Both the position numbers and the translations under genes were made by a program. A stretch of DNA of 64,000 nucleotides, taken from assembly GCF_900108065.1 (NCBI RefSeq), contig NZ_FNVQ01000001.1:1116001-1180000 (forward strand), in the 5' to 3' direction. Below, piece after piece: positions 1 to 64,000 of the stretch (position 1 is the first letter of the stretch; each line of letters starts with the position of its first letter). Under the pieces are notes generated by a model that saw only the letters and a program-made list of their open reading frames with translations, did no database searches and was not told the DNA's origin. The DNA comes from Marinobacterium lutimaris. Its GTDB lineage: Bacteria > Pseudomonadota > Gammaproteobacteria > Pseudomonadales > Balneatricaceae.

Positions 1-2038
1 GGGCGACTCTGATTTTGCTCGCGGCGTTACCGAGAACACCGGTTCCTACACCACTGGCGCCACATCAACAGCGACCAAAATGAACCTGTCTATTCGGGAG
101 ACGCCGCAGTCGGTCAGTGTGATTACCCAGCAGAAAATCGAGGACCAGAATTACCAGACAGTGGATGAAGCGCTCCAGGACACCACAGGTATCAACGTAT
201 CGCGGGTTGGAGCAACGCGCTGGGAGTATATTTCCCGCGGCGCGACCATCGACAATATTCAATACGACGGGGTCTCGAGCCACGTACATTACTATGCCCG
301 TGACATCATCGGCGATGATGTGATGGCGATGTATGACCGGGTAGAGGTGGTCCGTGGTGCGACCGGCCTTACCCAGGGCGCTGGTGATCCTTCTGCCTCT
401 ATAAACCTGGTACGAAAAAGACCCACTGCTGAAAACCAAACCTCGGTCAGTGGCAGCGCTTCCGTTTTCGGTAATGGACGCCTGACCTTTGATACCTCCG
501 GTGCGTTAAATGAAAGTGAAACCCTGCGTGGGCGCTTTGTCTCTTCAGTGCAGGGCGGCGATGACTTTGAAGAGGATAGCGAGCGTGAAAACTATCTTTA
601 TTATGCGGTACTGGATGCAGATCTGACCGAGAGCACACTGCTCAGCCTGGGCCTCAGTCATCAGAAAACCCACCATGACGGTTACTCCTGGGGTGGCTTT
701 CCCACCAAAACCGACGGTTCTTTCTATGATTTACGCCCCGAAGATAACCTGGCGGCAGACTGGGAGTATCTCGACAGGGAAGAGAATGCGGCCTACCTCG
801 ATCTGGAGCAGGCACTGGCCAACGAGTGGAAATTAAAGGTTTCAGGGCGATACTCCAAGGCGCAATCGGAAATGCTGGCTTCTTACACCTGGCGCTACAG
901 TGGCGATCTGGTGAAGGATGTACGTGCCTACGACTACGATCATAAGGCGCGCTCTCTCGATATTCATGCCAACGGTCCATTCGATCTGTTTGGCCGTGAA
1001 CACAAACTGGTCATCGGCGCCAACTACGACCAGGAGATACTCTCCTATCTCGGTGGCTCCGGCACACGCCTTCCGATTGATCCGGAAAACTGGGACCCAT
1101 CTTCAACGGAACGCCAGCATATCGACGTTGGCTCCATACTCGCCACCTACGACCAGAAACAGTACGGTCTTTACAGCGCACTGCAACTCAACCCGATGGA
1201 CGATCTCAATCTGGTACTGGGTACCCGGGTGAGTTGGTTTGATTATGGATCGGAAACCACATTCGCCAGCTGGAGCGACTATCAGGAGGACGGCTATGTC
1301 TTGCCTTACTACGGCCTCACTTACGACCTCAGCGATACGCTGACCGCCTACACCAGCTATACCGAGATATTCCAGCCTCAGCAGAACTACGATATCAGCG
1401 GTTCACTGCTGCCCCCCGAAGAGGGCAACAACAAAGAAATTGGCCTGAAGTTTGAGTCTCTGGATGGCCGGTTTAATGGCTCCATTGCGCTGTTTGAAAC
1501 CAATCGCGACAACCTCGCCACCCGTCTGGATAACGTCAACTACTGTAACCCGGCGTTCTCAAGCTGTTACGAGGCCGCAGAGCGTGTTCGCACCCGCGGA
1601 TTTGAAATAGATGCTTCCGGCGAGATCACCGACCGCTGGAATCTATCGGCCGGCTATACCTACTCAGAATCGGAATATGTCGAGGGAGCTAACAAAGGTG
1701 AAACCTATTATTCCTACAATACGCCACGCCACTCTTTCAAACTCTCATCGGTTTACCAACTGGGTGGAGATCTGAATCGCTTCAGTATTGGCGGCAGCAT
1801 GCGTGCGCAAAGCAAAATCTACAAAACCGGTACCGGCTATCGCATAGAGCAGCCGTCCTACGCGGTCTTCGATGCGATGACAAAGTATCAGATGAATCCG
1901 CAAACCCGCTTGCAACTGAACATCAACAATATCTTCGATAAAGAGTATTACTCGTCATTAGGCGGCTCGGGTACGAACTATGGGCCGTTCATGGGTGAGC
2001 CTCGCAACATCACACTATCCTTCAAACACGATTTTTGA
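1..2038 (+). CDS. TonB-dependent siderophore-type receptor (5' partial)
   Basis: Outer-membrane TonB-dependent receptor that would import a chelated metal or other large ligand. The reading frame is open from base 2 to the stop at 2036-2038, so the N-terminus (signal peptide, TonB box) lies outside the window; 678 residues are visible. The plug domain starts at once with the family motif 'SIRETPQSVSVIT', followed by the plug core 'VDEALQDTTGI' and 'DRVEVVRGATGL'. The rest is a long aromatic-rich beta-barrel ending in phenylalanine, 'ITLSFKHDF', as outer-membrane proteins do. It resembles FhuE/FoxA-class receptors, but the ligand cannot be read from sequence. It lies just upstream of a quinoprotein dehydrogenase, so PQQ or a metal chelate is possible (inference). 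The ATG at 80 is internal, not the start. Confidence 0.93.
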   Translation, partial: GDSDFARGVTENTGSYTTGATSTATKMNLSIRETPQSVSVITQQKIEDQNYQTVDEALQDTTGINVSRVGATRWEYISRGATIDNIQYDGVSSHVHYYARDIIGDDVMAMYDRVEVVRGATGLTQGAGDPSASINLVRKRPTAENQTSVSGSASVFGNGRLTFDTSGALNESETLRGRFVSSVQGGDDFEEDSERENYLYYAVLDADLTESTLLSLGLSHQKTHHDGYSWGGFPTKTDGSFYDLRPEDNLAADWEYLDREENAAYLDLEQALANEWKLKVSGRYSKAQSEMLASYTWRYSGDLVKDVRAYDYDHKARSLDIHANGPFDLFGREHKLVIGANYDQEILSYLGGSGTRLPIDPENWDPSSTERQHIDVGSILATYDQKQYGLYSALQLNPMDDLNLVLGTRVSWFDYGSETTFASWSDYQEDGYVLPYYGLTYDLSDTLTAYTSYTEIFQPQQNYDISGSLLPPEEGNNKEIGLKFESLDGRFNGSIALFETNRDNLATRLDNVNYCNPAFSSCYEAAERVRTRGFEIDASGEITDRWNLSAGYTYSESEYVEGANKGETYYSYNTPRHSFKLSSVYQLGGDLNRFSIGGSMRAQSKIYKTGTGYRIEQPSYAVFDAMTKYQMNPQTRLQLNINNIFDKEYYSSLGGSGTNYGPFMGEPRNITLSFKHDF

Positions 2039-2058
2039 GGCGCTTCACTCTCGGCCCA

Positions 2059-2089
2059 ACGAGTATCGGCAAGTTACGCCGATACTCGT
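2059..2089 (+). terminator. Hairpin after the TonB receptor gene
   Basis: A perfect 12-bp stem (2059-2070 with 2078-2089) and 7-nt loop sit 21 bp after the receptor stop. The following bases 'CTCTTCAAATTTG' are only partly T-rich, so this is a plausible but imperfect intrinsic terminator. A second 9-bp stem (2157-2165 with 2179-2187, 13-nt loop), followed by 'GCCTCGCCTTTTCC', may act as backup. Confidence 0.55.
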
Positions 2090-2246
2090 CTCTTCAAATT
2101 TGTTGTCCTGAAATATTACTGCTTAGATTTGAGTTACAAATATTCAGCGTCCACCGACCTGGCTTAAGTCTTCGAACCAAGCCAGGTGCCTCGCCTTTTC
2201 CTCAGACCGAATACTTATCAGTCAGTGGCCGTTATCGACCTGTCCT

Positions 2247-2256
2247 AGTACTTAAG
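2247..2256. promoter_or_regulatory. AGTACT-type box upstream of the quinoprotein gene
   Basis: The sequence AGTACTTAAG differs by one base from AGTACTCAAG, the core (reverse strand) of the 17-bp motif shared by 7523-7539 and 22071-22087. It lies about 200 bp upstream of the dehydrogenase start. Only one AGTACT half is intact, so this is the weakest of the four sites. Confidence 0.35.
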
Positions 2257-2454
2257 ACCCAGCCTTCTACGACCCGGGAACAGGAGGCTTTGGAATTAGG
2301 TGTTTTTCCCCCGCATCCCGAGCTCAGGTCCCGGGAAAACAGGGGCGACCTCCCTCGGCGTTCACCCGCGCGATAGCAAGAATGTATGGGACTTGTTGAT
2401 CCCTACAGGAGCAGTTCACCGCTGCCCCCTACCCAACCAGAAAAGGCTATCGTA

Positions 2455-4311
2455 ATGAGAACAAAAACAGCGAACCTGACACTGAAGCCTCTCACCGCCA
2501 TGATGCGCGCCGCCGCACTCGGCGCAGCTCTGGGCCTGACCGCCCTGCCCGCCAGCGCCTCCACCCCGGTCACCTGGGATGATATTCAGCAGGATCAGGC
2601 CACGACCGACGATGTGTTGGGCTACGGTATAGGCCCCAAGGCACAGCGCTACAGCCCGATGGATGCGATCAATACCGATAACGTCAAACGCCTGGTGCCG
2701 GCGTGGACCTACTCCTTCGGCGATGAGAAGCAGCGTGGTCAGGAATCCCAGGCCCTGGTGCATGATGGCGTTATCTATGTGACCGGTTCTTACTCCCGTA
2801 TCTTTGCCATCGATGCCAAAACCGGTAAGCAGATCTGGTCTTACACCGCACGTCTGCCAGACGGAATCCGCCCCTGCTGCGATGTTGTGAACCGTGGCGC
2901 CGCTATTTACGGCGATAAGGTGTTCTTCGGTACGCTGGACGCGAAGGTGGTCGCTCTGAACAAGGACACTGGCAAGGTGGTCTGGCGCGAAACCTTCGGC
3001 GATTACGAAGAGGGCTACACCATGACCGGTGCGCCCACCATCGTGAAGGATCAATCCACCGGGCGGGTGATGCTGATCCATGGCAGCTCCGGCGATGAAT
3101 TCGGTGTGGTCGGCAAGCTGTTCGCCCGTGATCCGGATACCGGGGAAGAGATCTGGATGCGCCCATTTGTGGAGGGCCATATGGGCCGTCTGAACGGAGA
3201 AGAGAGCACCCCGACCGGCGATCCCGCCGCGCCGAGCTGGCCGGATGATCCCGCCCGCGAAACCGGCAAGGTGGAAGCCTGGAGTCACGGCGGCGGCGCG
3301 CCCTGGCAGAGTGCCAGCTACGATGCAGAAACCAACACCATTATCGTTGGCGCGGGTAACCCGGCCCCCTGGAACACCTGGGAACGCACCGCCGAAGGCG
3401 ATGATCCGCGCAACTGGGATAACCTCTACACCTCCGGTCAGGTCGCGGTGGACCCCAGCACCGGCGAGGTAAAATGGTTCTACCAGCACACCCCGAACGA
3501 CGCCTGGGACTTCTCCGGCAACAACGAGCTGGTGCTGTTCGAATACGATGAGGATGGCGAAACGGTCAAAGCCACCGCCCACGCTGACCGTAACGGCTTT
3601 TTCTATGTCGTTAACCGCGAAAACGGCGATTTTATCCGCGCCTTCCCGTTCGTCGATAACATCACCTGGGCCAGCCATATCGATCCGGATAGCGGCCGTC
3701 CGGTAGAAAATGAGAACCAGCGCCCGCCCAAGCCGGCTCCCGGTGAAGAGCGCGGCGAAAGCATCGAAGTATCCCCGCCCTTCCTCGGCGGCAAGAACTG
3801 GAACCCCATGGCGTATAGCCAGGATACGGGCCTGTTCTACGTACCGGGCAACCACTGGAAGGAGGAGTACTGGACCGAGAACGTCTCCTACAGCAAGGGC
3901 AACGCCTATCTCGGCCAGGGCTTCCGTATCCGCCGGATGTACGACGACCACGTGGGTATACTGCGCGCCATGGACCCGCTGACCGGTGACGTGGCCTGGG
4001 AACATAAAGAACCGCTGCCGCTCTGGGCCGGTGTACTCGCCACCAAGGGCGGGCTGGTATTTACCGGTACCGGTGATGGTTACCTGAAAGCCTTTGATGC
4101 CGAATCGGGTGAAGAGGTTTGGAGCTTCCAGACCGGGTCTGGGATTATCTCATCCCCGATCACCTGGGAGATGGATGGCGAGCAATACATCGGCATCGCC
4201 TCCGGCTACGGCGGTGCGGTACCGCTTTGGGGTGGTGACATGGCGGTGCTGACCAAGCCGGTACCCCAGGGCGGCTCCTTCTGGGCCTTCAAACTGGCGG
4301 ATTTCGACTAA
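2455..4311 (+). CDS. exaA: PQQ-dependent (quinoprotein) alcohol dehydrogenase
   Basis: Periplasmic quinoprotein oxidising alcohols to aldehydes and passing electrons to a cytochrome c. The 618-residue product begins with a signal peptide ending near 'ASA'. I chose ATG 2455 over an upstream ATG (2386) because it puts the signal peptide at the N-terminus. PQQ-ADH hallmarks are visible: the vicinal cysteines Cys141-Cys142, the 'GAGNPAPWN' region, and the catalytic Asp352 in '[11 protein letters not shown]'. Residue +2 from that Asp is Ser354, where lanthanide-dependent XoxF/PedH enzymes carry Asp, so a calcium enzyme like ExaA/PedE is expected. There is no CxxCH, so it has no fused heme domain. 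Unusually, the partner cytochrome c550, the aldehyde dehydrogenase and the pqq genes are not adjacent. Confidence 0.95.
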
Positions 4312-4340
4312 CCGCCCGAGCACCGTTTAACGCACTGAAA

Positions 4341-4359
4341 GGGAGGCCGATCGCCTCCC
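4341..4359 (+). terminator. Hairpin after the quinoprotein gene
   Basis: A GC-rich 7-bp stem (4341-4347 with 4353-4359, loop CGATC), flanked by AAA and CTTT that extend the pairing with one bulged C. It lies 30 bp past the dehydrogenase stop. The T-tract is short, so strength is uncertain. Confidence 0.55.
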
Positions 4360-4404
4360 CTTTCGTCCCCGCCTTTCCCATTGAATCAATACGAGGAGCT
4401 CGTC

Positions 4405-5037
4405 ATGAAACGACTTGCTGCTGTGACTCTATCTATCGGTCTGACCCTACCCGCCCTGGCGTTCAGTTCATCAATCCAGGCCTGTGAGCCCGCCCCTCAA
4501 GCAGACTGCCGTGGCGCTGATCTGCACAACCGGGACCTTAGAGGCATGGATCTACGTGGTATCAAGCTCAGCGGCGCCAATCTTCAAAATGCCAACCTTA
4601 CCCATGCCAACCTTAATGATGCAGACCTGAGCGGTGCCGATCTGAGTGGCGCCACTTTGGTCCGCGCAAGCCTTGAAAGCGCGAGCCTCAGAGGCGCCAC
4701 AGCGGACGGAGCCAACCTCACCGCCATCAGCGGTTGGGCGATGTTTGCCCAGGGCGGCTCCTTTAGGAACGCGCGCTTGGATGGTGCGGACCTGGAGTTC
4801 AGCCGTTTCTCCGGCGCTAACCTCATGGGCGCCAGCCTTTACGCGGCCAACCTGGAAATGACCTGGTTACCCAAGGCGCGCCTCGACGGTTCCGACCTGC
4901 GTGAGGCCAATCTGCAGGAAGCGAAGCTCTACAACGCCTCGCTCATGGATGCTGATATGCGCGGTGCCTGGATCCGCTTTGGGATCTTTCAGAACACGGT
5001 GATGAATGGCTGCAAGGGGTGCCCGTTCGACTGGTAA
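4405..5037 (+). CDS. Secreted pentapeptide-repeat protein
   Basis: A 210-residue exported protein. ATG 4405 is preceded by GAGGAG and followed by a signal peptide ending around 'SSIQA'. The mature part is almost entirely A(D/N)LxX pentapeptide repeats ('GADLHNRDLRGMDLRGIKL', 'GANLQNANLTHANLNDADL'), which fold as a right-handed quadrilateral beta-helix. Four cysteines are visible, two near the mature N-terminus (CEPAPQADC) and two at the C-terminus (CKGC), so disulfides are likely in the periplasm. The function is unknown. It lies directly behind the quinoprotein and converges on the regulator genes, which suggests a role linked to alcohol oxidation, but this is inference from position only. 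Confidence 0.85.
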   Translation: MKRLAAVTLSIGLTLPALAFSSSIQACEPAPQADCRGADLHNRDLRGMDLRGIKLSGANLQNANLTHANLNDADLSGADLSGATLVRASLESASLRGATADGANLTAISGWAMFAQGGSFRNARLDGADLEFSRFSGANLMGASLYAANLEMTWLPKARLDGSDLREANLQEAKLYNASLMDADMRGAWIRFGIFQNTVMNGCKGCPFDW

Positions 5038-5077
5038 AGGATGACGGGCAAACCCTATTAAGGGTAAAGAAAGGCGT

Positions 5078-5713
5078 TTAGATCGGGGCGCGAGGAACCA
5101 GCCCCGATTGAAACGCGAGATGGACAAGTTCGGCCGTGGATTTGATACCCAGCTTCTGCTTCAGCAGCGCCGTGTGGTTAGCCACGGTTTTCGCGCTGAT
5201 ATTCAGCTGAGCGGCGATCTCCCGGCTGTTAAGGCCCCGTGCCATCATGGTGAATACCTCTAGCTCGCGCTGGGTCATGCCTCGCAGGCGGCGATCTCCG
5301 CCCTCCTGACCGAACGCGATGCGCGTTGCTAACTCATGCTCCACATAGGGTTTGCCTTTCAGGGTCGCTCTGACTGCATCGATCAATACCTGAGGCGCGC
5401 TGCTTTTGGTGATATAACCGGTCACACCGATCTGCAGCACCTGATTCACCATGGCGGTGTCATCGTACATGGAGAATGCCAGTATCCTTGCCGAAGGCTG
5501 TCGCTCCAGGATCAGCCGCGCCACCTCTAATCCGCTGATATCGGGAAGATGGATATCAAGAATGGTGAGATCCGGCTCCTCCTGTTGCCAGTGTCGAAAC
5601 GCCTCGCGACCCGACTCGGCCTGAATCATGTCGACGCCGGGCAGAACAGCCTCCAGCAGCGCTACATACCCGTGCCTCACTACGGCGTGATCATCACAGA
5701 TGAGGATTTTCAT
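5078..5713 (-). CDS. LuxR/NarL-type response regulator of the alcohol oxidation locus
   Basis: A 211-residue two-component regulator. The receiver domain (about 1-120) shows the acidic pair 'DDH', the phospho-acceptor Asp in 'LTILDIHLPD' and the Lys in 'YITKSS'. The C-terminal LuxR helix-turn-helix reads 'LTMMARGLNSREIAAQLNISAKTVANH' in spirit. Start ATG 5713 is chosen because it overlaps the stop of the upstream kinase gene by 4 bp (ATGA), which indicates translational coupling. Position and domain make-up match PedR2 or ExaE, which control quinoprotein dehydrogenases in Pseudomonas; which of them it equals is not certain. It converges on the pentapeptide-repeat gene. Confidence 0.9.
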   Translation of the reverse strand: MKILICDDHAVVRHGYVALLEAVLPGVDMIQAESGREAFRHWQQEEPDLTILDIHLPDISGLEVARLILERQPSARILAFSMYDDTAMVNQVLQIGVTGYITKSSAPQVLIDAVRATLKGKPYVEHELATRIAFGQEGGDRRLRGMTQRELEVFTMMARGLNSREIAAQLNISAKTVANHTALLKQKLGIKSTAELVHLAFQSGLVPRAPI

Positions 5714-7011
5714 GCGCTTAAGTTCTCCTGTCGTTGACTCTGAAGCTGGCTCTGAACCTGGCCATCGCAAGGTAGATCGATCACCAGACTCAACCCTTTA
5801 TCCAGGGTCGACTCCAGGCTGACCGCTCCTCCGAGCGCACGCGCCCGTTGATGAATAGACCTCAGGCCGATGCCAAACCGGGTCCCTGGCGCCAGCCCGG
5901 AGCCATTATCGACAACCGCCAAACTTAGCCGTTTGCGCGATGCGTTCAGACTGACAGTGACTCTGTTGGCGCCGGAATGACGTGCGCAGTTGGTCAGCGC
6001 CTCTTGGGTCATCCGATAAATATGCGTTGCAGAATCGATACTTAGCGTAGGAAGTTCATCATCAACACTAAGCACGCAGAGGATTGAGGTGTTCTCCTGC
6101 CAGCGTTGTACCAGTGACTTGAGAGCGTCACTCAAGCCCAATTCGGTCAGCACCACCGGATGCAGGGAGTTGATCAGTTGTCTAAAGCCTGCGTGTATTT
6201 CACTGCAGTCCCGCTGAATTCGGCGCGCCGCTTCAAGCGTCTTCTGAGGGTCTGCGCAACAGACCTCGATAAGCGCGGCGGTGGCCTGAACGCCGGTGAT
6301 GTACTGGCCAAGATTATCGTGCAGCTCACGGGCGAGTTCGGCACGCTCCTCCTCCTGCAACTGCATCAGCGCATCGGTCAAACGCTGATTATCTGCCTGT
6401 TCTGCTTCCAGCTCACTCCCGATCCGTTCAAAGTGATCAGCCAAACGTTTTACCTCCGGCTCATCATACTGAGCCAGCTTAAGGCCGATACCCTGCTTTG
6501 TTCCCCTCTCCACTGATCGGACCAGACTGCGCAGCTGTGACTGGGCTCGTTTAAGCGCAAGCATCAGGACCAGAAGCGTCACTGCACAGGCAATAGAGAA
6601 AAGAGCGACCAGTTGAACGATAGAATCCCAGACCTCGGCGATCTCATCGCGGCTGTTAGGCAGCAGACGCACCTCGCTACCATCGGCGGTACGCACGCGA
6701 CGCTCCGGCAAAGGCTCGGCATGGAATCCGATCAGATCGATAAACCAGGCGGGCGTATCCGCTTGTGTGCTGCCAACCGGTGGCCGGCCGCCCTGTGGCA
6801 GGATATCTACGTGCCGAGGCGCCAGCCCACTCAAGTCAGCGATGCGCTTTTGAGTCAGTGGCAGTCCATCCAGCATCAATGCGGTTTGCGATAGCGCGGA
6901 CTCCACCTCTCTGACCACATCGGTGCGGGCCTGATAAGAGATGGTGACGACAGAGAGCAGCGTCACGGCCAGATAGACCGCGACGACAATCAGAACCAGA
7001 CGGAAACGCAT
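5710..7011 (-). CDS. Membrane sensor histidine kinase (NarX/DegS-like)
   Basis: A 433-residue kinase partner of the regulator that follows. An N-terminal transmembrane segment (about 5-25) is followed by a periplasmic sensing region of roughly 100 residues, a second membrane segment ('LVALFSIACAVTLLVLMLAL'), then a HisKA_3 dimerisation domain with the phosphorylated His in 'ELARELHDNLGQ'. The C-terminal HATPase has 'VVDNGSGL' and 'GIGLRSIHQRA'. ATG 7011 lies 4 bp after the stop of the upstream cupredoxin-like gene, and the 3' end overlaps the regulator start, so the three form one operon. The organisation resembles PedS2/PedR2 of P. putida, which respond to metal availability (inference). Confidence 0.9.
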   Translation of the reverse strand: MRFRLVLIVVAVYLAVTLLSVVTISYQARTDVVREVESALSQTALMLDGLPLTQKRIADLSGLAPRHVDILPQGGRPPVGSTQADTPAWFIDLIGFHAEPLPERRVRTADGSEVRLLPNSRDEIAEVWDSIVQLVALFSIACAVTLLVLMLALKRAQSQLRSLVRSVERGTKQGIGLKLAQYDEPEVKRLADHFERIGSELEAEQADNQRLTDALMQLQEEERAELARELHDNLGQYITGVQATAALIEVCCADPQKTLEAARRIQRDCSEIHAGFRQLINSLHPVVLTELGLSDALKSLVQRWQENTSILCVLSVDDELPTLSIDSATHIYRMTQEALTNCARHSGANRVTVSLNASRKRLSLAVVDNGSGLAPGTRFGIGLRSIHQRARALGGAVSLESTLDKGLSLVIDLPCDGQVQSQLQSQRQENLSA

Positions 7012-7015
7012 GGGA

Positions 7016-7447
7016 TTATTCGACGACGAACTCGCCCACCATGCCCTTGTTTTCCAGCCCTTCGGAGTAGAACTCGTAGGTGCCCGGTTTGATCGGTACG
7101 AAGAAGATCTCCGCTTCAGAGGCTTCCTCGAACTCAAGTTCGGTCAACGTAGTCGCCTTGATCTCCATATCACCCGCTTCAACCTTGCGCAGGAAGATCG
7201 AGGTAAAGAACTCCGGGGCCTGGATCGCGTATTCCTTATAGCCGCTGGAGATGATTTTTAGACTGTACGCCTTACCTGTTTCCATCTCGTAGCGTTTTTG
7301 GGACATCGAATAGTCGCTGACATCGTCACCGAGAATCAGATCAGGCAGTTCCTGAGGGCGGGTGGTGAGGTCTCCGGCAGCCTGAGCACCGACGGACACA
7401 AGAGAGGCAGCCATCAGCGGCAGTATGGCGCGCTTCAATGAGAACAT
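7016..7447 (-). CDS. Exported cupredoxin-like protein lacking copper ligands
   Basis: A 143-residue protein with a clear signal peptide ending at 'GAQAA'. The C-terminal segment has the layout of a small cupredoxin fold, with 'FFVPIKPGTYEFYSEGLENKGMVGEFVVE' as the final strands. The usual Cys-(x)n-His-(x)n-Met copper loop is missing: the segment has no Cys or His and only one Met, so a type I copper site is unlikely. It is first in an operon with a sensor kinase and regulator, which hints at a periplasmic sensing accessory or a metal/ligand carrier. That role is inference; the family has no clear function that I recognise. Confidence 0.75.
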   Translation of the reverse strand: MFSLKRAILPLMAASLVSVGAQAAGDLTTRPQELPDLILGDDVSDYSMSQKRYEMETGKAYSLKIISSGYKEYAIQAPEFFTSIFLRKVEAGDMEIKATTLTELEFEEASEAEIFFVPIKPGTYEFYSEGLENKGMVGEFVVE

Positions 7448-7522
7448 ATGAACTCCATGTTTATTATTTTCGGCTTGTCATTGATATCAGTTCCCCATGC
7501 TATCGCTGCGACGCCCACGCAA

Positions 7523-7539
7523 AATGCTACTTGAGTACT
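7523..7539. promoter_or_regulatory. 17-bp AGTACT-type motif in divergent PQQ-locus promoter region
   Basis: AATGCTACTTGAGTACT occurs here and, identically, at 22071-22087 upstream of the FIST/hybrid-kinase operon. It sits between the divergent cupredoxin operon (start 7447) and the binding-protein operon (start 7637). Related boxes lie at 16240-16253 and 2247-2256. A binding site for one of the locus's LuxR-type regulators is likely but unproven. Confidence 0.5.
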
Positions 7540-7636
7540 ATTTGTTTGCGACCTTCAGCATATTTCTATGCCCCCGCAGCCCCCCTATTCTGGGGTCATC
7601 GATAACAACATCCATATAACAACAAGAACGACGTTT

Positions 7637-8806
7637 ATGCTGAAGACACTGCTCGCCGGGGCCCTCTGCGCTCTGGTTTCCGGCGCCTCGCTGGCGGCCA
7701 CGGACCCTCTCCAAGTCTCGATCGCCTATCTCGGCCAGCAGATCGATCCTGGCCCCGTTCTATCCAATATCATCCCCGAACCGGAGGATGCAGGCCTGCA
7801 GGGCGCGCGCCTGGCGATCACTGACAGCAATACCACCGGACGCTTCCTCAAGCAGCACTACAACCTGCATGAAATCGAGGGCGATGACCCGCAACAGCTG
7901 GTCGCCTCGGCATTCGATCTTTACAGTCGCGGCATACGCTTTTTTGTCGTCAACACCGACAGCGACACTCTCAGATCGCTGCGTGCGGCCCTGCCGGCAG
8001 ACAGCCTGCTGATCAACGCCGGTAGTCGCGATGATGCCCTACGCTCCAACCAATGCGTTGACGGCCTGCTGCACACCATTCCTTCCCGCGCCATGCTCGC
8101 CGATGCCCTGGCCCAATGGTTGATCATGCGCCGTTGGAGCCGCTGGATGCTGGTTGAGGGTTCTACCGAAGATGACCAGGCCTTCGCTGCCGCGGTTAAG
8201 CGTTCGGCCCAGCGTTTTGGCGGCAAGATCGTCGCCGAGAAAGCCTGGAGTTTTGATACCGACCTGCGCCGCACCGCGCAGAAAGAGCTGCCTCCGTTCA
8301 CCTCCGGCACTGAATATGACGTGGTCGTTGTGGCCGACGAGCGCGGCGATTTTGGCGAATACCTGCCCTACAACACTGGGCTGCCCCGCCCGGTTGTGGG
8401 CACCCAGGGGCTCATGCCGACAGGCTGGCACAAAATGATTGAAGCCTGGGGCGCTGCCCAGCTGCAAAGCCGCTTTGAGAAACAGTCCGAGCGCTGGATG
8501 AATGAAAAGGATTACGCCAGCTGGGCCGCCATCAGAAGCATCGCCGAAGCGGTCACCCGCACCGGCGATAACAGCTCCGAGGGGGTACGTGGCTACCTGC
8601 TGTCCGACAACTTCGAACTGGCCGCCTTTAAGGGTCGCAAACTCAGTTTCCGCAGCTGGAGCGGTCAGCTGCGCCAGCCGATCGCCCTGATCCATCCCCG
8701 TGCCCTGGTTTCCAGCTCACCTCAGGAGGGATTCCTGCACCAACGCTCCGAGCTCGACACCCTGGGCTTCGACGAGCCCGAAAGCCCGTGTCAGGTAGCT
8801 CGCTAG
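7637..8806 (+). CDS. Periplasmic binding protein of PQQ-catabolism ABC system
   Basis: A 389-residue exported protein with a periplasmic-binding-protein type I fold (leucine/branched-chain-type). ATG 7637 is chosen because it places a signal peptide ('LLAGALCALVSGASLAA') at the N-terminus. The body shows 'VSIAYLGQ', 'FFVVNTDSDTLRSLRAAL', 'LLINAGSRDDALRSNQC' and 'DVVVVADERGDFGEYLPYN', typical of the family named 'ABC transporter substrate-binding protein, PQQ-dependent alcohol dehydrogenase system'. It is the first gene of a four-gene operon whose ATPase and permease look like an exporter, so it may be a sensor or chaperone of the cargo rather than an uptake protein (inference). Confidence 0.88.
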   Translation: MLKTLLAGALCALVSGASLAATDPLQVSIAYLGQQIDPGPVLSNIIPEPEDAGLQGARLAITDSNTTGRFLKQHYNLHEIEGDDPQQLVASAFDLYSRGIRFFVVNTDSDTLRSLRAALPADSLLINAGSRDDALRSNQCVDGLLHTIPSRAMLADALAQWLIMRRWSRWMLVEGSTEDDQAFAAAVKRSAQRFGGKIVAEKAWSFDTDLRRTAQKELPPFTSGTEYDVVVVADERGDFGEYLPYNTGLPRPVVGTQGLMPTGWHKMIEAWGAAQLQSRFEKQSERWMNEKDYASWAAIRSIAEAVTRTGDNSSEGVRGYLLSDNFELAAFKGRKLSFRSWSGQLRQPIALIHPRALVSSSPQEGFLHQRSELDTLGFDEPESPCQVAR

Positions 8807-8820
8807 CCTCTTCGAGGCCC

Positions 8821-8851
8821 AAAGGACAGAACAAAGGACAGAACCAAGGAG
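8821..8851 (+). repeat. Threefold AAGGA ladder before the YVTN gene
   Basis: AAAGGACAGAAC is repeated exactly in tandem (8821-8832, 8833-8844) and then followed by CAAGGAG at 8845-8851, giving three Shine-Dalgarno-like AAGGA cores spaced 12 bp apart. Only the last is correctly placed for ATG 8858; the others could be standby sites or slippage products. Confidence 0.6.
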
Positions 8852-8857
8852 ATAAGC

Positions 8858-9832
8858 ATGACTATTAAAACAAAACTGCTCCCACTGATGATCGCCGCCG
8901 CGCTGGCTACCCCTGCCGCTCATGCCGCCAAGGCGTATATCTCCAACGAAAAGGACGACACTCTGTCGGTGCTGGATCTGAACACCTGGGAAGTGGTTGA
9001 AACCATCGATGTGGGTGAGCGCCCGCGCGGTATCGCGCTGTCGAAGGATCATACCAAGCTGTATATCTGCGCCAGCGACTCGGACACCGTGCAGGTAATG
9101 GATCTGGCGACCCACAAGATCATCGAAAACCTGCCCTCCGGCGCCGACCCCGAGCAGTTCGCGCTGCACCCGGATAACCGCAAGCTGTATATCTCCAACG
9201 AGGACGACGCCATCGTCACCGTGGTGGATACCGAATCCCATGAGGTGCTGGCTCAGATCGAGGTCGGCGTAGAACCTGAAGGGATGGCGGTAAGCCCTGA
9301 CGGCAAGTGGGCAGTAAATACCAGTGAAACCACCAATATGCTGCACTGGATCGATACCGAAACCCATGAGTTGGTGGACAACACCCTGGTCGATCAGCGC
9401 CCGCGCCACGTTGAATTCCGCGAGGATGGCAAACTGCTTTGGGCCTCTTCCGAGATCGGTGGCACCGTTTCCGTGATCGATGTGGAGAGCCGCCAGATCA
9501 TCCAAAAGCTCAACTTCGAGATCAAGGGCATTCACCCGGACAAGATTCAGCCGGTGGGCGTGAAACTGACCGCTGACGGCAAGTACGCCTTTATCGCCCT
9601 GGGCCCGGCCAACCATGTGGCGGTGGTCGATGCGAACACCTACGAGGTCCTCGATTACCTGCTGGTGGGCCGCCGCGTCTGGCATATGGAGTTCACGCCC
9701 GATAAGAAATACCTGCTCACCACCAATGGCATCAGCGGCGACGTATCTGTGATCAACGTGGCGGATATGAAGGTAGAGCGCTCGATCAAGGTGGGCCGCT
9801 ACCCCTGGGGCGTCGTGACGCTTGCGGATTAA
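8858..9832 (+). CDS. Exported YVTN beta-propeller protein (PQQ-dependent catabolism-associated)
   Basis: A 324-residue protein with a signal peptide ending 'AAHAA', followed by about seven repeats of the YVTN/NHL type: 'AYISNEKDDTLSVLDLNTWEVVETIDVGERPRGIALS', 'KLYISNEDDAIVTVVDTESHEVLAQIEVGVEPEGMAVS', and so on. This matches the YVTN family found near PQQ-dependent dehydrogenases. It probably forms a periplasmic propeller that binds a partner protein or cofactor. It sits 51 bp behind the binding-protein gene and 24 bp ahead of the ATPase gene, on the same strand. No enzymatic residues can be named. Confidence 0.9.
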   Translation: MTIKTKLLPLMIAAALATPAAHAAKAYISNEKDDTLSVLDLNTWEVVETIDVGERPRGIALSKDHTKLYICASDSDTVQVMDLATHKIIENLPSGADPEQFALHPDNRKLYISNEDDAIVTVVDTESHEVLAQIEVGVEPEGMAVSPDGKWAVNTSETTNMLHWIDTETHELVDNTLVDQRPRHVEFREDGKLLWASSEIGGTVSVIDVESRQIIQKLNFEIKGIHPDKIQPVGVKLTADGKYAFIALGPANHVAVVDANTYEVLDYLLVGRRVWHMEFTPDKKYLLTTNGISGDVSVINVADMKVERSIKVGRYPWGVVTLAD

Positions 9833-9856
9833 CGGCATCGGCTGGCAGAGGTTTTT

Positions 9857-10597
9857 ATGACTATCGCACTGCAGATCGACAGCGTCAGCCACCAATACGG
9901 ACAGAGGACCGCGCTGGATAACGTCAACATCGGTCTGGTGGAGGGACAGTTTAATGCCCTGCTCGGACCTAACGGCGCCGGCAAGTCCACGCTGTTCGCG
10001 TTGTTGACCCGGCTCTACCGGGTGCAGCAGGGAGAGATCCGCCTGGGCGATGATTCAATCAACCGCAATCCACGCGCGCTGCTCGCCCGCCTAGGCGTTG
10101 TGTTTCAGCAGAGCACCCTCGATCTCGATCTGACCGTGATGCAGAACCTGGAGTATCACGGCGCACTGCATGGGCTCTCCACGAGAGAGATCCGTCGACG
10201 CGCCGCTGCAGAGCTGGAATGGCTTGGGTTGGCGGATCGGACTAAAGACAAGGTGCGTTCGCTGAACGGCGGTCATCGCCGTCGCGTGGAGATCGCCCGC
10301 GCCCTGCTGCACCGCCCCGATATCCTGCTGCTGGATGAGGCCAGCGCCGGGCTCGATGTGGCGTCCCGTCAGGCGATCAACAAGGCGGTACGCCAGCTCT
10401 GCGAGGAACGGGGACTGACGGTGCTTTGGGCAACCCATCTGCTGGAGGAGATCTCACTGGATGATCCGGTGGTTATCCTCCACCGTGGCCGTGTACTGGC
10501 CCAGGGGATCGGTCGCGACGTCTGCCAACAGAGTGATGAAACCTCCCTCGATGCCCTGTTTGACCGGCTCACGTCAGCCAAGGAGGTCACCGCATGA
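9857..10597 (+). CDS. ABC transporter ATPase, PQQ-catabolism type
   Basis: A 246-residue ATP-binding subunit. The Walker A motif is 'GPNGAGKST', the Q-loop lies in 'VVFQQSTLD', Walker B is 'ILLLDEASAGLD' and the H-loop is 'LWATHLLEE'. The signature motif is non-standard, 'LNGGHRRRVEIARALL', where LSGGQ is usual; the family relatives in PQQ clusters are known to vary here. The domain class is that of drug/ABC-2 exporters (CcmA-like). Its stop overlaps the permease start by 4 bp (ATGA), so the two subunits are coupled. It corresponds to PedB of the Pseudomonas ped cluster by neighbourhood (inference). Confidence 0.93.
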   Translation: MTIALQIDSVSHQYGQRTALDNVNIGLVEGQFNALLGPNGAGKSTLFALLTRLYRVQQGEIRLGDDSINRNPRALLARLGVVFQQSTLDLDLTVMQNLEYHGALHGLSTREIRRRAAAELEWLGLADRTKDKVRSLNGGHRRRVEIARALLHRPDILLLDEASAGLDVASRQAINKAVRQLCEERGLTVLWATHLLEEISLDDPVVILHRGRVLAQGIGRDVCQQSDETSLDALFDRLTSAKEVTA

Positions 10598-11397
10598 TTC
10601 TGAATATGTACCTGCATGCCTTCACCGGCGTGGTGAAACGGGAGTTCTGGCGCTTTATCCAGCAGCGCAGCCGTTTTCTCAGTGCGCTGGTGCGTCCGTT
10701 ACTCTGGCTGGTGGTGTTTGCCGCCGGCTTTCGCGCAGCGCTGGGGGTGGCGATTATTCCGCCCTACGCGACCTACATCACCTATGAGACCTACATAGCA
10801 CCGGGACTTTGCTGCATGATTCTGCTGTTTAACGGCATGCAGAGTTCGCTGTCGATGGTGTACGACCGGGAGATGGGGAGCATGAAAGTGCTGCTGATGA
10901 GCCCGGTACCACGTAGCTGGCTGCTGATCAGCAAGCTGCTCGCCATAGCCCTGATCTCGCTGGTGCAGGTCTACGCCTTTCTGGCGATTGCCTGGCTGGC
11001 CGGAGTCGAGCCTCCAGCGCTGGGTTTGATTACCGCCCTACCGGCGCTGATCCTGGTGGCGCTGCTACTGGGTTCAATCGGGCTGTTCCTGTCGGCAAGA
11101 ATCCGCCAGCTGGAGAACTTCGCCGGGGTGATGAACTTCGTCATCTTCCCGATGTTTTTTCTCTCATCGGCGCTTTATCCGCTCTGGAAGATGCGCGAGT
11201 CCAGCGAATGGCTGTACTGGGTCTGCCAGTACAACCCGTTCACCCACGCAGTGGAACTGGTGCGCTTTGCGCTCTACCAGCAGCTTAACCTGCAGGCGCT
11301 GGCGATCACCCTGGGCACAACACTGGTGTTCGCCACCCTGGCGGTGATCAGCTTTAACCCGGAGCGCACCGTGCGGGCCGCTCCGGCCAAAGCCTGA
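10594..11397 (+). CDS. ABC-2 type permease, PQQ-catabolism type
   Basis: A 267-residue integral membrane subunit with about six hydrophobic segments and the ABC-2 signature region near 'MQSSLSMVYDREMGSMKVLLMSPVPRSWLL'. It corresponds to the PedC/TIGR03861 class found with PQQ-dependent dehydrogenases. It overlaps the ATPase gene by 4 bp and is the last gene of the operon; the MFS gene converges on it 22 bp downstream. The pairing with an ABC-2 ATPase points to export of an alcohol, aldehyde or other compound from the cell, despite the binding-protein gene in the same operon. The start may be ATG 10594 or ATG 10606. Confidence 0.9.
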   Translation: MILNMYLHAFTGVVKREFWRFIQQRSRFLSALVRPLLWLVVFAAGFRAALGVAIIPPYATYITYETYIAPGLCCMILLFNGMQSSLSMVYDREMGSMKVLLMSPVPRSWLLISKLLAIALISLVQVYAFLAIAWLAGVEPPALGLITALPALILVALLLGSIGLFLSARIRQLENFAGVMNFVIFPMFFLSSALYPLWKMRESSEWLYWVCQYNPFTHAVELVRFALYQQLNLQALAITLGTTLVFATLAVISFNPERTVRAAPAKA

Positions 11398-11419
11398 ACT
11401 GAGCTGAAGCCGGAAACCC

Positions 11420-12814
11420 TCAGGCGGGACGGACCGCGCCGCGACGCCAGGAGGTAAACGCCGCCAGTGCGGCGTAACCGGCGCAGATGATAAAGGCGAT
11501 GCGCAGCACGCTCATCAACAGCGGATACTGATCCGGCTCTATCTGTGCATTGCCGATAATCAGGTTGAACAGCAGCACCACCACCGCCATGCCGAGCATA
11601 TTGCCCATGGCGCGGGAGATATTCAGGATCGACGAACCCACGCCAAGCCGCTCTGGCTTCACTACGGAGAGCGCCGCATTGTTGTTCGGCGAGGTGAACA
11701 GCCCCATGCCCAGCCCCATCACCAGCAGCAGCACCGCAATAAAGCCCTGCGATGTGGTTTCATCCACGGTGGCCAGGGCCGCCAGCCCGAGCATGAAGAA
11801 AACACATCCCAGCGTCGCCGGTACACGCGGTTCAAGACGGTCGGACAGCCGCCCGGAAAGCGGTGCGACCACCGCCATCACCGCCGCCTGCAGCAGCATC
11901 AGCTGGCCCGCCTCTGACGGCGTCAGGCCCTGAATGTATTGCAGGTAAAGACTCATCATGAACTGTAGCGGGTAGTTCGCCGAGTACATCAGAAAGCTGG
12001 ACTGAATAGAGCGGAAAAACACCTTGTTGCCGATCATATGCCGCAGGCGGATCAGCGGATAGGAGGAGCGCTCCTGCTGATAAACGAAGAGTGCCATCGC
12101 CGCGGCACCGAACAACGCCAGCAAGGCACCGGTCCAGGAAGGCAGCCAGGAGATACCGACAAACAGCGATGAGGTCGCGGTCATAAAGATCAGGCTGCCT
12201 ATCCAGTCGAGTCGCTCATGGGGATTGCGCTCGGTTTCATGAACGAAGGTCCCCACCATGATCAGCGCCAGCGCCGCCAGCGGCAGTGGAATCAGGAACA
12301 CCGAGCGCCAGCCCCAGACATCGGTCAGTATGCCGCCGATCCAGGGACCACAGGTTAGGCCCAGGTAGACCGCCGCCGAGGTGATCCCCAGCGCCATGCC
12401 ACGGTTATGGTTGGCAAACACGTTACTGACAATCGCCATGCCGGTACCAAAGATCATGGCGCCGGAGATACCCTGAATCAGGCGAATCGCCAGCAACGGT
12501 CGGATATCGTTGATCAGCTCAACGCTGAGCGAACTCACCGCAAACAGCAGCGCACCGCCCATGAAGATCTTTTTGCGTCCGAGAATATCGCCGATACGCC
12601 CGGCCGGAAGCTGAAATGCCACGGCGCCAAGCAGGTTCATGGTCGGCACCCAGCTGACCAGCACCGCGTCCGCCTTAAGGTCGCTGGCGATCACCGGCAA
12701 CGCCACATTCACGGACGAAAGACTCATCGGCATGAGGAAAGTGGCGACGCAGACACTGAGCAGCGTCAGCCAGCGTACCGATGCGCTCTCGTAAAGATCC
12801 CTGGGGTGACTCAT
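11420..12814 (-). CDS. MFS drug/solute exporter, 14-TM (DHA2) type
   Basis: A 464-residue major facilitator with about 14 hydrophobic segments. Typical motifs are 'MPMSLSSVNVALPVI' in TM1, 'NLLGAVAFQLPAGRIGDILGRKKIF' (motif A between TM2 and TM3) and 'GISGAMIFGTGMAIVSNVF' with 'RGMALGITSAAVYLGLTCGPWIGG' (motif C region). ATG 12814 is chosen because it begins just before the first membrane helix region; an upstream ATG at 12850 adds a non-homologous tail. Substrate unknown. A GTAAT-N4-ATTAC palindrome lies 40 bp upstream and may be its operator. It converges on the ABC permease gene. Confidence 0.9.
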   Translation of the reverse strand: MSHPRDLYESASVRWLTLLSVCVATFLMPMSLSSVNVALPVIASDLKADAVLVSWVPTMNLLGAVAFQLPAGRIGDILGRKKIFMGGALLFAVSSLSVELINDIRPLLAIRLIQGISGAMIFGTGMAIVSNVFANHNRGMALGITSAAVYLGLTCGPWIGGILTDVWGWRSVFLIPLPLAALALIMVGTFVHETERNPHERLDWIGSLIFMTATSSLFVGISWLPSWTGALLALFGAAAMALFVYQQERSSYPLIRLRHMIGNKVFFRSIQSSFLMYSANYPLQFMMSLYLQYIQGLTPSEAGQLMLLQAAVMAVVAPLSGRLSDRLEPRVPATLGCVFFMLGLAALATVDETTSQGFIAVLLLVMGLGMGLFTSPNNNAALSVVKPERLGVGSSILNISRAMGNMLGMAVVVLLFNLIIGNAQIEPDQYPLLMSVLRIAFIICAGYAALAAFTSWRRGAVRPA

Positions 12815-12853
12815 GAATGGCGTTTTCCTTAAAACCGAAGGCGGGCACAAAGT

Positions 12854-12867
12854 GTAATGGGTATTAC
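12854..12867. promoter_or_regulatory. Palindrome GTAAT-GGGT-ATTAC upstream of the MFS gene
   Basis: A 5-bp inverted repeat with a 4-bp spacer centred about 46 bp ahead of the exporter start, the usual place for a TetR/MarR-class repressor. No such regulator gene is in the window. A short palindrome like this can also be chance. Confidence 0.35.
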
Positions 12868-13010
12868 GTCAACTTTCAGCTCGAATACCGCCAGAGCCCG
12901 AAAACCGGCGACCAGCAGCTATACTCGAAAGTGACAGGTTAAAGGAATGAATTAACTCAGCAGCGGAATCCGGTCCTCCTCAGGAGCCCGTTCCGAGCAG
13001 GAGCGACAGC

Positions 13011-14327
13011 ATGAACACCAAGCCCAGACAATCGGGCAAAAACAGAAGCAAGGGAGGGCGAATTCTGACGCTCACTGATCTTGAAGATCAGAACCGTATC
13101 TTCCGTGGCAGCGGCGGCGTCAGTGAAGAAAACCGCATTCTCGGCTTCCGGCCGGCCTTCTACGATATGGAAAGCGGTGTTGTGCTCCCCTCTCGTTTCG
13201 CTGACGGTCGCGAGGCGCCCATGCATCTGCTGGATGGACTCCCCGAGGAGTTGATCGCATCCCGCGATGACAACGGCCGCCCCTGCGCTGCCCGCGCCGG
13301 TATCGTCGCCGGCTTCTCTCGTAATCAGCAGTTCTATACCCGGGATCAGGCTGCTTCCGCCACACGGCAGATGAAGGAGCGCTCCCTGCTGTTAAGCAAC
13401 CCCGAGCAGCACGAACAGCTACTGGATATCTGGGTCGCATTCATGGCCGACCATCAGCTGCCGCCCAACCTCGTTAGACCGGTGGTCGCCCAGTCATGGA
13501 TCCGCTGCAAGGACTCGGGGCTTGACCCCACCCGCTCAGACGCCCCCGCCAGCGACCAGGACGAGCTCGCGTACCGCCAAGCCTCAAACACCGAGCTGCT
13601 TGATGCGGCCCAACCGATACTGCGTCATGCGCGCGATGCCCTGTTTCGCGCCGACAGCATTATGGTGCTCAGCGATGCCCAAGGACTCATCCTGGAAGCG
13701 GAAGCGGATAAGGCGGTCTACAGTGCCGCAGGCCGGGTGAACCTAATTGAGGGCGGGCAATGGGGAGAGTTCGCGGTTGGCACCAATGCCATAGGCACCG
13801 CCATTGCGGCAGAAGAACCGGTGCAGCTTTATGGCGCTGAGCATTTCTGTGCCGGCATCAAGCGCTGGACCTGCTCCGCCGATGTGATTCGTGACCCGCA
13901 TGACGGCCAGATACTCGGCGCCGTGGACCTGTCTGGCCTGACCGATACCTATCAGCATGAGGCACTGGAATTTGTTATCACCGCCGCGCGGCTGATCGAG
14001 GGAAACCTTGCCGAACGCTATTTTGCCCAGCGCGAGGACGTTATCCGCTGCTGCAAAGCGGCGTTTAGCGATTGGCGCAGCGAGGGGCTACTGGCTTTTG
14101 ACCGCCGCGGCCGCCTGGTACGCGCAAACCAGCAGTCACAGAAACTGCTGGCTGCGATAGATTCGTCGCTGCCGATGACGCCCCAAACCCGCCTGGCGCC
14201 TTTGGATCTGGCGATCAATCCGAACCTGAACAACCTGCCTGAATGGCTGTCGCCCCATCAGTTACAGACGATCCGCGACGGTAAGCGGATTATCGGTACG
14301 CTGGTGATTCTGTGCCAACCGCATTGA
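13011..14327 (+). CDS. Fusion of an uncharacterised N-terminal domain with AcoR-like GAF/PAS sensor, no AAA+ or HTH
   Basis: A 438-residue protein. Residues about 17-118 ('LTDLEDQNRIFRGSGGVSEEN...GFRPAFYD...SRFADGREAPMHLLDGLPEEL') form a compact domain I cannot assign. From about 145 the sequence follows the N-terminal part of AcoR/DhaR-type sigma54 regulators: 'VVAQSWIRCKDSGLDP', then a GAF domain around 195-315 containing 'GGQWGEFAVGTNAIGTAI' and 'AEHFCAGIKRWTCSADVI', then a PAS-like stretch 'EGLLAFDRRGRLVRANQQSQKLL'. It ends near residue 438 with no AAA+ ATPase (no GESGTGKE, no GAFTGA) and no Fis HTH. It may sense a ligand and act through a partner. ATG 13011 has an AGGAGCG ribosome site. 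Neighbourhood suggests a role in the PQQ locus. Confidence 0.8.
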   Translation: MNTKPRQSGKNRSKGGRILTLTDLEDQNRIFRGSGGVSEENRILGFRPAFYDMESGVVLPSRFADGREAPMHLLDGLPEELIASRDDNGRPCAARAGIVAGFSRNQQFYTRDQAASATRQMKERSLLLSNPEQHEQLLDIWVAFMADHQLPPNLVRPVVAQSWIRCKDSGLDPTRSDAPASDQDELAYRQASNTELLDAAQPILRHARDALFRADSIMVLSDAQGLILEAEADKAVYSAAGRVNLIEGGQWGEFAVGTNAIGTAIAAEEPVQLYGAEHFCAGIKRWTCSADVIRDPHDGQILGAVDLSGLTDTYQHEALEFVITAARLIEGNLAERYFAQREDVIRCCKAAFSDWRSEGLLAFDRRGRLVRANQQSQKLLAAIDSSLPMTPQTRLAPLDLAINPNLNNLPEWLSPHQLQTIRDGKRIIGTLVILCQPH

Positions 14328-14340
14328 CTGCAGCCCACCG

Positions 14341-14868
14341 TCAGTGGAACAGCGACTTATTCTGCTTCGGCCTGCGCAGGCTCGCCAGAAACAGCACCGC
14401 CGACACCAGTACCCAGATAGCAGAGATAGCCACCAGCGCTTCGGCCATGGAGATATTAAACGGCATCATTGGCGTATAACCGCAGGGCTCCCAGGGCTCG
14501 AACATGGCCGGAGACCATTCATGCAGCGGCAGCCAGCTTGGGAAATTGGGATCCATGGTGCAGCTCTCACCGGCGGTGCCCCGCTCGACGCCCAGGGTGA
14601 TCCAGCTGGAATACAGCATGCCCGCCGATAAGCCCAGGGAAGCGAGTTGACCCAGCACCGCAAGCGGACCGCCCACAATCAGCATCAGCAGCGCAACAAT
14701 ACCCAATCCCATGATCCATGCCCTGATATGCACGCATAACACACAGGGGCCGTAATCGAGCACGTACTGGTAATAGAGCGCCGTGCCCTCGAGCAGCAGG
14801 CAGGCAATCAGAACAAGAAACCAGAAGACACGGCTGCGAGCTGTAGCGGAGAGAAAGTCGAGCATCAT
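14341..14868 (-). CDS. dsbB: DsbB-family disulfide bond formation protein
   Basis: A 175-residue inner-membrane protein with four hydrophobic segments. The first periplasmic loop carries the redox pair 'CVLC' (about 42-45), and the second contains two well-spaced cysteines in 'GESCTMDPNFPSWLP' and 'PWEPCGYTPMMPFN', as DsbB needs to reoxidise DsbA with quinone. Two adjacent ATG codons (14868 and 14865) are possible; AGGA lies just ahead. It sits alone between the GAF/PAS protein and a 307-bp gap, and may be a dedicated DsbB for exported proteins of the PQQ locus, several of which carry cysteines (the vicinal pair in the dehydrogenase, for example). That link is inference. Confidence 0.92.
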   Translation of the reverse strand: MMLDFLSATARSRVFWFLVLIACLLLEGTALYYQYVLDYGPCVLCVHIRAWIMGLGIVALLMLIVGGPLAVLGQLASLGLSAGMLYSSWITLGVERGTAGESCTMDPNFPSWLPLHEWSPAMFEPWEPCGYTPMMPFNISMAEALVAISAIWVLVSAVLFLASLRRPKQNKSLFH

Positions 14869-15175
14869 TTTCCTATAGATTCAAAGGACTGCGGGCCGAA
14901 AGATAATGATTATTACTCTACAGGGATAAACTTCAACCCTGTAGTCAAAACTGACGCCAATATCATGCGACATGTCATTTCGTCGCTAAGACAACAATAA
15001 CAGCCGATAAAAAGGTGCCGATAAAGATCTACCGCCGCGAAACATTACACATTGACCGATGCGGCGCCAATGTCGATGCGTCGTTCTCTGACTGCTCAAC
15101 ACAGAGATTTTACAGAATTCAGAATTTAGAGTTCCGGCCCGGTCGGCAGCGGCGGTCTGCTGGCCGGGAAACTGA
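14869..15175. other. 307-bp intergenic region with Fur-like box
   Basis: No gene recognised. It holds a Fur-like sequence at 14901-14915, an 8-bp hairpin (14918-14925 with 14937-14944) and, near 15138-15174, an imperfect GC-rich hairpin behind the YbaK-like gene that could serve as a weak terminator. Confidence 0.5.
14901..14915. promoter_or_regulatory. Fur-like box upstream of dsbB
   Basis: AGATAATGATTATTA matches the 7-1-7 Fur consensus TGATAATGATTATCA at 13 of 15 positions. It is centred about 40 bp upstream of the dsbB start, in a promoter position. AT-rich chance matches do occur, so this remains a prediction. Confidence 0.45.
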
Positions 15176-15643
15176 CTAATGGCAACTGATCAGCCCATGG
15201 GGCTGATGTTCCATCAATTGGATGAAACTTTGGTGATCAAGTTCAAGAAGTTCGGTGTGATCGCCACTTTCGATAAAGCAGGCCTGCTCTTTCGCCAGGG
15301 AATCGTCCCAGATGATCTTCATGTTGTAGGCCTGACCGAGCGAAGGTACAGCGCCGGGATCACAGTCCCGAAACAGGATTCTCACATCCCTCTGCGCTGC
15401 CGGTTCCAACAGACGGTTCAGTGAACGATTCACCGCGTTCAGGTCCACCTGACGATCGGACGGCACCACGGCCATCACAAAGCCCTCTTCATCTTTCAAT
15501 ACCACGCCCTTGGCGACTCGGTGAGCCGGAACCCGCGCAGCAAAAGCCGAGCGCATGGCCGTTTCGGTATAGGGGTGGTGGCGCAGATGGTAGGGAACCT
15601 TCTGCCGATCCAGGTAGGATTGCAATGTGGATGAAATAGACAT
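15176..15643 (-). CDS. YbaK/ProX-type aminoacyl-tRNA deacylase-like protein
   Basis: A 155-residue single-domain YbaK/EbsC family protein. Family features are the N-terminal 'YLDRQKVPYHLRHHPYTETA', the 'AKGVVLKDEEGFVMAVVPSDRQVDL' core with its conserved Lys, and 'ALPSLGQAYNM'-like 'VPSLGQAYNMKIIWDD'. Members hydrolyse mischarged tRNA (for example Cys-tRNAPro or Ala-tRNAPro), but stand-alone members of this subgroup have not been pinned to one substrate. ATG 15643 is chosen because GAGGAG lies just ahead; an in-frame ATG at 15664 lacks a site. No functional tie to the neighbours is evident. Confidence 0.88.
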   Translation of the reverse strand: MSISSTLQSYLDRQKVPYHLRHHPYTETAMRSAFAARVPAHRVAKGVVLKDEEGFVMAVVPSDRQVDLNAVNRSLNRLLEPAAQRDVRILFRDCDPGAVPSLGQAYNMKIIWDDSLAKEQACFIESGDHTELLELDHQSFIQLMEHQPHGLISCH

Positions 15644-15801
15644 GGTTTGCTCCTCGCAGCCCAACTTCCCCCGCTTCGTGCGGAAGATAGATACTGCCTC
15701 CTTCGATGACTGATATCATCTTACAGATTAGCTGCTGAAGCCCTTTCCTGCCGTGCCCCAGGCGAAGAAAACCAGCCCTGTACGCACCGTGAGGGGAGCC
15801 G

Positions 15802-16143
15802 TCAAAGCCGGGATTGGACGTAGTCCGCAATCACGGAGCGAGCGTCCTCATCCATGCTGATAATTTTGAGGCCGAGCGCGGCACGATCTGCGGACATACG
15901 ACGTTTATAGACGACTCGACACAGGCTCGAGAGCGTCTTACCTGCCAATTGAAAATCGAGACTCAGTTCGATACCTGCCTTACCGGCATCCGCCTTCAGC
16001 GCGGCCAGTTGGCCACCGCCCTCTATCTGGAATCCAGAGAGGCTGAGATTAACCAGCTGAACTGGAAACTGGTCACTGCCCTTATTCGCCTGCGCACTGA
16101 GATCGGCGAACACGCGGGGATAAAGGCGCCTGTCAGCGTCCAT
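15802..16143 (-). CDS. PilZ-domain protein (putative c-di-GMP effector)
   Basis: A 113-residue protein that is essentially one PilZ domain. The N-terminal c-di-GMP-binding motif RxxxR is present in 'RRLYPR', and the second motif (D/N)xSxxG reads 'NLSLSG'. It could bind c-di-GMP and act on a partner. ATG 16143 is preferred over a TTG at 16146 because GGAG lies 6 bp ahead. It is divergent from the AgmR-like regulator gene, sharing a 238-bp promoter region with an AGTACT-TT-AGTACT box, so it may belong to the alcohol regulon (inference). Confidence 0.88.
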   Translation of the reverse strand: MDADRRLYPRVFADLSAQANKGSDQFPVQLVNLSLSGFQIEGGGQLAALKADAGKAGIELSLDFQLAGKTLSSLCRVVYKRRMSADRAALGLKIISMDEDARSVIADYVQSRL

Positions 16144-16239
16144 CAACTACTCCTCATATACGCGTTATTTCAACAGTTTAGGCTAGAAACCTTAGGCAGT
16201 AAATGGGTTTACGCCCACATCGCAGCCGGTGTATAAAAC

Positions 16240-16253
16240 AGTACTTTAGTACT
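16240..16253. promoter_or_regulatory. Perfect AGTACT-TT-AGTACT box upstream of agmR
   Basis: Two copies of the self-palindromic hexamer AGTACT with a 2-bp spacer, in the divergent region between the PilZ gene and the AgmR-like gene (129 bp ahead of the latter). It is the most symmetric of the related sites at 2247, 7523 and 22071, and could mean autoregulation. Confidence 0.45.
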
Positions 16254-16381
16254 GGTTCGATTCCACGATGGTTTAATTCCCTAGTGGCCGGCTAACGGCT
16301 GTAATAGTCGTAACTAAAATAGTGAAAGCGCAATTGCGTGGCACCCAACTCCCTATACAAAAACGATAAGAGGGAAACAAC

Positions 16382-17050
16382 GTGTACAAAATTCTGATTG
16401 CCGACGATCACCCTCTATTTCGTGAAGCGATTATCAATGTAATCCAGAGTGGTTTTCCCGGATCTGAGACAATCGAAACCGAAGATCTGGAAACCGCCCT
16501 GCAACTGGCTACCGAAGACGATGATCTTGATCTGGTGCTCCTCGACCTGAACATGCCCGGCATGCATGGGCTTAACGGCCTTATCTCCCTGCGTAATGAA
16601 GCCCCCACGGTCCCGGTCGTGATCGTTTCCGCCGAAGATGACAAGCAGATTGTCCTGCAGGCTATTACCTGCGGCGCGGTCGGTTTCATCTCCAAGTCCT
16701 CACCGCGCCCACAGATGACGGAGGCGCTGCAACAGATACTCAACGGCAACGTTTACCTGCCCTCGGATATCATCCGCTCCGCCTCCAGCGACAACCGCCG
16801 TCAGCGGCGCATGAGCGAACCGCAGATTCCGCCTGAAATGCTCAACTCCCTGACGCGCCGCCAGTTACTGGTGCTAGAGCGCATGGCCCAGGGCGAATCC
16901 AACAAGCAGATCGCCTACAACCTCAGCATCGCCGAAACCACCGTGAAGGCCCACGTATCGGCCATCCTGCGTAAGCTCGGCGTGCATAACCGGGTGCAGG
17001 CGATTCTCTCCGCCAGCGATATCGACTTCGCCCATTACCTGAGACGCTAA
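16382..17050 (+). CDS. agmR: AgmR/ErbR-like response regulator of alcohol oxidation
   Basis: A 222-residue LuxR-class response regulator. The receiver (about 1-125) has 'ADDH', the phospho-acceptor Asp in '[13 protein letters not shown]' and the Lys in 'FISKSS'. The C-terminal helix-turn-helix is '[20 protein letters not shown]...' with '[21 protein letters not shown]'. It closely follows AgmR/ErbR/PedR1, the master activators of PQQ-dependent ethanol oxidation in Pseudomonas. The start is GTG 16382, behind a GAGGG site. The upstream box at 16240-16253 may be its own target. The FIST-hybrid kinase pair farther downstream is the likely partner, as in the P. aeruginosa erc and P. putida pedS1 arrangements. 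Confidence 0.9.
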
Positions 17051-17078
17051 CCCAGCGCGCTCAGTTAGCCGAAAAAGA

Positions 17079-17101
17079 AAGGGCCGCTTCATGCGGCCCT
17101 T
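17079..17101. terminator. Bidirectional terminator between agmR and ribB
   Basis: A perfect 9-bp stem AAGGGCCGC/GCGGCCCTT with loop TTCAT, between two convergent genes. The minus-strand copy is followed by CTTTCTTTTTC, so it best terminates ribB; the plus-strand copy runs into AACGTTTCT. Confidence 0.8.
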
Positions 17102-17126
17102 AACGTTTCTATCACTTCCCGACGGA

Positions 17127-17798
17127 TCAAACCGCTTCGCGGACCTGCTGCGTTTCGGTGATATAAGCGACGATATCCTCAATGCTCAACAACGGCATCT
17201 GATGCTTGCGTGCAAACAGGGCAAGCTCAGGCAGGCGCGCCATGGTGCCATCCTCGTTGGTCACTTCGCAGAGCACACCCGCCGGGTTCAAACCCGCCAA
17301 GCGCATCAGGTCGACCGTGCCTTCGGTATGACCACGGCGTGCGAGAACGCCTTCGGGTTGGGCGCGCAGCGGGAACACATGACCAGGACGCGCCAGGTCA
17401 TCCGGCGTGCAATCCGCGGCAATCGCCGTCTTGATGGTCTGGACCCGGTCGGCAGCGGAGACACCGGTGGTCACTCCCTGCTTCGCTTCGATGGTCACCG
17501 TGAAGCCGGTACCGTGGCGGCTGGTGTTGTCCTGCACCATCATCGGCAGTTCCAGCTGCTTGATCTTCTCATCGGTGAGACAAAGGCAGACGATACCGCT
17601 GCATTCGCGGATCAGCAGCGCCATCTGCTGGTTGGTCAGATGCTCTGCGGAATAGATCAGGTCACCTTCGTTTTCGCGATCTTCGTCATCGACGAGCAGA
17701 ACGCCCTGGCCGTTGCGCAGGGATTCCAGTGCCCGTTCAACGCGGCTGGTACTGTCACCAAAGGTGTCGAGGATATTAATGGGTTCGATCTGATTCAT
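17127..17798 (-). CDS. ribB: 3,4-dihydroxy-2-butanone-4-phosphate synthase
   Basis: A 223-residue cytosolic enzyme that makes the four-carbon precursor of riboflavin from ribulose 5-phosphate. Active-site landmarks are '[21 protein letters not shown]' and '[25 protein letters not shown]', with '[33 protein letters not shown]' near the end. It is a stand-alone RibB without the fused GTP cyclohydrolase II domain. ATG 17798 is chosen because longer frames run into the FMN riboswitch that lies upstream. Stand-alone ribB behind an FMN riboswitch is the common gammaproteobacterial arrangement. FMN demand of quinoprotein or other pathways could explain its place, but this is not shown. Confidence 0.96.
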
Positions 17799-17912
17799 GG
17801 ATAACTCCGTGTTGATTCCAGAATCAGGGCATGAAGGAATAGCCAGATATGGATACTGGCAAGCAGGCGTGCACAGGCGCCATACGGGGATGGCGCACGA
17901 AGCGAACCTAAA

Positions 17913-18077
17913 TCTCTTCCATCCGGACTTTAACCGTCGGCTCCGGCATCTCACCGGATCTGCTGACCCTGCCATCGGCAGGCGCTCGCGGGCTCTTTCG
18001 TTGCGCTCTTGGTGCCAGGAAAACGGCTGCGCAGACAAAAATACCGCCGGTGGGGAATTTCGCCCCGCCCTGAGAAT
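17913..18077 (-). promoter_or_regulatory. FMN riboswitch (RFN element) of ribB
   Basis: On the minus strand the leader carries the RFN consensus in order: CTCAGGGCGGGGCGAAATTC, then CCCACCGGCGGTA, then AGCCCGCGAGCG, a variable stem, GATCCGGTGAGATGCCGG, AGCCGACGGTTAAAGTCCGG and finally ATGGAAGAG. All conserved blocks are present. It ends about 115 nt before the ribB start, so control of transcription or translation by FMN is expected. Confidence 0.95.
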
Positions 18078-18200
18078 TTAAGCTGATATGTAATAAAAGC
18101 GCTCTTACCCTACCCTAAAGGGTCTGCGACGGAAAGCTGACAACACAATGCCGCGAGGAACTGAGTGTTCCTTGCAGCGTTGTGTTCTCAGAGAGTGGGC

Positions 18201-20855
18201 TCAGGCAGTTTGAGGATCGATCAGGTGGCTCAACATGGTCTTCAGCTTCAACGGCCTGATCGGCTTGTGCATCAGGTGATAGCCCAACGAGCGCATCTCC
18301 TGTTTGAGTTCATTACTGTAGTTGGCGGTGATCATCAGTACCGGCGGCTCGTCCGGCCTCTGCGGCATGATCTCTCGCACCAGGTCGACGCCGTTCACGC
18401 CATCGTCCAGATGGTAGTCAACGATCAACAGATCCAGCCGCGCGGAGCCGACGGCAACCTTCTCGCGCAACTGTTCCAGGCTCAGTGCGGTGACGATCTC
18501 ACAACCCCAGCCTTCCAGTAGCGTGGACATACCATCGCAGATCGACTGATCGTTATCGATCATCCAAACACTGGCGCCCTGCAGCCGGTCACCAAAGTCG
18601 TTCACCTTCAACTGCGGCACCGTATGCTGAGGCGCCAGTTCGCCGTAGGGGATCAGTACCGAGAATATCGATCCACGGCCGGGGGTTGAGCGCACATCGA
18701 TTCGATGACCGAGCATGCTGGCGATCTTGTCGACGATTGCCAGGCCCAGGCCGAGTCCCTTGTCCTGACCGGCGTTATTACCCCGTTTGAACTCCTGAAA
18801 GATGGTGGCCAGCTGGTCGGAGGGAATACCGCTGCCGGTATCACACACCTGGATCTCAAGCCCCTCGCGCCTGCGACGACAGCCTAGCAGTATGTTGCCG
18901 CCGGCGCCGGTATAGCGCACGGCGTTAGAAAGCAGGTTCCGCAGGATGCGCCCTAGCAGCGCCGGATCGCTGTGCACCACGGCCTTGGAGTTAACCGCGT
19001 GAAAGCTCAGCCCTTCGCTCTGGGCTATATGGGTGTACTCCGAGGCGATATTTTCCAACAGTTCGTTGATATGGAACGCGGATACGTCCGGCTTGATCAC
19101 CCCTGCATCGAGCTTGGAGATATCGACCAGGGTGCTCAGCAACCGCTCCACATCCTCCAGTGAATTACTTACCGAGCCGATCAGGCCTGCAATACGCTCT
19201 GGCATCGGCTGTTCCAGCAAGGCGCCGGTAAACAGCCGGGCCGCATTCAACGGCTGCAGCAGGTCGTGACTGACCGCCGCCAGGAATTTGGTTTTCGACA
19301 GGTTCGCACGCTCCGCCTCCTGCTTGGCGTCACGCAGCCGCGATTCGATGGTTTTTCGTTCGCCGATCTCCAGCCGCAGCTGCTGGTTTACCTCGGTCAG
19401 CTCCGAGGTGCGTTCACGTACGCGCTGCTCCAGGTTTTCATAGGCCTGCTGCAGCGCCAGCGAGGTACGACGGCGCTCGGTGATATCGCGGATCATGACG
19501 AAGAAGCCCACCGGCTTGCCATCGGCACCCAGATTCGGCACGTAGGCTTTAAGCAGGTAACGGTTCTCGCCGAGCGCGTTGGCCTCTTCGATTTCGAAGG
19601 TAACGCTCTCTCCTTCCATCGCCCGTTTAACGTAGGGTTCCAGGCGCTCATACTGAACCTCACCATGCACGCGACTCATGGTCTCGCCGATCAGCGAGCC
19701 GCGCGGCCAGCCGTACCACTCGTCATACACCTTGTTGGTGAACTGATAGCGCATCCCTTCACCGATATAGGCGATCAGCGCCGGCACGTGGTCGGTAATC
19801 ACGCGGATCCAGCGCTCGCTTTCACGCAGGGTTTCGGCGTAACGGGAGTGGTCGGTGATATCGGTGTAGGTGTTGACGTAGCCACCGGCGGAGAGCGGAT
19901 GGGTGCGGATCTCTATCACCCGACCATCGCGGAGCTCCTGGGTCAGTTCTGTGAGCGGATTGTCGGCTTCATCCCGCGATCTTGGTGTCAGGAGGGTTAC
20001 ATCGGAGGCGCTCATCAGCTGTTCAAAGCGCGGACTGTCAGCCAACTGCTCGGCGTTGAGGAGAGTAAGCTCCAGGAACAGGTCGTTCCAGATCTCCACG
20101 CGGCCCTCGGCGTTGATCAGCGCCACGCCCTGAGACAGGTTATCCACGGTGCTCTGCAGCAGGCGGGATTTGACCGCCAGCGCCTGTTCGCGCTGGGCAG
20201 CTTCGGATGCCTTTAGCTCGGTAATATCGGTGTAGAGCGCGACCATACCGCCATCGCCGGTTTCACGGCTGCTCATCTGCAGCCAGCGCCCGTCACAGAG
20301 GCGGTAGATATTCGCATCCTCACCCTGCCAGACCTGGGTTTCGACGATCAGGTTACGCTCGAGCCCCAATTCCAGACAACGTTCGATGGTAATACCGCGC
20401 TGAATATTGACGCCGCACAGCGCCCAGATTTCACGGAAGCGGTTATTGAACAGGACCAGTTTCCGGTCCGCATCGAACAGCGCAAAAGCGTCGGAAATAC
20501 TTTCAATTGCGTCGATAAGTCGTTGATGTGCAGTGGCTGCTTCTTCGTTGGCCTGCTTCAACGCCTGGTTGGAATACTTCAGATCATGCAGCGCCGCGTT
20601 AAGCGCTTCGGTGCGCTCTCGTACCTGCTCGGCCAGGGTGACTGAATGCTCGAACGCAGCGTAGGGCTCGGCACGTAAGCCACTACTGGCTTCGACCCTT
20701 TCGATCAGCGCATCGCGGATACGGCACAAGCGACCGTTTTCCGCCTCCAGCTCTTCGACCCGTGCGCGCAGCTGTTCTGGAGTCAGCTGCTCTTGATTAT
20801 GCGGCTCTTCATTACACTGATCGGAAGTAAGCTGCTCTTTCACCGCCTTATCCAT
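18201..20855 (-). CDS. PAS-rich hybrid histidine kinase (ErcS/PedS1-like)
   Basis: An 884-residue soluble sensor kinase without membrane segments. In order: a coiled-coil N-terminus, three PAS domains (about 110-215 'SISDAFALFDADRKLVLFNN', 230-340 'NLSQGVALINAEGRVEIWND', 350-470 'HVPALIAYIGEGMRYQFTN'), a second coiled coil, HisKA with the phospho-His in 'AAVSHDLLQPLNA', HATPase ('SNAVRYTGAGG', 'VCDTGSGIP', 'GLGLGLAIV') and a C-terminal receiver with Asp in 'LLIVDYHLDDG'. ATG 20855 overlaps the end of the FIST gene by 8 bp, which means coupled translation. FIST plus this kinase next to an AgmR-like regulator repeats the Pseudomonas alcohol-sensing arrangement. Confidence 0.92.
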   Translation of the reverse strand: MDKAVKEQLTSDQCNEEPHNQEQLTPEQLRARVEELEAENGRLCRIRDALIERVEASSGLRAEPYAAFEHSVTLAEQVRERTEALNAALHDLKYSNQALKQANEEAATAHQRLIDAIESISDAFALFDADRKLVLFNNRFREIWALCGVNIQRGITIERCLELGLERNLIVETQVWQGEDANIYRLCDGRWLQMSSRETGDGGMVALYTDITELKASEAAQREQALAVKSRLLQSTVDNLSQGVALINAEGRVEIWNDLFLELTLLNAEQLADSPRFEQLMSASDVTLLTPRSRDEADNPLTELTQELRDGRVIEIRTHPLSAGGYVNTYTDITDHSRYAETLRESERWIRVITDHVPALIAYIGEGMRYQFTNKVYDEWYGWPRGSLIGETMSRVHGEVQYERLEPYVKRAMEGESVTFEIEEANALGENRYLLKAYVPNLGADGKPVGFFVMIRDITERRRTSLALQQAYENLEQRVRERTSELTEVNQQLRLEIGERKTIESRLRDAKQEAERANLSKTKFLAAVSHDLLQPLNAARLFTGALLEQPMPERIAGLIGSVSNSLEDVERLLSTLVDISKLDAGVIKPDVSAFHINELLENIASEYTHIAQSEGLSFHAVNSKAVVHSDPALLGRILRNLLSNAVRYTGAGGNILLGCRRRREGLEIQVCDTGSGIPSDQLATIFQEFKRGNNAGQDKGLGLGLAIVDKIASMLGHRIDVRSTPGRGSIFSVLIPYGELAPQHTVPQLKVNDFGDRLQGASVWMIDNDQSICDGMSTLLEGWGCEIVTALSLEQLREKVAVGSARLDLLIVDYHLDDGVNGVDLVREIMPQRPDEPPVLMITANYSNELKQEMRSLGYHLMHKPIRPLKLKTMLSHLIDPQTA

Positions 20856-22008
20856 TGCGGTTGCGCTGGCCGATAACGACGCCGGTGAAGGTCTGGTTGA
20901 TGTGCATGCCGTCATACTGTTCCCCGTAGGTGTTGAAACCGATCACACGGTGGGCCTGTAAAAAGCGGGACATGGTCTCTTCTTCGCCATTGAGCTCCAG
21001 TTCCATACGGCGCAGGAAGCAGTCACAGCCGATGGTAATCAGCGGCTGGCCGATCTCCGCCTCGATACGGTCAAAATGACCAGACAGGTCGTCAAGCAGT
21101 GAATCCGGCTTCATGGCGGTCAGCACTATGCCGTTCTCCACGGCGCAGTAAAACGTCAGACTGCCATCCGGATTGACCCGCTGAATCGAGCGCACGTAGT
21201 ACTCCTGCCCAATACGTACCGCCAGTGGTCGCAGCGCAAAGGTGGAGACATCCAGATCCTCCACCCGCATGCCCACCAGCGCGGCATACTCCTCGGCTGC
21301 AGGGGCCGCATTGAGCTCAAAAACGGTTCGGGTGCGTGGATCTGACGCCGTGACCACCATCTTTTCGTTAAGCGGGCGCAGATGGTGGGTGGTGAATACC
21401 TCAAAATCCAGCGGTGTGCTGACCAGAATGACGATGGCGGCCTGGGTATGGAAGCGCCCCTGGTAGTAGACATGGGTATTGGTCAGGTGGATATCGTCGC
21501 CGGCGGAGCCGCCAAACAGGGGAATGCTGCCGAGGGCGGAGTTCAGCGTCATCAGCACCATCTCCTCCTGGCTCGACAGACCATCAAGCAGCGTCAGCGC
21601 AAAGCTGTGGCCCTTGATCGGTGCGACTCTCGCCTCGCGGCAGGAACCGACCAGGCGCGACACCAGTTCCTGAGCGTTGGAGAGAGAAAAACGATCCAGT
21701 GACTCGACCAGCTCGACATCGATGGCGAAGAGATTTCTATCGAACCCGATGGCGGTGATGCTGCCGCGGTCGTAGCCTTCGGGCGTGACTTCTCCGGCGG
21801 TGGTGCAACCGGCGACGCTGATATCGCCAAAGTGGGCATCCAGTGCAGAACTCAGTACTTCTAGATCATACTCAGCGGAACAGAAAAACAGCACGAATCC
21901 GATCTCGGGGTGACTGAGCTGCTGAAATATCTCCCCCGCTGCTGCGGCCGGATCTTTTAGATCGGAGACGGCGGTTCTCACCGGCTCTCTGATAATGGGG
22001 GCATTCAT
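20848..22008 (-). CDS. FIST-domain (FIST_N + FIST_C) sensor protein
   Basis: A 386-residue soluble protein made of FIST_N (about 35-220, with 'GFVLFFCSAEYDLEVLSSAL', 'VAGCTTAGEVTPEGY' and 'FGGSAGDD') and FIST_C (about 225-370, 'LRPLNEKMVVTASDPRTRTVFELN', 'IGCDCFLRRMELE'). FIST domains are proposed small-molecule sensors in signal transduction. The C-terminus carries 'HRVIGFNTYGEQYDGMHINQTFTG', typical of the family. It overlaps the hybrid kinase gene by 8 bp, so the two are made together and probably form one sensory unit. ATG 22008 is preferred over an upstream in-frame ATG at 22053. The AGTACT-type motif lies 63 bp ahead. Confidence 0.92.
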   Translation of the reverse strand: MNAPIIREPVRTAVSDLKDPAAAAGEIFQQLSHPEIGFVLFFCSAEYDLEVLSSALDAHFGDISVAGCTTAGEVTPEGYDRGSITAIGFDRNLFAIDVELVESLDRFSLSNAQELVSRLVGSCREARVAPIKGHSFALTLLDGLSSQEEMVLMTLNSALGSIPLFGGSAGDDIHLTNTHVYYQGRFHTQAAIVILVSTPLDFEVFTTHHLRPLNEKMVVTASDPRTRTVFELNAAPAAEEYAALVGMRVEDLDVSTFALRPLAVRIGQEYYVRSIQRVNPDGSLTFYCAVENGIVLTAMKPDSLLDDLSGHFDRIEAEIGQPLITIGCDCFLRRMELELNGEEETMSRFLQAHRVIGFNTYGEQYDGMHINQTFTGVVIGQRNRNG

Positions 22009-22070
22009 CGCGATTCTCTCAAGTCTGTCGCTGTTTACTCTGATTGTAGGCACACAAGCCTTGGGGGGTT

Positions 22071-22087
22071 AATGCTACTTGAGTACT
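22071..22087. promoter_or_regulatory. 17-bp AGTACT-type motif upstream of the FIST gene
   Basis: AATGCTACTTGAGTACT, identical over 17 bp to 7523-7539. It is about 63 bp ahead of the FIST start codon, a good distance for an activator site. See findings for the shared motif. Confidence 0.5.
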
Positions 22088-22108
22088 GATATTGAGGATG
22101 CGAGAGAT

Positions 22109-22134
22109 GTAGAAGCCTCCTTCAAGGCTTCTAC
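22109..22134. terminator. Hairpin between cysB-like gene and FIST promoter
   Basis: A perfect 9-bp stem GTAGAAGCC/GGCTTCTAC with an 8-nt loop, 48 bp past the end of the minus-strand CysB/Cbl gene. No T-run follows on either strand, so it is a weak terminator candidate. Confidence 0.45.
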
Positions 22135-22181
22135 CGACTTAACAACCCCCAGGTCGGCCGTACGGGATCAGATAACGCAGG

Positions 22182-23102
22182 CTAGGTTTCCACGACGCGC
22201 TGCAGATAGTCAGCGTCGAGATCCGAGCTACACAGCTGGATAAACTGGTAGACGTACTGGCGCAATAAACGGCCACGCTTCAATGCGATGGAGGTTTGGT
22301 TTTCAGCAAACAGCCTGTGTACGTTGATCACCTCCAGGCCCTCGTCCCTATCCATATCGAACGCCATGGGGGCGATAATCCCGATCCCCAAACCCAGTTC
22401 GACGTAGGACTTGATCACATCGGCATCCAGAGCCGACATGACGATGTCCGGCGTGATACCCGCGTGACTGAACGCCTTTTCCACCTTTGAACGGCCGGTA
22501 AAACCTTCGTGGTAGGTGATGATCGGGTATTTGCCGATCTCGGAGAGGTCCGGCGAATCGACCTCGGTGAGCGGATGTCCTTTAGGGACAATCACCACGT
22601 GATGCCAACTGTAGAAAGGAAAGGCGGCGAAGTCCGCGGCCTGATCCAGCGCCTCGGTGGCGATCGCTACATCCACCTCACCACTGCGCAGTAGCTGGGC
22701 GATCTCCGCAGGACCCGACTGGTGAAGTTTAAGCCTGACGCCGGGGTAAAGCTCACGAAATTTCGACAAGATCGCGGGCAGTGAATAACGCGCCTGGGTA
22801 TGAGTCGTGGCAATCGATAGCTCGCCCACATTCTGTCGGACATACTGATCCGCCAATGTACGCATATTGGCCGCCTCCTCCAGGATGCGTTCGGCGCTGC
22901 GCGCAAGCTCCCTACCCGGCTCAGTCAGCCCGAGCAGGCGTTTGCCTTTACGGATGTAGATATCGACGCCCAGCTCCTCCTCGAGGTCTTTGATGTGCTT
23001 GGACACACCCGACTGCGAGGTAAACAGGTTATTGGCGACGTCGGTGAGGTTAAAATTTCGCCGCACGGTCTCCCTGAGAATCCTCAGTTGCTGAAAATTC
23101 AT
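22182..23102 (-). CDS. CysB/Cbl-family LysR regulator of sulfate uptake
   Basis: A 306-residue LysR protein with an N-terminal winged HTH ('[27 protein letters not shown]') and a C-terminal ligand domain containing '[15 protein letters not shown]', 'IATEAL' and '[10 protein letters not shown]', which are the sulfate/N-acetylserine-pocket signatures of CysB and Cbl. It is last in a sulfate-transport operon; its start ATG 23102 overlaps the cysA stop by 4 bp (ATGA). A second, classical CysB lies at 62121-63095 in the same window, so this one is better seen as a Cbl-like pathway-specific regulator. No effector can be proved by sequence. Confidence 0.9.
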
Positions 23103-24202
23103 GCTCGGGTTCCTGCAGGCACTGATGGATGATCCCCGCTGCGCTCAAACAGGCGCAGTGTGGACGGCCTGATCCGCACCTGCTGTCCGGATCTGAGGCT
23201 GAGCTGCGCCGCGCGTTCATTGCTGATCTCCACCTCGAAGTGCTGGCCCAGTGCACCCTCAATCCCCTCCAGCTCGACGCGGGAGCTAAGCCCGAATGAG
23301 AGCACCCTGTTCACACGCGCACAGATACCCTCTTTTTCCGCAGGGTCCGGCAGTATCTCCAGCTCATGGGGCCGGGCGAATGCAAACACCTCGGTGTCGA
23401 GGCAAAAACCCGGTGCGGGATGGGCGAGCGTTTCGTCACCTACGCGCAGCACATTTTCGCCGACGCGACCGTGAAAAAGGTTCACCGAGCCGAGAAAGCC
23501 ATAGACAAAGGGCGTTTCGGGCTGGCGGTAAACCTGCTCTGGCGAACCCACCTGTTCAACCTGGCCGCGATTCATCAGTACCACTTTATCGGCCACCTCC
23601 AGCGCCTCCTCCTGATCGTGGGTCACGAAAATCGAGGTGATATGCAGTTCATCGTGCAGCTGTCGCAGCCAGCGCCTGAGCTCTTTGCGCACTTTCGCAT
23701 CCAAGGCGCCGAAGGGCTCATCAAGCAGCAGAACACGGGGCTCCACCGCCAGTGCGCGGGCCAGGGCGACGCGCTGACGCTGACCACCGGAGAGTTGGGC
23801 AGGAAAGCGCTCAGCCAGCCAGTCCAGCTGCACAAGATCGAGCAGCTGATGAACCTTGCGCCGTATCTGCTGTTCCGTTGGTCGCTGACGGCGCGGCTTC
23901 ATGCGCATTCCAAAGGCGACGTTATCGAAAACCGTCATGTGCTTGAACAGAGCGTAGTGCTGGAACACAAAGCCGACCTGGCGCTCTCTGACATGGGTAC
24001 TGGACGCATCTTCACCCTCTAGCCACACCTGGCCTGAATCCGCCTGTTCAAGTCCCGCTATAATTCGCAGCAACGTCGTCTTGCCACAGCCGGACGGCCC
24101 CAGCAGCGCGACGAGTTCGCCACTGGGAAACTCCAGACTGATGTTGTCCAGGGCCTGGTAGTCGCCAAAACGCTTCTGGATGTTTCTTACCTGAATACTC
24201 AT
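23099..24202 (-). CDS. cysA: Sulfate/thiosulfate ABC transporter ATPase
   Basis: A 367-residue ATP-binding subunit. Motifs are Walker A 'GPSGCGKTT', Q-loop 'FVFQHYALF', signature '[15 protein letters not shown]', Walker B '[12 protein letters not shown]' and the H-loop '[10 protein letters not shown]'. The C-terminal third is the regulatory (TOBE-type) domain that CysA proteins carry. It energises uptake of sulfate or thiosulfate through CysT and CysW. It starts 12 bp after cysW ends and overlaps the CysB-like gene at its 3' end, so it belongs to one transcript with both. Confidence 0.95.
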
Positions 24203-24214
24203 GAGTTCCTATCC

Positions 24215-25108
24215 TTAATGAGCGCCAACCGCTGCCTGGGCCCTGTGCTCCACCCAGGATTTGATCGACAGCGTGACCAGCGCGAGCAGCGCCAGCAGCG
24301 ACGCCACGGCGAAAGCGGCTGAAAAGTTATATTCGTTGTACAAAATCTCTACGTGCAGCGGCAGGGTGTTGGTGAGCCCGCGAATATGGCCCGATACCAC
24401 GGACACGGCGCCAAACTCCCCCATGGCGCGGGCATTACACAGAATCACACCGTAGATCAGCCCCCATTTCACATTGGGCAGGGTCACGTGCCAGAACGCC
24501 TGCCAGCCGTTGGCGCCCAGCACGATGGCCGCCTCCTCTTCCTCCCTGCCCTGCGCCTGCATCAACGGGATCAACTCGCGGGCGATAAACGGGAAGGTCA
24601 CAAAGACCGTGGCCAGCACGATCCCGGGGATCGCGAAGATGATCTTTAAATCCCAGCTCTGCAGCAGCCCGCCGAACCAGCCATTGACGCCGAAAACCAG
24701 CACATACATCAGGCCGACAATCACCGGCGACACCGAAAACGGTAAATCGATAAACGTGATCAGCAAGTGTTTGCCTCTGAAGTCGAACTTCGCGATCAGC
24801 CAGGCTGCCGCCACGCCAAATACCAGGTTCAGTGGCACGGCAATGACCGCCGCGATAAATGTCAGCCTCAAGGCGGCCAGAGCATCGGGATCAAGCAGCG
24901 CCTGCCAGTAGAGCCCGATCCCCTTGCGAAAGGCCTCCACAAATACCGCGATCAGCGGCATCAGCAGAAAGACACCAAAGAACAGCAGTGCGATGGCTAC
25001 GACCATACGCCGGAGCCACACTGGCTCCCGCGTGGCATGATTGATCTCGAAGCTGGTCTGATGCCCGCGGGCGATGCCAGTAACCGGTAACAGAAGTGTG
25101 CTGCTCAT
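24215..25108 (-). CDS. cysW: Sulfate ABC transporter permease CysW
   Basis: A 297-residue inner-membrane permease with about six hydrophobic segments and the ATPase-contact EAA loop 'EEEEAAIVLGANGWQAFWHVTLPNVKWG'. The N-terminal 'EPVWLRRMVVAIALLFFGVFLLMPL' is typical of CysW. ATG 25108 shares a base with the stop of cysT (TGATG), so translation is coupled; an upstream extension of the frame is not needed. Forms the channel with CysT. Confidence 0.94.
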   Translation of the reverse strand: MSSTLLLPVTGIARGHQTSFEINHATREPVWLRRMVVAIALLFFGVFLLMPLIAVFVEAFRKGIGLYWQALLDPDALAALRLTFIAAVIAVPLNLVFGVAAAWLIAKFDFRGKHLLITFIDLPFSVSPVIVGLMYVLVFGVNGWFGGLLQSWDLKIIFAIPGIVLATVFVTFPFIARELIPLMQAQGREEEEAAIVLGANGWQAFWHVTLPNVKWGLIYGVILCNARAMGEFGAVSVVSGHIRGLTNTLPLHVEILYNEYNFSAAFAVASLLALLALVTLSIKSWVEHRAQAAVGAH

Positions 25109-25947
25109 CAGCCCGCCCTCCCTGTGCGTCTTGCGCTCCATGCCTGCAGGCCGTTTATCGACAGCAACATGATGAATGAAAAGATCAGCATGACGACGGC
25201 GATGGCGGTAGCACCGGTGTAGTCGTATTGCTCCAGCTTGGTGATGATCATCAGCGGCGTGATTTCTGACACCCTGGGGATATTCCCCGCGATAAATATC
25301 ACCGAACCGTATTCGCCGACGGCCCTGGCGAACGCCAGCGCAAAGCCGGTTAGCAAAGCCGGCCATAACACCGGCACCACCACATACCTGAAGCTCTGCC
25401 AGCGATTGGCACCAAGACTCGCGGCCGCCTCCTCAAGCTCTGCATCAAGGTCCTGAAGCACCGGCTGCACCGTGCGCACCACGAATGGAAGTCCGATAAA
25501 GACAAGCGCGATCAACACACCGAGCGGGGCAAACGCCACGCGGATACCGAAATAACCCTCGATAATCTGTCCCAGCCAGCCATTGCGGGCGTAGAGCGCG
25601 GTCAGTGCGATCCCGGCCACAGCCGTCGGCAAGGCAAAAGGCAGATCGATCAGTGCATCGACCAGTTTTTTCCCCGGAAAGGAGTAGCGCACCAGCACCC
25701 AGGCCAGCATCAGGCCAAACGCCATATTGATGAGGCCTGCCAGAAGCGAAGAACCGAATGAGAGCCGGTAGGACGCTACAACCCGGTCAGCGGTCACCAC
25801 CGTCCAGAACTCCGCCATGCTGAACTCGCTGGCCTTGATAAATACCGCCGATAAGGGAATCAGCACCAGGATTGAGAGATAGAGCAGTGTGTACCCAAGG
25901 GTAAGATTAAACCCTGGCAACACACTGAAAGATCTGGTCACTGCCAT
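25108..25947 (-). CDS. cysT: Sulfate ABC transporter permease CysT
   Basis: A 279-residue permease with about six membrane segments and the EAA loop 'LEEAAASLGANRWQSFRYVVVPVLWPALLTG'. Characteristic CysT stretch 'LPFALPTAVAGIALTALYA' is present. ATG 25947 gives the usual length; the longer frame starting at 26079 would add a 44-residue tail with no homology-like features. The 215-bp gap upstream contains a 19-bp palindrome at 26074-26092, so cysT may also have its own promoter. Confidence 0.94.
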   Translation of the reverse strand: MAVTRSFSVLPGFNLTLGYTLLYLSILVLIPLSAVFIKASEFSMAEFWTVVTADRVVASYRLSFGSSLLAGLINMAFGLMLAWVLVRYSFPGKKLVDALIDLPFALPTAVAGIALTALYARNGWLGQIIEGYFGIRVAFAPLGVLIALVFIGLPFVVRTVQPVLQDLDAELEEAAASLGANRWQSFRYVVVPVLWPALLTGFALAFARAVGEYGSVIFIAGNIPRVSEITPLMIITKLEQYDYTGATAIAVVMLIFSFIMLLSINGLQAWSARRTGRAG

Positions 25948-26073
25948 GATCCCGCGCCTCCTGACAGAGCAACGGGATCTGCCGCAGAGCACCTTCTCGC
26001 GATGCTCAGGTACCCACCCTTGGGAAACAGAGCACCGCGTGCACTTCGAGCTTGGGTTAAAGACATTTAGTTT

Positions 26074-26092
26074 CTCCATAAACGTTATGGAG
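26074..26092. promoter_or_regulatory. Palindrome upstream of cysT
   Basis: CTCCATAAACGTTATGGAG: 7-bp arms CTCCATA/TATGGAG around AACGT. It lies 127 bp upstream of cysT in an AT-rich gap and has no T-run behind it, so an operator or 5'UTR stem is more likely than a terminator. Confidence 0.4.
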
Positions 26093-26162
26093 TTGAGTCT
26101 ATCGCCGCTTTTTATTCCTTAATAATATTAAAAATTGAATTACTTATTCCATATAGTGATTT

Positions 26163-27071
26163 TCACACTATCCAGCTCAAACCCTCGAGTGGGTTCAGGC
26201 CAAAGCCCAAAGCTCCCGCCTTTGAAGAGGCCTCCGACAGCTGTTCGCCGTCACCGAAAACCGGCCCCTCAACCCCATCGAAGCGATCATCCAGAGCGCG
26301 CTGCAAGGCGAGTCTATCGGTCAGACCGATGAGCAGGGTCGCAAATCCCTCCGCTCGCGCAATGCGGTTCAACTCCAGCATAGCCGCCGGGTAGTCGACC
26401 GCCCCCGATGCAGCACTGCGAAACTCCAGATACCCTATCCCCAGCGCCCGTATTCCCCGGAGGTTCTGCTCCCAGGTGTTCTGCGCATCAACGCAGAGCC
26501 CGGTTAAGTGCTCACAATGAAGCAACAGCCCGTAGCCCCGGTCGCGAAAATTTTCGATGGCCCCGGCCAGGCCTGAAAGCTCGGTCGTACAGGACAGATT
26601 CAGGCGCAGAATGATCTGGCAAGGTGAAAGCCCCAGGCTGTGCAGTAGACTTTCAAACACCAGGCCATGATCTTTAGGTACTGCCTCTATATGTCGCGTA
26701 TGTATATCGAGAATCAGCGGCGGCTTCGGCGGGTTGCCAAGGTTGAGATAGATATAATGAAGGCACTGCAACGTCCTTATCAGCCTGTCGAGGAAAATAA
26801 TATCGCTGCCGTTCCAAGCCTGCAGATAAACCCGCTGCCCGCTTAGCGCACCCGACGGGTCATTAAGCCTAAGCTCGCTGTTGTTCGCAAAATGGGCGAA
26901 GGTTGTCGTCGAAAAGACCGAGGAATGTACCGGCGTCAGCTTGATATTCTGGATCTGCGCACTCACCCCCTCGGGTTCAAGACCAATCCGCCCAACCTCC
27001 GCCAGTACAGAGTCTGGGTGGAGTTCGCGCAGGCGCCGGTTAAGATGTTTCACAATATAGGTCAGAGGCAT
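26163..27071 (-). CDS. Degenerate EAL-domain protein in the sulfate operon
   Basis: A 302-residue protein whose sequence follows the EAL phosphodiesterase fold ('LILDIHTRHIEAVPKDHGLVFESLLHSLGLSPCQIILRLN', 'FRDRGYGLLLHCEHL', 'LGIGYLEFR', 'TLLIGLTDRLALQRALDDRFDGVEGPVFG'), but the signature EAL/ExL motif and the metal-binding acidic residues expected in an active enzyme are not seen. Catalysis is therefore doubtful; it may bind c-di-GMP or only a protein. It lies between the sulfate-binding protein gene and cysT on the same strand. ATG 27071 follows a good GGAG site; an upstream ATG at 27263 is unlikely because it runs into a terminator hairpin. Confidence 0.7.
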   Translation of the reverse strand: MPLTYIVKHLNRRLRELHPDSVLAEVGRIGLEPEGVSAQIQNIKLTPVHSSVFSTTTFAHFANNSELRLNDPSGALSGQRVYLQAWNGSDIIFLDRLIRTLQCLHYIYLNLGNPPKPPLILDIHTRHIEAVPKDHGLVFESLLHSLGLSPCQIILRLNLSCTTELSGLAGAIENFRDRGYGLLLHCEHLTGLCVDAQNTWEQNLRGIRALGIGYLEFRSAASGAVDYPAAMLELNRIARAEGFATLLIGLTDRLALQRALDDRFDGVEGPVFGDGEQLSEASSKAGALGFGLNPLEGLSWIV

Positions 27072-27232
27072 AGGTATCTCCTTTGTCTGGCATTGTTGTT
27101 CTCGTCGTCTGATATGGCGTTGACTGTACGGTCGCCCGAACATCGGCAGGCAATGGAAACAAGCCCCCTGGAAACCAGAAGCTGCGTCATCGCATTTGAC
27201 GGGCGGGAAACCGGTGCCGGTACCCGCAAAAA

Positions 27233-27252
27233 AGGCAGCCTGCTGGCTGCCT
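27233..27252 (-). terminator. Intrinsic terminator after the sulfate-binding protein gene
   Basis: A perfect 8-bp stem (27233-27240 with 27245-27252, loop of 4) followed on the minus strand by TTTTTGCG. It lies about 50 bp past the binding-protein stop, so that gene can be transcribed in excess over the downstream transporter genes. Confidence 0.8.
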
Positions 27253-27304
27253 GCTATATGCATGGAAAGATTTTCAGACGAGGTAACTGGCCACCCTGAT
27301 TGAG

Positions 27305-28336
27305 TCAGGGAGCGTAGATCTGGTCGAACACTCCTCCGTCATTAAAGTGAACCTGTTGTGCCTGCTGCCAGCTACCGAAGAGCTGATCGACAGTAAACGT
27401 CTTCAGGGTCGGGAACCGGGCGATATCCCGCGGATCAGCCAGGGCCGGCAGTACCGGGCGGTAGTAGTGCTTCGCCGCCAGTCGCTGCGCCTGTGGTGAA
27501 TAGAGGTAGGCAAGATACGCCTCGGCAACGGCGCGGGTATCGTTTGCATCGGCCACCTTATCGACCAGGGTCACGGGCGGCTCAGCAAGGATAGAAACCG
27601 AGGGGACGACGATCTCAAACTGATCCGGACCCAGCTCATTGACCGCCAGAAAAGCCTCATTCTCCCAGGCAAGCAGCACGTCGCCGAGCCCCCGCTGTAC
27701 AAAGGAGTTGGTGGCGCCACGGGCGCCTGAATCAAGCACCGGTACCTGCCGGTAGATGGCGGAGACAAACTCCCTGGCTTTTTCCTCATCGCCCTGATGC
27801 GTTTCCAGTGCGTAGCCGTATGCCGCAAGATAGTTCCAGCGCGCCCCGCCCGAGGTCTTCGGGTTCGGCGTGATCACCTCGACCTCCGGCTTGATCAGAT
27901 CGTCCCAGTCATGGATCGCCTTAGGATTACCTTTGCGAACCAGGAAAACGATCGTCGAGTTATAGGGCGAACTGTTATTGGGGAGACGGCTTTGCCAGTC
28001 TGCGGGCAGCTTGCCCGTGTGCTCGCTGATTGCACTGATATCGTAGGCAAGAGCCAGTGTCACCACATCGGCCTCAAGCCCGTCGATGACCGAACGCGCC
28101 TGTTTCCCTGCCCCGCCATGCGACTGCCGAATATCGACATCATCGCCTGTGCGCTCATGCCAGTAGCGCTGAAATAGAGGATTGAACTCCTGATAGAACT
28201 CACGGGTAGGATCGTACGATACGTTCAGCAGCCGGATATCTTTGGCGCTGACCGCACCAGATACCGCACCAGACGCGGCCACCGCCAGGGTCAGAAGCGA
28301 GGCTTTAAATAGTTGGGAAGGTTTTTTCGGGAACAT
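27305..28336 (-). CDS. sbp: Sulfate/thiosulfate ABC transporter substrate-binding protein
   Basis: A 343-residue periplasmic protein with a signal peptide ending 'AVSA'. The mature protein shows the Sbp/CysP signatures '[17 protein letters not shown]', '[29 protein letters not shown]', '[19 protein letters not shown]' and '[11 protein letters not shown]'. It would bind sulfate and hand it to CysTWA, encoded just downstream. ATG 28336 is favoured because AAGGA lies 11 bp ahead; the in-frame ATG at 28348 overlaps that site and lacks its own. Strong terminator behind the gene at 27233-27252. Confidence 0.95.
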
Positions 28337-28669
28337 TTTACAATTCATCCTTTAACTAATTTCTGGGATGAATCGACTCTAACAATCGCGCTTTATTATA
28401 AAAATTAATAAAAACTAAAATGCTTATTACAAAAACGTCAAATAGGCGGGTACGGATGATTTCCCCGCATGAGGATCTACTTCGACCGGGAAACTTGCGC
28501 TTCTTTTGGGTTCGATAAGGCACTTGATACGGCAGGAGGCGCGAGCGGCAATCACTGGAGGTTGTTTATTTCGATAAGTGATTGATCAATATGGCCAAAT
28601 AAAAGCCGCAAACCGGATGAAGGGGGGAGGTCCGGTTTGCGGCCAGCATCATGCTGAAAAGATGATGAT
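28337..28669. other. 333-bp intergenic region between sbp and the porin gene
   Basis: AT-rich near the sbp start (promoter region of the sulfate operon; no clear motif identified) and containing the porin terminator at 28605-28643. No gene seen in the remaining interval. Confidence 0.5.
28605..28643 (-). terminator. Intrinsic terminator of the porin gene
   Basis: A perfect 13-bp stem (28605-28617 with 28631-28643) with a 13-nt loop, followed on the minus strand by TTTTATTTGG. It lies 26 bp past the porin stop. Confidence 0.85.
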
Positions 28670-29749
28670 TTACCAGGTGAGGACGGCACCTAACGCTAAA
28701 GTGTCTATATCTTCACCGCCCTCAGGTTCGTAGACACTGTATTCTCCGACAAGTTTCAAGTTGTCGGTAACATTGTAGAACACCGCTCCGGCAGAAAGTT
28801 CACTCTCACTGCCACCCGCATCTACATTGCCGTAAGAGAGAACTCCTCGAACGGCTTTGTAAGTGTAGGATGTCTGCACGAGATAGCCATCAGAATCTAT
28901 CTCGGAATCGAGCACATGCGATGTGAAGGTGGTCGGGATACCCTCCTGATCAAACCCTGAAGCGGTTACTTTGAAGCCGCCGTAGCCAAGCTGGACGCCG
29001 TAAGCCACGCCCTGTGCATCGACCGAATCGGTGGCAGTGGTGGTTTCACCCATGGCGCCACTTAACCAGGCACCGATCTTCAGACCGTTGTAATCGGCGT
29101 TGTAGGTCAGCTCTGCCTCGAAGCGCGGCTCTTCGCTGTAGCGGCTCAGATCATTGGAATAGCTCGGATCCAGGATACCTACAGCGAGCTGGAAGCCATT
29201 GGCGGTCGGTGTGCGATAGGTGATCTGCGTATTCGGGTTGGCGTAGGGGTAACCGGTGGTGATGTTGCCGAAAGTGGTACGCACCGAATTCTGCGGCGCA
29301 AAACCAACACCCAGCAGCAGCTCATCGTTAAAAATGTTGCTGCGGGCGTAAAGACCGAAATCCTTACCGAACAGTACCTGACCCCAATCGCCATCGACGG
29401 TGCCGTAGAACTGACGCACATCGATACCGGTATCGGTTTCACTGTCGCCGTTCAGGTCGTCGTTGCTGACGTCGTTGATGGTTACCCAGAACGAGGAGCG
29501 CGCGCCGAGCGTCAGGTCGCCCTGCTCTTTGGCCACGTTGAAACCGATGTAGTTAGGCAGAAAGCCCATGCGGACACGGGAGACTTTGCTGTCGCCCTGT
29601 TCCTGGTGGGTATAGAAAGCATTCAGCAGACCGTCTGCGGAGAAGCTGGTGCCCTCCTTGTCGTAGAGAACGATCTCGGCTTGGGCCGATACGGACGCTG
29701 CAGTGACGGCCAAGGCCAGCAGTGAACGGGTCAGATTCTTGTTTTTCAT
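28670..29749 (-). CDS. Outer-membrane porin (Gram-negative general porin type)
   Basis: A 359-residue beta-barrel protein. The signal peptide ends at 'SVSAQA'; the barrel begins 'EIVLYDKEGTSFSADGLLNAFYTH' and ends with '...DTLALGAVLTW', an aromatic C-terminus required for barrel assembly. A long loop includes the acidic segment 'NDVSNDDLNGDSETDTGID', consistent with an anion/cation-selective channel eyelet, but specificity is unknown. AAGGGGAT precedes ATG 29749. It neighbours the sulfate operon, but a separate promoter and terminator suggest an independent unit. Confidence 0.9.
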   Translation of the reverse strand: MKNKNLTRSLLALAVTAASVSAQAEIVLYDKEGTSFSADGLLNAFYTHQEQGDSKVSRVRMGFLPNYIGFNVAKEQGDLTLGARSSFWVTINDVSNDDLNGDSETDTGIDVRQFYGTVDGDWGQVLFGKDFGLYARSNIFNDELLLGVGFAPQNSVRTTFGNITTGYPYANPNTQITYRTPTANGFQLAVGILDPSYSNDLSRYSEEPRFEAELTYNADYNGLKIGAWLSGAMGETTTATDSVDAQGVAYGVQLGYGGFKVTASGFDQEGIPTTFTSHVLDSEIDSDGYLVQTSYTYKAVRGVLSYGNVDAGGSESELSAGAVFYNVTDNLKLVGEYSVYEPEGGEDIDTLALGAVLTW

Positions 29750-30121
29750 GTGATCCCCTTATTATTTTTTGTCATGACGCTCAGGTCACAGGTTTGAAGC
29801 CGGAGCCTGATGGGGATCGATTATTAAAGGCACGGAGAACCGGGAGTATTCGACCTGAGCGCTGTTTCCAGTCGACTTTTCAGCCGAGATGAAAGAGGTG
29901 GAAACGAGGCAATGCCGATGACTGTCGTCGGTTTAATACGGTTGTACTGCAACGATTGACCGGTCCGGCCGGACGTATTACCTCTTTATGACACTGACCC
30001 AGGGATATAGACCGGCTCCCTACTTAAGCCTTGTGAGAGAGGTGTAAATCCTGCGACCTAAGAACGAAAAAAGCGCCTCGAAAGGCGCTTTGCAAAGCTT
30101 GGGCTTGGACTTAGGGACTGA
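29750..30121. other. 372-bp porin upstream region
   Basis: No gene recognised. It contains a 10-bp inverted repeat CGCTCAGGTC/GACCTGAGCG at 29778-29787 and 29852-29861 (possibly a structured porin 5'UTR), a 12-bp palindrome GTCCGGCCGGAC at 29963-29974, and the rraA terminator at 30070-30091. Confidence 0.5.
30070..30091 (-). terminator. Intrinsic terminator of rraA
   Basis: A 9-bp stem AAAGCGCCT/AGGCGCTTT (30070-30078 with 30083-30091) closed on the minus strand by a stable TTCG tetraloop and followed by TTTTTTCG. A textbook Rho-independent terminator, 30 bp after rraA. Confidence 0.9.
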
Positions 30122-30607
30122 TCAGGCCAGTTCCAGCTTCTGTGCAGAGACCAGCACGCCATTGTTATCGGCGTAGACGTACTCACCGGGATTGAAGGTA
30201 ACACCGCCAAAAGTCACCGGGATATTCAGCTCGCCGACACCCTTCTTATCGGTTTTCAGCGGGATAGTACCCAGCGCCTGCACACCGATATCGGTTTCGC
30301 CGATAGCGTTCACATCACGAATACAGCCGTAGATGATGATTCCTTCCCAACCGTTGCTGGCCGCCTTTTCGGCAAGCATGTCGCCGAGCATGGCGCGACG
30401 CATGGAAGCTCCGCCATCAACCACCAGTACCTTGCCCTCACCCGGCTGAGCAACCTGTTCGCGCACCAGGGAGTTATCTTCAAAGGCTTTGATGGTGACG
30501 ATCTCACCACCGAAATTTTCCCGTCCGCCGAAGTTTGCAAACATCGGTTCAACAACACGGACCAGGTCGGGGAACTGGTCACACAGCTCGGGCAATAGAT
30601 CTTCCAC
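30122..30607 (-). CDS. rraA: RraA-family protein (RNase E inhibitor / HMG aldolase fold)
   Basis: A 161-residue protein of the RraA/MenG-like family. The conserved substrate/metal pocket residues are found in '[38 protein letters not shown]', and '[18 protein letters not shown]' is the family's C-terminal signature. In E. coli RraA regulates RNase E; related enzymes act as 4-hydroxy-4-methyl-2-oxoglutarate aldolases. The short size fits the RraA subgroup. ATG 30607 is the only reasonable start. It lies 139 bp after the YdiJ-like gene, separated by hairpins. Confidence 0.9.
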
Positions 30608-30700
30608 GGCAGACTCCTTGGTTTGACTCTTTAGTTGGCTGAATACTGGACCAGTTTTGTTGCAATTGCACTAGCACTTAAGTTCCAGTCCCTGGGGCTC

Positions 30701-30744
30701 TGCCGCGCCTTTTTGCCGCATCGGCTGTGCGGGCGCGGCAAAAG
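30701..30744 (-). terminator. Overlapping hairpins between the YdiJ-like gene and rraA
   Basis: Two mutually exclusive stems: 30711-30719 with 30736-30744 (TTTTGCCGC/GCGGCAAAA, 9 bp) and 30701-30709 with 30732-30740 (TGCCGCGCC/GGCGCGGCA, 9 bp). The first opens just 2 bp past the YdiJ-like stop (minus strand). There is no T-run after either, so this may be an incomplete terminator or an attenuating structure. Confidence 0.45.
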
Positions 30745-30746
30745 GC

Positions 30747-33700
30747 TTACTGGCGGATCAGGCTGAGCAGTACCTGAACCGGGTGCGGCAGACTCTGGTC
30801 ATCGAGACGCTTCACCTGGGAACGGCAGGAGTAACCGGTAGCCATCAGCTGACCGCGGTTCTCCGGCTTGTTGACGATGTTGCGCCAGCTCAGGTCGTAG
30901 ATATCCTTGGAACGCTGATAGTTGGCAGTCTCGTGACCGAAGGTGCCGGACATGCCGCAGCAACCGGAGGACTGGATCGTCAGCTTCTGGCCGAGTGCGT
31001 CAAAGATCTGCTGCCACTGTTTCAGCGACGGTGCTGCAGAGGTTTTCTCGGTACAGTGCGCCATTAGCTTGTATTCGGCACTCGGCAGGTCACGCTCCAT
31101 ACGGATATTGCCCAGTTCACCGGCCAACCACTCCTGTACCAGCGAGACTTTTGGCAGATCCCGGCCCACCGCATCGGCATATTCCTGACGGTAGGTCAGG
31201 GTCATGGAGGGATCGATACCGATCAGCGGCGCGCCGGTGGCTTCGAGAATTCGCAGCATCTCCACATTGCGCTTGGCCGCCTTGTTGAATGCCTTCATAA
31301 AGCCGTGCACGTGCAGCGGCTTACCGTTCGGCATAAACGGCGCCACCATCACGTAGTAGCCGAACTGCCCCAACAGGTCGATCAGGTCTAGCACCAGCTG
31401 GGTTTCGAAGTAGCTGGTGAAGGCGTCCTGCACGATCACCACAGCACGGTCACGCTGAGCCGGGCTCAGGGATTCGATCAGATCCGGCGTTGCCCATTCG
31501 ATACCGCGCTCGCTCATCCCCTTGCGCAGATCGTTGGTGCAGATGACCGGGCTGTCGACCATACCGACCATGCGGCGCATGACGCTGCGCATCAGCGGGT
31601 TAGTCATCGCCCAGTTGTAAGGTGCCGGGAAGCGCGACAGCGTCGGCATCATAAATTCCAGGCTACCGACCAGGTAATCCTTCATCGGACGCAGGTAACG
31701 GCTGTAATAGAGCTCGAGGAAGCGGGAACGGAAGTCCGGCACGTTCACCTTGATCGGACACTGACCGACGCAGGACTTACACGCCAGGCAGCCCATCATC
31801 GCTTCGTGCACTTCATTGGAGAAGTCGTACTCGCCCTTGTTACGGCGAAGCGTATTGCGCAGCTTCACCGGCAGTGAGAGCAGCCCGGAGCCGCGGCGCG
31901 CCTCTTTGGCCTCAGCCACCGGATTAACGCCCTGCTTCGCCATCAGGCGCAGCCATTCGCGGATCAGCGAGGCGCGGCCTTTCGGTGAATGGATGCGCTC
32001 GCGCGTGCCCTTCCATGACGGACACATGGCATCGTTCGGGTCGTAGTTATAGCAGGCGCCGTTGCCGTTACAGTTCATGGCGGAATCGTACTGTTCGCGC
32101 ACGATCACCGGAATCTCACGGTCGAGCTGCCCACGCGTCTGGACGCCATCGATACTCAACAGCTCGGCGCCATCGATCGCCGGCGTGGCGATCTTGCCGG
32201 GGTTAAGCTGGTTGCGGCCATCAAAGACGCCCTTGATCCTCTGCAGCTCGGCATAGAGCGGGCCGAAGAACTCCGGCGCGTATTCGGAACGCACGCCCTT
32301 ACCGTGTTCGCCCCATAGCAGACCCTTGTACTTTTTGGTCAGCGCGGCGACGCCATCGGAGATCACACGGATCATCCCCTCCTGCGCCTCATCCTTCATA
32401 TCGATGGCCGGGCGCACGTGCAATACGCCGCAGTCCACATGACCGAACATGCCGTACTTGAGGCCATGGCTGTCCAGCAGTGCGCGGAACTCCATAATGT
32501 AGTCGGCCAGGTTTTCCGGCGGTACCGCGGTATCTTCGACGAACGGAATCGGCCGCTTCTGCCCCTTGGCGTTACCCAGCAGACCCACGGAGCGCTTGCG
32601 CATCGCCCAGATCTTGCCGATCTCGCCGGCGCCGTAGGCCACGGTGTAGCCGAAGCTGACGCCAGGCTGACCCTTTACCTTATCCAGGTGGGCACAAAGC
32701 GCTTCCACATCTTTTTTCAGCGCTTCTTCGTCATCGCCGGTGTATTCCACCAGGTTGATGCCGCGAATTTCCGGTTCGCCTTCAACGGCGGGGAAATAAT
32801 CACTGACCGCATCCCAGACGATATCTTCCATGGCCAGGTTCAGTACCTTGGAGTCCACCGTCTCGATAGAGGTCGGGCCCCACTGCATCAGCGCCTGGGC
32901 ATCGCGCAGGGAGGATTCAAAGCTGTCGTACTTGAGGTTAACCAGCGCGGAGTACTTGGGGATCGCCAGCACGTTTAGCTTGGCTTCGGCGATAAACGCC
33001 AGCGAGCCTTCACCGCCACAGAGCACGGAGTTCAGGTTGAAACGCCCCTGCTCATCGCGGATATGCGCCAGGTCGTAACCGGTCAGGCAGCGGTTCAGTT
33101 TCGGGAAGGTGGCGTCGATCTGTTCCTTGCAGCGGCCGAAAATCTCATCGACGGTACGGTGCACCTCGCCGATGCGGTCTTCACGCGCCTTGATCTTGTC
33201 GAGCTCGGCCTCTTCAACGGGGCCGGAGGTCCAGAGATCGCCGCCGAGGAACACGCTCTTCAGTTCCAGCACATGGTCACGGGTCTTGCCGTACATCACC
33301 GAGCCCTGACCGCTGGCGTCGGTGTTGATCATGCCGCCAACAGTGGCGCGGTTACTGGTGGACAACTCCGGCGCGAAGAACAGGCCATAGGGCTTCAGCG
33401 CCGCATTGAGCTGATCCTTGACCACACCGGCCTGCACTCGCACCCAGCGCTCTTCCGGATTGATCTCCAGGATACGGTTCATATGCTTGGAAACATCAAC
33501 CACCAGGCCATCGGTCAGCGACTGACCGTTGGTGCCGGTACCGCCGCCACGGGCACTCAGCACCACCTCTTTAAAGCGCGGGCTGTCCGCCAGCTGGGCG
33601 ATACGCACCAAGTCATCCGTGTTACGCGGATAGAGCACCGCCTGGGGTAAAATCTGGTAGATGCTGTTATCGGTGGCAAGCACCACGCGGTTGGCGTAGT

Positions 33701-33800
33701 CGGGGTTCAGATCCCCCTCAAAGCCGCTCTCCTTCAGCGCCTCGACAAATGCGAGGTACAAATCCTGAATCGTATCGGTTTCGGCAATGCGTGGGATCAT
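30747..33800 (-). CDS. FAD-binding and (Fe-S) oxidoreductase, YdiJ-like
   Basis: A 1017-residue three-part enzyme. The N-terminal half is a FAD_binding_4 and FAD-oxidase C domain ('LSARGGGTGTNGQSLTDGLVVDVSKHMNR', 'INTDASGQGSVMYGKTRDHV', 'GYTVAYGAGEIGKIW', 'MFGHVDCGVLHVRPAID'). The middle carries a 4Fe-4S cluster motif 'CLACKSCVGQCPIKVNVPDF'. The C-terminal part is a CCG-type cysteine-rich domain ('IQSSGCCGMSGTFGHE'), with other conserved cysteines before it. YdiJ oxidises D-2-hydroxy acids in E. coli, so D-lactate or D-2-hydroxyglutarate is a likely substrate. A divergent LysR regulator gene lies 98 bp away. Confidence 0.9.
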   Translation of the reverse strand: MIPRIAETDTIQDLYLAFVEALKESGFEGDLNPDYANRVVLATDNSIYQILPQAVLYPRNTDDLVRIAQLADSPRFKEVVLSARGGGTGTNGQSLTDGLVVDVSKHMNRILEINPEERWVRVQAGVVKDQLNAALKPYGLFFAPELSTSNRATVGGMINTDASGQGSVMYGKTRDHVLELKSVFLGGDLWTSGPVEEAELDKIKAREDRIGEVHRTVDEIFGRCKEQIDATFPKLNRCLTGYDLAHIRDEQGRFNLNSVLCGGEGSLAFIAEAKLNVLAIPKYSALVNLKYDSFESSLRDAQALMQWGPTSIETVDSKVLNLAMEDIVWDAVSDYFPAVEGEPEIRGINLVEYTGDDEEALKKDVEALCAHLDKVKGQPGVSFGYTVAYGAGEIGKIWAMRKRSVGLLGNAKGQKRPIPFVEDTAVPPENLADYIMEFRALLDSHGLKYGMFGHVDCGVLHVRPAIDMKDEAQEGMIRVISDGVAALTKKYKGLLWGEHGKGVRSEYAPEFFGPLYAELQRIKGVFDGRNQLNPGKIATPAIDGAELLSIDGVQTRGQLDREIPVIVREQYDSAMNCNGNGACYNYDPNDAMCPSWKGTRERIHSPKGRASLIREWLRLMAKQGVNPVAEAKEARRGSGLLSLPVKLRNTLRRNKGEYDFSNEVHEAMMGCLACKSCVGQCPIKVNVPDFRSRFLELYYSRYLRPMKDYLVGSLEFMMPTLSRFPAPYNWAMTNPLMRSVMRRMVGMVDSPVICTNDLRKGMSERGIEWATPDLIESLSPAQRDRAVVIVQDAFTSYFETQLVLDLIDLLGQFGYYVMVAPFMPNGKPLHVHGFMKAFNKAAKRNVEMLRILEATGAPLIGIDPSMTLTYRQEYADAVGRDLPKVSLVQEWLAGELGNIRMERDLPSAEYKLMAHCTEKTSAAPSLKQWQQIFDALGQKLTIQSSGCCGMSGTFGHETANYQRSKDIYDLSWRNIVNKPENRGQLMATGYSCRSQVKRLDDQSLPHPVQVLLSLIRQ

Positions 33801-33847
33801 GGCTAATCCTGTGAGCTTTTAAAGACGTGGATTGAATGGGGCTAATG

Positions 33848-33862
33848 ATGCAAAATCCGCAT
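33848..33862. promoter_or_regulatory. LysR-type operator between ydiJ-like and lysR genes
   Basis: ATGC-AAAATCC-GCAT fits the LysR recognition rule T-N11-A (T at 33849, A at 33861). It is nested in a longer interrupted repeat AATGAT-N15-ATCATT (33844-33870) between two divergent genes, at 29-55 bp from the lysR start. Confidence 0.5.
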
Positions 33863-33898
33863 TTATCATTCAAACGATATATTTCTATTAATTAATCG

Positions 33899-34840
33899 AT
33901 GAATACGAATAATATCTCGATTCGCCAGCTGCAGGCTTTCGTCGAGGTCGCCCTCAACGGTAGCTTCACCCGCGCCGCCGAGGGGTTGCACCTGACCCAG
34001 TCCACTCTGACCGCCCAGATTCAGCAGCTCGAGGACCAGGCGGGACTCAAGCTGTTCGACCGCACGACTCGCCGCGTACTGCTAACCGCCGAGGGAGAGC
34101 GCTTTCTACCGGTGGCCGAACGCCTGCTGTCAGATTTTAATACGGCGATGACCGATCTCCAGTCCCGCGCCGAGTTGAAAGAGGGCCACGTCAGCCTGGC
34201 GGGCTCGCCCTCGGTAGTCACCCGACTGCTGCCCACCGCCCTGCCGCTGTTTCGCCAGACCCATCCCGGTATCCGCGTCCATATCCGTGATGACAGCGCC
34301 GGCAGCCTGGAACAACGTGTGCTCAACAACGAGGTCGACTTCGCCATCGCCGGCAACCATTCCCAGCAACCGGACCTGGAATATGAGCCGATACTGCGTG
34401 ACCGTTACGGTCTGGTCGTTACCCGGCATCACCGCTTGGCCAACGCAACCCAACTCAACTGGTCCCAGGTACCCAACGACGAACTGCTGCTGTTAAGCGG
34501 TGATACGGGGATTCGCGCCCAATTGGAACGTTTCAGCGCCAGCGGCCAGCTAAGTATCAAACTGGATGATGCCAAAATCGAGGCAACCAACCCCGCCGGG
34601 CTCGCCGCACTGATCGCGCAGAACCTGGGTGTCTCGGTATTGCCTGCGCTGGCCGCCGATACCCATTCCTTTGAGCAGCTACGCTTTATTCCACTACTCA
34701 AGCCCCAGCTTGAGCGGGAGATCTGTATTATCACCCGCCGCGGTCGAGCGCTAAGCCCGGCGGCTGCGGCGTTGCTGGCCAGCATCAGCGAGCAGCTTTC
34801 GCAGATGAAGCTCCCGGCAGGCGTGCAGGTGTGTCGCTGA
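33899..34840 (+). CDS. LysR-family transcriptional regulator
   Basis: A 313-residue LysR protein. The N-terminal winged HTH contains 'GSFTRAAEGLHLTQSTLTAQIQQLED', followed by the linker and a type-2 periplasmic-binding-like effector domain ('GHVSLAGSPSVVTRLLPTALPLFRQTHPGIRVHIRD...', 'LAALIAQNLGVSVLPALAAD'). It is transcribed away from the YdiJ-like dehydrogenase gene with a likely operator between, so it probably controls that gene and senses a hydroxy acid or related metabolite (inference). Confidence 0.93.
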   Translation: MNTNNISIRQLQAFVEVALNGSFTRAAEGLHLTQSTLTAQIQQLEDQAGLKLFDRTTRRVLLTAEGERFLPVAERLLSDFNTAMTDLQSRAELKEGHVSLAGSPSVVTRLLPTALPLFRQTHPGIRVHIRDDSAGSLEQRVLNNEVDFAIAGNHSQQPDLEYEPILRDRYGLVVTRHHRLANATQLNWSQVPNDELLLLSGDTGIRAQLERFSASGQLSIKLDDAKIEATNPAGLAALIAQNLGVSVLPALAADTHSFEQLRFIPLLKPQLEREICIITRRGRALSPAAAALLASISEQLSQMKLPAGVQVCR

Positions 34841-34854
34841 ACAGCCGATCAATC

Positions 34855-35361
34855 TCAGGGTTGAGTGAGGATTTTTTGATAAAACGCCAGGTCCAGCCAA
34901 CGGCCAAATTTGAATCCCGCCTGACTGAGCGTACCCGCGTGGCTGAATCCAAACTTCTCATGCAATGCGATACTGCTTAGATTCTCAGCATCGATCACGC
35001 CCACCATCAGGTGATAACCCTGCTGTCCGGCATGTTTGATCAGCTCAATCAGCAATCTCGAAGCCACACCACGACCCCGAAAATCGCTATCGATGTAAAC
35101 CGAATGCTCCAGGGTAAACCGGTTGGCGGCGTAGCCACGAAAACTGCCGTAAGTGGCGAACCCCATCAACCGCCCGCTTTCATCATCGAAGGCACCGATC
35201 ACCGGGAAAGCGTTTTCCGCTTTACTCGCAAACCACTGTTTCATGTCATCCAGAGAGCGCGGCTCGTAGTCATAGAGCGCGGTTGAATTGATGATCGCAT
35301 CGTTGAGGATAGCGAGAATCTGCTCGCCTTCAGCGTCGAAGCTGCAATAAGAGATGTTCAT
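34855..35361 (-). CDS. GNAT N-acetyltransferase
   Basis: A 168-residue acetyltransferase of the phosphinothricin/methionine sulfoximine acetyltransferase-like GNAT group. The acetyl-CoA binding motif A is 'YIDSDFRGRGVASRLLIELIKHA', and motif B region is 'DAENLSSIALHEKFGFSHAGTLSQAGFKFGRWLD', both clear. ATG 35361 has AGGGG ahead; a GTG at 35379 is less likely. It converges on the LysR gene with a 14-bp gap. The substrate is unknown; this group acetylates amino-group-containing antimetabolites and amino acid analogues. Confidence 0.9.
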   Translation of the reverse strand: MNISYCSFDAEGEQILAILNDAIINSTALYDYEPRSLDDMKQWFASKAENAFPVIGAFDDESGRLMGFATYGSFRGYAANRFTLEHSVYIDSDFRGRGVASRLLIELIKHAGQQGYHLMVGVIDAENLSSIALHEKFGFSHAGTLSQAGFKFGRWLDLAFYQKILTQP

Positions 35362-35555
35362 ACCCTGCCCCTGAATCACATCGTCGCGGATATTAAGTCA
35401 CAGTAGGGAAAAGCGGTAAATCCCGAAGAATCCGTCACAGCCATCACTGTGTAGATCAGCCGATCAAGAACTAACGCGATATTGGAGCTGTCACTAAAAC
35501 TAAGCGTTTTAGATAACTGGAAGCTAACCTTCTCTCAACTGACAGGAGTCTTCAT

Positions 35556-36611
35556 TTGTTAGTGGATAGACAGATAAAGAGCAGTAACAGGAAATCCTTG
35601 AGCCATCGTGTAGCAGGGATACTGGCAGGCGCGTTGCTATGTGCGCAGGCTTCCGCCGCCAGTGCCGCTCTGTCGGACGAGCAGCAACTGTTGCAACAGG
35701 CCGAACAGTTCCCGGCGATACGCACTATGCATATCGCTCACAAGGATCAACTGATCCTGGCTTCGGGTCTCCATGGCGGTAATCCGGATGCGGCGGCCAA
35801 TATCAAATCGGCCTCCAAGCTGTTGATGTCTGCCATGGTTGGTGTGGCAATCGAGCAGGGATTGATTGAATCGGTGCACACACCGGTCGCGACGCTGTTA
35901 CCCGACGAGCTGCCAACCAAACCCGACCCTCGACTGCAGCAACTGAATGTTGGCCACCTGCTGTCGATGCAGGCAGGACTGGAGCGCACCAGCGGGCAGA
36001 ATTACGGCCGCTGGGTGAACTCCGCTAACTGGGTTCGCTATGCGCTGTCACGCCCGTTTGTGGATGAACCCGGCGGCGAAATGCTCTATTCCTCCGGCAA
36101 CACCCATATGCTATCGGCGATCATCATGGATAGATCGGGCCACTCCACCTACCGCCAGTTCAACGAATGGTTTGCCGGGTCAGGCGCACGCGTCAGTAGC
36201 TGGATCACCGATCCCCAGGGCATTCCCATGGGCGGCAACCAGGTCAGTATGACGCCGGCATCATTGCTGGAGTTTGGCGAGGTCTATCGTCGCGGCGGCT
36301 TGACTGAAAGCGGGGAAAGAATTTTGTCAGAAGAGTGGATCGCCGAAAGTTGGCAACCGCGGACGCAGTCGATCTACACCGACGACGAACACGGCTACGC
36401 CTGGTTCCTGCGTGATCTGGGAGGCTACCAGGCGTATTACGGCTGGGGTTATGGTGGGCAGATGCTCTATGTGGTGCCTGAGCTGGAACTGACCGTAGTG
36501 ATCACCTCAGACACCAGCAATCCTTCGGGTCGCTCGGGTTACGCGCGCTCCCTGCACCGGTTCGTCAGCGAAGAGATCATTCCCCGTATCGAAGTAGCGC
36601 AGGAAAGCTGA
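35556..36611 (+). CDS. Exported serine hydrolase (beta-lactamase-fold)
   Basis: A 351-residue protein with an N-terminal signal sequence ('VAGILAGALLCAQASAASA') and the class C beta-lactamase / DD-peptidase-like fold. The SxxK nucleophile motif is in 'IKSASKLLMSAMVGVAIEQG' (Ser-Ala-Ser-Lys), and the Tyr motif in 'GGEMLYSSGNTHMLSAIIM'. 'YGWGYGGQMLYVVPELELTVVITSDTS' is the family's C-terminal signature. The start is TTG 35556, preceded at 7 bp by AGGAG; GTG 35562 is an alternative. The substrate (esterase, beta-lactamase or peptidase) cannot be told from sequence. Confidence 0.9.
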   Translation: MLVDRQIKSSNRKSLSHRVAGILAGALLCAQASAASAALSDEQQLLQQAEQFPAIRTMHIAHKDQLILASGLHGGNPDAAANIKSASKLLMSAMVGVAIEQGLIESVHTPVATLLPDELPTKPDPRLQQLNVGHLLSMQAGLERTSGQNYGRWVNSANWVRYALSRPFVDEPGGEMLYSSGNTHMLSAIIMDRSGHSTYRQFNEWFAGSGARVSSWITDPQGIPMGGNQVSMTPASLLEFGEVYRRGGLTESGERILSEEWIAESWQPRTQSIYTDDEHGYAWFLRDLGGYQAYYGWGYGGQMLYVVPELELTVVITSDTSNPSGRSGYARSLHRFVSEEIIPRIEVAQES

Positions 36612-36636
36612 CCAGCAAGTCTCACCCCGGGCCCTA

Positions 36637-37467
36637 TCAAGCGATCAGATGGATCCCTTCCGGGTCCTGCTTGATACGGCCCGCCTTCATCAGCGAACCG
36701 ATCGCCATCTTGTAGGCTTTCTTGCTGACACCGAAGGTTTCACGGATAGCATCCGGGTCACTCTTGTCACCCAGCGCACAATGACCGTTATTGGCTTCGA
36801 GGTAATCAAGGACTTTCTGTGCCAGCGGATCGACACGGGCGTAACCCGGTTTATCCAGCATTACGTCGATTTTGCCATCCGGCAGCAGCTGCTTGATAAA
36901 GCCGCTCATCCGCTGACCCGGTTTAATCTCACGGAACAGATCCTGGTGATGCAGCAGGCCTTCATAACGGTGATCGATAATCACCGGGTAACCAAGGTCG
37001 GTACGGCGGGCGATCAGCAACTCAACCAGCTGACCGACCTTGAGATCGGTCGGGTTCTTTTCGATAAAGCGGTCGGTCTTGGCCGAGGCGGCAATGCGTT
37101 CGCTGTTATCGATATAGATAAAGACCGTGCACCACTCTCCCACTGTCAGTGGACGCAGCTGCTCGGCGAACGGCAGAAACAGCTCTTTCGGCATCCCCCA
37201 GTCGAGAAAGGCACCAACCTTGTTCACGTCGGTGACGCGCAGGCGTGCAAACTGACCGACCATCGCACGAGGTTTGCGCGTTGATGCGACCATGTAATCG
37301 TCGGAGTCCAGGTAAACAAACACCTGCAGGCTATCGCCCAGGCGAGTATTTTCCGGCACCTCTTTTTTCGGCAACAGGATACCGCCGGCATCGCCGCCAT
37401 CGAGATAGACACCGAAGTCCACTTCGCGAATAACCTTGAGCCTGTTAAGTTGTCCGAGTTCGATCAC
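36637..37467 (-). CDS. cvfB: CvfB-family S1 RNA-binding protein
   Basis: A 276-residue protein of the CvfB/YitL family with three S1-like OB domains ('LKVIREVDFGVYLDGGDAGGILLPKKEV', 'GQFARLRVTDVNKVGAFLDWGMPKELFLPF', 'GLLHHQDLFREIKPGQRMSGFIKQLLPDGKIDVML') and a C-terminal winged helix ('FGVSKKAYKMAIGSLMKAGRIK'). CvfB binds RNA and in Staphylococcus affects virulence gene expression; in other bacteria it is little studied. Stand-alone, convergent with the serine hydrolase gene. Confidence 0.92.
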   Translation of the reverse strand: MIELGQLNRLKVIREVDFGVYLDGGDAGGILLPKKEVPENTRLGDSLQVFVYLDSDDYMVASTRKPRAMVGQFARLRVTDVNKVGAFLDWGMPKELFLPFAEQLRPLTVGEWCTVFIYIDNSERIAASAKTDRFIEKNPTDLKVGQLVELLIARRTDLGYPVIIDHRYEGLLHHQDLFREIKPGQRMSGFIKQLLPDGKIDVMLDKPGYARVDPLAQKVLDYLEANNGHCALGDKSDPDAIRETFGVSKKAYKMAIGSLMKAGRIKQDPEGIHLIA

Positions 37468-37549
37468 GATCTTGTCCTGAGGTCTTAGGCCCGCGGCCTA
37501 AAATGCCGGGAGCGTTGAAAAGCGATGCGCGGACGTTACCGGCAGCGGA

Positions 37550-38776
37550 TCACGAAGGCAAGGCGCTACGCAGGTTAAATTCGGGATTGGCAGCATCATC
37601 CGGTGGCGGCGATGCGCCCGCCTTCAATAACTGGCGTGCCAACATATGCTCAGCCGGCGCATTGATCGACTCTACCGCAACCAGTCTGCGCTGGGCGTAA
37701 CAAAACACTGAGAAGCGCTCTGCGTGTTCATCGCCACGGATCACCTCAAGATCATGGCCCTGCGCAATACCGGCGATCTGTAGTTTCGCCTCGTACTGAT
37801 CACTCCAGAACCAGGGTACTGCATCGTAAGTACCCTCTTCGCCCATCAGGGTGGCGGCGACCCGTTTGCCCTGTTCAACCGCATTCTGGATCGATTCCAG
37901 ATGGATCGCTTCGCCGTACAGCGGATGGTTAAAGCGGGTGCAATCTCCCGCCGCGAGGATATCCGGGTGCGAAGTTACGCCTTTTTGATCGACCAGCACG
38001 CCATCGGCGCATTCAAGCCCGATGCTTTCAGCAAGGCCAGTATCGGGTTTCACACCAATACCGATCAATACCAGCTCTGCCTCAAGAACCTCGCCGTTTG
38101 CCAGTCGCACGCCCCTGACGCGGTTATCAGCCGAGAGTATTTCAGCCAGCTGCTCACCCAACTTGAAAACGACTCCCTGCTTTTCATGCCGGCGCTGAAT
38201 CCAGTGCGCAACCGGCAAACTAGCGGAACGAGCGAGCAGTTCGGATGAACGATTCACCAGGGTGACATCCAGACCGGCCAGTGCCAGCGCTGCAGCGCCT
38301 TCCAGGCCTATATAACCGCCTCCGATAACAACCGCACGCCTGGCGCTTCGCATCTCGCTTTTCAACGCATCGGCCTGCTCACGGTTTTGTAGGTAAACTA
38401 CACCCTCAGCATCGGCGCCTGGAATCTCCAGCTTTTGTAGGCAGCTGCCGGTGGCCAGCACCAGTTTGTCCCAGGGGAGCGTTGCGCCGGATTTGAGTTC
38501 GAGGCGGTGAGCGGAGGGATCGATGGAGATAACTGAGTCGGACGCGATCAGGCGGATATCGTTGTTGCGGTAAAACTCGGCGTTTCGCTGCAACAGCCTG
38601 GCCTCGTCCCACTCGCCCTTAAGGTACTGCTTTGACAGTGGCGGACGTTGATAGGGTAAGCCCGCCTCGGCACCGATCAGGGTAATTGCACCCGGATACT
38701 TCTTGCGCCGCAGCTGCTCGGCAACGCTGACGCCGGCGTGTCCGTTACCCAGGATAACAACGCCGGCTTCGCTCAT
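37550..38776 (-). CDS. FAD-dependent ferredoxin/rubredoxin reductase
   Basis: A 408-residue flavoprotein with two Rossmann folds: FAD-binding 'GNGHAGVSVAEQLRRKKY' at the start and NAD-binding 'VIGGGYIGLEGAAALALAGLDVTLVN' in the middle, and the 'ILAAGDCTRF' motif near the end of the FAD domain. The C-terminal domain matches ferredoxin reductases of mono/dioxygenase and P450 systems (ThcD-like). It overlaps the ferredoxin gene by 4 bp (ATGA), so the pair forms an electron-transfer module. Its oxygenase partner is not adjacent. Confidence 0.93.
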   Translation of the reverse strand: MSEAGVVILGNGHAGVSVAEQLRRKKYPGAITLIGAEAGLPYQRPPLSKQYLKGEWDEARLLQRNAEFYRNNDIRLIASDSVISIDPSAHRLELKSGATLPWDKLVLATGSCLQKLEIPGADAEGVVYLQNREQADALKSEMRSARRAVVIGGGYIGLEGAAALALAGLDVTLVNRSSELLARSASLPVAHWIQRRHEKQGVVFKLGEQLAEILSADNRVRGVRLANGEVLEAELVLIGIGVKPDTGLAESIGLECADGVLVDQKGVTSHPDILAAGDCTRFNHPLYGEAIHLESIQNAVEQGKRVAATLMGEEGTYDAVPWFWSDQYEAKLQIAGIAQGHDLEVIRGDEHAERFSVFCYAQRRLVAVESINAPAEHMLARQLLKAGASPPPDDAANPEFNLRSALPS

Positions 38777-39096
38777 ATCTGAGTATCCGGCGTCTGGATA
38801 ACCATGCCTTCGAACTCGACCTTGATCTCTATCTGGCAGGAGAGCCGGCTGTTGTCACGACGCTCGGCAGCCGCACAATCGAGCATCTCATCCTCATTGC
38901 TGCCCATGGGCTCGAGACGATCGATAAATTTCTCATCGATATAGACGTGACAGGTGGCGCAGGTGCAGGACCCGCCGCACTCCGCTTCTATACCATCGAC
39001 ACCGTTCTGAAACGCCGCCTCCATCAGACTCCAGCCTTCCGGCGCAGCGACTTCACGCTCTGCTCCACTGGGTTCCACGAAGATCAGGTTGACCAT
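38773..39096 (-). CDS. 2Fe-2S ferredoxin
   Basis: A 107-residue adrenodoxin-type ferredoxin. The cluster ligands are Cys-(x)4-5-Cys-x2-Cys in 'EAECGGSCTCATCHVYID' plus the fourth cysteine in 'EMLDCAAAERRDNSRLSCQ'. ATG 39096 is preceded by GGAG; an upstream ATG at 39114 is also possible but lacks a site. It would pass electrons from the adjacent reductase to a soluble oxygenase or to cluster assembly. The ppsA terminator lies just 23 bp upstream, so the ferredoxin needs its own promoter inside that hairpin region or reads through from ppsA. Confidence 0.93.
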   Translation of the reverse strand: MVNLIFVEPSGAEREVAAPEGWSLMEAAFQNGVDGIEAECGGSCTCATCHVYIDEKFIDRLEPMGSNEDEMLDCAAAERRDNSRLSCQIEIKVEFEGMVIQTPDTQI

Positions 39097-39118
39097 TAAT
39101 GACTCCATTCTCAAAAAA

Positions 39119-39150
39119 TAAGGCGGTCACCCGTTAGAGTGACCGCCTTA
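39119..39150 (-). terminator. Intrinsic terminator of ppsA
   Basis: A 12-bp stem (39119-39130 with 39139-39150, 8-nt loop) followed on the minus strand by TTTTTTGAG. It ends 22 bp ahead of the ferredoxin start, isolating ppsA from it. Confidence 0.85.
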
Positions 39151-39220
39151 ACATATAGTTGGCTGCTTGGGCTTGTCCAGCTCGGACCCTGAGCCCTGGC
39201 AGCCTTTCAGGTTACGCTGA

Positions 39221-41593
39221 TCAGGCCGGTGTTTCGTTGGCCAGGAAGAACCAGGTATCGAGCACGGAATCCGGGTTCAGCGATACGCTGGAGATTCCCT
39301 GCTCCATCAGCCAGCGGGCCAGATCCGGATGATCGGACGGTCCCTGACCACAGATACCCACGTACTTGCCCTGCTTGCGGCAGGCTTCGATCGCCATGGC
39401 GAGCAGTCGCTTGACCGCTTCGTTACGCTCATCGAACAGGTGCGCGATGATGCCGGAGTCGCGGTCGAGACCGAGCGTCAGCTGGGTCAGGTCGTTGGAG
39501 CCGATGGAGAAACCATCGAAGTGTTCCAGGAACTGATCCGCCAGCAGCGCGTTGGACGGAATCTCGCACATCATGATCAGGCGCAGACCGTTCTCGCCGC
39601 GCTTGAGGCCGTTGCTTTCCAGCAGATCGACCACCTGCTTGGCTTCGCCCGGCGTACGCACGAACGGCACCATGATCTCAACGTTGGTCAGGCGCATTTC
39701 GTCACGGACGCGCTTCAGTGCACGGCATTCAAGCTCGAAGCAGTCACGGAAGTCGTCAGAGATGTAACGCGCAGCACCGCGGAAGCCCAGCATCGGGTTC
39801 TCTTCACCCGGCTCGTAGCGGTCGCCGCCGATCAGGTGACCATACTCGTTGGACTTGAAGTCCGACATACGCAGGATCACCTTCTTCGGATAGAAGGCAG
39901 CAGCCAGGGTGGAGATACCCTCAACGAGCTTGTCGACGTAGAAGTCCACCGGACTTGCGTAACCGGCGATGCGGCGCTCGATGATCTGCTTAACATCACG
40001 CGGCTGATCATCAAAGTTGAGCAGCGCTTTCGGGTGCACGCCGATCATACGGTTGATGATGAACTCAAGGCGCGCAAGACCTACACCTGCGTTCGGCAAC
40101 GCCTGAAAATCGAAGGCGCGGTCCGGGTTACCCACGTTCATCATGACGTGGAACGGCAGCGACGGCATCTGCTCTACGGAGTTGGTCTGGTGTTCAAACT
40201 CCAGCTGACCTTCGTAGGCGCGGCCGGTATCACCCTCAGCACAGGAAACAGTCACAACCTGACCGTTCTGCAGACGTTCGGTGGCATCACCACAACCAAC
40301 GATCGCAGGAATACCCAGTTCACGGGCGATAATCGCCGCGTGGCAGGTACGACCGCCACGGTTGGTAACGATAGCGGCAGCGCGCTTCATGACCGGCTCC
40401 CAGTCCGGGTCGGTCATATCGGTGACCAGCACGTCACCCGGCTGCACTTCGTGCATCGCTTCCAGGCCGCTGACGATACGCACGGGGCCTGCGCCGATAC
40501 GGTGACCGATGGAACGGCCTTCAACCAGGATCTTGCCCTTCTCTTTCAGCAGGTAGCGCTCGATAACGGTGGCGTTGCCCTGGCTGCGGACGGTTTCAGG
40601 ACGTGCCTGAACCACGTAAAGCTCGCCGTCGTCACCATCTTTGGCCCATTCGATATCCATCGGACGGCCGTAGTGTTTCTCAATGATCACAGCGATGCGA
40701 GCCAGCTGCTCGACGTCGGCATCATTGATACAGAACTTCTGGCGATCAGCCATGGGTACATCGACAGTTTCTACCGCTTTACCGGCGCTGCCGTCATCGG
40801 TGTAAACCATCTTGATCGCCTTGGAACCCAGGGTACGGCGAAGAATCGCCGGAGTGCCCTGAGCCAGGGTCGGCTTGTAAACGTAGAATTCGTCCGGGTT
40901 CACTGCCCCCTGCACCACGGTTTCACCCAGACCATAGGCCGCGGTGATAAACACAACATGGTTGAAGCCGGATTCGGTATCCAGGGTGAACATAACGCCG
41001 GAAGCGCCGGTTTCACTGCGCACCATCTGCTGAATACCTGCAGAGAGGGCTACATCAGCGTGAACAAAGCCCTTGTGTACGCGGTAGGAAATTGCGCGGT
41101 CATTATAAAGGGAGGCAAACACTTCCTTGATAGCGTGCTTGATGTTGTCCAGCCCGCGGATGTTGAGGAAGGTTTCCTGCTGACCTGCGAAAGATGCATC
41201 GGGCAGGTCTTCTGCGGTAGCGGAAGAACGCACCGCTACGGAAATATTGGCGTTATCTCCGGACATCTCGGCGTAGGCGGTGTCGATAGCCTGCTCGAGT
41301 TCCGGCTGGAAATCCGCTTCCATGATCCAGCCACGGATCTGGCTGCCGGTTTCGATGAGGGCACGGGTATCGTCCGCATCCAGCACGTCCAGAGCCGCAT
41401 TAATCTTTTCGGACAGTCCACCGTGATCGAGGAAATCACGATAAGCCTGGGCGGTAGTGGCAAACCCTCCGGGCACCTTGACGCCGGCATCAGCAAGGTT
41501 GCTGATCATCTCACCAAGGGAAGCATTCTTGCCGCCTACCTTGTCCACATCTCCCATGCCTGACTGGTCCAGGCGCAGTACATATTGCTGCAA
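39221..41593 (-). CDS. ppsA: Phosphoenolpyruvate synthase (pyruvate, water dikinase)
   Basis: A 790-residue enzyme making PEP from pyruvate and ATP for gluconeogenesis. It has the N-terminal ATP-grasp nucleotide-binding domain ('[15 protein letters not shown]', '[25 protein letters not shown]'), the swivelling phosphohistidine domain with the catalytic His in '[22 protein letters not shown]', and the C-terminal PEP/pyruvate TIM barrel ('[17 protein letters not shown]', '[20 protein letters not shown]'). Length fits. The divergent gene encodes its regulatory kinase/phosphatase, and a HexR-like site sits between them at 41700-41714. Confidence 0.97.
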
Positions 41594-41699
41594 AGCCGTT
41601 ACTCCTGAAATTGAACGTCAACCTGAATAATTCTTGTTATTGTGTTTGAAGGGTTGGATGATACTGCACCTGAAAACAAAAATCGCCAGTTTGGCAAAA

Positions 41700-41714
41700 T
41701 GTAATTTCACTACA
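41700..41714. promoter_or_regulatory. HexR-like operator between ppsA and ppsR
   Basis: TGTAATTTCACTACA matches the published HexR-type palindrome TGTAATWWWATTACA at 13 of 15 positions. It is about 107 bp upstream of the ppsA start. HexR is known to activate ppsA and repress sugar catabolism genes in Shewanella and related gammaproteobacteria. Confidence 0.6.
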
Positions 41715-41811
41715 AAACTTCGCCGAATCTGCACCCAAAATCTCCGTTATGTGCGAAAACGGGTAGTTTAAATTCGAACCAATTTCAGCACAAAACCAGT
41801 AAGAAACGAGC

Positions 41812-42630
41812 ATGAAACGTACCGCTTTCTTTATCTCCGACGGCACCGGCATCACCGCCGAAACTCTGGGTCACAGCCTGCTTTCGCAGTTTGAAGCGAT
41901 CCGCTTCCAGAAAATAACGCTGCCTTATATAGACACAGTCGAGAAGGCAAAACTCACGGTTGAGAAGATCAACGCCGCCTGCGAAGCGGATGGCGAACCG
42001 GCCATCGTACTCGACACCATTGTCGATGAAGACGTCTCCGCGGAGCTGGCCAAAAGCAACGGTTTCAAGATCGATGTGTTCTCCACCTTCCTGAAGCCGC
42101 TGGAGCGCGAACTGAAAACCCACTCGTCCTACACCGTGGGTAAGTCGCACGCCATTATCGAGATGAATCGTTACAAGGACCGTATCGATTCCGTGAACTT
42201 TGCACTGGATAATGATGATGGCGCGCGCACCCAGCAGTATGACCGGGCCGACATTATTCTGGTGGGGGTGTCCCGCTGCGGCAAAACGCCTACCTGCCTT
42301 TATATGGCGCTGCAGTTCGGTGTTCGAGCGGCTAACTATCCGCTGACCGAGGAAGACCTGGAAAACCCGAAGATGCCGGATGTGCTGCAGCAATACCGCC
42401 ACAAGCTTTACGGCCTGACCATCGATCCGTTCCAGCTGGCGGCGATCCGGCACGAGCGCAGGCCTAACAGCCGCTATTCATCCCTGGATCAGTGTGACTT
42501 CGAGGTACGCACGGTGGAGCGCCTGTTCCAGCAGCAGGACTTGCCGTTCATCAATACCACCAACTTCTCCATTGAGGAGATCTCCACCCGCATCATCGCC
42601 GCTAAGGACCTTATCCGGCGCGTGAACTGA
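41812..42630 (+). CDS. ppsR: PEP synthase regulatory kinase/phosphatase (PSRP)
   Basis: A 272-residue bifunctional ADP-dependent kinase and Pi-dependent pyrophosphorylase acting on a threonine in PpsA. The P-loop-like motif '[32 protein letters not shown]' and N-terminal '[27 protein letters not shown]' are the family hallmarks. It is divergent from ppsA, its target, the usual arrangement. A GNAT gene converges on its 3' end with 1 bp between stops. Confidence 0.97.
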
Positions 42631-42631
42631 G

Positions 42632-43093
42632 TCACTTGAGGCGGTATTCCATATCGATATGGGGAATGCCGTCTTCATCGTACTGGTCGCTGATGGTCCG
42701 GAAGCCCAGGGAGTTATAGAAGTGTTCCAGGTGCGCCTGCGCAGAGATTTTTATCGGGCTCTCAGGCCAGCGCTCCAGGCAGGCATCTAATGCTTCTTGC
42801 ATAAGTGTTTTGCCAAGACCGCTGCCGCGCTGTTCGACAGCAACGACGACCCGCCCAATTTGCGCATGCAACTGCTCTTCTCTGGGGGCAAACAGTCGCG
42901 CACCGGCAGCGAGCCTGTCACCGACAAAACCCAGCAAATGCAGAGCATCCGCGTCACGACCGTCGATATCCGGGTAGGCACAGCGTTGCTCTACAACAAA
43001 TACTGTCTGCCGGAGCTGCAGCCAGGACTCCAGTATGGGCGCATCAAAACGAGAAAAAGTCAGTAGTTTCCATACAGTCTGGTTTGAAGTCAT
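42632..43093 (-). CDS. GNAT acetyltransferase, ElaA-like
   Basis: A 153-residue ElaA-type acetyltransferase. The N-terminus carries 'LLTFSRFDAPILESWLQLRQTVFVVEQRCAYPDIDGRD', typical of ElaA, and the acetyl-CoA motif is 'IGRVVVAVEQRGSGLGKTLMQEALDACL'. ATG 43093 gives the family length; an in-frame ATG at 43156 adds 21 residues rich in Arg. The substrate is unknown. Confidence 0.92.
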   Translation of the reverse strand: MTSNQTVWKLLTFSRFDAPILESWLQLRQTVFVVEQRCAYPDIDGRDADALHLLGFVGDRLAAGARLFAPREEQLHAQIGRVVVAVEQRGSGLGKTLMQEALDACLERWPESPIKISAQAHLEHFYNSLGFRTISDQYDEDGIPHIDMEYRLK

Positions 43094-43189
43094 CGGTCTC
43101 TGTTTCCACCTTTCTTTCCACTTACGGCGTCTGAAAAAAGGGCATGTCTCTGGCATAATCCCCTTTTGCGTCGCACAACAGGAGTAGCC

Positions 43190-43765
43190 ATGCCTTTATC
43201 AACGCCCACCGAACGGTCCCTGTCTCATACCCGAAGGGTAACCTGCTACGGCTATAAGCGTGCCGATGGGCTCTGGGATATTGAAGCTCATATGATAGAC
43301 ACCAAGACCCATGATCTGGAACTCTATGAGCATGAAAATGGCATTCTCCCTGCGGGCGAAGCTCTGCATGAAATGTCGATCCGGATCACCGTGGACCTGG
43401 ACCTTAATATCCTCGATGCGGAAGCGGTGATGGACAACCATCCCCTGCGGATCTGCCCATCCATCGCCGAGCGCTACAAACTGCTTAAGGGTCTCAAGAT
43501 AGCACCGGGCTTTACCCGCAAGACCAAGGAGCTGTTCGCCGGCACCTCTGGCTGTACTCACCTGCTCGAGTTGCTCGGCCCCCTGGCCACCACCGCGTTC
43601 CAGTCCACCCACAAGGAGCGCGAAAAGGTGATGGAAGCAGAGACAGGCCTGACGCAACCGCCTGTCCTTAATGGCTGCCACGCCCTGGCGGAGTTTTCCC
43701 CCGCAGTAAAAGAGCATTGGCCTCAGTACTACCAACCTAAAAGCGATCAAACCGGCAGCGAGTAA
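43190..43765 (+). CDS. DUF2889 family protein
   Basis: A 191-residue cytosolic protein of DUF2889. Conserved parts are 'RRVTCYGYKRADGLWDIEAHMIDTKTHDLEL', 'LHEMSIRITVDLDLNILDAEAVMDNHPLRICP' and 'KTKELFAGTSGCTHLLELLGPLATTAFQS'. The family is uncharacterised; members often occur near aromatic or lipid degradation genes, but nothing adjacent here supports that. ATG 43190 follows ACAGGAG; ATG 43166 upstream is in the same frame but lacks a site. Confidence 0.88.
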   Translation: MPLSTPTERSLSHTRRVTCYGYKRADGLWDIEAHMIDTKTHDLELYEHENGILPAGEALHEMSIRITVDLDLNILDAEAVMDNHPLRICPSIAERYKLLKGLKIAPGFTRKTKELFAGTSGCTHLLELLGPLATTAFQSTHKEREKVMEAETGLTQPPVLNGCHALAEFSPAVKEHWPQYYQPKSDQTGSE

Positions 43766-43847
43766 CACCCAACGAGCAAGCAAAAAGCTGACCGGTACGA
43801 CCACTAGCGCCCATACTAATAATCACTGACTAAGTCCGAGGCTCCCG

Positions 43848-44393
43848 ATGTTGATTCAAGCCAATAACAGCTGCCTGCTGGTCGTCGATATCCAGGAAAA
43901 GCTAGCCCCGGCCATCGACGATCATAAAACCCTGCTGGAAAATGCCTGCTGGATCACCGATATCGCCAACCGGCTGCATATTCCGGTACTGGCCAGCGAG
44001 CAGTACCCGCAGGGACTTGGCGAAACACTGGAACCACTGAAACAGCGCATCCCCCGGGAACAGACCTTCGCCAAGCTTGCCTTTGCCTGCAGCGACGACA
44101 GTGCCTGTGACGAGGTGCTGCAGTCACTGCGCTGCGAGCAGGTGATCATTATCGGAATGGAGGCACATGTATGCGTGCTGCAGACCGCTTTGCGTTTGCA
44201 ACAGCAGGGGCGTGAGGTATTTGTGGTCAGAGACTGCGTTGGCTCCCGCAAACCCGCTGACAAGGATGCCGCGCTGGAACGGCTGAGGGATAACGGGGTG
44301 ACGCTGGTCACCCGCGAAATGGTGGCCTTTGAATGGCTGCGCAAGGCCGGCGATGAGCGCTTCCGCCAAATCAGCCGGGAGTTTCTGCGCTGA
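43848..44393 (+). CDS. Isochorismatase-family cysteine hydrolase (YcaC-like)
   Basis: A 181-residue cysteine hydrolase. The catalytic triad is visible: Asp in 'LLVVDIQEKLAPAI', Lys in 'QTFAKLAFACSDD' and Cys in 'IIGMEAHVCVLQTAL', where the peptide before the Cys region also fits the family. Substrate could be an amide or an N-carbamoyl compound; no context is informative. It is followed by a 24-bp tandem repeat and by the convergent dsbD gene. Confidence 0.92.
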   Translation: MLIQANNSCLLVVDIQEKLAPAIDDHKTLLENACWITDIANRLHIPVLASEQYPQGLGETLEPLKQRIPREQTFAKLAFACSDDSACDEVLQSLRCEQVIIIGMEAHVCVLQTALRLQQQGREVFVVRDCVGSRKPADKDAALERLRDNGVTLVTREMVAFEWLRKAGDERFRQISREFLR

Positions 44394-44429
44394 TAAAGCG
44401 CAGGTAGAGCAACTCTCCCGGCGGCGCCT

Positions 44430-44501
44430 CAGCCTGGTGCGGCTTTGATTAATCAGCCTGGCGCGGTTTTGATTAATCAGCCTTGCGCGGTTTTGATTAA
44501 A
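44430..44501. repeat. Three tandem 24-bp repeats between two convergent genes
   Basis: Three copies at 44430-44453, 44454-44477 and 44478-44501 with unit pattern CAGCCTGGCGCGGTTTT-GATTAAT. Copies 1 and 2 differ at two bases and copies 2 and 3 at two bases. Copy 3 runs over the dsbD stop codon. Each copy contains the palindrome GATTAATC across its end and start. Tandem slippage is the likely origin. Confidence 0.85.
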
Positions 44502-46404
44502 GAGTAGCGATAGTTTTAAGGAAGTCTTCAGGTTCAATCACACCGACCATCGCCATGGCAGGACGCTCCTGACCGCTGCGATCATGGAACACCAGCACCG
44601 GCGGGCCAAATACCTGGTAGCGCTGATTAAGCGCCTTGGAATCCGCATCGTTGGCCGTCACATCCACCTTAATCAAATCAAACGCTGAGAGCCGCTGCTG
44701 CACCCCCGCATCGGCAAAGGTGACATACTCCAGCTCCACGCAGCTGACACACCAATCCGCGTAGAAGTCGAGCATCACCGGGCGGTTTTCGGCCGCTGCT
44801 TTCGCCAGCATAGGCTGCAGCTCTTCAAGGCTGGTCACCGTGGTGAAATTCAGCTGCGAGCGTATCTGCCCCTCAGCCTGAACCTGCCCCGCCCCCTGCT
44901 GAGCGACCAGCCCCTGCAGCGGGAACAGCAGGTTACGGCTACCGGACAGCACACCAACAATCAGCGCGATACCGTATACGGCGAGAATGATACCCGCCCC
45001 CTTCCATAGCCGATGCCAGCCATTGGAATGCTCGCCGAGACGCTCAAATACGTTCAGGTAAACCGCACTGATAATCAGGATCACGCCAACCAGCGCCATG
45101 GTGATCTGTACCGGCAGGATACGATCGAGCATCCATACCGCCATCAGCAGCAACAGCACACCGAATGCTGCCTTGACCCCTTCCATCCAGGCCCCTGCCC
45201 TTGGCAGCAGACGCCCGGCCGAGGCACCTACCAGCAGCAGCGGCAGCCCCATCCCCAGCGAGAGCACGAAAAGCGCCGCACCGCCAAGCACCGGATCACC
45301 ACTCTGGCCAATGTAGATCAACGCACCGGCGAGTGGCGCCGCCATACAGGGACCAACAATCAGCGCCGACAGAAAGCCCATCACCGCGACACCGGTGACA
45401 GAGCCACTCTTCTGGTGCGAGCTGACCTCACTCACACGCGACTGCAGCGCCTTGGGCATCTGCAGCTCATAAAAACCAAACATCGATAGCGACAGCAACA
45501 CAAAAAGCCCGGCGAACAGGGAGATCACCCAGGGGTTTTGCAATGCGACCTGTATATTGGCGCCGAACAGACCCACGATAACGCCGGCAACCGTGTAGGT
45601 CAGCGCCATCGCCAGCACGTATATAAACGAAAGAAACAGCGCTCGCCCGGTGGAGATCCTGTGACCGTGACCGACGATAATGCCGGAGAGGATTGGAATC
45701 ATCGGGAATACACAGGGCGTCAGGGACAACGCCAGACCGGCGAGGAAAAATGCACCCAGAGTAACCAACAGTGAAGACCCGCCCAGAAGGCTGGCAAAGT
45801 GTGCCTGCTCACTGAGAGGTACGGCAGAATCAGCGCCCGCCGGCGAGGCAGCATCACCTGCACCGGGGGAGCCGTCTACCCAGCGCAGGCCAGAGGCAGG
45901 CACCAGGTCTGTGACATCAACCTGTTCGGTCACCGGCGGATAACAGATGCCACCTTCCCAGCAACCCTGGTAACTCACCTCAAGCGTGCCATCAGTGACG
46001 CCGTTAACACCTCCGAGCAGAAGGCTGACACGGGCTTCGTCGTAATACACCTCGACCCGCCCGAACAGCGGATCATCCTTGGTGACTGACTCTGCATTAC
46101 GCCGATCGACCAGATCCACGCCTTCACCTGGCGTCACCGTCACCTTGTCGCGATAGAGGTAATAGTCCGGCGGCATCTGCCAGACCAGGTCGAAGTGCCC
46201 CGGGCTGACTGCCTCGACGCGCATCTGATACGCCTGCTCTACAGGTAGAGGTAGAGGCTGATCCTTACCACCGCCAATGCTGTCGAACAAGCCGGCGCTG
46301 GCGATCCCAGGCAGGGTCACGACAAGACAGAGCAGAAACTTAAGGCAGTTAATTAACGATATACGCAAAGCATTGATTCCCAGAGCCGCGAACGAAAGAG
46401 CCAT
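44497..46404 (-). CDS. dsbD: Thiol:disulfide interchange protein DsbD
   Basis: A 635-residue inner-membrane protein moving electrons from cytosolic thioredoxin to the periplasm. The N-terminal domain has a signal-like helix and the redox Cys pair in 'GCWEGGICYPP'. The membrane core (about eight helices) shows 'LTPCVFPMIPILSG' and 'VGPCMAAPLAGALIYIG', the DsbD CcdA-like cysteines. The C-terminal thioredoxin-like domain has 'DFYADWCVSCVELE' with its CxxC. The exact start is uncertain: ATG 46404 has no strong ribosome site and a frame-consistent GTG lies upstream at 46428. A 24-bp tandem repeat overlaps its stop. Confidence 0.94.
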   Translation of the reverse strand: MALSFAALGINALRISLINCLKFLLCLVVTLPGIASAGLFDSIGGGKDQPLPLPVEQAYQMRVEAVSPGHFDLVWQMPPDYYLYRDKVTVTPGEGVDLVDRRNAESVTKDDPLFGRVEVYYDEARVSLLLGGVNGVTDGTLEVSYQGCWEGGICYPPVTEQVDVTDLVPASGLRWVDGSPGAGDAASPAGADSAVPLSEQAHFASLLGGSSLLVTLGAFFLAGLALSLTPCVFPMIPILSGIIVGHGHRISTGRALFLSFIYVLAMALTYTVAGVIVGLFGANIQVALQNPWVISLFAGLFVLLSLSMFGFYELQMPKALQSRVSEVSSHQKSGSVTGVAVMGFLSALIVGPCMAAPLAGALIYIGQSGDPVLGGAALFVLSLGMGLPLLLVGASAGRLLPRAGAWMEGVKAAFGVLLLLMAVWMLDRILPVQITMALVGVILIISAVYLNVFERLGEHSNGWHRLWKGAGIILAVYGIALIVGVLSGSRNLLFPLQGLVAQQGAGQVQAEGQIRSQLNFTTVTSLEELQPMLAKAAAENRPVMLDFYADWCVSCVELEYVTFADAGVQQRLSAFDLIKVDVTANDADSKALNQRYQVFGPPVLVFHDRSGQERPAMAMVGVIEPEDFLKTIATL

Positions 46405-46624
46405 CTTGAAGACTGTCACTACGACCACACAGAACCACCCGGGTTCATCCTATGATCAGCTGCGACAGTTTATCACTCTGGCGATCCGGGCCACACCCTG
46501 ACAAAATGTCGCAGAGCGTGGAAAACACGTGGGTTTTCTGTCTCAAACTTATATTAAATATGATAAAAATAGGCTCTTGGCGTGATACGGACGCCACTCT
46601 TAGGAATGCCCTCAGGACAAGAAG

Positions 46625-47692
46625 ATGACCGATAAACGCGTAGAAGACCTAAATGTAGAATCCACAACCGCCCTCGTCACCCCTGACGAGCTGAAGAAGA
46701 AGCTGGCAATCAGCGATGCCGCAGCACAGACGGTTATGGAAGGACGCCAGGTGATCCGCGACATTCTGGATCACAAGGACAAACGTCTGCTGGTTGTAGT
46801 TGGCCCCTGCTCCATTCACGATCCGGAAGCAGCACTGGAATATGGCCGCAAGCTCAAAGCCCTGGCCGATGAGCTTAAAGACAACCTCTATCTGGTCATG
46901 CGTGTTTATTTTGAAAAGCCCCGTACCACTGTGGGCTGGAAAGGCCTGATCAACGATCCGCACATGAACGACTCTTTCGATATCGAAGAGGGTCTGCATA
47001 TTGCGCGTAAACTGCTGATCGACCTGTCCGAAATGGGCCTGCCGCTGGCCACCGAAGCGCTGGATCCGATCTCCCCACAGTACATCCAGGATCTGATCAG
47101 CTGGTCGGCTATCGGCGCGCGTACAACCGAGTCCCAGACTCACCGTGAAATGTCTTCAGGCCTTTCCTGCGCCGTTGGCTTCAAGAACGGCACCGATGGC
47201 AGCCTGGACGTGGCGGTTAACGCCATGAAGTCGGTCAGCCACTCCCACAACTTCCTTGGTCTGAACAACGAAGGCCAGGTAGCGATCATCCGCACCCGCG
47301 GCAATGCTTACGGCCACGTCGTGCTGCGTGGCGGCAACGGCAAGCCGAACTACGACTCTGTCAGCGTCAAGCTGTGTGAGCAGGCACTGGATAAAGCCGG
47401 CCAGAGCAAAAACATCATGATCGACTGCAGCCACGCCAACTCCAACAAGGATCCGGCAATTCAGCCGCTGGTTGCGGAAGATGCGGCCAGCCAGATTCTC
47501 GAAGGCAACCGCTCCATCATCGGCCTGATGATCGAGAGCAACCTTGGATGGGGCGCCCAGTCCATCCCGGAACGCCTGGAAGAGCTGAAATACGGTGTTT
47601 CCGTGACCGATGCCTGCATCGACTGGAAGACCACTGAAGCCTCTCTGCGTGACCTGTCCGCCAAACTGGCCGACGCGCTGAAGAAACGCTAA
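46625..47692 (+). CDS. DAHP synthase, class I (AroF/G/H type)
   Basis: A 355-residue aldolase making 3-deoxy-D-arabino-heptulosonate-7-phosphate, the first step to aromatic amino acids. Motifs: 'VVVGPCSIHDPEAALEY', 'RVYFEKPRTTVGWKGLINDP', 'IGARTTESQTHREMSSGLSCAVGFKNGTDGSL' and 'MIDCSHANSNKD' with the metal-binding Cys/His. It has its own terminator at 47707-47729. Which of the feedback-regulated isoforms (Tyr-, Phe- or Trp-sensitive) it matches cannot be told by eye. Confidence 0.96.
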   Translation: MTDKRVEDLNVESTTALVTPDELKKKLAISDAAAQTVMEGRQVIRDILDHKDKRLLVVVGPCSIHDPEAALEYGRKLKALADELKDNLYLVMRVYFEKPRTTVGWKGLINDPHMNDSFDIEEGLHIARKLLIDLSEMGLPLATEALDPISPQYIQDLISWSAIGARTTESQTHREMSSGLSCAVGFKNGTDGSLDVAVNAMKSVSHSHNFLGLNNEGQVAIIRTRGNAYGHVVLRGGNGKPNYDSVSVKLCEQALDKAGQSKNIMIDCSHANSNKDPAIQPLVAEDAASQILEGNRSIIGLMIESNLGWGAQSIPERLEELKYGVSVTDACIDWKTTEASLRDLSAKLADALKKR

Positions 47693-47706
47693 GCCGCTTC
47701 CAACCC

Positions 47707-47729
47707 GGGAGGAGTTTCTCACTCCTCCC
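47707..47729 (+). terminator. Intrinsic terminator of the DAHP synthase gene
   Basis: A perfect 9-bp stem GGGAGGAGT/ACTCCTCCC (loop TTCTC) followed by TTATCTTT, 15 bp after the stop codon. Confidence 0.8.
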
Positions 47730-47765
47730 TTATCTTTCGCTGTCTCCTTTCTCCCCGAGGCATCT

Positions 47766-48656
47766 ATGCAAATGGATCCTGCTCGCAATCACGGGTTGGC
47801 GCTGGCCATCACCGGTGTATTTATTCTCAGTTTTGACGCCCTGCTTATCCGTCTTGCCAATGCCGGCGGTCTTGACGTCTCATTCTGGCGCGGAGCCTTC
47901 GTGCTGATCACCACCGGCATCATCTGCTGGTTCCGTCGCCGTCATATGAGCTGGCCGGATACGCGCAGGCTCTGGCTGATGGCCTTTGCCATATCGCTGC
48001 TTTACGGCGCCAATTCGGTACTCTTTGTGCTCTCGGTGACGCACACGCATGTGGCCAATACCGTGGTGATACTGGCCAGCGCGCCACTTTTCGCGGCCGC
48101 CATCTCCTGGCTGTTTTTCCGTGAGACCACGCCAAAACGCACCCTGATATCGATAGTCTGCGCGATCTTCGGCGTGCTCGTGGTGTTTTCAGCATCGATT
48201 GGACAGCCAGGTCAGCTTGGCGACTTCCTCGCTCTGATCCTCGCCGTGGGCATGGCAACGATGCTGACCCTGCTCAGACGTGCACCCAGCCTGCCCCGCC
48301 TGCCGCTGCTGGCATCGGCAGGTCTTGTCACCCTGCTGATCAGCGCGCCCTTTGCAGCGCCATTCGAACTCAGCTCCACAAGCCTGGGCTGGCTCGCACT
48401 GATGGGGCTGGTGCAGATCCCGATCGCGTCACTGCTTATTTTCAGTGCCAGCCGTCACCTGCCGTCACCGGAAGTAAGTCTTGTTTTACTCATCGAAACG
48501 GTAATGGGGCCAGTTTGGGTCTGGTGGGTTCTTAACGAACAGCTGCCATCGCGCACACTGCTCGGAGGCGCACTAATTCTGGGGGCTATCGCGGTGAATT
48601 CAATTTTGTCGCTGCGCAGCTACCGAGCGGGAAAGTCTCGCAGGAAAGGATGTTGA
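47766..48656 (+). CDS. EamA/DMT-family exporter
   Basis: A 296-residue integral membrane protein with about ten hydrophobic segments as two EamA repeats, for example 'LALAITGVFILSFDALLIRLANAGG', 'AFAISLLYGANSVLFVLSVTHTHVANTVVILASAPLFAAAISWLFFRE' and 'QIPIASLLIFSASRHLPSPEVSLVLLIETVMGPVWVWWVLNEQ'. Drug/metabolite transporters of this class export amino acids or other metabolites; the cargo is unknown. It lies 37 bp behind the DAHP synthase terminator and before the candidate small RNA. Confidence 0.9.
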   Translation: MQMDPARNHGLALAITGVFILSFDALLIRLANAGGLDVSFWRGAFVLITTGIICWFRRRHMSWPDTRRLWLMAFAISLLYGANSVLFVLSVTHTHVANTVVILASAPLFAAAISWLFFRETTPKRTLISIVCAIFGVLVVFSASIGQPGQLGDFLALILAVGMATMLTLLRRAPSLPRLPLLASAGLVTLLISAPFAAPFELSSTSLGWLALMGLVQIPIASLLIFSASRHLPSPEVSLVLLIETVMGPVWVWWVLNEQLPSRTLLGGALILGAIAVNSILSLRSYRAGKSRRKGC

Positions 48657-48705
48657 GCCCAAAAACAGTTGAGATAAATTCAACAAAAGTCAAATTAACC
48701 ATCAT

Positions 48706-48734
48706 TTGTCGAAAAGCAACTTAGACTTTAGCAT
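48706..48734 (+). promoter_or_regulatory. Sigma70-type promoter for the 48.74-kb small RNA candidate
   Basis: TTGTCG at 48706-48711 and TAGCAT at 48729-48734 with exactly 17 bp between them (4/6 and 4/6 matches to consensus). It predicts transcription start at about 48741, directly before the RNA's stem. Confidence 0.5.
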
Positions 48735-48740
48735 TACAAG

Positions 48741-48830
48741 TGTTCGGAAGGGGGTGTGCATCCTGTCGTTGTTGTTGGGGTACACGCGCTGATGCAAGGA
48801 TTCATACTCCACACACCCTTCCGGTTTTTT
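48741..48830 (+). ncRNA. Candidate small RNA with terminal stem and T-run
   Basis: An interval of about 90 nt with a promoter 7 bp ahead and a terminator at its end. The stem CGGAAGGG/CCCTTCCG plus GTGTG/CACAC (48745-48758 with 48810-48823, one mismatch) is closed by a 51-nt loop, then TTTTTT. Inside the loop GCATC/GATGC (48758-48762 with 48791-48795) or ATCCT/AGGAT (48760-48764 with 48797-48801) can form. No reading frame of note. I do not recognise an Rfam family. A second, separate terminator follows at 48867-48886. Confidence 0.45.
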
Positions 48831-48866
48831 GCTTTTCCTTGCGTTATCTCTAGTTAGTTATCGTAC

Positions 48867-48894
48867 GCCGCACCTTGTAGTGCGGCATTTTTTT
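48867..48894 (+). terminator. Second plus-strand intrinsic terminator
   Basis: A 7-bp stem GCCGCAC/GTGCGGC (48867-48873 with 48880-48886) and ATTTTTTT. Being 37 bp past the first terminator and facing the convergent cyclase gene, it may back up the small RNA terminator or end another short transcript. Confidence 0.8.
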
Positions 48895-48917
48895 GCCTGC
48901 CATTTAGGCCGACAGAC

Positions 48918-50273
48918 TCAGCGTGACCGGCTCACTTTCTTCGCCGTGTACATGCGGTCATCCGCCACTCGAATCAGTTCATCGAGCCCCTGGGCATCGG
49001 CTGGAAAAACCGCATACCCTACCGCCGCCGATATATTGACCTCTACGCCTCTGTAAACCATCGGCTCCTGCAGCGCCTCCTGAAGCTTGCCAATCACGTT
49101 CTGGGCATCCGCCGGCTTACCAACCCCCGCTTGCAGCAGCATAAACTCGTCACCACCGGTCCGCGCCACTGTGTCCGATCCCCTGATCACAGCAGACAGG
49201 CGCTGACCCACCGTTTTAAGCAGTGCATCCCCCGCAAGATGCCCGTAACGGTCATTCACAGGCTTGAATTCATTCAGGTCTATAAAATAGAGCGTAAAAT
49301 TGAGCCCTGTACGATCATGCAGCGCGATCAGCTGGTTTACACGCTCCAGCATCAGACGTCGGTTCGGCAAGCCGGTCAGCGCATCGTGCATCGCCTCTCC
49401 GTGGCTGTTGTGATACAGCCGCACCAGAGCGATCAACAGAGAGACAAGCACAGCGAGAATGCCGTAGGCCAGCACACGCACTAGTCCGGTATTCATCCAG
49501 ACCGGGCTCGCATTTTCAGCAGGTACGGCACCAACCACCCAGTTACCATTGGGGAATTCAATGCTCATCTGAACCAGGGGGGCATCAAATACTGCAGGAT
49601 CACCGTAGAAGACCTCACCCTCAGCTCCTTTGCCATCCTTACCCCTGATCGCAATCTGATAACCATTAATAACCCTGTCCAGACCCGCTGACTTAAACAG
49701 CGCATCTGAGTCGATCACCACCGAGGCAAGCCCCCAATATTGATCCGTACCGGTGACAATGGCATCGCTGTATATCGGAGTCCGGGCTATCAACCCGTTG
49801 CCACCCTGAATCAGAGTCAGAGGCCCGGCCAGGACCATTTTACGCGCATCGATCGCCGCACTGACAGCGGGCCACTGCTGCTCATTTTTTTCGTAATCGA
49901 GACCTATCGCAGCTTCATTACCTTCCAGGGGGTACATGAACAGCAGCACATTATCTGGGGCGAGCCCTATGTTGCGTACGTATTGGCTGTTACCCACGAT
50001 CTCTCGGGCCAGCGCTTTCCATTGAGGCGGTTCGATTTCAGGATGGATTGTCACGTAACTGATCAGGCCGTGACTAAGGAAGAGGACGGAATTTATCTCG
50101 CTTTCAATACGCGCGCGGAGCTGGGCGATGGTACCCAGCGCTTCTATGCGCAGTACCTGGTAGGTTCTATCGGAGACCATCCGCTGCACGGACTCCGTGA
50201 TCGCTACCCCGGCACCGACGACCGCGATGATGGCCATATATGGCAAGAAGCGTCGGAGGCGCGTTATTAACAA
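48918..50273 (-). CDS. CHASE-domain GGDEF diguanylate cyclase
   Basis: A 451-residue membrane enzyme. Two hydrophobic helices (about 10-30 and 280-305) enclose a periplasmic CHASE domain ('ARIESEINSVLFLSHGLISYVTIHPEIEPPQWKALAREIV' and the 'RNIGLAPDNVLLFMYPLEGNEAAIGLDYEKN' core). The C-terminal GGDEF domain has the active site 'RTGGDEF' and, five residues ahead, an RxxD product-inhibition I-site ('RGSD'). It should make c-di-GMP under feedback control. The likely start is TTG 50273 (AGGGG just ahead); ATG at codon 13 is the alternative. Confidence 0.93.
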   Translation of the reverse strand: MLITRLRRFLPYMAIIAVVGAGVAITESVQRMVSDRTYQVLRIEALGTIAQLRARIESEINSVLFLSHGLISYVTIHPEIEPPQWKALAREIVGNSQYVRNIGLAPDNVLLFMYPLEGNEAAIGLDYEKNEQQWPAVSAAIDARKMVLAGPLTLIQGGNGLIARTPIYSDAIVTGTDQYWGLASVVIDSDALFKSAGLDRVINGYQIAIRGKDGKGAEGEVFYGDPAVFDAPLVQMSIEFPNGNWVVGAVPAENASPVWMNTGLVRVLAYGILAVLVSLLIALVRLYHNSHGEAMHDALTGLPNRRLMLERVNQLIALHDRTGLNFTLYFIDLNEFKPVNDRYGHLAGDALLKTVGQRLSAVIRGSDTVARTGGDEFMLLQAGVGKPADAQNVIGKLQEALQEPMVYRGVEVNISAAVGYAVFPADAQGLDELIRVADDRMYTAKKVSRSR

Positions 50274-50346
50274 GCTAGACTACCCCTGCACGGTCGGCTG
50301 AAGATACATACAGTGTACAGGGTGCAACGTCAGTCTCAACAAAAAA

Positions 50347-50364
50347 ACCCGCGCAAGCGCGGGT
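50347..50364 (-). terminator. Intrinsic terminator of the methylcitrate operon
   Basis: An 8-bp stem ACCCGCGC/GCGCGGGT closing on a CAAG-type tip (50347-50354 with 50357-50364), followed on the minus strand by TTTTTTTG. It lies about 90 bp after prpF, the last gene of the operon. Confidence 0.88.
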
Positions 50365-50452
50365 CTGAAAAAGGTGGCTGAGCTGACAGGTACCCGACCA
50401 CCCTAATCCTGCCAGCCAGCTACTATTCCAACTGTCCGGCATAAAGCTGCGA

Positions 50453-51631
50453 TCAAAAAGTATCGCCAGGCACCCTGACCCAACCTTCCATCAGCACGCG
50501 AGCACTGCGGCTCATGATCGCCTTGGTCACGACCCATTCGCCGTCGCGCTGCTCAGCCTCGGCACCTACCCTCAGGGTTCCGGAGGGATGACCGAAGCGC
50601 ACAAAGTTGCGCTCGCCGCCACCGGCCGCCAGATTCACCAGGGTTCCTGGAACAACGGCCGCCGCACTGATCGCCACCGCCGCTGTTCCCATCATCGCGT
50701 GATGCAGTTTGCCCATGGACAAAGCGCGCACGACGAGATCGATATCTTCCGCCTTGACCTGCTTGCCGCTGGAGGAAAGGTAATCGGTGGCACCATTCAC
50801 AAAGGCGATCTTCGGTGTGTGCTGACGGCTTTCGGCCTCTTTCAGCTCCTTGATCAGCCCCATGCGGATAGCGCCATGGGCACGGATGGTTTCAAACCGC
50901 GCCAGCGCCGCGGGATCGGAGTTGATCGCGTCCTGCAGCTCGGTGCCGGTGTATCCGATCTCTTCAGCATTAAGGAAAATCGTCGGAATACCGGCATTGA
51001 TCATGGTCGCCTTGAAGGTACCGATACCAGGGACCTCCAGGTCATCCACCAGGTTCCCGGTGGGAAACATGGAACCCTCGCCATCGGCCGGGTCCATAAA
51101 CTCGATCTGCACCTCGGCCGCCGGGAAAGTGACCCCGTCCAGTTCGAAGTCGCCGGTCTCCTGAACTTCACCGTTGGTGATCGGTACGCGGGCGATGATC
51201 GTCTTCTCGATATTCGCCTGCCAGATACGTACGGTGGCCATGCCGTTTTCAGGCACGATAGACGGATCAACCAGCCCCTTGCTGATGGCGAAGGCGCCAA
51301 CCGCTGCGGTCAGGTTGCCGCAGTTTCCGCTCCAGTCCACAAACGGCTTGTCGATGGAGACCTGGCCGAACAGGTAGTTCACATCGTGATCGGGGCTGTC
51401 GCTTTTCGACAGAATTACACTTTTACTGGTGCTTGAAGTCGCACCGCCCATACCGTCAATCTGCTTGCCGTAGGGGTCGGGGCTGCCGATGACGCGCAGC
51501 AACAGTGCGTCGCGGGCCGGACCCGGCACCTGGCAGGCTTGTGGCAGCTCTTCAAGACTGAAGAACACGCCCTTGCTAGTACCGCCACGAATATAGGTGG
51601 CAGGAATCTTAATCTGGGGAACGTGGCTCAT
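50453..51631 (-). CDS. prpF: PrpF, AcnD-accessory 2-methylaconitate isomerase
   Basis: A 392-residue PrpF/DapF-fold isomerase. The N-terminus 'KIPATYIRGGTSKGVFFSLEELPQ' and 'GMGGATSSTSKSVILSKSD' are the family signatures; 'DWSGNCGNLTAAVGAFAI' contains the catalytic Cys region, and 'NAEEIGYTG' and 'ISAAAVVPGTLVNLAAGGG' follow. PrpF isomerises the 2-methylaconitate released by AcnD so that aconitase can finish methylisocitrate formation. It lies 57 bp behind acnD on the same strand. Confidence 0.95.
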   Translation of the reverse strand: MSHVPQIKIPATYIRGGTSKGVFFSLEELPQACQVPGPARDALLLRVIGSPDPYGKQIDGMGGATSSTSKSVILSKSDSPDHDVNYLFGQVSIDKPFVDWSGNCGNLTAAVGAFAISKGLVDPSIVPENGMATVRIWQANIEKTIIARVPITNGEVQETGDFELDGVTFPAAEVQIEFMDPADGEGSMFPTGNLVDDLEVPGIGTFKATMINAGIPTIFLNAEEIGYTGTELQDAINSDPAALARFETIRAHGAIRMGLIKELKEAESRQHTPKIAFVNGATDYLSSSGKQVKAEDIDLVVRALSMGKLHHAMMGTAAVAISAAAVVPGTLVNLAAGGGERNFVRFGHPSGTLRVGAEAEQRDGEWVVTKAIMSRSARVLMEGWVRVPGDTF

Positions 51632-51688
51632 GAATTACTCCAGTTCACTGAACCCGCAGGGCCAGACAGCCCCACAGGTTCGTGTTAC

Positions 51689-54298
51689 TCAGGCTACCGC
51701 TTCCGCTTCTAGGAACTCCTTGGCGAAGCGTTGCAGCACACCACCGGCGCGGTAAGTTTCAACCTCTGCCGCAGTATCCAGTCGACAGATCACTGGCACT
51801 TCGACGCTTTCGCCACTGACACGGTGGATCACCAGCGTCAGCGTGGCGCCCGGTGCGATATCACCCTGTACGTCGTAGGTCTCGGTACCATCGATGCTGT
51901 AAGTGTGACGGGTCTCGCCTTCGCAGAACTGCAGCGGCAGCACACCCATACCGACGAGGTTGGTACGGTGGATACGCTCGAAGCCCTCAGCGACAATCGC
52001 CTCAACGCCGGCCAGGCGCACGCCCTTGGCTGCCCAGTCACGCGAGGAGCCCTGACCGTAATCGGCGCCAGCCACGATGATCAGCGGCTGCTTGCGGTTC
52101 ATGTAGGCTTCGATCACTTCCCACATGCGCATCTGAGTGCCTTCCGGCTCCAGCCGAGCCAGCGAGCCCTGGATCACCTCACCGTTCTCGTCGCGGCACA
52201 TTTCGTTGAACAGTTTAGGGTTCGCCAGAGTTGCGCGCTGGGCGGTCAGGTGATCGCCACGGTGGGTAGCATAGGAGTTAAAGTCCTCCTCCGGCAGCCC
52301 CATTTTGTGCAGGTATTCACCGGCAGCCGAGTTCATCATGATCGCGTTGGACGGCGACAGATGGTCGGTGGTTATGTTGTCCGGCAGCACCGCCAGTGGA
52401 CGCATGCCCTTGAGCGTGCGCTCGGCAGCCAGCGCGCCTTCCCAGTATGGCGGACGGCGGATATAGGTGGACTGCGGACGCCAGTCGTAGAGCGGGCTCT
52501 TCGCTTCTTCCACCTGTCCCAGATCGAACATCGGGATGTAGACCTGGTTGAACTGCTCAGGCTTAACGTGCTCTTTGACGATCGCATCGATCTCGTCATC
52601 AGAGGGCCAGATATCCTTTAGCGTGACCGGGTTGCCGTTGGCATCGGTGCCCAGTACGTCCTTCTCGATATCAAAGCGAACAGTACCAGCGATGGCGTAG
52701 GCCACCACCAGCGGTGGAGACGCCAGGAACGCCTGTTTGGCGTACGGATGGATACGGCCATCGAAGTTACGGTTACCGGAGAGCACCGCAGTGGAGTAAA
52801 GATCGCGGTCGATGATCTCCTGCTGAATCTTCGGATCCAGTGCACCGGACATGCCGTTACAGGTGGTGCAGGCGTAGGCGACGATACCGAAGCCCAGCTT
52901 TTCCAGTTCCGGTAGCAGGCCCGCTTCTTCCAGATACAGGCGAGCTACCTTGGAACCCGGAGCGAAGGAGGATTTCACCCAGGGCTTGCGGATCAGGCCC
53001 AGCTCGTTGGCTTTCTTCGCCAAAAGACCTGCAGCGACCACGTTACGCGGGTTGGAGGTGTTGGTGCAGGAGGTGATCGCCGCAATAATCACGGCGCCGT
53101 CCGGCATCTTGCCCTCTTTCTCTTCCGCCAGTGCCTTATCCAGGTCCACGGCGATACCGCGCTCATGCAGCGCAGAGGTCGGCAGACGACGGTGCGGGTT
53201 GGACGGTCCGGCCAGCGTACGATCGACACTGGAGAGATCGAATTTCAGCACGCGCTCGTACTCAGCCCCAGTCAGATCATCCGCCCAGAGACCGGTAGTT
53301 TTGGCGTAGTTCTCAACCAGCTCCACCTGCTCCGGCTCACGACCGGTGAGTTTCAGGTAGTCGGTGGTCTGCTCGTCGATGTAGAACATCGCCGCCGTGG
53401 CACCGTATTCCGGCGTCATGTTGGAGATGGTGGCACGGTCACCGATGGTCAGGCTGGCTGCACCCTCACCGAAGAACTCCAGGTACGCACCGACCACACG
53501 CTGCTGACGCAGGAACTCGGTCAGCGCCAGCACGATATCGGTCGCAGTGATACCCGGCTGACGCTTGCCCACCAGTTCTACACCTACGATATCCGGCAGG
53601 CGCATCATGGACGGATGGCCCAGCATCACGGTCTCGGCTTCGAGGCCGCCGACGCCGATGGCGATAACACCCAGTGCATCAACGTGGGGGGTGTGGGAAT
53701 CAGTACCGACACAGGTATCCGGGTAAGCGACACCATCACGCGCCTGGATCACCGGAGACATCTTCTCCAGATTGATCTGATGCATGATGCCGTTGCCGGC
53801 CGGGATCACATCCACGTTTTTGAACGCGGTCTTGGTCCAGTCGATAAAGTGGAAACGGTCTTCATTGCGGCGATCTTCGATAGCGCGGTTCTTTTCAAAC
53901 GCTTCCGGATCAAAACCCGGTGCTTCTACCGCCAGCGAGTGGTCGACGATCAGCTGGGTCGGCACCACCGGGTTAACCTTGGCGGGATCACCGCCCTTCT
54001 CGGCGATGGCATCGCGCAGACCCGCCAGGTCCACCAGCGCGGTCTGACCAAGGATGTCATGGCAGACCACACGGGCCGGGTACCAGGGGAAATCGAGATC
54101 ACGCTTGCGCTCGATCAGCTGCTTCAGCGCATCGGTAAGCAGCGCAGGATCACAACGGCGCACCAGCTGTTCGGCCAGCACACGAGAGGTATAGGGAAGC
54201 TTGGCGTAAGCGCCAGGCTGGATCGCATCCACAGCCTCGCGGGTGTCGAAATAGTCCAGCGCAGTGCCCGGCAGGCTCTTGCGAAATTCATTATTCAT
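51689..54298 (-). CDS. acnD: AcnD, Fe/S-dependent 2-methylcitrate dehydratase
   Basis: An 869-residue aconitase-family enzyme. The [4Fe-4S] cysteines are in 'IAAITSCTNTSNPRN' and 'AYACTTCNGMSGALD' (C-x2-C), and the substrate-pocket stretches 'CVGTDSHTPHVDALGVIAIGVGG' and 'GADYGQGSSRDWAAKGVRLAGVEAIVAEGFERIHRTNLVGMGVLPLQF' are present. In the AcnD/PrpF pathway it replaces PrpD and converts 2-methylcitrate to 2-methylaconitate. It lies 73 bp behind prpC with a terminator-like hairpin between, then prpF. Confidence 0.96.
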   Translation of the reverse strand: MNNEFRKSLPGTALDYFDTREAVDAIQPGAYAKLPYTSRVLAEQLVRRCDPALLTDALKQLIERKRDLDFPWYPARVVCHDILGQTALVDLAGLRDAIAEKGGDPAKVNPVVPTQLIVDHSLAVEAPGFDPEAFEKNRAIEDRRNEDRFHFIDWTKTAFKNVDVIPAGNGIMHQINLEKMSPVIQARDGVAYPDTCVGTDSHTPHVDALGVIAIGVGGLEAETVMLGHPSMMRLPDIVGVELVGKRQPGITATDIVLALTEFLRQQRVVGAYLEFFGEGAASLTIGDRATISNMTPEYGATAAMFYIDEQTTDYLKLTGREPEQVELVENYAKTTGLWADDLTGAEYERVLKFDLSSVDRTLAGPSNPHRRLPTSALHERGIAVDLDKALAEEKEGKMPDGAVIIAAITSCTNTSNPRNVVAAGLLAKKANELGLIRKPWVKSSFAPGSKVARLYLEEAGLLPELEKLGFGIVAYACTTCNGMSGALDPKIQQEIIDRDLYSTAVLSGNRNFDGRIHPYAKQAFLASPPLVVAYAIAGTVRFDIEKDVLGTDANGNPVTLKDIWPSDDEIDAIVKEHVKPEQFNQVYIPMFDLGQVEEAKSPLYDWRPQSTYIRRPPYWEGALAAERTLKGMRPLAVLPDNITTDHLSPSNAIMMNSAAGEYLHKMGLPEEDFNSYATHRGDHLTAQRATLANPKLFNEMCRDENGEVIQGSLARLEPEGTQMRMWEVIEAYMNRKQPLIIVAGADYGQGSSRDWAAKGVRLAGVEAIVAEGFERIHRTNLVGMGVLPLQFCEGETRHTYSIDGTETYDVQGDIAPGATLTLVIHRVSGESVEVPVICRLDTAAEVETYRAGGVLQRFAKEFLEAEAVA

Positions 54299-54338
54299 GG
54301 TGACAGGTGTCCATCGGTTCGGTTAACGAGGTCAAAAA

Positions 54339-54359
54339 AGCGGCCATAAAAAGGCCGCT
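54339..54359 (-). terminator. Terminator-like hairpin between prpC and acnD
   Basis: A 7-bp GC-rich stem AGCGGCC/GGCCGCT (54339-54345 with 54353-54359, 7-nt loop) followed on the minus strand by TTTTTTGACC. It lies inside the operon, 13 bp past the prpC stop, and would lower the level of acnD-prpF relative to prpB-prpC. Confidence 0.7.
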
Positions 54360-54371
54360 GTCGTTATCGCA

Positions 54372-55502
54372 TCAGGAACGTTTTTCGATCGGGATCCACT
54401 CGGCGGTTTCCGGACCGGTGTAATCCGCAGACGGACGGATGATGCGGTTATTGGCACGCTGCTCCATCACGTGGGCGGTCCAGCCTGCTACACGGGAGCA
54501 GACAAAGATCGGCGTGAACAGCTCAGTCGGTATGCCCATAAAGTGGTAGGCGGACGCATGGAAGAAATCAGCGTTACAGAACAGCTTCTTCTCGCGCCAC
54601 ATCACCGCCTCGACACGCTCGGAGACCGGGTAGAGAACGCTGTCGCCCACCTGCTCAGAGAGCTGCTTGGACCATTTCTTGATGATGGCGTTACGCGGGT
54701 CGGACTCGCGGTAGATCGCGTGGCCGAAGCCCATGATCTTATCCTTGCGCGCCAGCATGCCCATGATCTGTTCTTCAGCCTCTTCCGGGCTTTTCCAGCT
54801 TTCGATCATTGCCATGGCGGCTTCGTTGGCGCCACCGTGCAGCGGCCCACGCAGGGACCCGATCGCACCGGTTACACAGCTATGAATATCGGACAGGGTT
54901 GACGCACAAACGCGCGCAGTAAAGGTCGACGCATTGAACTCATGCTCTGCGTAGAGAATCAGCGATGCGTGCATCACCGACACATGCAGCGGATCCGGCT
55001 TCTTGTCGTGCAGGGTCCAGAGGAAGTGCTCGCCGATGGAGTCCGCGTCGGTCTCGGTATTGATACGCTTGCCGTGCTGAACGAAGTTGTACCAGTAGTT
55101 GATGATCGACGGGAACACCGCCAGCATGCGGTCGATCTTGTCATGCTGCTCGCTGAAGTCCTGTTCGGTCTCCAGGTTACCCAGCATGGAACAACCAGTA
55201 CGCATCACATCCATCGGATGAGCGTCCGCCGGAATCTGCTCCAGCACCGTTTTCAGCGCTTCCGGCAGGCCACGCAGGCTCTTCAGCTTAGCCTTGTAGG
55301 CATCGAGCTCGGCCTGGTTCGGCAGTTTTCCGTAGAGCAGCAGATAAGCCACTTCCTCGAACTGGGCGTTATCGGCCAGTTCCTGAATGTCGTAGCCACG
55401 ATAGGTCAGGCCGGCACCGGTTTTACCAACGGTACAGAGTGCCGTTTCACCGGCCGACTGGCCACGAAGACCTGCACCGCCGAGCTTTTTCGCTTCTGCC
55501 AT
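54372..55502 (-). CDS. prpC: 2-methylcitrate synthase
   Basis: A 376-residue citrate synthase-type enzyme condensing propionyl-CoA with oxaloacetate. Catalytic residues lie in 'GALRGPLHGGANEAAMAMI'-like 'GSLRGPLHGGANEAAM' (active His) and 'IMGFGHAIYRESDPRNAIIKKWS'; 'RIIRPSADYTGPETAEWIPIEKRS' is the end typical of PrpC. ATG 55502 is chosen over an upstream frame because it matches the usual length. It is 70 bp behind prpB. Confidence 0.95.
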   Translation of the reverse strand: MAEAKKLGGAGLRGQSAGETALCTVGKTGAGLTYRGYDIQELADNAQFEEVAYLLLYGKLPNQAELDAYKAKLKSLRGLPEALKTVLEQIPADAHPMDVMRTGCSMLGNLETEQDFSEQHDKIDRMLAVFPSIINYWYNFVQHGKRINTETDADSIGEHFLWTLHDKKPDPLHVSVMHASLILYAEHEFNASTFTARVCASTLSDIHSCVTGAIGSLRGPLHGGANEAAMAMIESWKSPEEAEEQIMGMLARKDKIMGFGHAIYRESDPRNAIIKKWSKQLSEQVGDSVLYPVSERVEAVMWREKKLFCNADFFHASAYHFMGIPTELFTPIFVCSRVAGWTAHVMEQRANNRIIRPSADYTGPETAEWIPIEKRS

Positions 55503-55572
55503 GGTTCTCTCCTCGGTTATCTGTCGGGCGTCTGCTGCGCCCGTTGATCGCTTGTGGGGGTACACGCGCGTT

Positions 55573-56466
55573 TTATTTGTTTTTGCCTTCCGCAAACAGG
55601 GCGTCGAGCTTCTGTTCGAAATCGTGGTAATTCAGGAAATCGTACAGTTCCATGCGAGTCTGCATGGTGTCGACAACCGCCTTCTGATCGCCATCTTTGA
55701 GGATATGCTCGTAGACGTTCAGGGCAGCCTTGTTCGCAGCACGGAATGCGGACAGCGGGTAAAGCACCATCGTCGCACCATGGGCTGCCAGCTCTTCGGT
55801 GTTAAACAGCGGAGTCGCACCGAATTCGGTGATGTTTGCCAGCAGATGAGCGCCGCCGATACCGTTGGAGAACGCGGTGTAATCTTCCAGTGTGTGCACC
55901 GCTTCGGCGAAGATGCCGTCGGCACCCGCTTCGAGACATGCCTGGGCGCGTTCAACCGCGGCATTCAGACCTTCCTGCTGGAAGGCATCGGTACGCGCCA
56001 TGACGAAGAAGTCATCGTCGGTCTTGGCGTCGACCGCTGCTTTAACACGGTCGGTCATCTCCTGCAGGGAAACGATCTCTTTATTCGGACGATGACCACA
56101 GCGCTTCTGCGCTACCTGGTCTTCGATATGTACCGCTGCCGCGCCGCCCTTGATCATCTCTTTGATAGTGCGGGCGATGTTGAAGGCTCCACCCCAACCA
56201 GTATCGATATCGACCAGCAGCGGAGTATCAACGGCGCTGGTGATGCGGCATACATCTTCCAGCACGTCATTCATGGAGGTCATACCCAGATCGGGCAGGC
56301 CGTAAGAGGCGTTAGCGACGCCGCCACCGGACAGATAGATCGCCTGGTGACCAACGCGTGAAGCCATCATTGCGTGGTAAGCATTGACAGCGCCAACGAT
56401 CTGCAGCGGCTGGTTCTCAGCCAGCGCTTTACGGAAGCGCGCACCCGCAGTCAGTTTCTCAGCCAT
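55573..56466 (-). CDS. prpB: 2-methylisocitrate lyase
   Basis: A 297-residue isocitrate lyase-superfamily enzyme splitting 2-methylisocitrate into pyruvate and succinate. The catalytic Cys is in '[21 protein letters not shown]', the magnesium-binding part in '[18 protein letters not shown]'. ATG 56466 lies inside the end of the gntR gene (8-bp overlap) with AGGGGAT ahead, showing coupling. It ends 70 bp before prpC. Confidence 0.96.
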
Positions 56467-57208
56467 TTTTATCCCCTTGAGGTTCTGTTCCTTGAGGTTT
56501 AGTTGCGGCATTCAGTTTCTCTTCGATGTTCTGGCGTGCCGCACTGATATGGCGGCGCATCAACATCTCGGCCAGTTCGGCGTCCCGTGCCTCGATCGCA
56601 TCGACGATCTGGCGGTGCTCTTTCAGTGCACGCTTGGGGCGGGAGCTGGAGATACTGAATTGATAGCGGTACATACGTACCAGGTGGTAAAGATCAGCAC
56701 CGAGCAGCTCTTCGAGCTTGGCGTTTTTGCTGCCTTTGACGATGCGGTAATGGAAGTCCAGGTCGCCCTCTTTCTGGAAGTAAGCGCGTCCTTCCTGGCG
56801 GGCGATGGAGAGTTCGTGGTTATCGAGCAGCACCTTGAGGCTCTGGATCTCCTCATCGGTCATGTGCTCTGCGGCGAGGCGACAGGCCATGCCTTCGAGC
56901 GCCTCACGCACCCGGTAGATTTCGATCAGTTCGCGGGCGGTAAGCTCAACGACCCGTGCGCCGACATGAGCCTTGCGCTCGATCAGACGCCAGCCCTCAA
57001 GGCGGCGGATCGCTTCGCGCAGCGGACCACGGCTGATGCCATAGGCTTTCGCCAGACCTGGCTCACTGATTTTTTGGCCCGGTAACAGTTCGCCGGTCAC
57101 TATCGCCGTAACGATCTGCTTGCAGACCCGATCGGCGATGGTGCGGCTCTCCGGATCCGTCTCCGGAGCAGTCTCGGCTGCCTTCTGTTCGTTTACGTCG
57201 ATAGCCAT
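56459..57208 (-). CDS. GntR/FadR-family regulator of the methylcitrate operon
   Basis: A 249-residue regulator with an N-terminal GntR winged HTH ('[44 protein letters not shown]') and an FCD ligand domain ('[25 protein letters not shown]' and '[28 protein letters not shown]', with metal/ligand-binding His and Asp residues). It is first in the operon gntR-prpB-prpC-acnD-prpF. Direct TTGTCGACA boxes sit at its promoter, so it probably represses its own operon and responds to a pathway intermediate such as 2-methylcitrate (known for relatives, inferred here). Confidence 0.94.
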
Positions 57209-57221
57209 CCCAAATCCCAGA

Positions 57222-57302
57222 TTGTCGACAATGTTGAATTGTCGACACCTTACTCGGGGTATTTTGGGTCGTCAACCGAAGGAACTGGAAAAATTGTCAA
57301 CA
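57222..57302. promoter_or_regulatory. Three TTGTC(G/A)ACA operators at the methylcitrate promoter
   Basis: TTGTCGACA at 57222-57230 (within the palindrome ATTGTCGACAAT, 57221-57232), TTGTCGACA at 57239-57247 and TTGTCAACA at 57294-57302. The first two are 17 bp apart and cover the predicted -10 and start region. They are the expected GntR/FCD operator type (for example FadR-like, palindromic TTGTCGACAA). Confidence 0.75.
57247..57275 (-). promoter_or_regulatory. Promoter of the methylcitrate operon
   Basis: On the minus strand TTGACG (57270-57275) and TAAGGT (57247-57252) with a 17-bp spacer. The -10 match is weak, fitting a regulated promoter. The middle operator overlaps the -10, so repression by the first gene product is straightforward. 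Confidence 0.45.
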
Positions 57303-57333
57303 CCAGACCAAAGTCTAGCGATAAACAGGACGT

Positions 57334-58200
57334 TTAGCCGATACGGGAAAAGCGCTCCAGTTCTGCATTCATAACGCGGGCGATCTGGCGCGGTTTTTGG
57401 AAAGGCAGCGAATGATCCGTGCCGGCGACGTGGAAGTAGTGCCAGTTTGGCATCCGCTCCGCCAGAGTCAGATGCAGCTGATGCATCAACTCAACGCTGT
57501 TGCCGCCGATAAAGCTGGTGACATCGCCCTGGCTGGCAAGCAGAGATTCCCGGTCGACTTCACGGATCGCCTGGGTCACGGAGTCCAGCGCATAGGCAAA
57601 GCCCTCGGGACGCTGACCCAGACGGTCGATAGTCAGCCGTTCAGTCTGTGGGGTGATTTTACGGTTTGGAGAGATCGTATCGAGGAACTCACGGATCCCC
57701 GCCTCTTTCTCGGCACCACGCAGATGCACCGCCGCTGCGGAATACTTTTCCCGCAGGGTGACGGTGGATTCCCAATCGGGACGATCCAGGCATGCAGCCT
57801 CCAGCAGGTACTGCTTGCCCACCCGATCAGGATGCTGCTGCTTATATAGAAGACTGACCAAGCCGCCCAGGGAGTAACCGCTCAAATCGAAGTTCCACCA
57901 TCCGAGGTAGTCCACCAGAGCACCCAGGTCCGCAACCAGCTCCTGTACACTGAACGGGTGCTCCTTACCGTCGGGGTAGACCGTATCGCCCATGCCTCGA
58001 AGATCCGGCACCAGTATCTCGCTCCAGTGTCCCAGGAAGGACTGCAGCATCTCCCAAGTATCCCGCCCAGCAACGCCGGCACCATGCACCAGCACCAAGC
58101 GGCGCTGACCTTCAACCTCCGGGTGGCGATAAATCCTGTAGGTCAGATGCTGGTCTTGCAGATGGAGAGTATGGACCTGCTCGGTGTAGCCCTTTTTCAT
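57334..58200 (-). CDS. Alpha/beta-fold hydrolase
   Basis: A 288-residue esterase/lipase-like enzyme. The oxyanion-hole motif is 'LVLVHGAGVAGRDTWEML', the nucleophile is the Ser in 'FDLSGYSLGGLVSLLYKQQHPD', and the catalytic His lies in 'YFHVAGTDHSLPFQKPRQIARVM'; the acid is less clear. Function is unknown. It shares the 134-bp divergent region with nothing on its 5' side except pabB, and converges on the gntR upstream region. It is near, but probably not part of, the methylcitrate operon. Confidence 0.88.
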   Translation of the reverse strand: MKKGYTEQVHTLHLQDQHLTYRIYRHPEVEGQRRLVLVHGAGVAGRDTWEMLQSFLGHWSEILVPDLRGMGDTVYPDGKEHPFSVQELVADLGALVDYLGWWNFDLSGYSLGGLVSLLYKQQHPDRVGKQYLLEAACLDRPDWESTVTLREKYSAAAVHLRGAEKEAGIREFLDTISPNRKITPQTERLTIDRLGQRPEGFAYALDSVTQAIREVDRESLLASQGDVTSFIGGNSVELMHQLHLTLAERMPNWHYFHVAGTDHSLPFQKPRQIARVMNAELERFSRIG

Positions 58201-58321
58201 TACTCGGGAATCCTTGTAGCTGTATCTGTTCAGTATCTATTTAGCGAATCATTATACCTGCGCCGGCTATAGACTCGCGCCCCCTGACGACAGAGGTTAA
58301 AATCTGCGCTTTTCGCCGGGA

Positions 58322-59710
58322 GTGCACGTCTTGCTGTCTATCCACCCTTTGCCCTATCCGCTGGACGCCCAGGCTGCTTTTACGCGAATCCGAGATCTGG
58401 GTGATCCGGTACTGCTAGATAGCGCCCAACCGGAGTCGGACCCCCGCTTTGGCCGCTACGATATTATTGCAGCCGCGCCCGACGTCCTGGTGCGCTACAC
58501 CCGCGGCCGTACCGAGGTGCGCCGCAAAGGACTCTGGAACAGCGTCGAATCCGACCCGATCAATCTGCTTAAAAGCCTTAATAGCGAGATTGCACTTGGC
58601 GAGAATTCAGGCCTGCCGTTCTGCGGCGGCCTGATCGGGCACTTCAGCTACGACCTGGGTCGCGCGTTTGAAGCGCTACCGAGCCCCGCAGAAGATGACC
58701 TGGCACTACCGGAGATGCGGGTTGGACGCTACCTCTGGGCCGTGGTTATCGATCATCAGCAGAGTACCAGCCAACTGGTCGCTCACCCCCAGGCAGACGG
58801 CCTTCAGGTTGAGGCGGTGCATAGACTGCTGCTGGCTGAAGCCGACGACCATCTATCGAAAACGACACCTTTCCACCTGGTATCGGACTTTGAAAGCAAC
58901 CTGCCCCGCCCGAAATACATGGACGCCTTCAACCGTGTTCAGGACTATATCCTTGCCGGCGACTGCTACCAGATCAACCTGACCCAGCGTTTCAGCGCCC
59001 GCTGTGAGGGCGACCCCTTTCACGCTTACCGTGCTCTGCGCAAGCGCGCTACCACACCTTTCAGCGCGTACATGGAAAGCGGCAGCGACGCGATCCTGTC
59101 ACTTTCGCCGGAGCGTTTTCTAAAGGTATCCGACGACGGCGAAGTGGAAACCCGCCCGATCAAGGGCACGCGGCCGCGCGGTGGCAACGAGACTGAAGAC
59201 CAGGCCTTTATCGACGAGCTGAAACAGTCGGAAAAAGACCGCTCGGAAAACCTGATGATCGTCGACCTGCTGCGTAACGATCTGGGCAAGGTCTGTGAAG
59301 CCGGCAGTATCAGTGTGCCAGAGCTCTTCGCCATCGAAACCTACCCCAATGTCCACCACCTGGTCAGTGCCGTAACCGGCAAGCTGGCAGAGGGTTACAC
59401 CAGCCTGGATCTCCTCAAACACTGTTTCCCTGGCGGTTCGATCACCGGCGCACCGAAGATTCGTGCCATGCAGATCATCGACGAACTTGAGCCGCATCGG
59501 CGCGGCGTCTACTGCGGTTCCATCGGTTATTTCAGCGCCGCCGGCGGCATGGATACCAGCATCTGCATACGCACCCTGCTAGTAGAAAACGGCCGCGTTT
59601 ATTGCTCCGCAGGCGGGGGGATCGTGGCGGATTCAGTGGGCGACGAGGAGTATCAGGAGTCGTTCGACAAGGTGAATAACCTGCTGGAAACCTTGCAGGA
59701 GTTGAGCTGA
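58322..59710 (+). CDS. pabB: Aminodeoxychorismate synthase component I
   Basis: A 462-residue chorismate-utilising enzyme for p-aminobenzoate (folate) synthesis. Family motifs: 'ILAGDCYQINLTQRFSARCEG', 'RPIKGTRPRGGNETEDQAFI', 'MIVDLLRNDLGKVCEAGS' and 'CFPGGSITGAPKIRAMQIIDELEPHRRGVYCGSIGYFS'. N-terminal 'ALPYPLDAQAAFTRIRDLGDPVLLDSAQ'-like start fits PabB better than anthranilate synthase. The start is GTG 58322 or TTG 58331; TTG has the better-placed GGGAG (8 bp ahead). Confidence 0.94.
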   Translation: MHVLLSIHPLPYPLDAQAAFTRIRDLGDPVLLDSAQPESDPRFGRYDIIAAAPDVLVRYTRGRTEVRRKGLWNSVESDPINLLKSLNSEIALGENSGLPFCGGLIGHFSYDLGRAFEALPSPAEDDLALPEMRVGRYLWAVVIDHQQSTSQLVAHPQADGLQVEAVHRLLLAEADDHLSKTTPFHLVSDFESNLPRPKYMDAFNRVQDYILAGDCYQINLTQRFSARCEGDPFHAYRALRKRATTPFSAYMESGSDAILSLSPERFLKVSDDGEVETRPIKGTRPRGGNETEDQAFIDELKQSEKDRSENLMIVDLLRNDLGKVCEAGSISVPELFAIETYPNVHHLVSAVTGKLAEGYTSLDLLKHCFPGGSITGAPKIRAMQIIDELEPHRRGVYCGSIGYFSAAGGMDTSICIRTLLVENGRVYCSAGGGIVADSVGDEEYQESFDKVNNLLETLQELS

Positions 59711-59716
59711 TACAGT

Positions 59717-59741
59717 AACGGCGCTCGCAACGAGCGCCGTT
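59717..59741 (+). terminator. Hairpin after pabB
   Basis: A perfect 11-bp stem AACGGCGCTCG/CGAGCGCCGTT with a 3-nt loop, 6 bp past the pabB stop. No T-run follows, so it may need help to terminate. Confidence 0.6.
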
Positions 59742-59763
59742 CCGACCCAAAATCTGCAATACC

Positions 59764-59960
59764 AATGCAGGAGTTACGCCGCCGTGCCGATTCAACCTGC
59801 CAGGGTGATGTTTACACCAAGACAGGTGATCGGGACGAAGGCCTCGCTCGTACCAAAAATCGATCGCACCGATGCAGGAGGCGCATCCCCGCGCCGATTG
59901 ATCCTGGCACTGCGGCAACTTAAACCACCCTGGCTGATCACGGCGAGGCGCCCCTCCTAC
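59764..59960. repeat. REP-like repeat cluster between pabB and thrH
   Basis: Four related, mostly GC-rich 25-30 bp elements in alternating orientation: forward at 59764-59792 (TGCAGGAGTTACGCCGCCG...), reverse at about 59827-59852 (GTACGAGCGAGGCCTTCGTC on the minus strand), forward at 59871-59903 (GATGCAGGAGGCGCATCCCC) and reverse at 59936-59962 (GTAGGAGGGGCGCCTCGCCG). They share the core GYAGGAG..SGC..SCG and end in GATTG/GATC, as Pseudomonas REP doublets do. Confidence 0.65.
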
Positions 59961-59973
59961 GGGTACGCGATCA

Positions 59974-60591
59974 TCAAAGGCTTAGCGGACGCTCGCTGGC
60001 CTTGATGAACTCCTGCTTGAGGTCTTCATAGCCGTGAACCGCCGGAAACTGCGGAAACTCGGCAATCACATTATCCGGTGCATGGAACAGAATCCCCGCC
60101 TCGGCCTGTTTCAGCATGGTGGTATCGTTGTAGGAATCACCGGCCGCTATCACACGGTAGTTAAGCAGCTGGAAAGCCCGCACCGACTGACGCTTGGGGT
60201 CACGCTGACGCAGGGTGTAATCAGTGATTCGGCCCTCGCCGTCAACCTCAAGCTTATGACAAAGCAGCGTCGGATAACCCAGCTGCTTCATCAAGGGCGC
60301 GGCAAATTCGTAGAACGTATCGGACAGGATTACCACCTGAAACCGTTCGCGTAACCAGTCCACAAAATCCCTCGCACCCTCCAACGGCGCCAGGCGACTG
60401 ATTGTGTCCTGAATCTGCGGCAACGTGAGCCCGTGCTGATCCAGTATCGACAGCCGCTGCTTCATCAGCACGTCGTAATCCGGGATATCGCGGGTCGTCG
60501 CTTTCAGTTCTTTAATACCAGTTTCTTCAGCAAACGCAATCCAGATCTCAGGGATCAGAACGCCTTCCAGGTCGAGACATGCCAGTTCCAC
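59974..60591 (-). CDS. thrH: ThrH-type phosphoserine phosphatase / homoserine kinase
   Basis: A 205-residue HAD-superfamily enzyme. The nucleophile motif is 'CLDLEGVLIPEIWIAFAEETG', motif II Ser/Thr lies in 'VVILSDTFYEFAAPL', and the motif III/IV region is 'YRVIAAGDSYNDTTMLKQAEAGILFHAPDNV'. ThrH in Pseudomonas has phosphoserine phosphatase and phosphoserine:homoserine phosphotransferase activity. ATG 60591 is sound. The 73-bp stretch to the DUF2252 gene contains no gene. Confidence 0.95.
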   Translation of the reverse strand: MELACLDLEGVLIPEIWIAFAEETGIKELKATTRDIPDYDVLMKQRLSILDQHGLTLPQIQDTISRLAPLEGARDFVDWLRERFQVVILSDTFYEFAAPLMKQLGYPTLLCHKLEVDGEGRITDYTLRQRDPKRQSVRAFQLLNYRVIAAGDSYNDTTMLKQAEAGILFHAPDNVIAEFPQFPAVHGYEDLKQEFIKASERPLSL

Positions 60592-60664
60592 GCTGATTTC
60601 TCCAAATCTGTCGACAGTTTGGCAAAACTCTACCGGTTAGCACCAACCCTTTCAACGCGCCAGA

Positions 60665-61948
60665 TCAGCTGTCTTCCAGGCAACCCAGCAGCACCTCGTA
60701 ATCCCTGTGAGCGCAACGCGCATACCCCAGACAGGTTTCAACGAACAGACCCGTAAAACCGGCCAGATCTTCCGCCTTATCAAGCACAGCTGTTGCGAAA
60801 GATGCGCAGCCCAACGCCATGGCTCCACGCAGATGCGAGGCCGCGAGAATCGACGCCCAGTTAGCTGCCATCTCACGCCATTCTTTACCCTTGCTCAGGG
60901 TATCGAGCGGAAAATCCGCCTTGAAAGGTGAGCGTTCCCGCACCGAAAACACCTGACCATCGAAGCTGAGCCAACCCACGTAGGGGTCGGGATTATGCGC
61001 CAGCGCCTTAAATGCAAGACCGTGACGCTCGGCTTCATGACGATATAGACTGGCGTAACCAGCCTGCTCTCTATCACTCAGTACAGCGATGACTGCCGGT
61101 GCCTGCTGAACCTTGATATCGAGGATCACATCTTCACCATCTTCGCCGCTATCGATGAGTGCGTAATAGCGGTCATTGCCCAGCGACCCTATGCCTGCGC
61201 CGGTTCTGCGTGCAACATCTTTAACCTTGAAATGCTGATGACTATGACCAGGTACTTCGTCATCGAGGCTTTCCTGATACGCCACCAAAGCCTCGACCAA
61301 GCGCGACTTGACCTCTGCCGGTAACAGCTCGAGTTTTGGATGATCAGCACTAAAGTAACGACGTCCCTCATCATCAACGGAGGTCCACTTATCAAGCATT
61401 CTGGCGCGGCTTTTTTTATCGACCAGTTTGTGCAGAAAATCACCCAGCAAACCTTCGGCACTGTCCGGCGTCGCCACCCACCCACGCAACTCGTCATCAC
61501 GACTCAGGGCATCCAGATAGCTTTTAGCCAGAGCCTCAAGCGCCTTCACGATGGAGTCACGGCTTTTACCCTCTTCCTCCATCGCCAGCACCAGGCTGAT
61601 GCCCAGGCGCCAGAGGTCGTACTGATAGTCGCCTACGAAGGCGTCATCGAAATCATCCAGTCCGTAGCGCACCACTTCATCATGACTGCCGTAGGCGCCA
61701 AAGTTGAGCAGATGCGCATCACCCAGCAGCCAGGTTTGCGTCTGACAGCTGCCACCGTAAAGTGAAAAGTGCCAGTCACGATAAACGTCTCGCCAGTAAA
61801 GATGGTTGCTGCCGCGAAAAAAGCTGAAAGCCGAGTCGGCCATCTTGGCGTATTTTTCCTGCCGCAATGAGGGCTCCAGACCAGCATTAAACTTCTCCAG
61901 TGCTGTTATCACCTGGCTGGCGCGATCATGGGCAAATGCTGAACTCAT
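60665..61948 (-). CDS. DUF2252 family protein
   Basis: A 427-residue protein of DUF2252, a large uncharacterised bacterial family with a kinase-like flavour (aminoglycoside phosphotransferase/protein-kinase-related fold). The family motifs are 'AFSFFRGSNHLYWRDVYRDW', 'WLLGDAHLLNFGAYGSHDEVVRYGLDDFDDAFVGDYQYDLWRLGISL', and 'QQAPAVIAVLSDREQAGYASLYRHEAERHG'. The acidic 'LDDFDDA' and 'GDAHLLNFG' blocks resemble metal/nucleotide sites, but activity is unknown. No operon partner. Confidence 0.88.
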   Translation of the reverse strand: MSSAFAHDRASQVITALEKFNAGLEPSLRQEKYAKMADSAFSFFRGSNHLYWRDVYRDWHFSLYGGSCQTQTWLLGDAHLLNFGAYGSHDEVVRYGLDDFDDAFVGDYQYDLWRLGISLVLAMEEEGKSRDSIVKALEALAKSYLDALSRDDELRGWVATPDSAEGLLGDFLHKLVDKKSRARMLDKWTSVDDEGRRYFSADHPKLELLPAEVKSRLVEALVAYQESLDDEVPGHSHQHFKVKDVARRTGAGIGSLGNDRYYALIDSGEDGEDVILDIKVQQAPAVIAVLSDREQAGYASLYRHEAERHGLAFKALAHNPDPYVGWLSFDGQVFSVRERSPFKADFPLDTLSKGKEWREMAANWASILAASHLRGAMALGCASFATAVLDKAEDLAGFTGLFVETCLGYARCAHRDYEVLLGCLEDS

Positions 61949-62120
61949 CCCTTCCTCCTCGAATAACGTTCAGATCCTGTTGAAAGGGAGAGTAGGCATC
62001 CTTGGCGAAGAAGTCGATCAGATGGCGGCAACACTAAATCGCCAGGCGAGAACAAGGCAACGAAGAATCGCGAGAGGCATAAAAACGAAACGAAGAACAG
62101 GAAAGCTGAGCAGCCCGAGC

Positions 62121-63122
<1,002 letters not shown>

Positions 63123-63188
63123 TCAAAAGTTAGCGTCATTATAACGCGCAAGCATAACTTTAGCAGTCCCTGGAGTTACCCCTAAACG

Positions 63189-63215
63189 ACACCGGGGCTC
63201 AGCGAGCCCCGGTGT
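63189..63215 (-). terminator. Hairpin after the coiled-coil gene
   Basis: A perfect 12-bp stem ACACCGGGGCTC/GAGCCCCGGTGT with a 3-nt loop, 58 bp past the minus-strand coiled-coil gene and ahead of cysB. The T content downstream is low on both strands, so it may be a weak terminator. Confidence 0.6.
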
Positions 63216-63272
63216 ATGCGTCTAACTTTACGTCCACTGCTTAGTTTCAAAGCTGCTTAGCTCAAAGCTGGA

Positions 63273-64000
63273 TCAGAGCTTAGCACTGAGCCTGCGGACC
63301 TCATCGTCGCGGGTGACCAGACGTTTCTCAAGCGCGGTGACACGAGTCTGGGTCTGAGTCAGCTCGTCGTCTTTCTCTTTAAGCTGAGTCCGCATGGTCG
63401 CTTCGCGCCGAGATGCCTCGGCAGCGTTACTCGACACACGCTGATTTAGCCGTTCGATCTCCTCGCCAAGCTCCTTAACTTTTGCTTCTAAACGCTTAGT
63501 TTTATTAGTTTCTGCAAGAAGATCAGAGTTCGCTTTCGCCAGGCTGCGATTATTACCGCCCAGCTCCTGCTTGGTATTAGCCAGCTCCTGCTCAAGCGCC
63601 GCAATCTGGCTTTTCTGGGTGTCGAGTTTCGCATCCTTACGCGCAACCTGAGTGTGCAGATCGTTATTCTCGCGACTCAGCGCCGACTCTTTGCGACCGG
63701 TTTCGTCACGCAGCTTATCCAGCTGACCGCGATAGTGGCGCACCTCAACATCCATCTTCGCCTGGATCTCAACGCTCTTGTGCTGTTCTTCACTCAAACG
63801 CTGCTCAGTACTGCGACGGTGATCGTCATACTGCTTACGTAACTGAGTCAGCTCATGCTCGAGATTAACGTTGGCCTGCTCCGCTCTTTTACGTTCGTTA
63901 GCCTCATTTTCAAGGCTGTTACGCAGGATATTGATCTCAGCTTCCAGCGATTTCGCTATCTGACGCTGCTCCTCAAGACGCACCGCCTGCTCGCGATGCC
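63273..64000 (-). CDS. Coiled-coil protein (partial, 5' end outside window)
   Basis: At least 242 residues of a reading frame that stays open to base 64000, so the N-terminus is missing. The visible part is almost entirely heptad-patterned coiled coil, rich in Glu, Lys, Arg, Gln and Ala ('EAEINILRNSLENEANERKRAEQANVNLEHELTQLRKQYD', 'AALEQELANTKQELGGNNRSLAKANSDL', 'LEAKVKELGEEIERLNQRV'), with no Cys or Trp runs. Function is not recognisable; such proteins may be structural or tethering. A GTG at 63981 could look like a start but is probably internal. Confidence 0.85.
   Translation of the reverse strand, partial: HREQAVRLEEQRQIAKSLEAEINILRNSLENEANERKRAEQANVNLEHELTQLRKQYDDHRRSTEQRLSEEQHKSVEIQAKMDVEVRHYRGQLDKLRDETGRKESALSRENNDLHTQVARKDAKLDTQKSQIAALEQELANTKQELGGNNRSLAKANSDLLAETNKTKRLEAKVKELGEEIERLNQRVSSNAAEASRREATMRTQLKEKDDELTQTQTRVTALEKRLVTRDDEVRRLSAKL

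Follow-up and report, generated by a model that had tools for sequence, protein, structure and literature searches.

Within the window, by which we mean the whole 64,000-nt stretch of Marinobacterium lutimaris DNA analyzed here, a short intergenic locus follows an EamA gene that ends at 48656 and faces a convergent GGDEF gene (48918-50273, minus strand). The open reading frames of the window and a comparison of neighbors confirm the placement given in an earlier sequence-only reading, which had put a candidate small RNA between the EamA gene and a convergent c-di-GMP cyclase gene. Read from the sequence, the putative promoter consists of TTGTCG (48706-48711) and TAGCAT (48729-48734) with a 17-bp spacer. 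It had been called near-ideally spaced, which the 17 bp bear out; the letters fit less well, 8 of the 12 agreeing with the sigma-70 consensus by our own count. For this reason a generic sigma-70 scan with a threshold of 9/12 missed it, calling zero promoters in 47500-49800. This intergenic promoter, whose activity is predicted from sequence, is conserved in all eight genomes of the genus that we compared. The start of the proposed transcript was placed from the position of the -10 hexamer (Table 1).

Table 1. Features of the proposed small RNA locus and related genes (positions are those of the window)
Feature	Position	Strand	Evidence and remarks
Box A, T-N11-A-type palindrome TGARWWWWWYTCA, centered near -64	48670-48682		8/8 genomes; 60 sites vs 12 for the reversed control
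Box B, TCRTTTG, separated from box A by 19 bases; overlaps the -35	48702-48708	+	8/8 genomes; 10/104 oriented other sites at >=5/7 letters
Predicted promoter, TTGTCG-17-TAGCAT	48706-48734	+	Sequence and conservation; variant in G001 has TTGTGC in place of TTGTCG
Proposed sRNA, ~154 nt	48740-48893	+	Conservation, covariation, match to model R1 (G000:C18:1164740-1164893)
Basal stem enclosing the apical region	48745-48823 (arms 48745-48758 and 48810-48823)	+	Two-sided change in 7/13 pairs
Near-invariant G/U-rich apical segment, candidate seed 1	48759-48782	+	0-1 mismatch in 8/8 genomes; 94-98% identity at 48765-48784
T6, possible early terminator (short form ~90 nt)	48825-48830	+	T run of 4 to 8 in 8 genomes
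Conserved, mostly unpaired pyrimidine-rich linker, candidate seed 2	48831-48863	+	4 extra bases in own copy and G003
Predicted main terminator, hairpin GCCGCAC...GTGCGGC (stem 48867-48886) and T7	48867-48893	+	Terminator scan; T >=7 in 8/8 genomes
Small-protein genes (55-110 aa) with predicted two-box promoter	L218, L221, L223, L227, L235, L240, L246, L251, L254, L261		

A DNA search of 57 genomes returned strong matches to the locus only in eight Marinobacterium genomes, including the window's own (E = 5.5e-74 to 3.2e-9); the remaining matches, which bring the total to 39 of the 57 at E <= 1, are short stretches with E of 0.027 or worse. The locus is single-copy in each of the eight. The same convergent GGDEF gene adjoins it in every case, EamA lies upstream in seven, and the direct neighbor in G004 is aroF. 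Promoter, stem, and loop are all kept across the genus genomes. Because promoter, loop, and locus are conserved in all eight and the basal stem co-varies, we consider this more than a chance occurrence, and the earlier proposal, a new small RNA that has a promoter of its own and a long-range stem, is supported by this conservation, by covariation, and by the lack of an Rfam match.

The strong stem of the sequence-only reading is present, with both arms in place and a predicted fold of -33.7 kcal/mol for a 95-nt stretch (z = -2.1, with 4 of 200 shuffles equally good), an energy that is suggestive but not decisive on its own. Covariation says more. In an alignment of the eight genomes fitted to the model, 9 of 35 pairs over the whole structure change on both sides, distributed as 7 of 13 in the basal stem, 2 of 8 in the second terminator, and 0 of 14 in helix 2, which holds the apical segment. 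The two-sided changes occupy 16 cells against a shuffled mean of 5.7, a count that none of 500 shuffles reached, and a MAFFT alignment gave identical covariation counts; further pair types did not exceed the shuffles (238/500). Paired cells make up 93.9%, compared with 35-55% after a shift of the partner by one to three columns, a control that flatters the structure because the structure was derived from these same sequences. The sample is small, consisting of eight genomes of which the window's own and G003 are nearly identical at the locus. Co-variation of the stem arms had been named beforehand as the test by which the proposal could be refuted, and the arms do co-vary, in 7 of the 13 basal pairs under both alignments. 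As judged from these alignments, the basal stem is conserved by co-variation.

A short peptide could in principle be the conserved product, with the RNA fold secondary. The best shared frame (HPVVVVGV...) offers one point in favor, namely that three differences in the apical segment (in G002, G001, and G004) fall by eye at third positions of the frame, but such placement of three changes may be chance. Reading frames vary among the eight genomes; the GTG start of the best shared frame is lost in two of them (G007 and G004), its length ranges from 13 to 33 or more aa, and indels in the stem arms shift the frame upstream. We regard a peptide as extremely unlikely, and no frame is conserved across the eight genomes, in line with the earlier remark that there is no good one. 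The predicted product, by comparison of these sequences, is an RNA without a conserved frame.

Where this RNA ends is the point on which we depart from the sequence-only reading, which had it close at T6 after about 90 nt. The second terminator is the one reported near the locus by the terminator scan, and its T tail is at least T7 in all eight genomes, whereas the first run of T has anything from 4 to 8 letters (T4 in G004, T6-T8 in the other seven). With G003 left out, the mean pairwise identity of the remaining seven genomes, taken per 20 bases, is 0.94 at 48765-48784 and 0.97 at 48825-48844, rising to 0.98 and 1.0 without G004 as well, compared with about 0.45-0.8 in the flanking genes and 0.26-0.29 in the spacer at 48625-48664. 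The block 48825-48844, which starts at T6, is thus the most conserved 20-base block of the alignment. Identity drops to 0.74-0.78 in the following block, 48845-48864, because the window's own copy and G003 carry four extra bases there; within it, TTATCTC and TAGTTA are invariant. The linker is predicted to be mostly unpaired. Since the conserved block starts at T6 and leads to a hairpin followed by at least T7 in every genome, and since the first T run ranges from 4 to 8, we place the main end at about 48893. T6 is therefore probably not the main 3′ end, and the RNA would measure about 154 nt (48740-48893), with a short form ending at T6 possible. That the 90-nt form is instead the whole RNA, with the conserved stretch beyond it a separate element or a back-up terminator region, we hold to be unlikely. 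T6 does lie directly 3′ of a strong stem in the window, and seven of the eight genomes have T6-T8 at this point. Against this, only T4 is present in G004, a stem that encloses about 50 nt is slow to act as a terminator, and the stretch from 48825 combines the strongest conservation with a downstream terminator of at least T7 in all genomes. Hfq-type sRNAs are expected to have a U tail of about 7 or more; here the intrinsic terminator supplies one in 8/8 genomes, and the locus joins a conserved unpaired segment to a co-varying stem.

The same conservation bears on a possible action in cis, in which the transcript would be 3′-to-3′ antisense to the convergent GGDEF mRNA and would tune that c-di-GMP enzyme. 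The GGDEF gene is adjacent in all eight genomes, and its transcript may run through the locus, because the hairpin on the minus strand lacks a T tract (by eye). An antisense RNA, however, pairs with an overlapping transcript whatever its letters, and here loop and linker are near-invariant; the gene order can also be put down to descent. Cis action thus seems very unlikely to us, and we return to an RNA that acts in trans.

Searches beyond the eight genomes suggest that the family is restricted to the genus. An exact linker pattern matched seven stretches among 84,980 species genomes, all in Marinobacterium and with no other match; these are the same genomes as G001-G007 and so not independent evidence, and the window's own record is perhaps absent from that set. 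In 293 genomes of the order, the same pattern found only the window's own copy. Covariance model R1, built from the eight genomes, recovered those eight among 116 family genomes together with two matches at E = 0.03-0.04, and in 390 order genomes it found two Marinobacterium and, in the 388 others, four weak matches at 23-26 bits; stricter filters were used in both searches. We judged the four weak order matches to be chance, because an E of 0.05 per genome would give more than this by chance. Two weak matches in the 108 other family genomes were likewise judged chance, one (L087) antisense within an ORF read by eye as PRPP synthase and the other (L088) in front of an apparent katG (by eye). 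An unfiltered model search of these two loci and of the aroF loci of 15 other genera yielded 19 matches up to E 10, the best at an aroF locus having E = 0.064. One pattern match, in G102, falls in a region read by eye as coding. Phage and plasmid collections gave zero matches; viral contigs gave zero linker matches and two loop-pattern matches. G012, which belongs to another genus, has aroF and a GGDEF relative in convergent order with some 95 bases and no RNA between them (L090:2566-2660), apparently an empty site that lacks both EamA and the sRNA. Around aroF in 14 further genera, the stretch examined holds no GGDEF relative, which leaves G012 as the sole empty site seen.

Known RNA families gave a similar picture. 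At the gathering threshold, Rfam reported only an FMN riboswitch in the whole window (RF00050, 17907-18081, minus strand, 106 bits). Relaxing to E 10 at the locus brought up Yfr1 (1.2) and GP20-a (9.6), both far below gathering, and in four relatives at E 1 there were Leu_leader (0.1, over part of the G001 sRNA) and two others elsewhere, all below gathering. Rfam thus holds no match worth keeping here, in keeping with the earlier statement that no family was recognizable. From these sequence comparisons, which give it good support, the locus very probably represents a real sRNA family that is new and ordinary in kind.

Upstream of the promoter lies a two-box element, which was out of reach of the sequence-only reading and links the RNA to small-protein genes. 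Box A, TGARWWWWWYTCA, ends 23 bases before the -35 in all eight genomes, and at the sRNA locus TCRTTTG (box B) follows it at exactly 19 bases, again in 8/8. A search for box A in the eight genomes returned 60 sites against 12 for the reversed control; 8 of these are the sRNA locus, and we examined the other 52. Most of the 52 are without box B, and several lie inside ORFs. When these loci were read as 104 oriented sites, with the sRNA locus left out of the count, offset 19 had box B (TCGTTTG, with at least 5 of 7 letters) in 10 cases, including 5 exact ones. Across the other offsets between 5 and 44 there were 0-3 such matches and no exact one, with the exception of offset 17, which gave 4 and 3. 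In the 64-kb window, the sRNA site alone scores at least 18/20 for the two boxes, its own palindromic reverse aside.

Each of the 10 offset-19 sites is followed by a small ORF (ORFs and starts were called from sequence, not from annotations), 63 aa long in five genomes, 78 aa in two, and 55, 100, and 110 aa in one apiece. Most of these sites have a promoter-like pair at about the same distance as at the sRNA locus. The 100-aa protein matches DUF1127 above the Pfam cut-off, and the 110-aa protein matches it only at E = 0.15. Two of the 63-aa proteins were scanned, along with the 55-aa one, and matched NCBIfam RSP_7527 below the cut-off (E = 1.3e-4, 1.9e-4, and 0.003); a family scan of the 78-aa protein gave none worth naming. 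By their predicted promoters, the sRNA and the small-protein genes belong to one shared two-box class, hinting at one small control circuit.

Among the remaining box A matches, a GTGAAAATATTTCAC-type palindrome precedes an apparent rlmL gene (by eye) in seven genomes (L220, L225, L234, L241, L252, L257, L265); at L241 the gene divergent from the rlmL-like gene is rmf (NCBIfam). Being without box B at 19, this palindrome is probably another element. In three genomes (L243, L259, L263), a box A that likewise has no box B stands some 218 bases before a gene that looks by eye like an acetyl-CoA acetyltransferase.

Promoters controlled by LysR-type activators carry a T-N11-A palindrome near -65, and box A is centered at 48676 relative to a predicted start at 48740. 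This fit, a T-N11-A palindrome at about -64, is why we propose a LysR-type activator; published work also gives T-N11-A as the LysR-type palindrome (PMC5002191). The three exact offset-17 sites, with TCGTTTG at 17 bases from box A, were seen in G002, G005, and G006 (L247, L255, L266), each in the gap that separates a LysR gene from a divergent class-III aminotransferase gene, so that a LysR gene beside box A is seen in 3/8 genomes. Of this gene pair, scanned in G005 only (L255), the LysR protein had the GcvA model as its best match, below cut-off. A search reaching 20 kb from the small-protein site in the genome of the window, and of the opening 20 kb of the G001 contig, did not turn up this LysR gene. 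GcvA itself was considered as the regulator and is unsupported; the GcvA-like LysR gene is a candidate regulator.

Target searches covered both candidate seeds. Complements of the loop (AACAACAACGACAGGA, up to 2 mismatches) numbered 49 in the eight genomes against 44 for the control, thus showing no enrichment, and 8 of the 49 are the locus itself. A further loop complement, TACCCCAACAACAA, was rarer than its control (240 versus 373), and the linker complement CGCAAGGAAAAGCA was commoner (at least 328 versus at least 249). The linker-complement pattern CAAGGAAAA-N(0,15)-ATG gave 77 sites versus 15; of these we read 30 loci, and those that recur are Lys-Glu-Lys-Met codons inside genes whose products we take to be EF-Ts and a ribosome hibernation factor. 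For the 10 small-protein genes, pairing of the leader with the RNA does not exceed that of shuffles, except in one at z = -2.6. We also scanned the start regions of 51 window ORFs for duplexes with two RNA segments, using mononucleotide shuffles. The best result (z = -4.4) was an interrupted pairing with a gene read by eye as FIST; the fourth was a response-regulator-like gene (by eye; 5078-5770, minus strand) with an 11-base exact loop match over part of the Shine-Dalgarno. This match is kept in G003, and because 0.55 such matches are expected in the window we retain it only as a lead; no orthologue of the gene was found in the fetched stretches of G001 and G007.

That these searches found no conserved target would agree with another role, in which the conserved parts of the transcript bind a protein, titrating it, and not mRNAs. 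A repeated protein-binding motif, such as multiple loop GGA, was not seen by eye, and the searches were limited in reach. We rate titration as very improbable and prefer mRNA pairing.

Taken together, we think it likely that the locus encodes a genus-restricted, trans-acting sRNA, activated along with small-protein genes by a LysR-type protein, repressing mRNAs through two seeds, and ending at the second hairpin. In the model that we infer, which extends to transcription, the identity and sign of the regulator, Hfq, seed action, and targets, an activator, most likely of LysR type, would bind box A, centered at about -64, and contact box B beside the weak -35, switching on the RNA and, along with it, several small-protein genes bearing the same two boxes. 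The transcript would begin near 48740, fold into the co-varying hairpin that presents the near-invariant G/U-rich segment, run through the conserved unpaired pyrimidine-rich linker, and end at the second hairpin with its T7; a shorter form may end at T6. Seed 1 (G/U-rich) and seed 2 (the CUUUUCCUU-containing linker) would repress target mRNAs by pairing with their ribosome-binding regions, with Hfq probably at the U tail. We searched the literature, mostly without subscription papers, on small RNAs of Marinobacterium, on sRNA and Hfq in Oceanospirillales, and on DUF1127, LysR, sRNA, and GcvA; the RNA is undescribed among the matches listed. The locus would thus add to Marinobacterium an sRNA family with covariation support and a testable operator, with no earlier one in the part of the literature searched.

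Several described systems resemble parts of this arrangement. MetR sites, given as TGAAnnTnnTTCA and ATGAAAATTTTTCAT (PMC5002191), have the same TGA-N7-TCA geometry with an A/T center as box A. The left half of box A, however, is mostly TGAG, and here one palindrome is combined with TCRTTTG instead of two TGAAnnTnnTTCA palindromes. No methionine genes were recognized by eye among the listed ORFs flanking box A sites, a minority of which were also scanned; MetR was considered as the regulator and is unsupported, a second TGAAnnTnnTTCA palindrome being absent. UdsC of Rhodobacter sphaeroides derives from the 3′ UTR of RSP_7527 (PMC9779115), and so also links an sRNA with a small protein of the RSP_7527 family, weakly matched here; it comes from an mRNA 3′ UTR, whereas the Marinobacterium RNA has its own predicted promoter at a separate place.

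The closest likeness in wiring is to AbcR/VrsA of the VtlR/LsrB regulon, where one LysR regulator drives an sRNA and, in Brucella, DUF1127 proteins (PMC7486931, PMC12595884). VtlR of Brucella is described as controlling AbcR2 and three DUF1127 proteins (PMC12595884); the VtlR box has the form GCAT-N3-TG-N3-T (PMC7486931), and LsrB is reported to occur solely in Rhizobiales (PMC11975290). In Marinobacterium, boxes are shared between an sRNA and small-protein genes, and the two-box sites precede one DUF1127 protein above cut-off, one far below, and RSP_7527-like ones below cut-off. The RNA here has no Rfam match, and VtlR as the regulator was considered and is not supported: its box is missing from the sRNA promoter, and the window has 11 matches against 10.6 expected, none of them between 48265 and 59862. 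Tentatively, and leaning somewhat against it as a whole, we suggest that a single LysR-type regulator, perhaps GcvA-like, acts at a new two-box operator (TGARWWWWWYTCA-N17/19-TCRTTTG) to activate a new two-seed sRNA and DUF1127/RSP_7527-like small proteins, so that the Rhizobiales type of wiring would have evolved independently in Marinobacterium. If the RNA and the small proteins do answer to one regulator, they would be joint outputs of one signal, and the sRNA/DUF1127 pairing known from the VtlR papers would be recurrent, which bears on the function of these small proteins.

In build, the RNA recalls GcvB of enterobacteria, which has a LysR-type activator, a conserved G/T-rich domain, and two Rho-independent terminators in succession (PMC3658540); despite the two terminators of E. 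coli GcvB, Northern blotting is reported to have shown no short transcript (PMC3658540). The G/U-rich conserved segment and the two terminators are shared, and dependence on an activator is likewise predicted here. The differences are that the Marinobacterium RNA would be about 154 nt long, compared with 206 for GcvB, that the Rfam GcvB model is unmatched (at the locus to E 10 and in four relatives to E 1), and that the gene is not divergent from gcvA, its neighbors being EamA or aroF and GGDEF. Most likely, then, this is an activator-controlled trans-acting sRNA of a small-protein regulon, GcvB-like in its build and VtlR/LsrB-like in its wiring, and by the tests made a member of neither.
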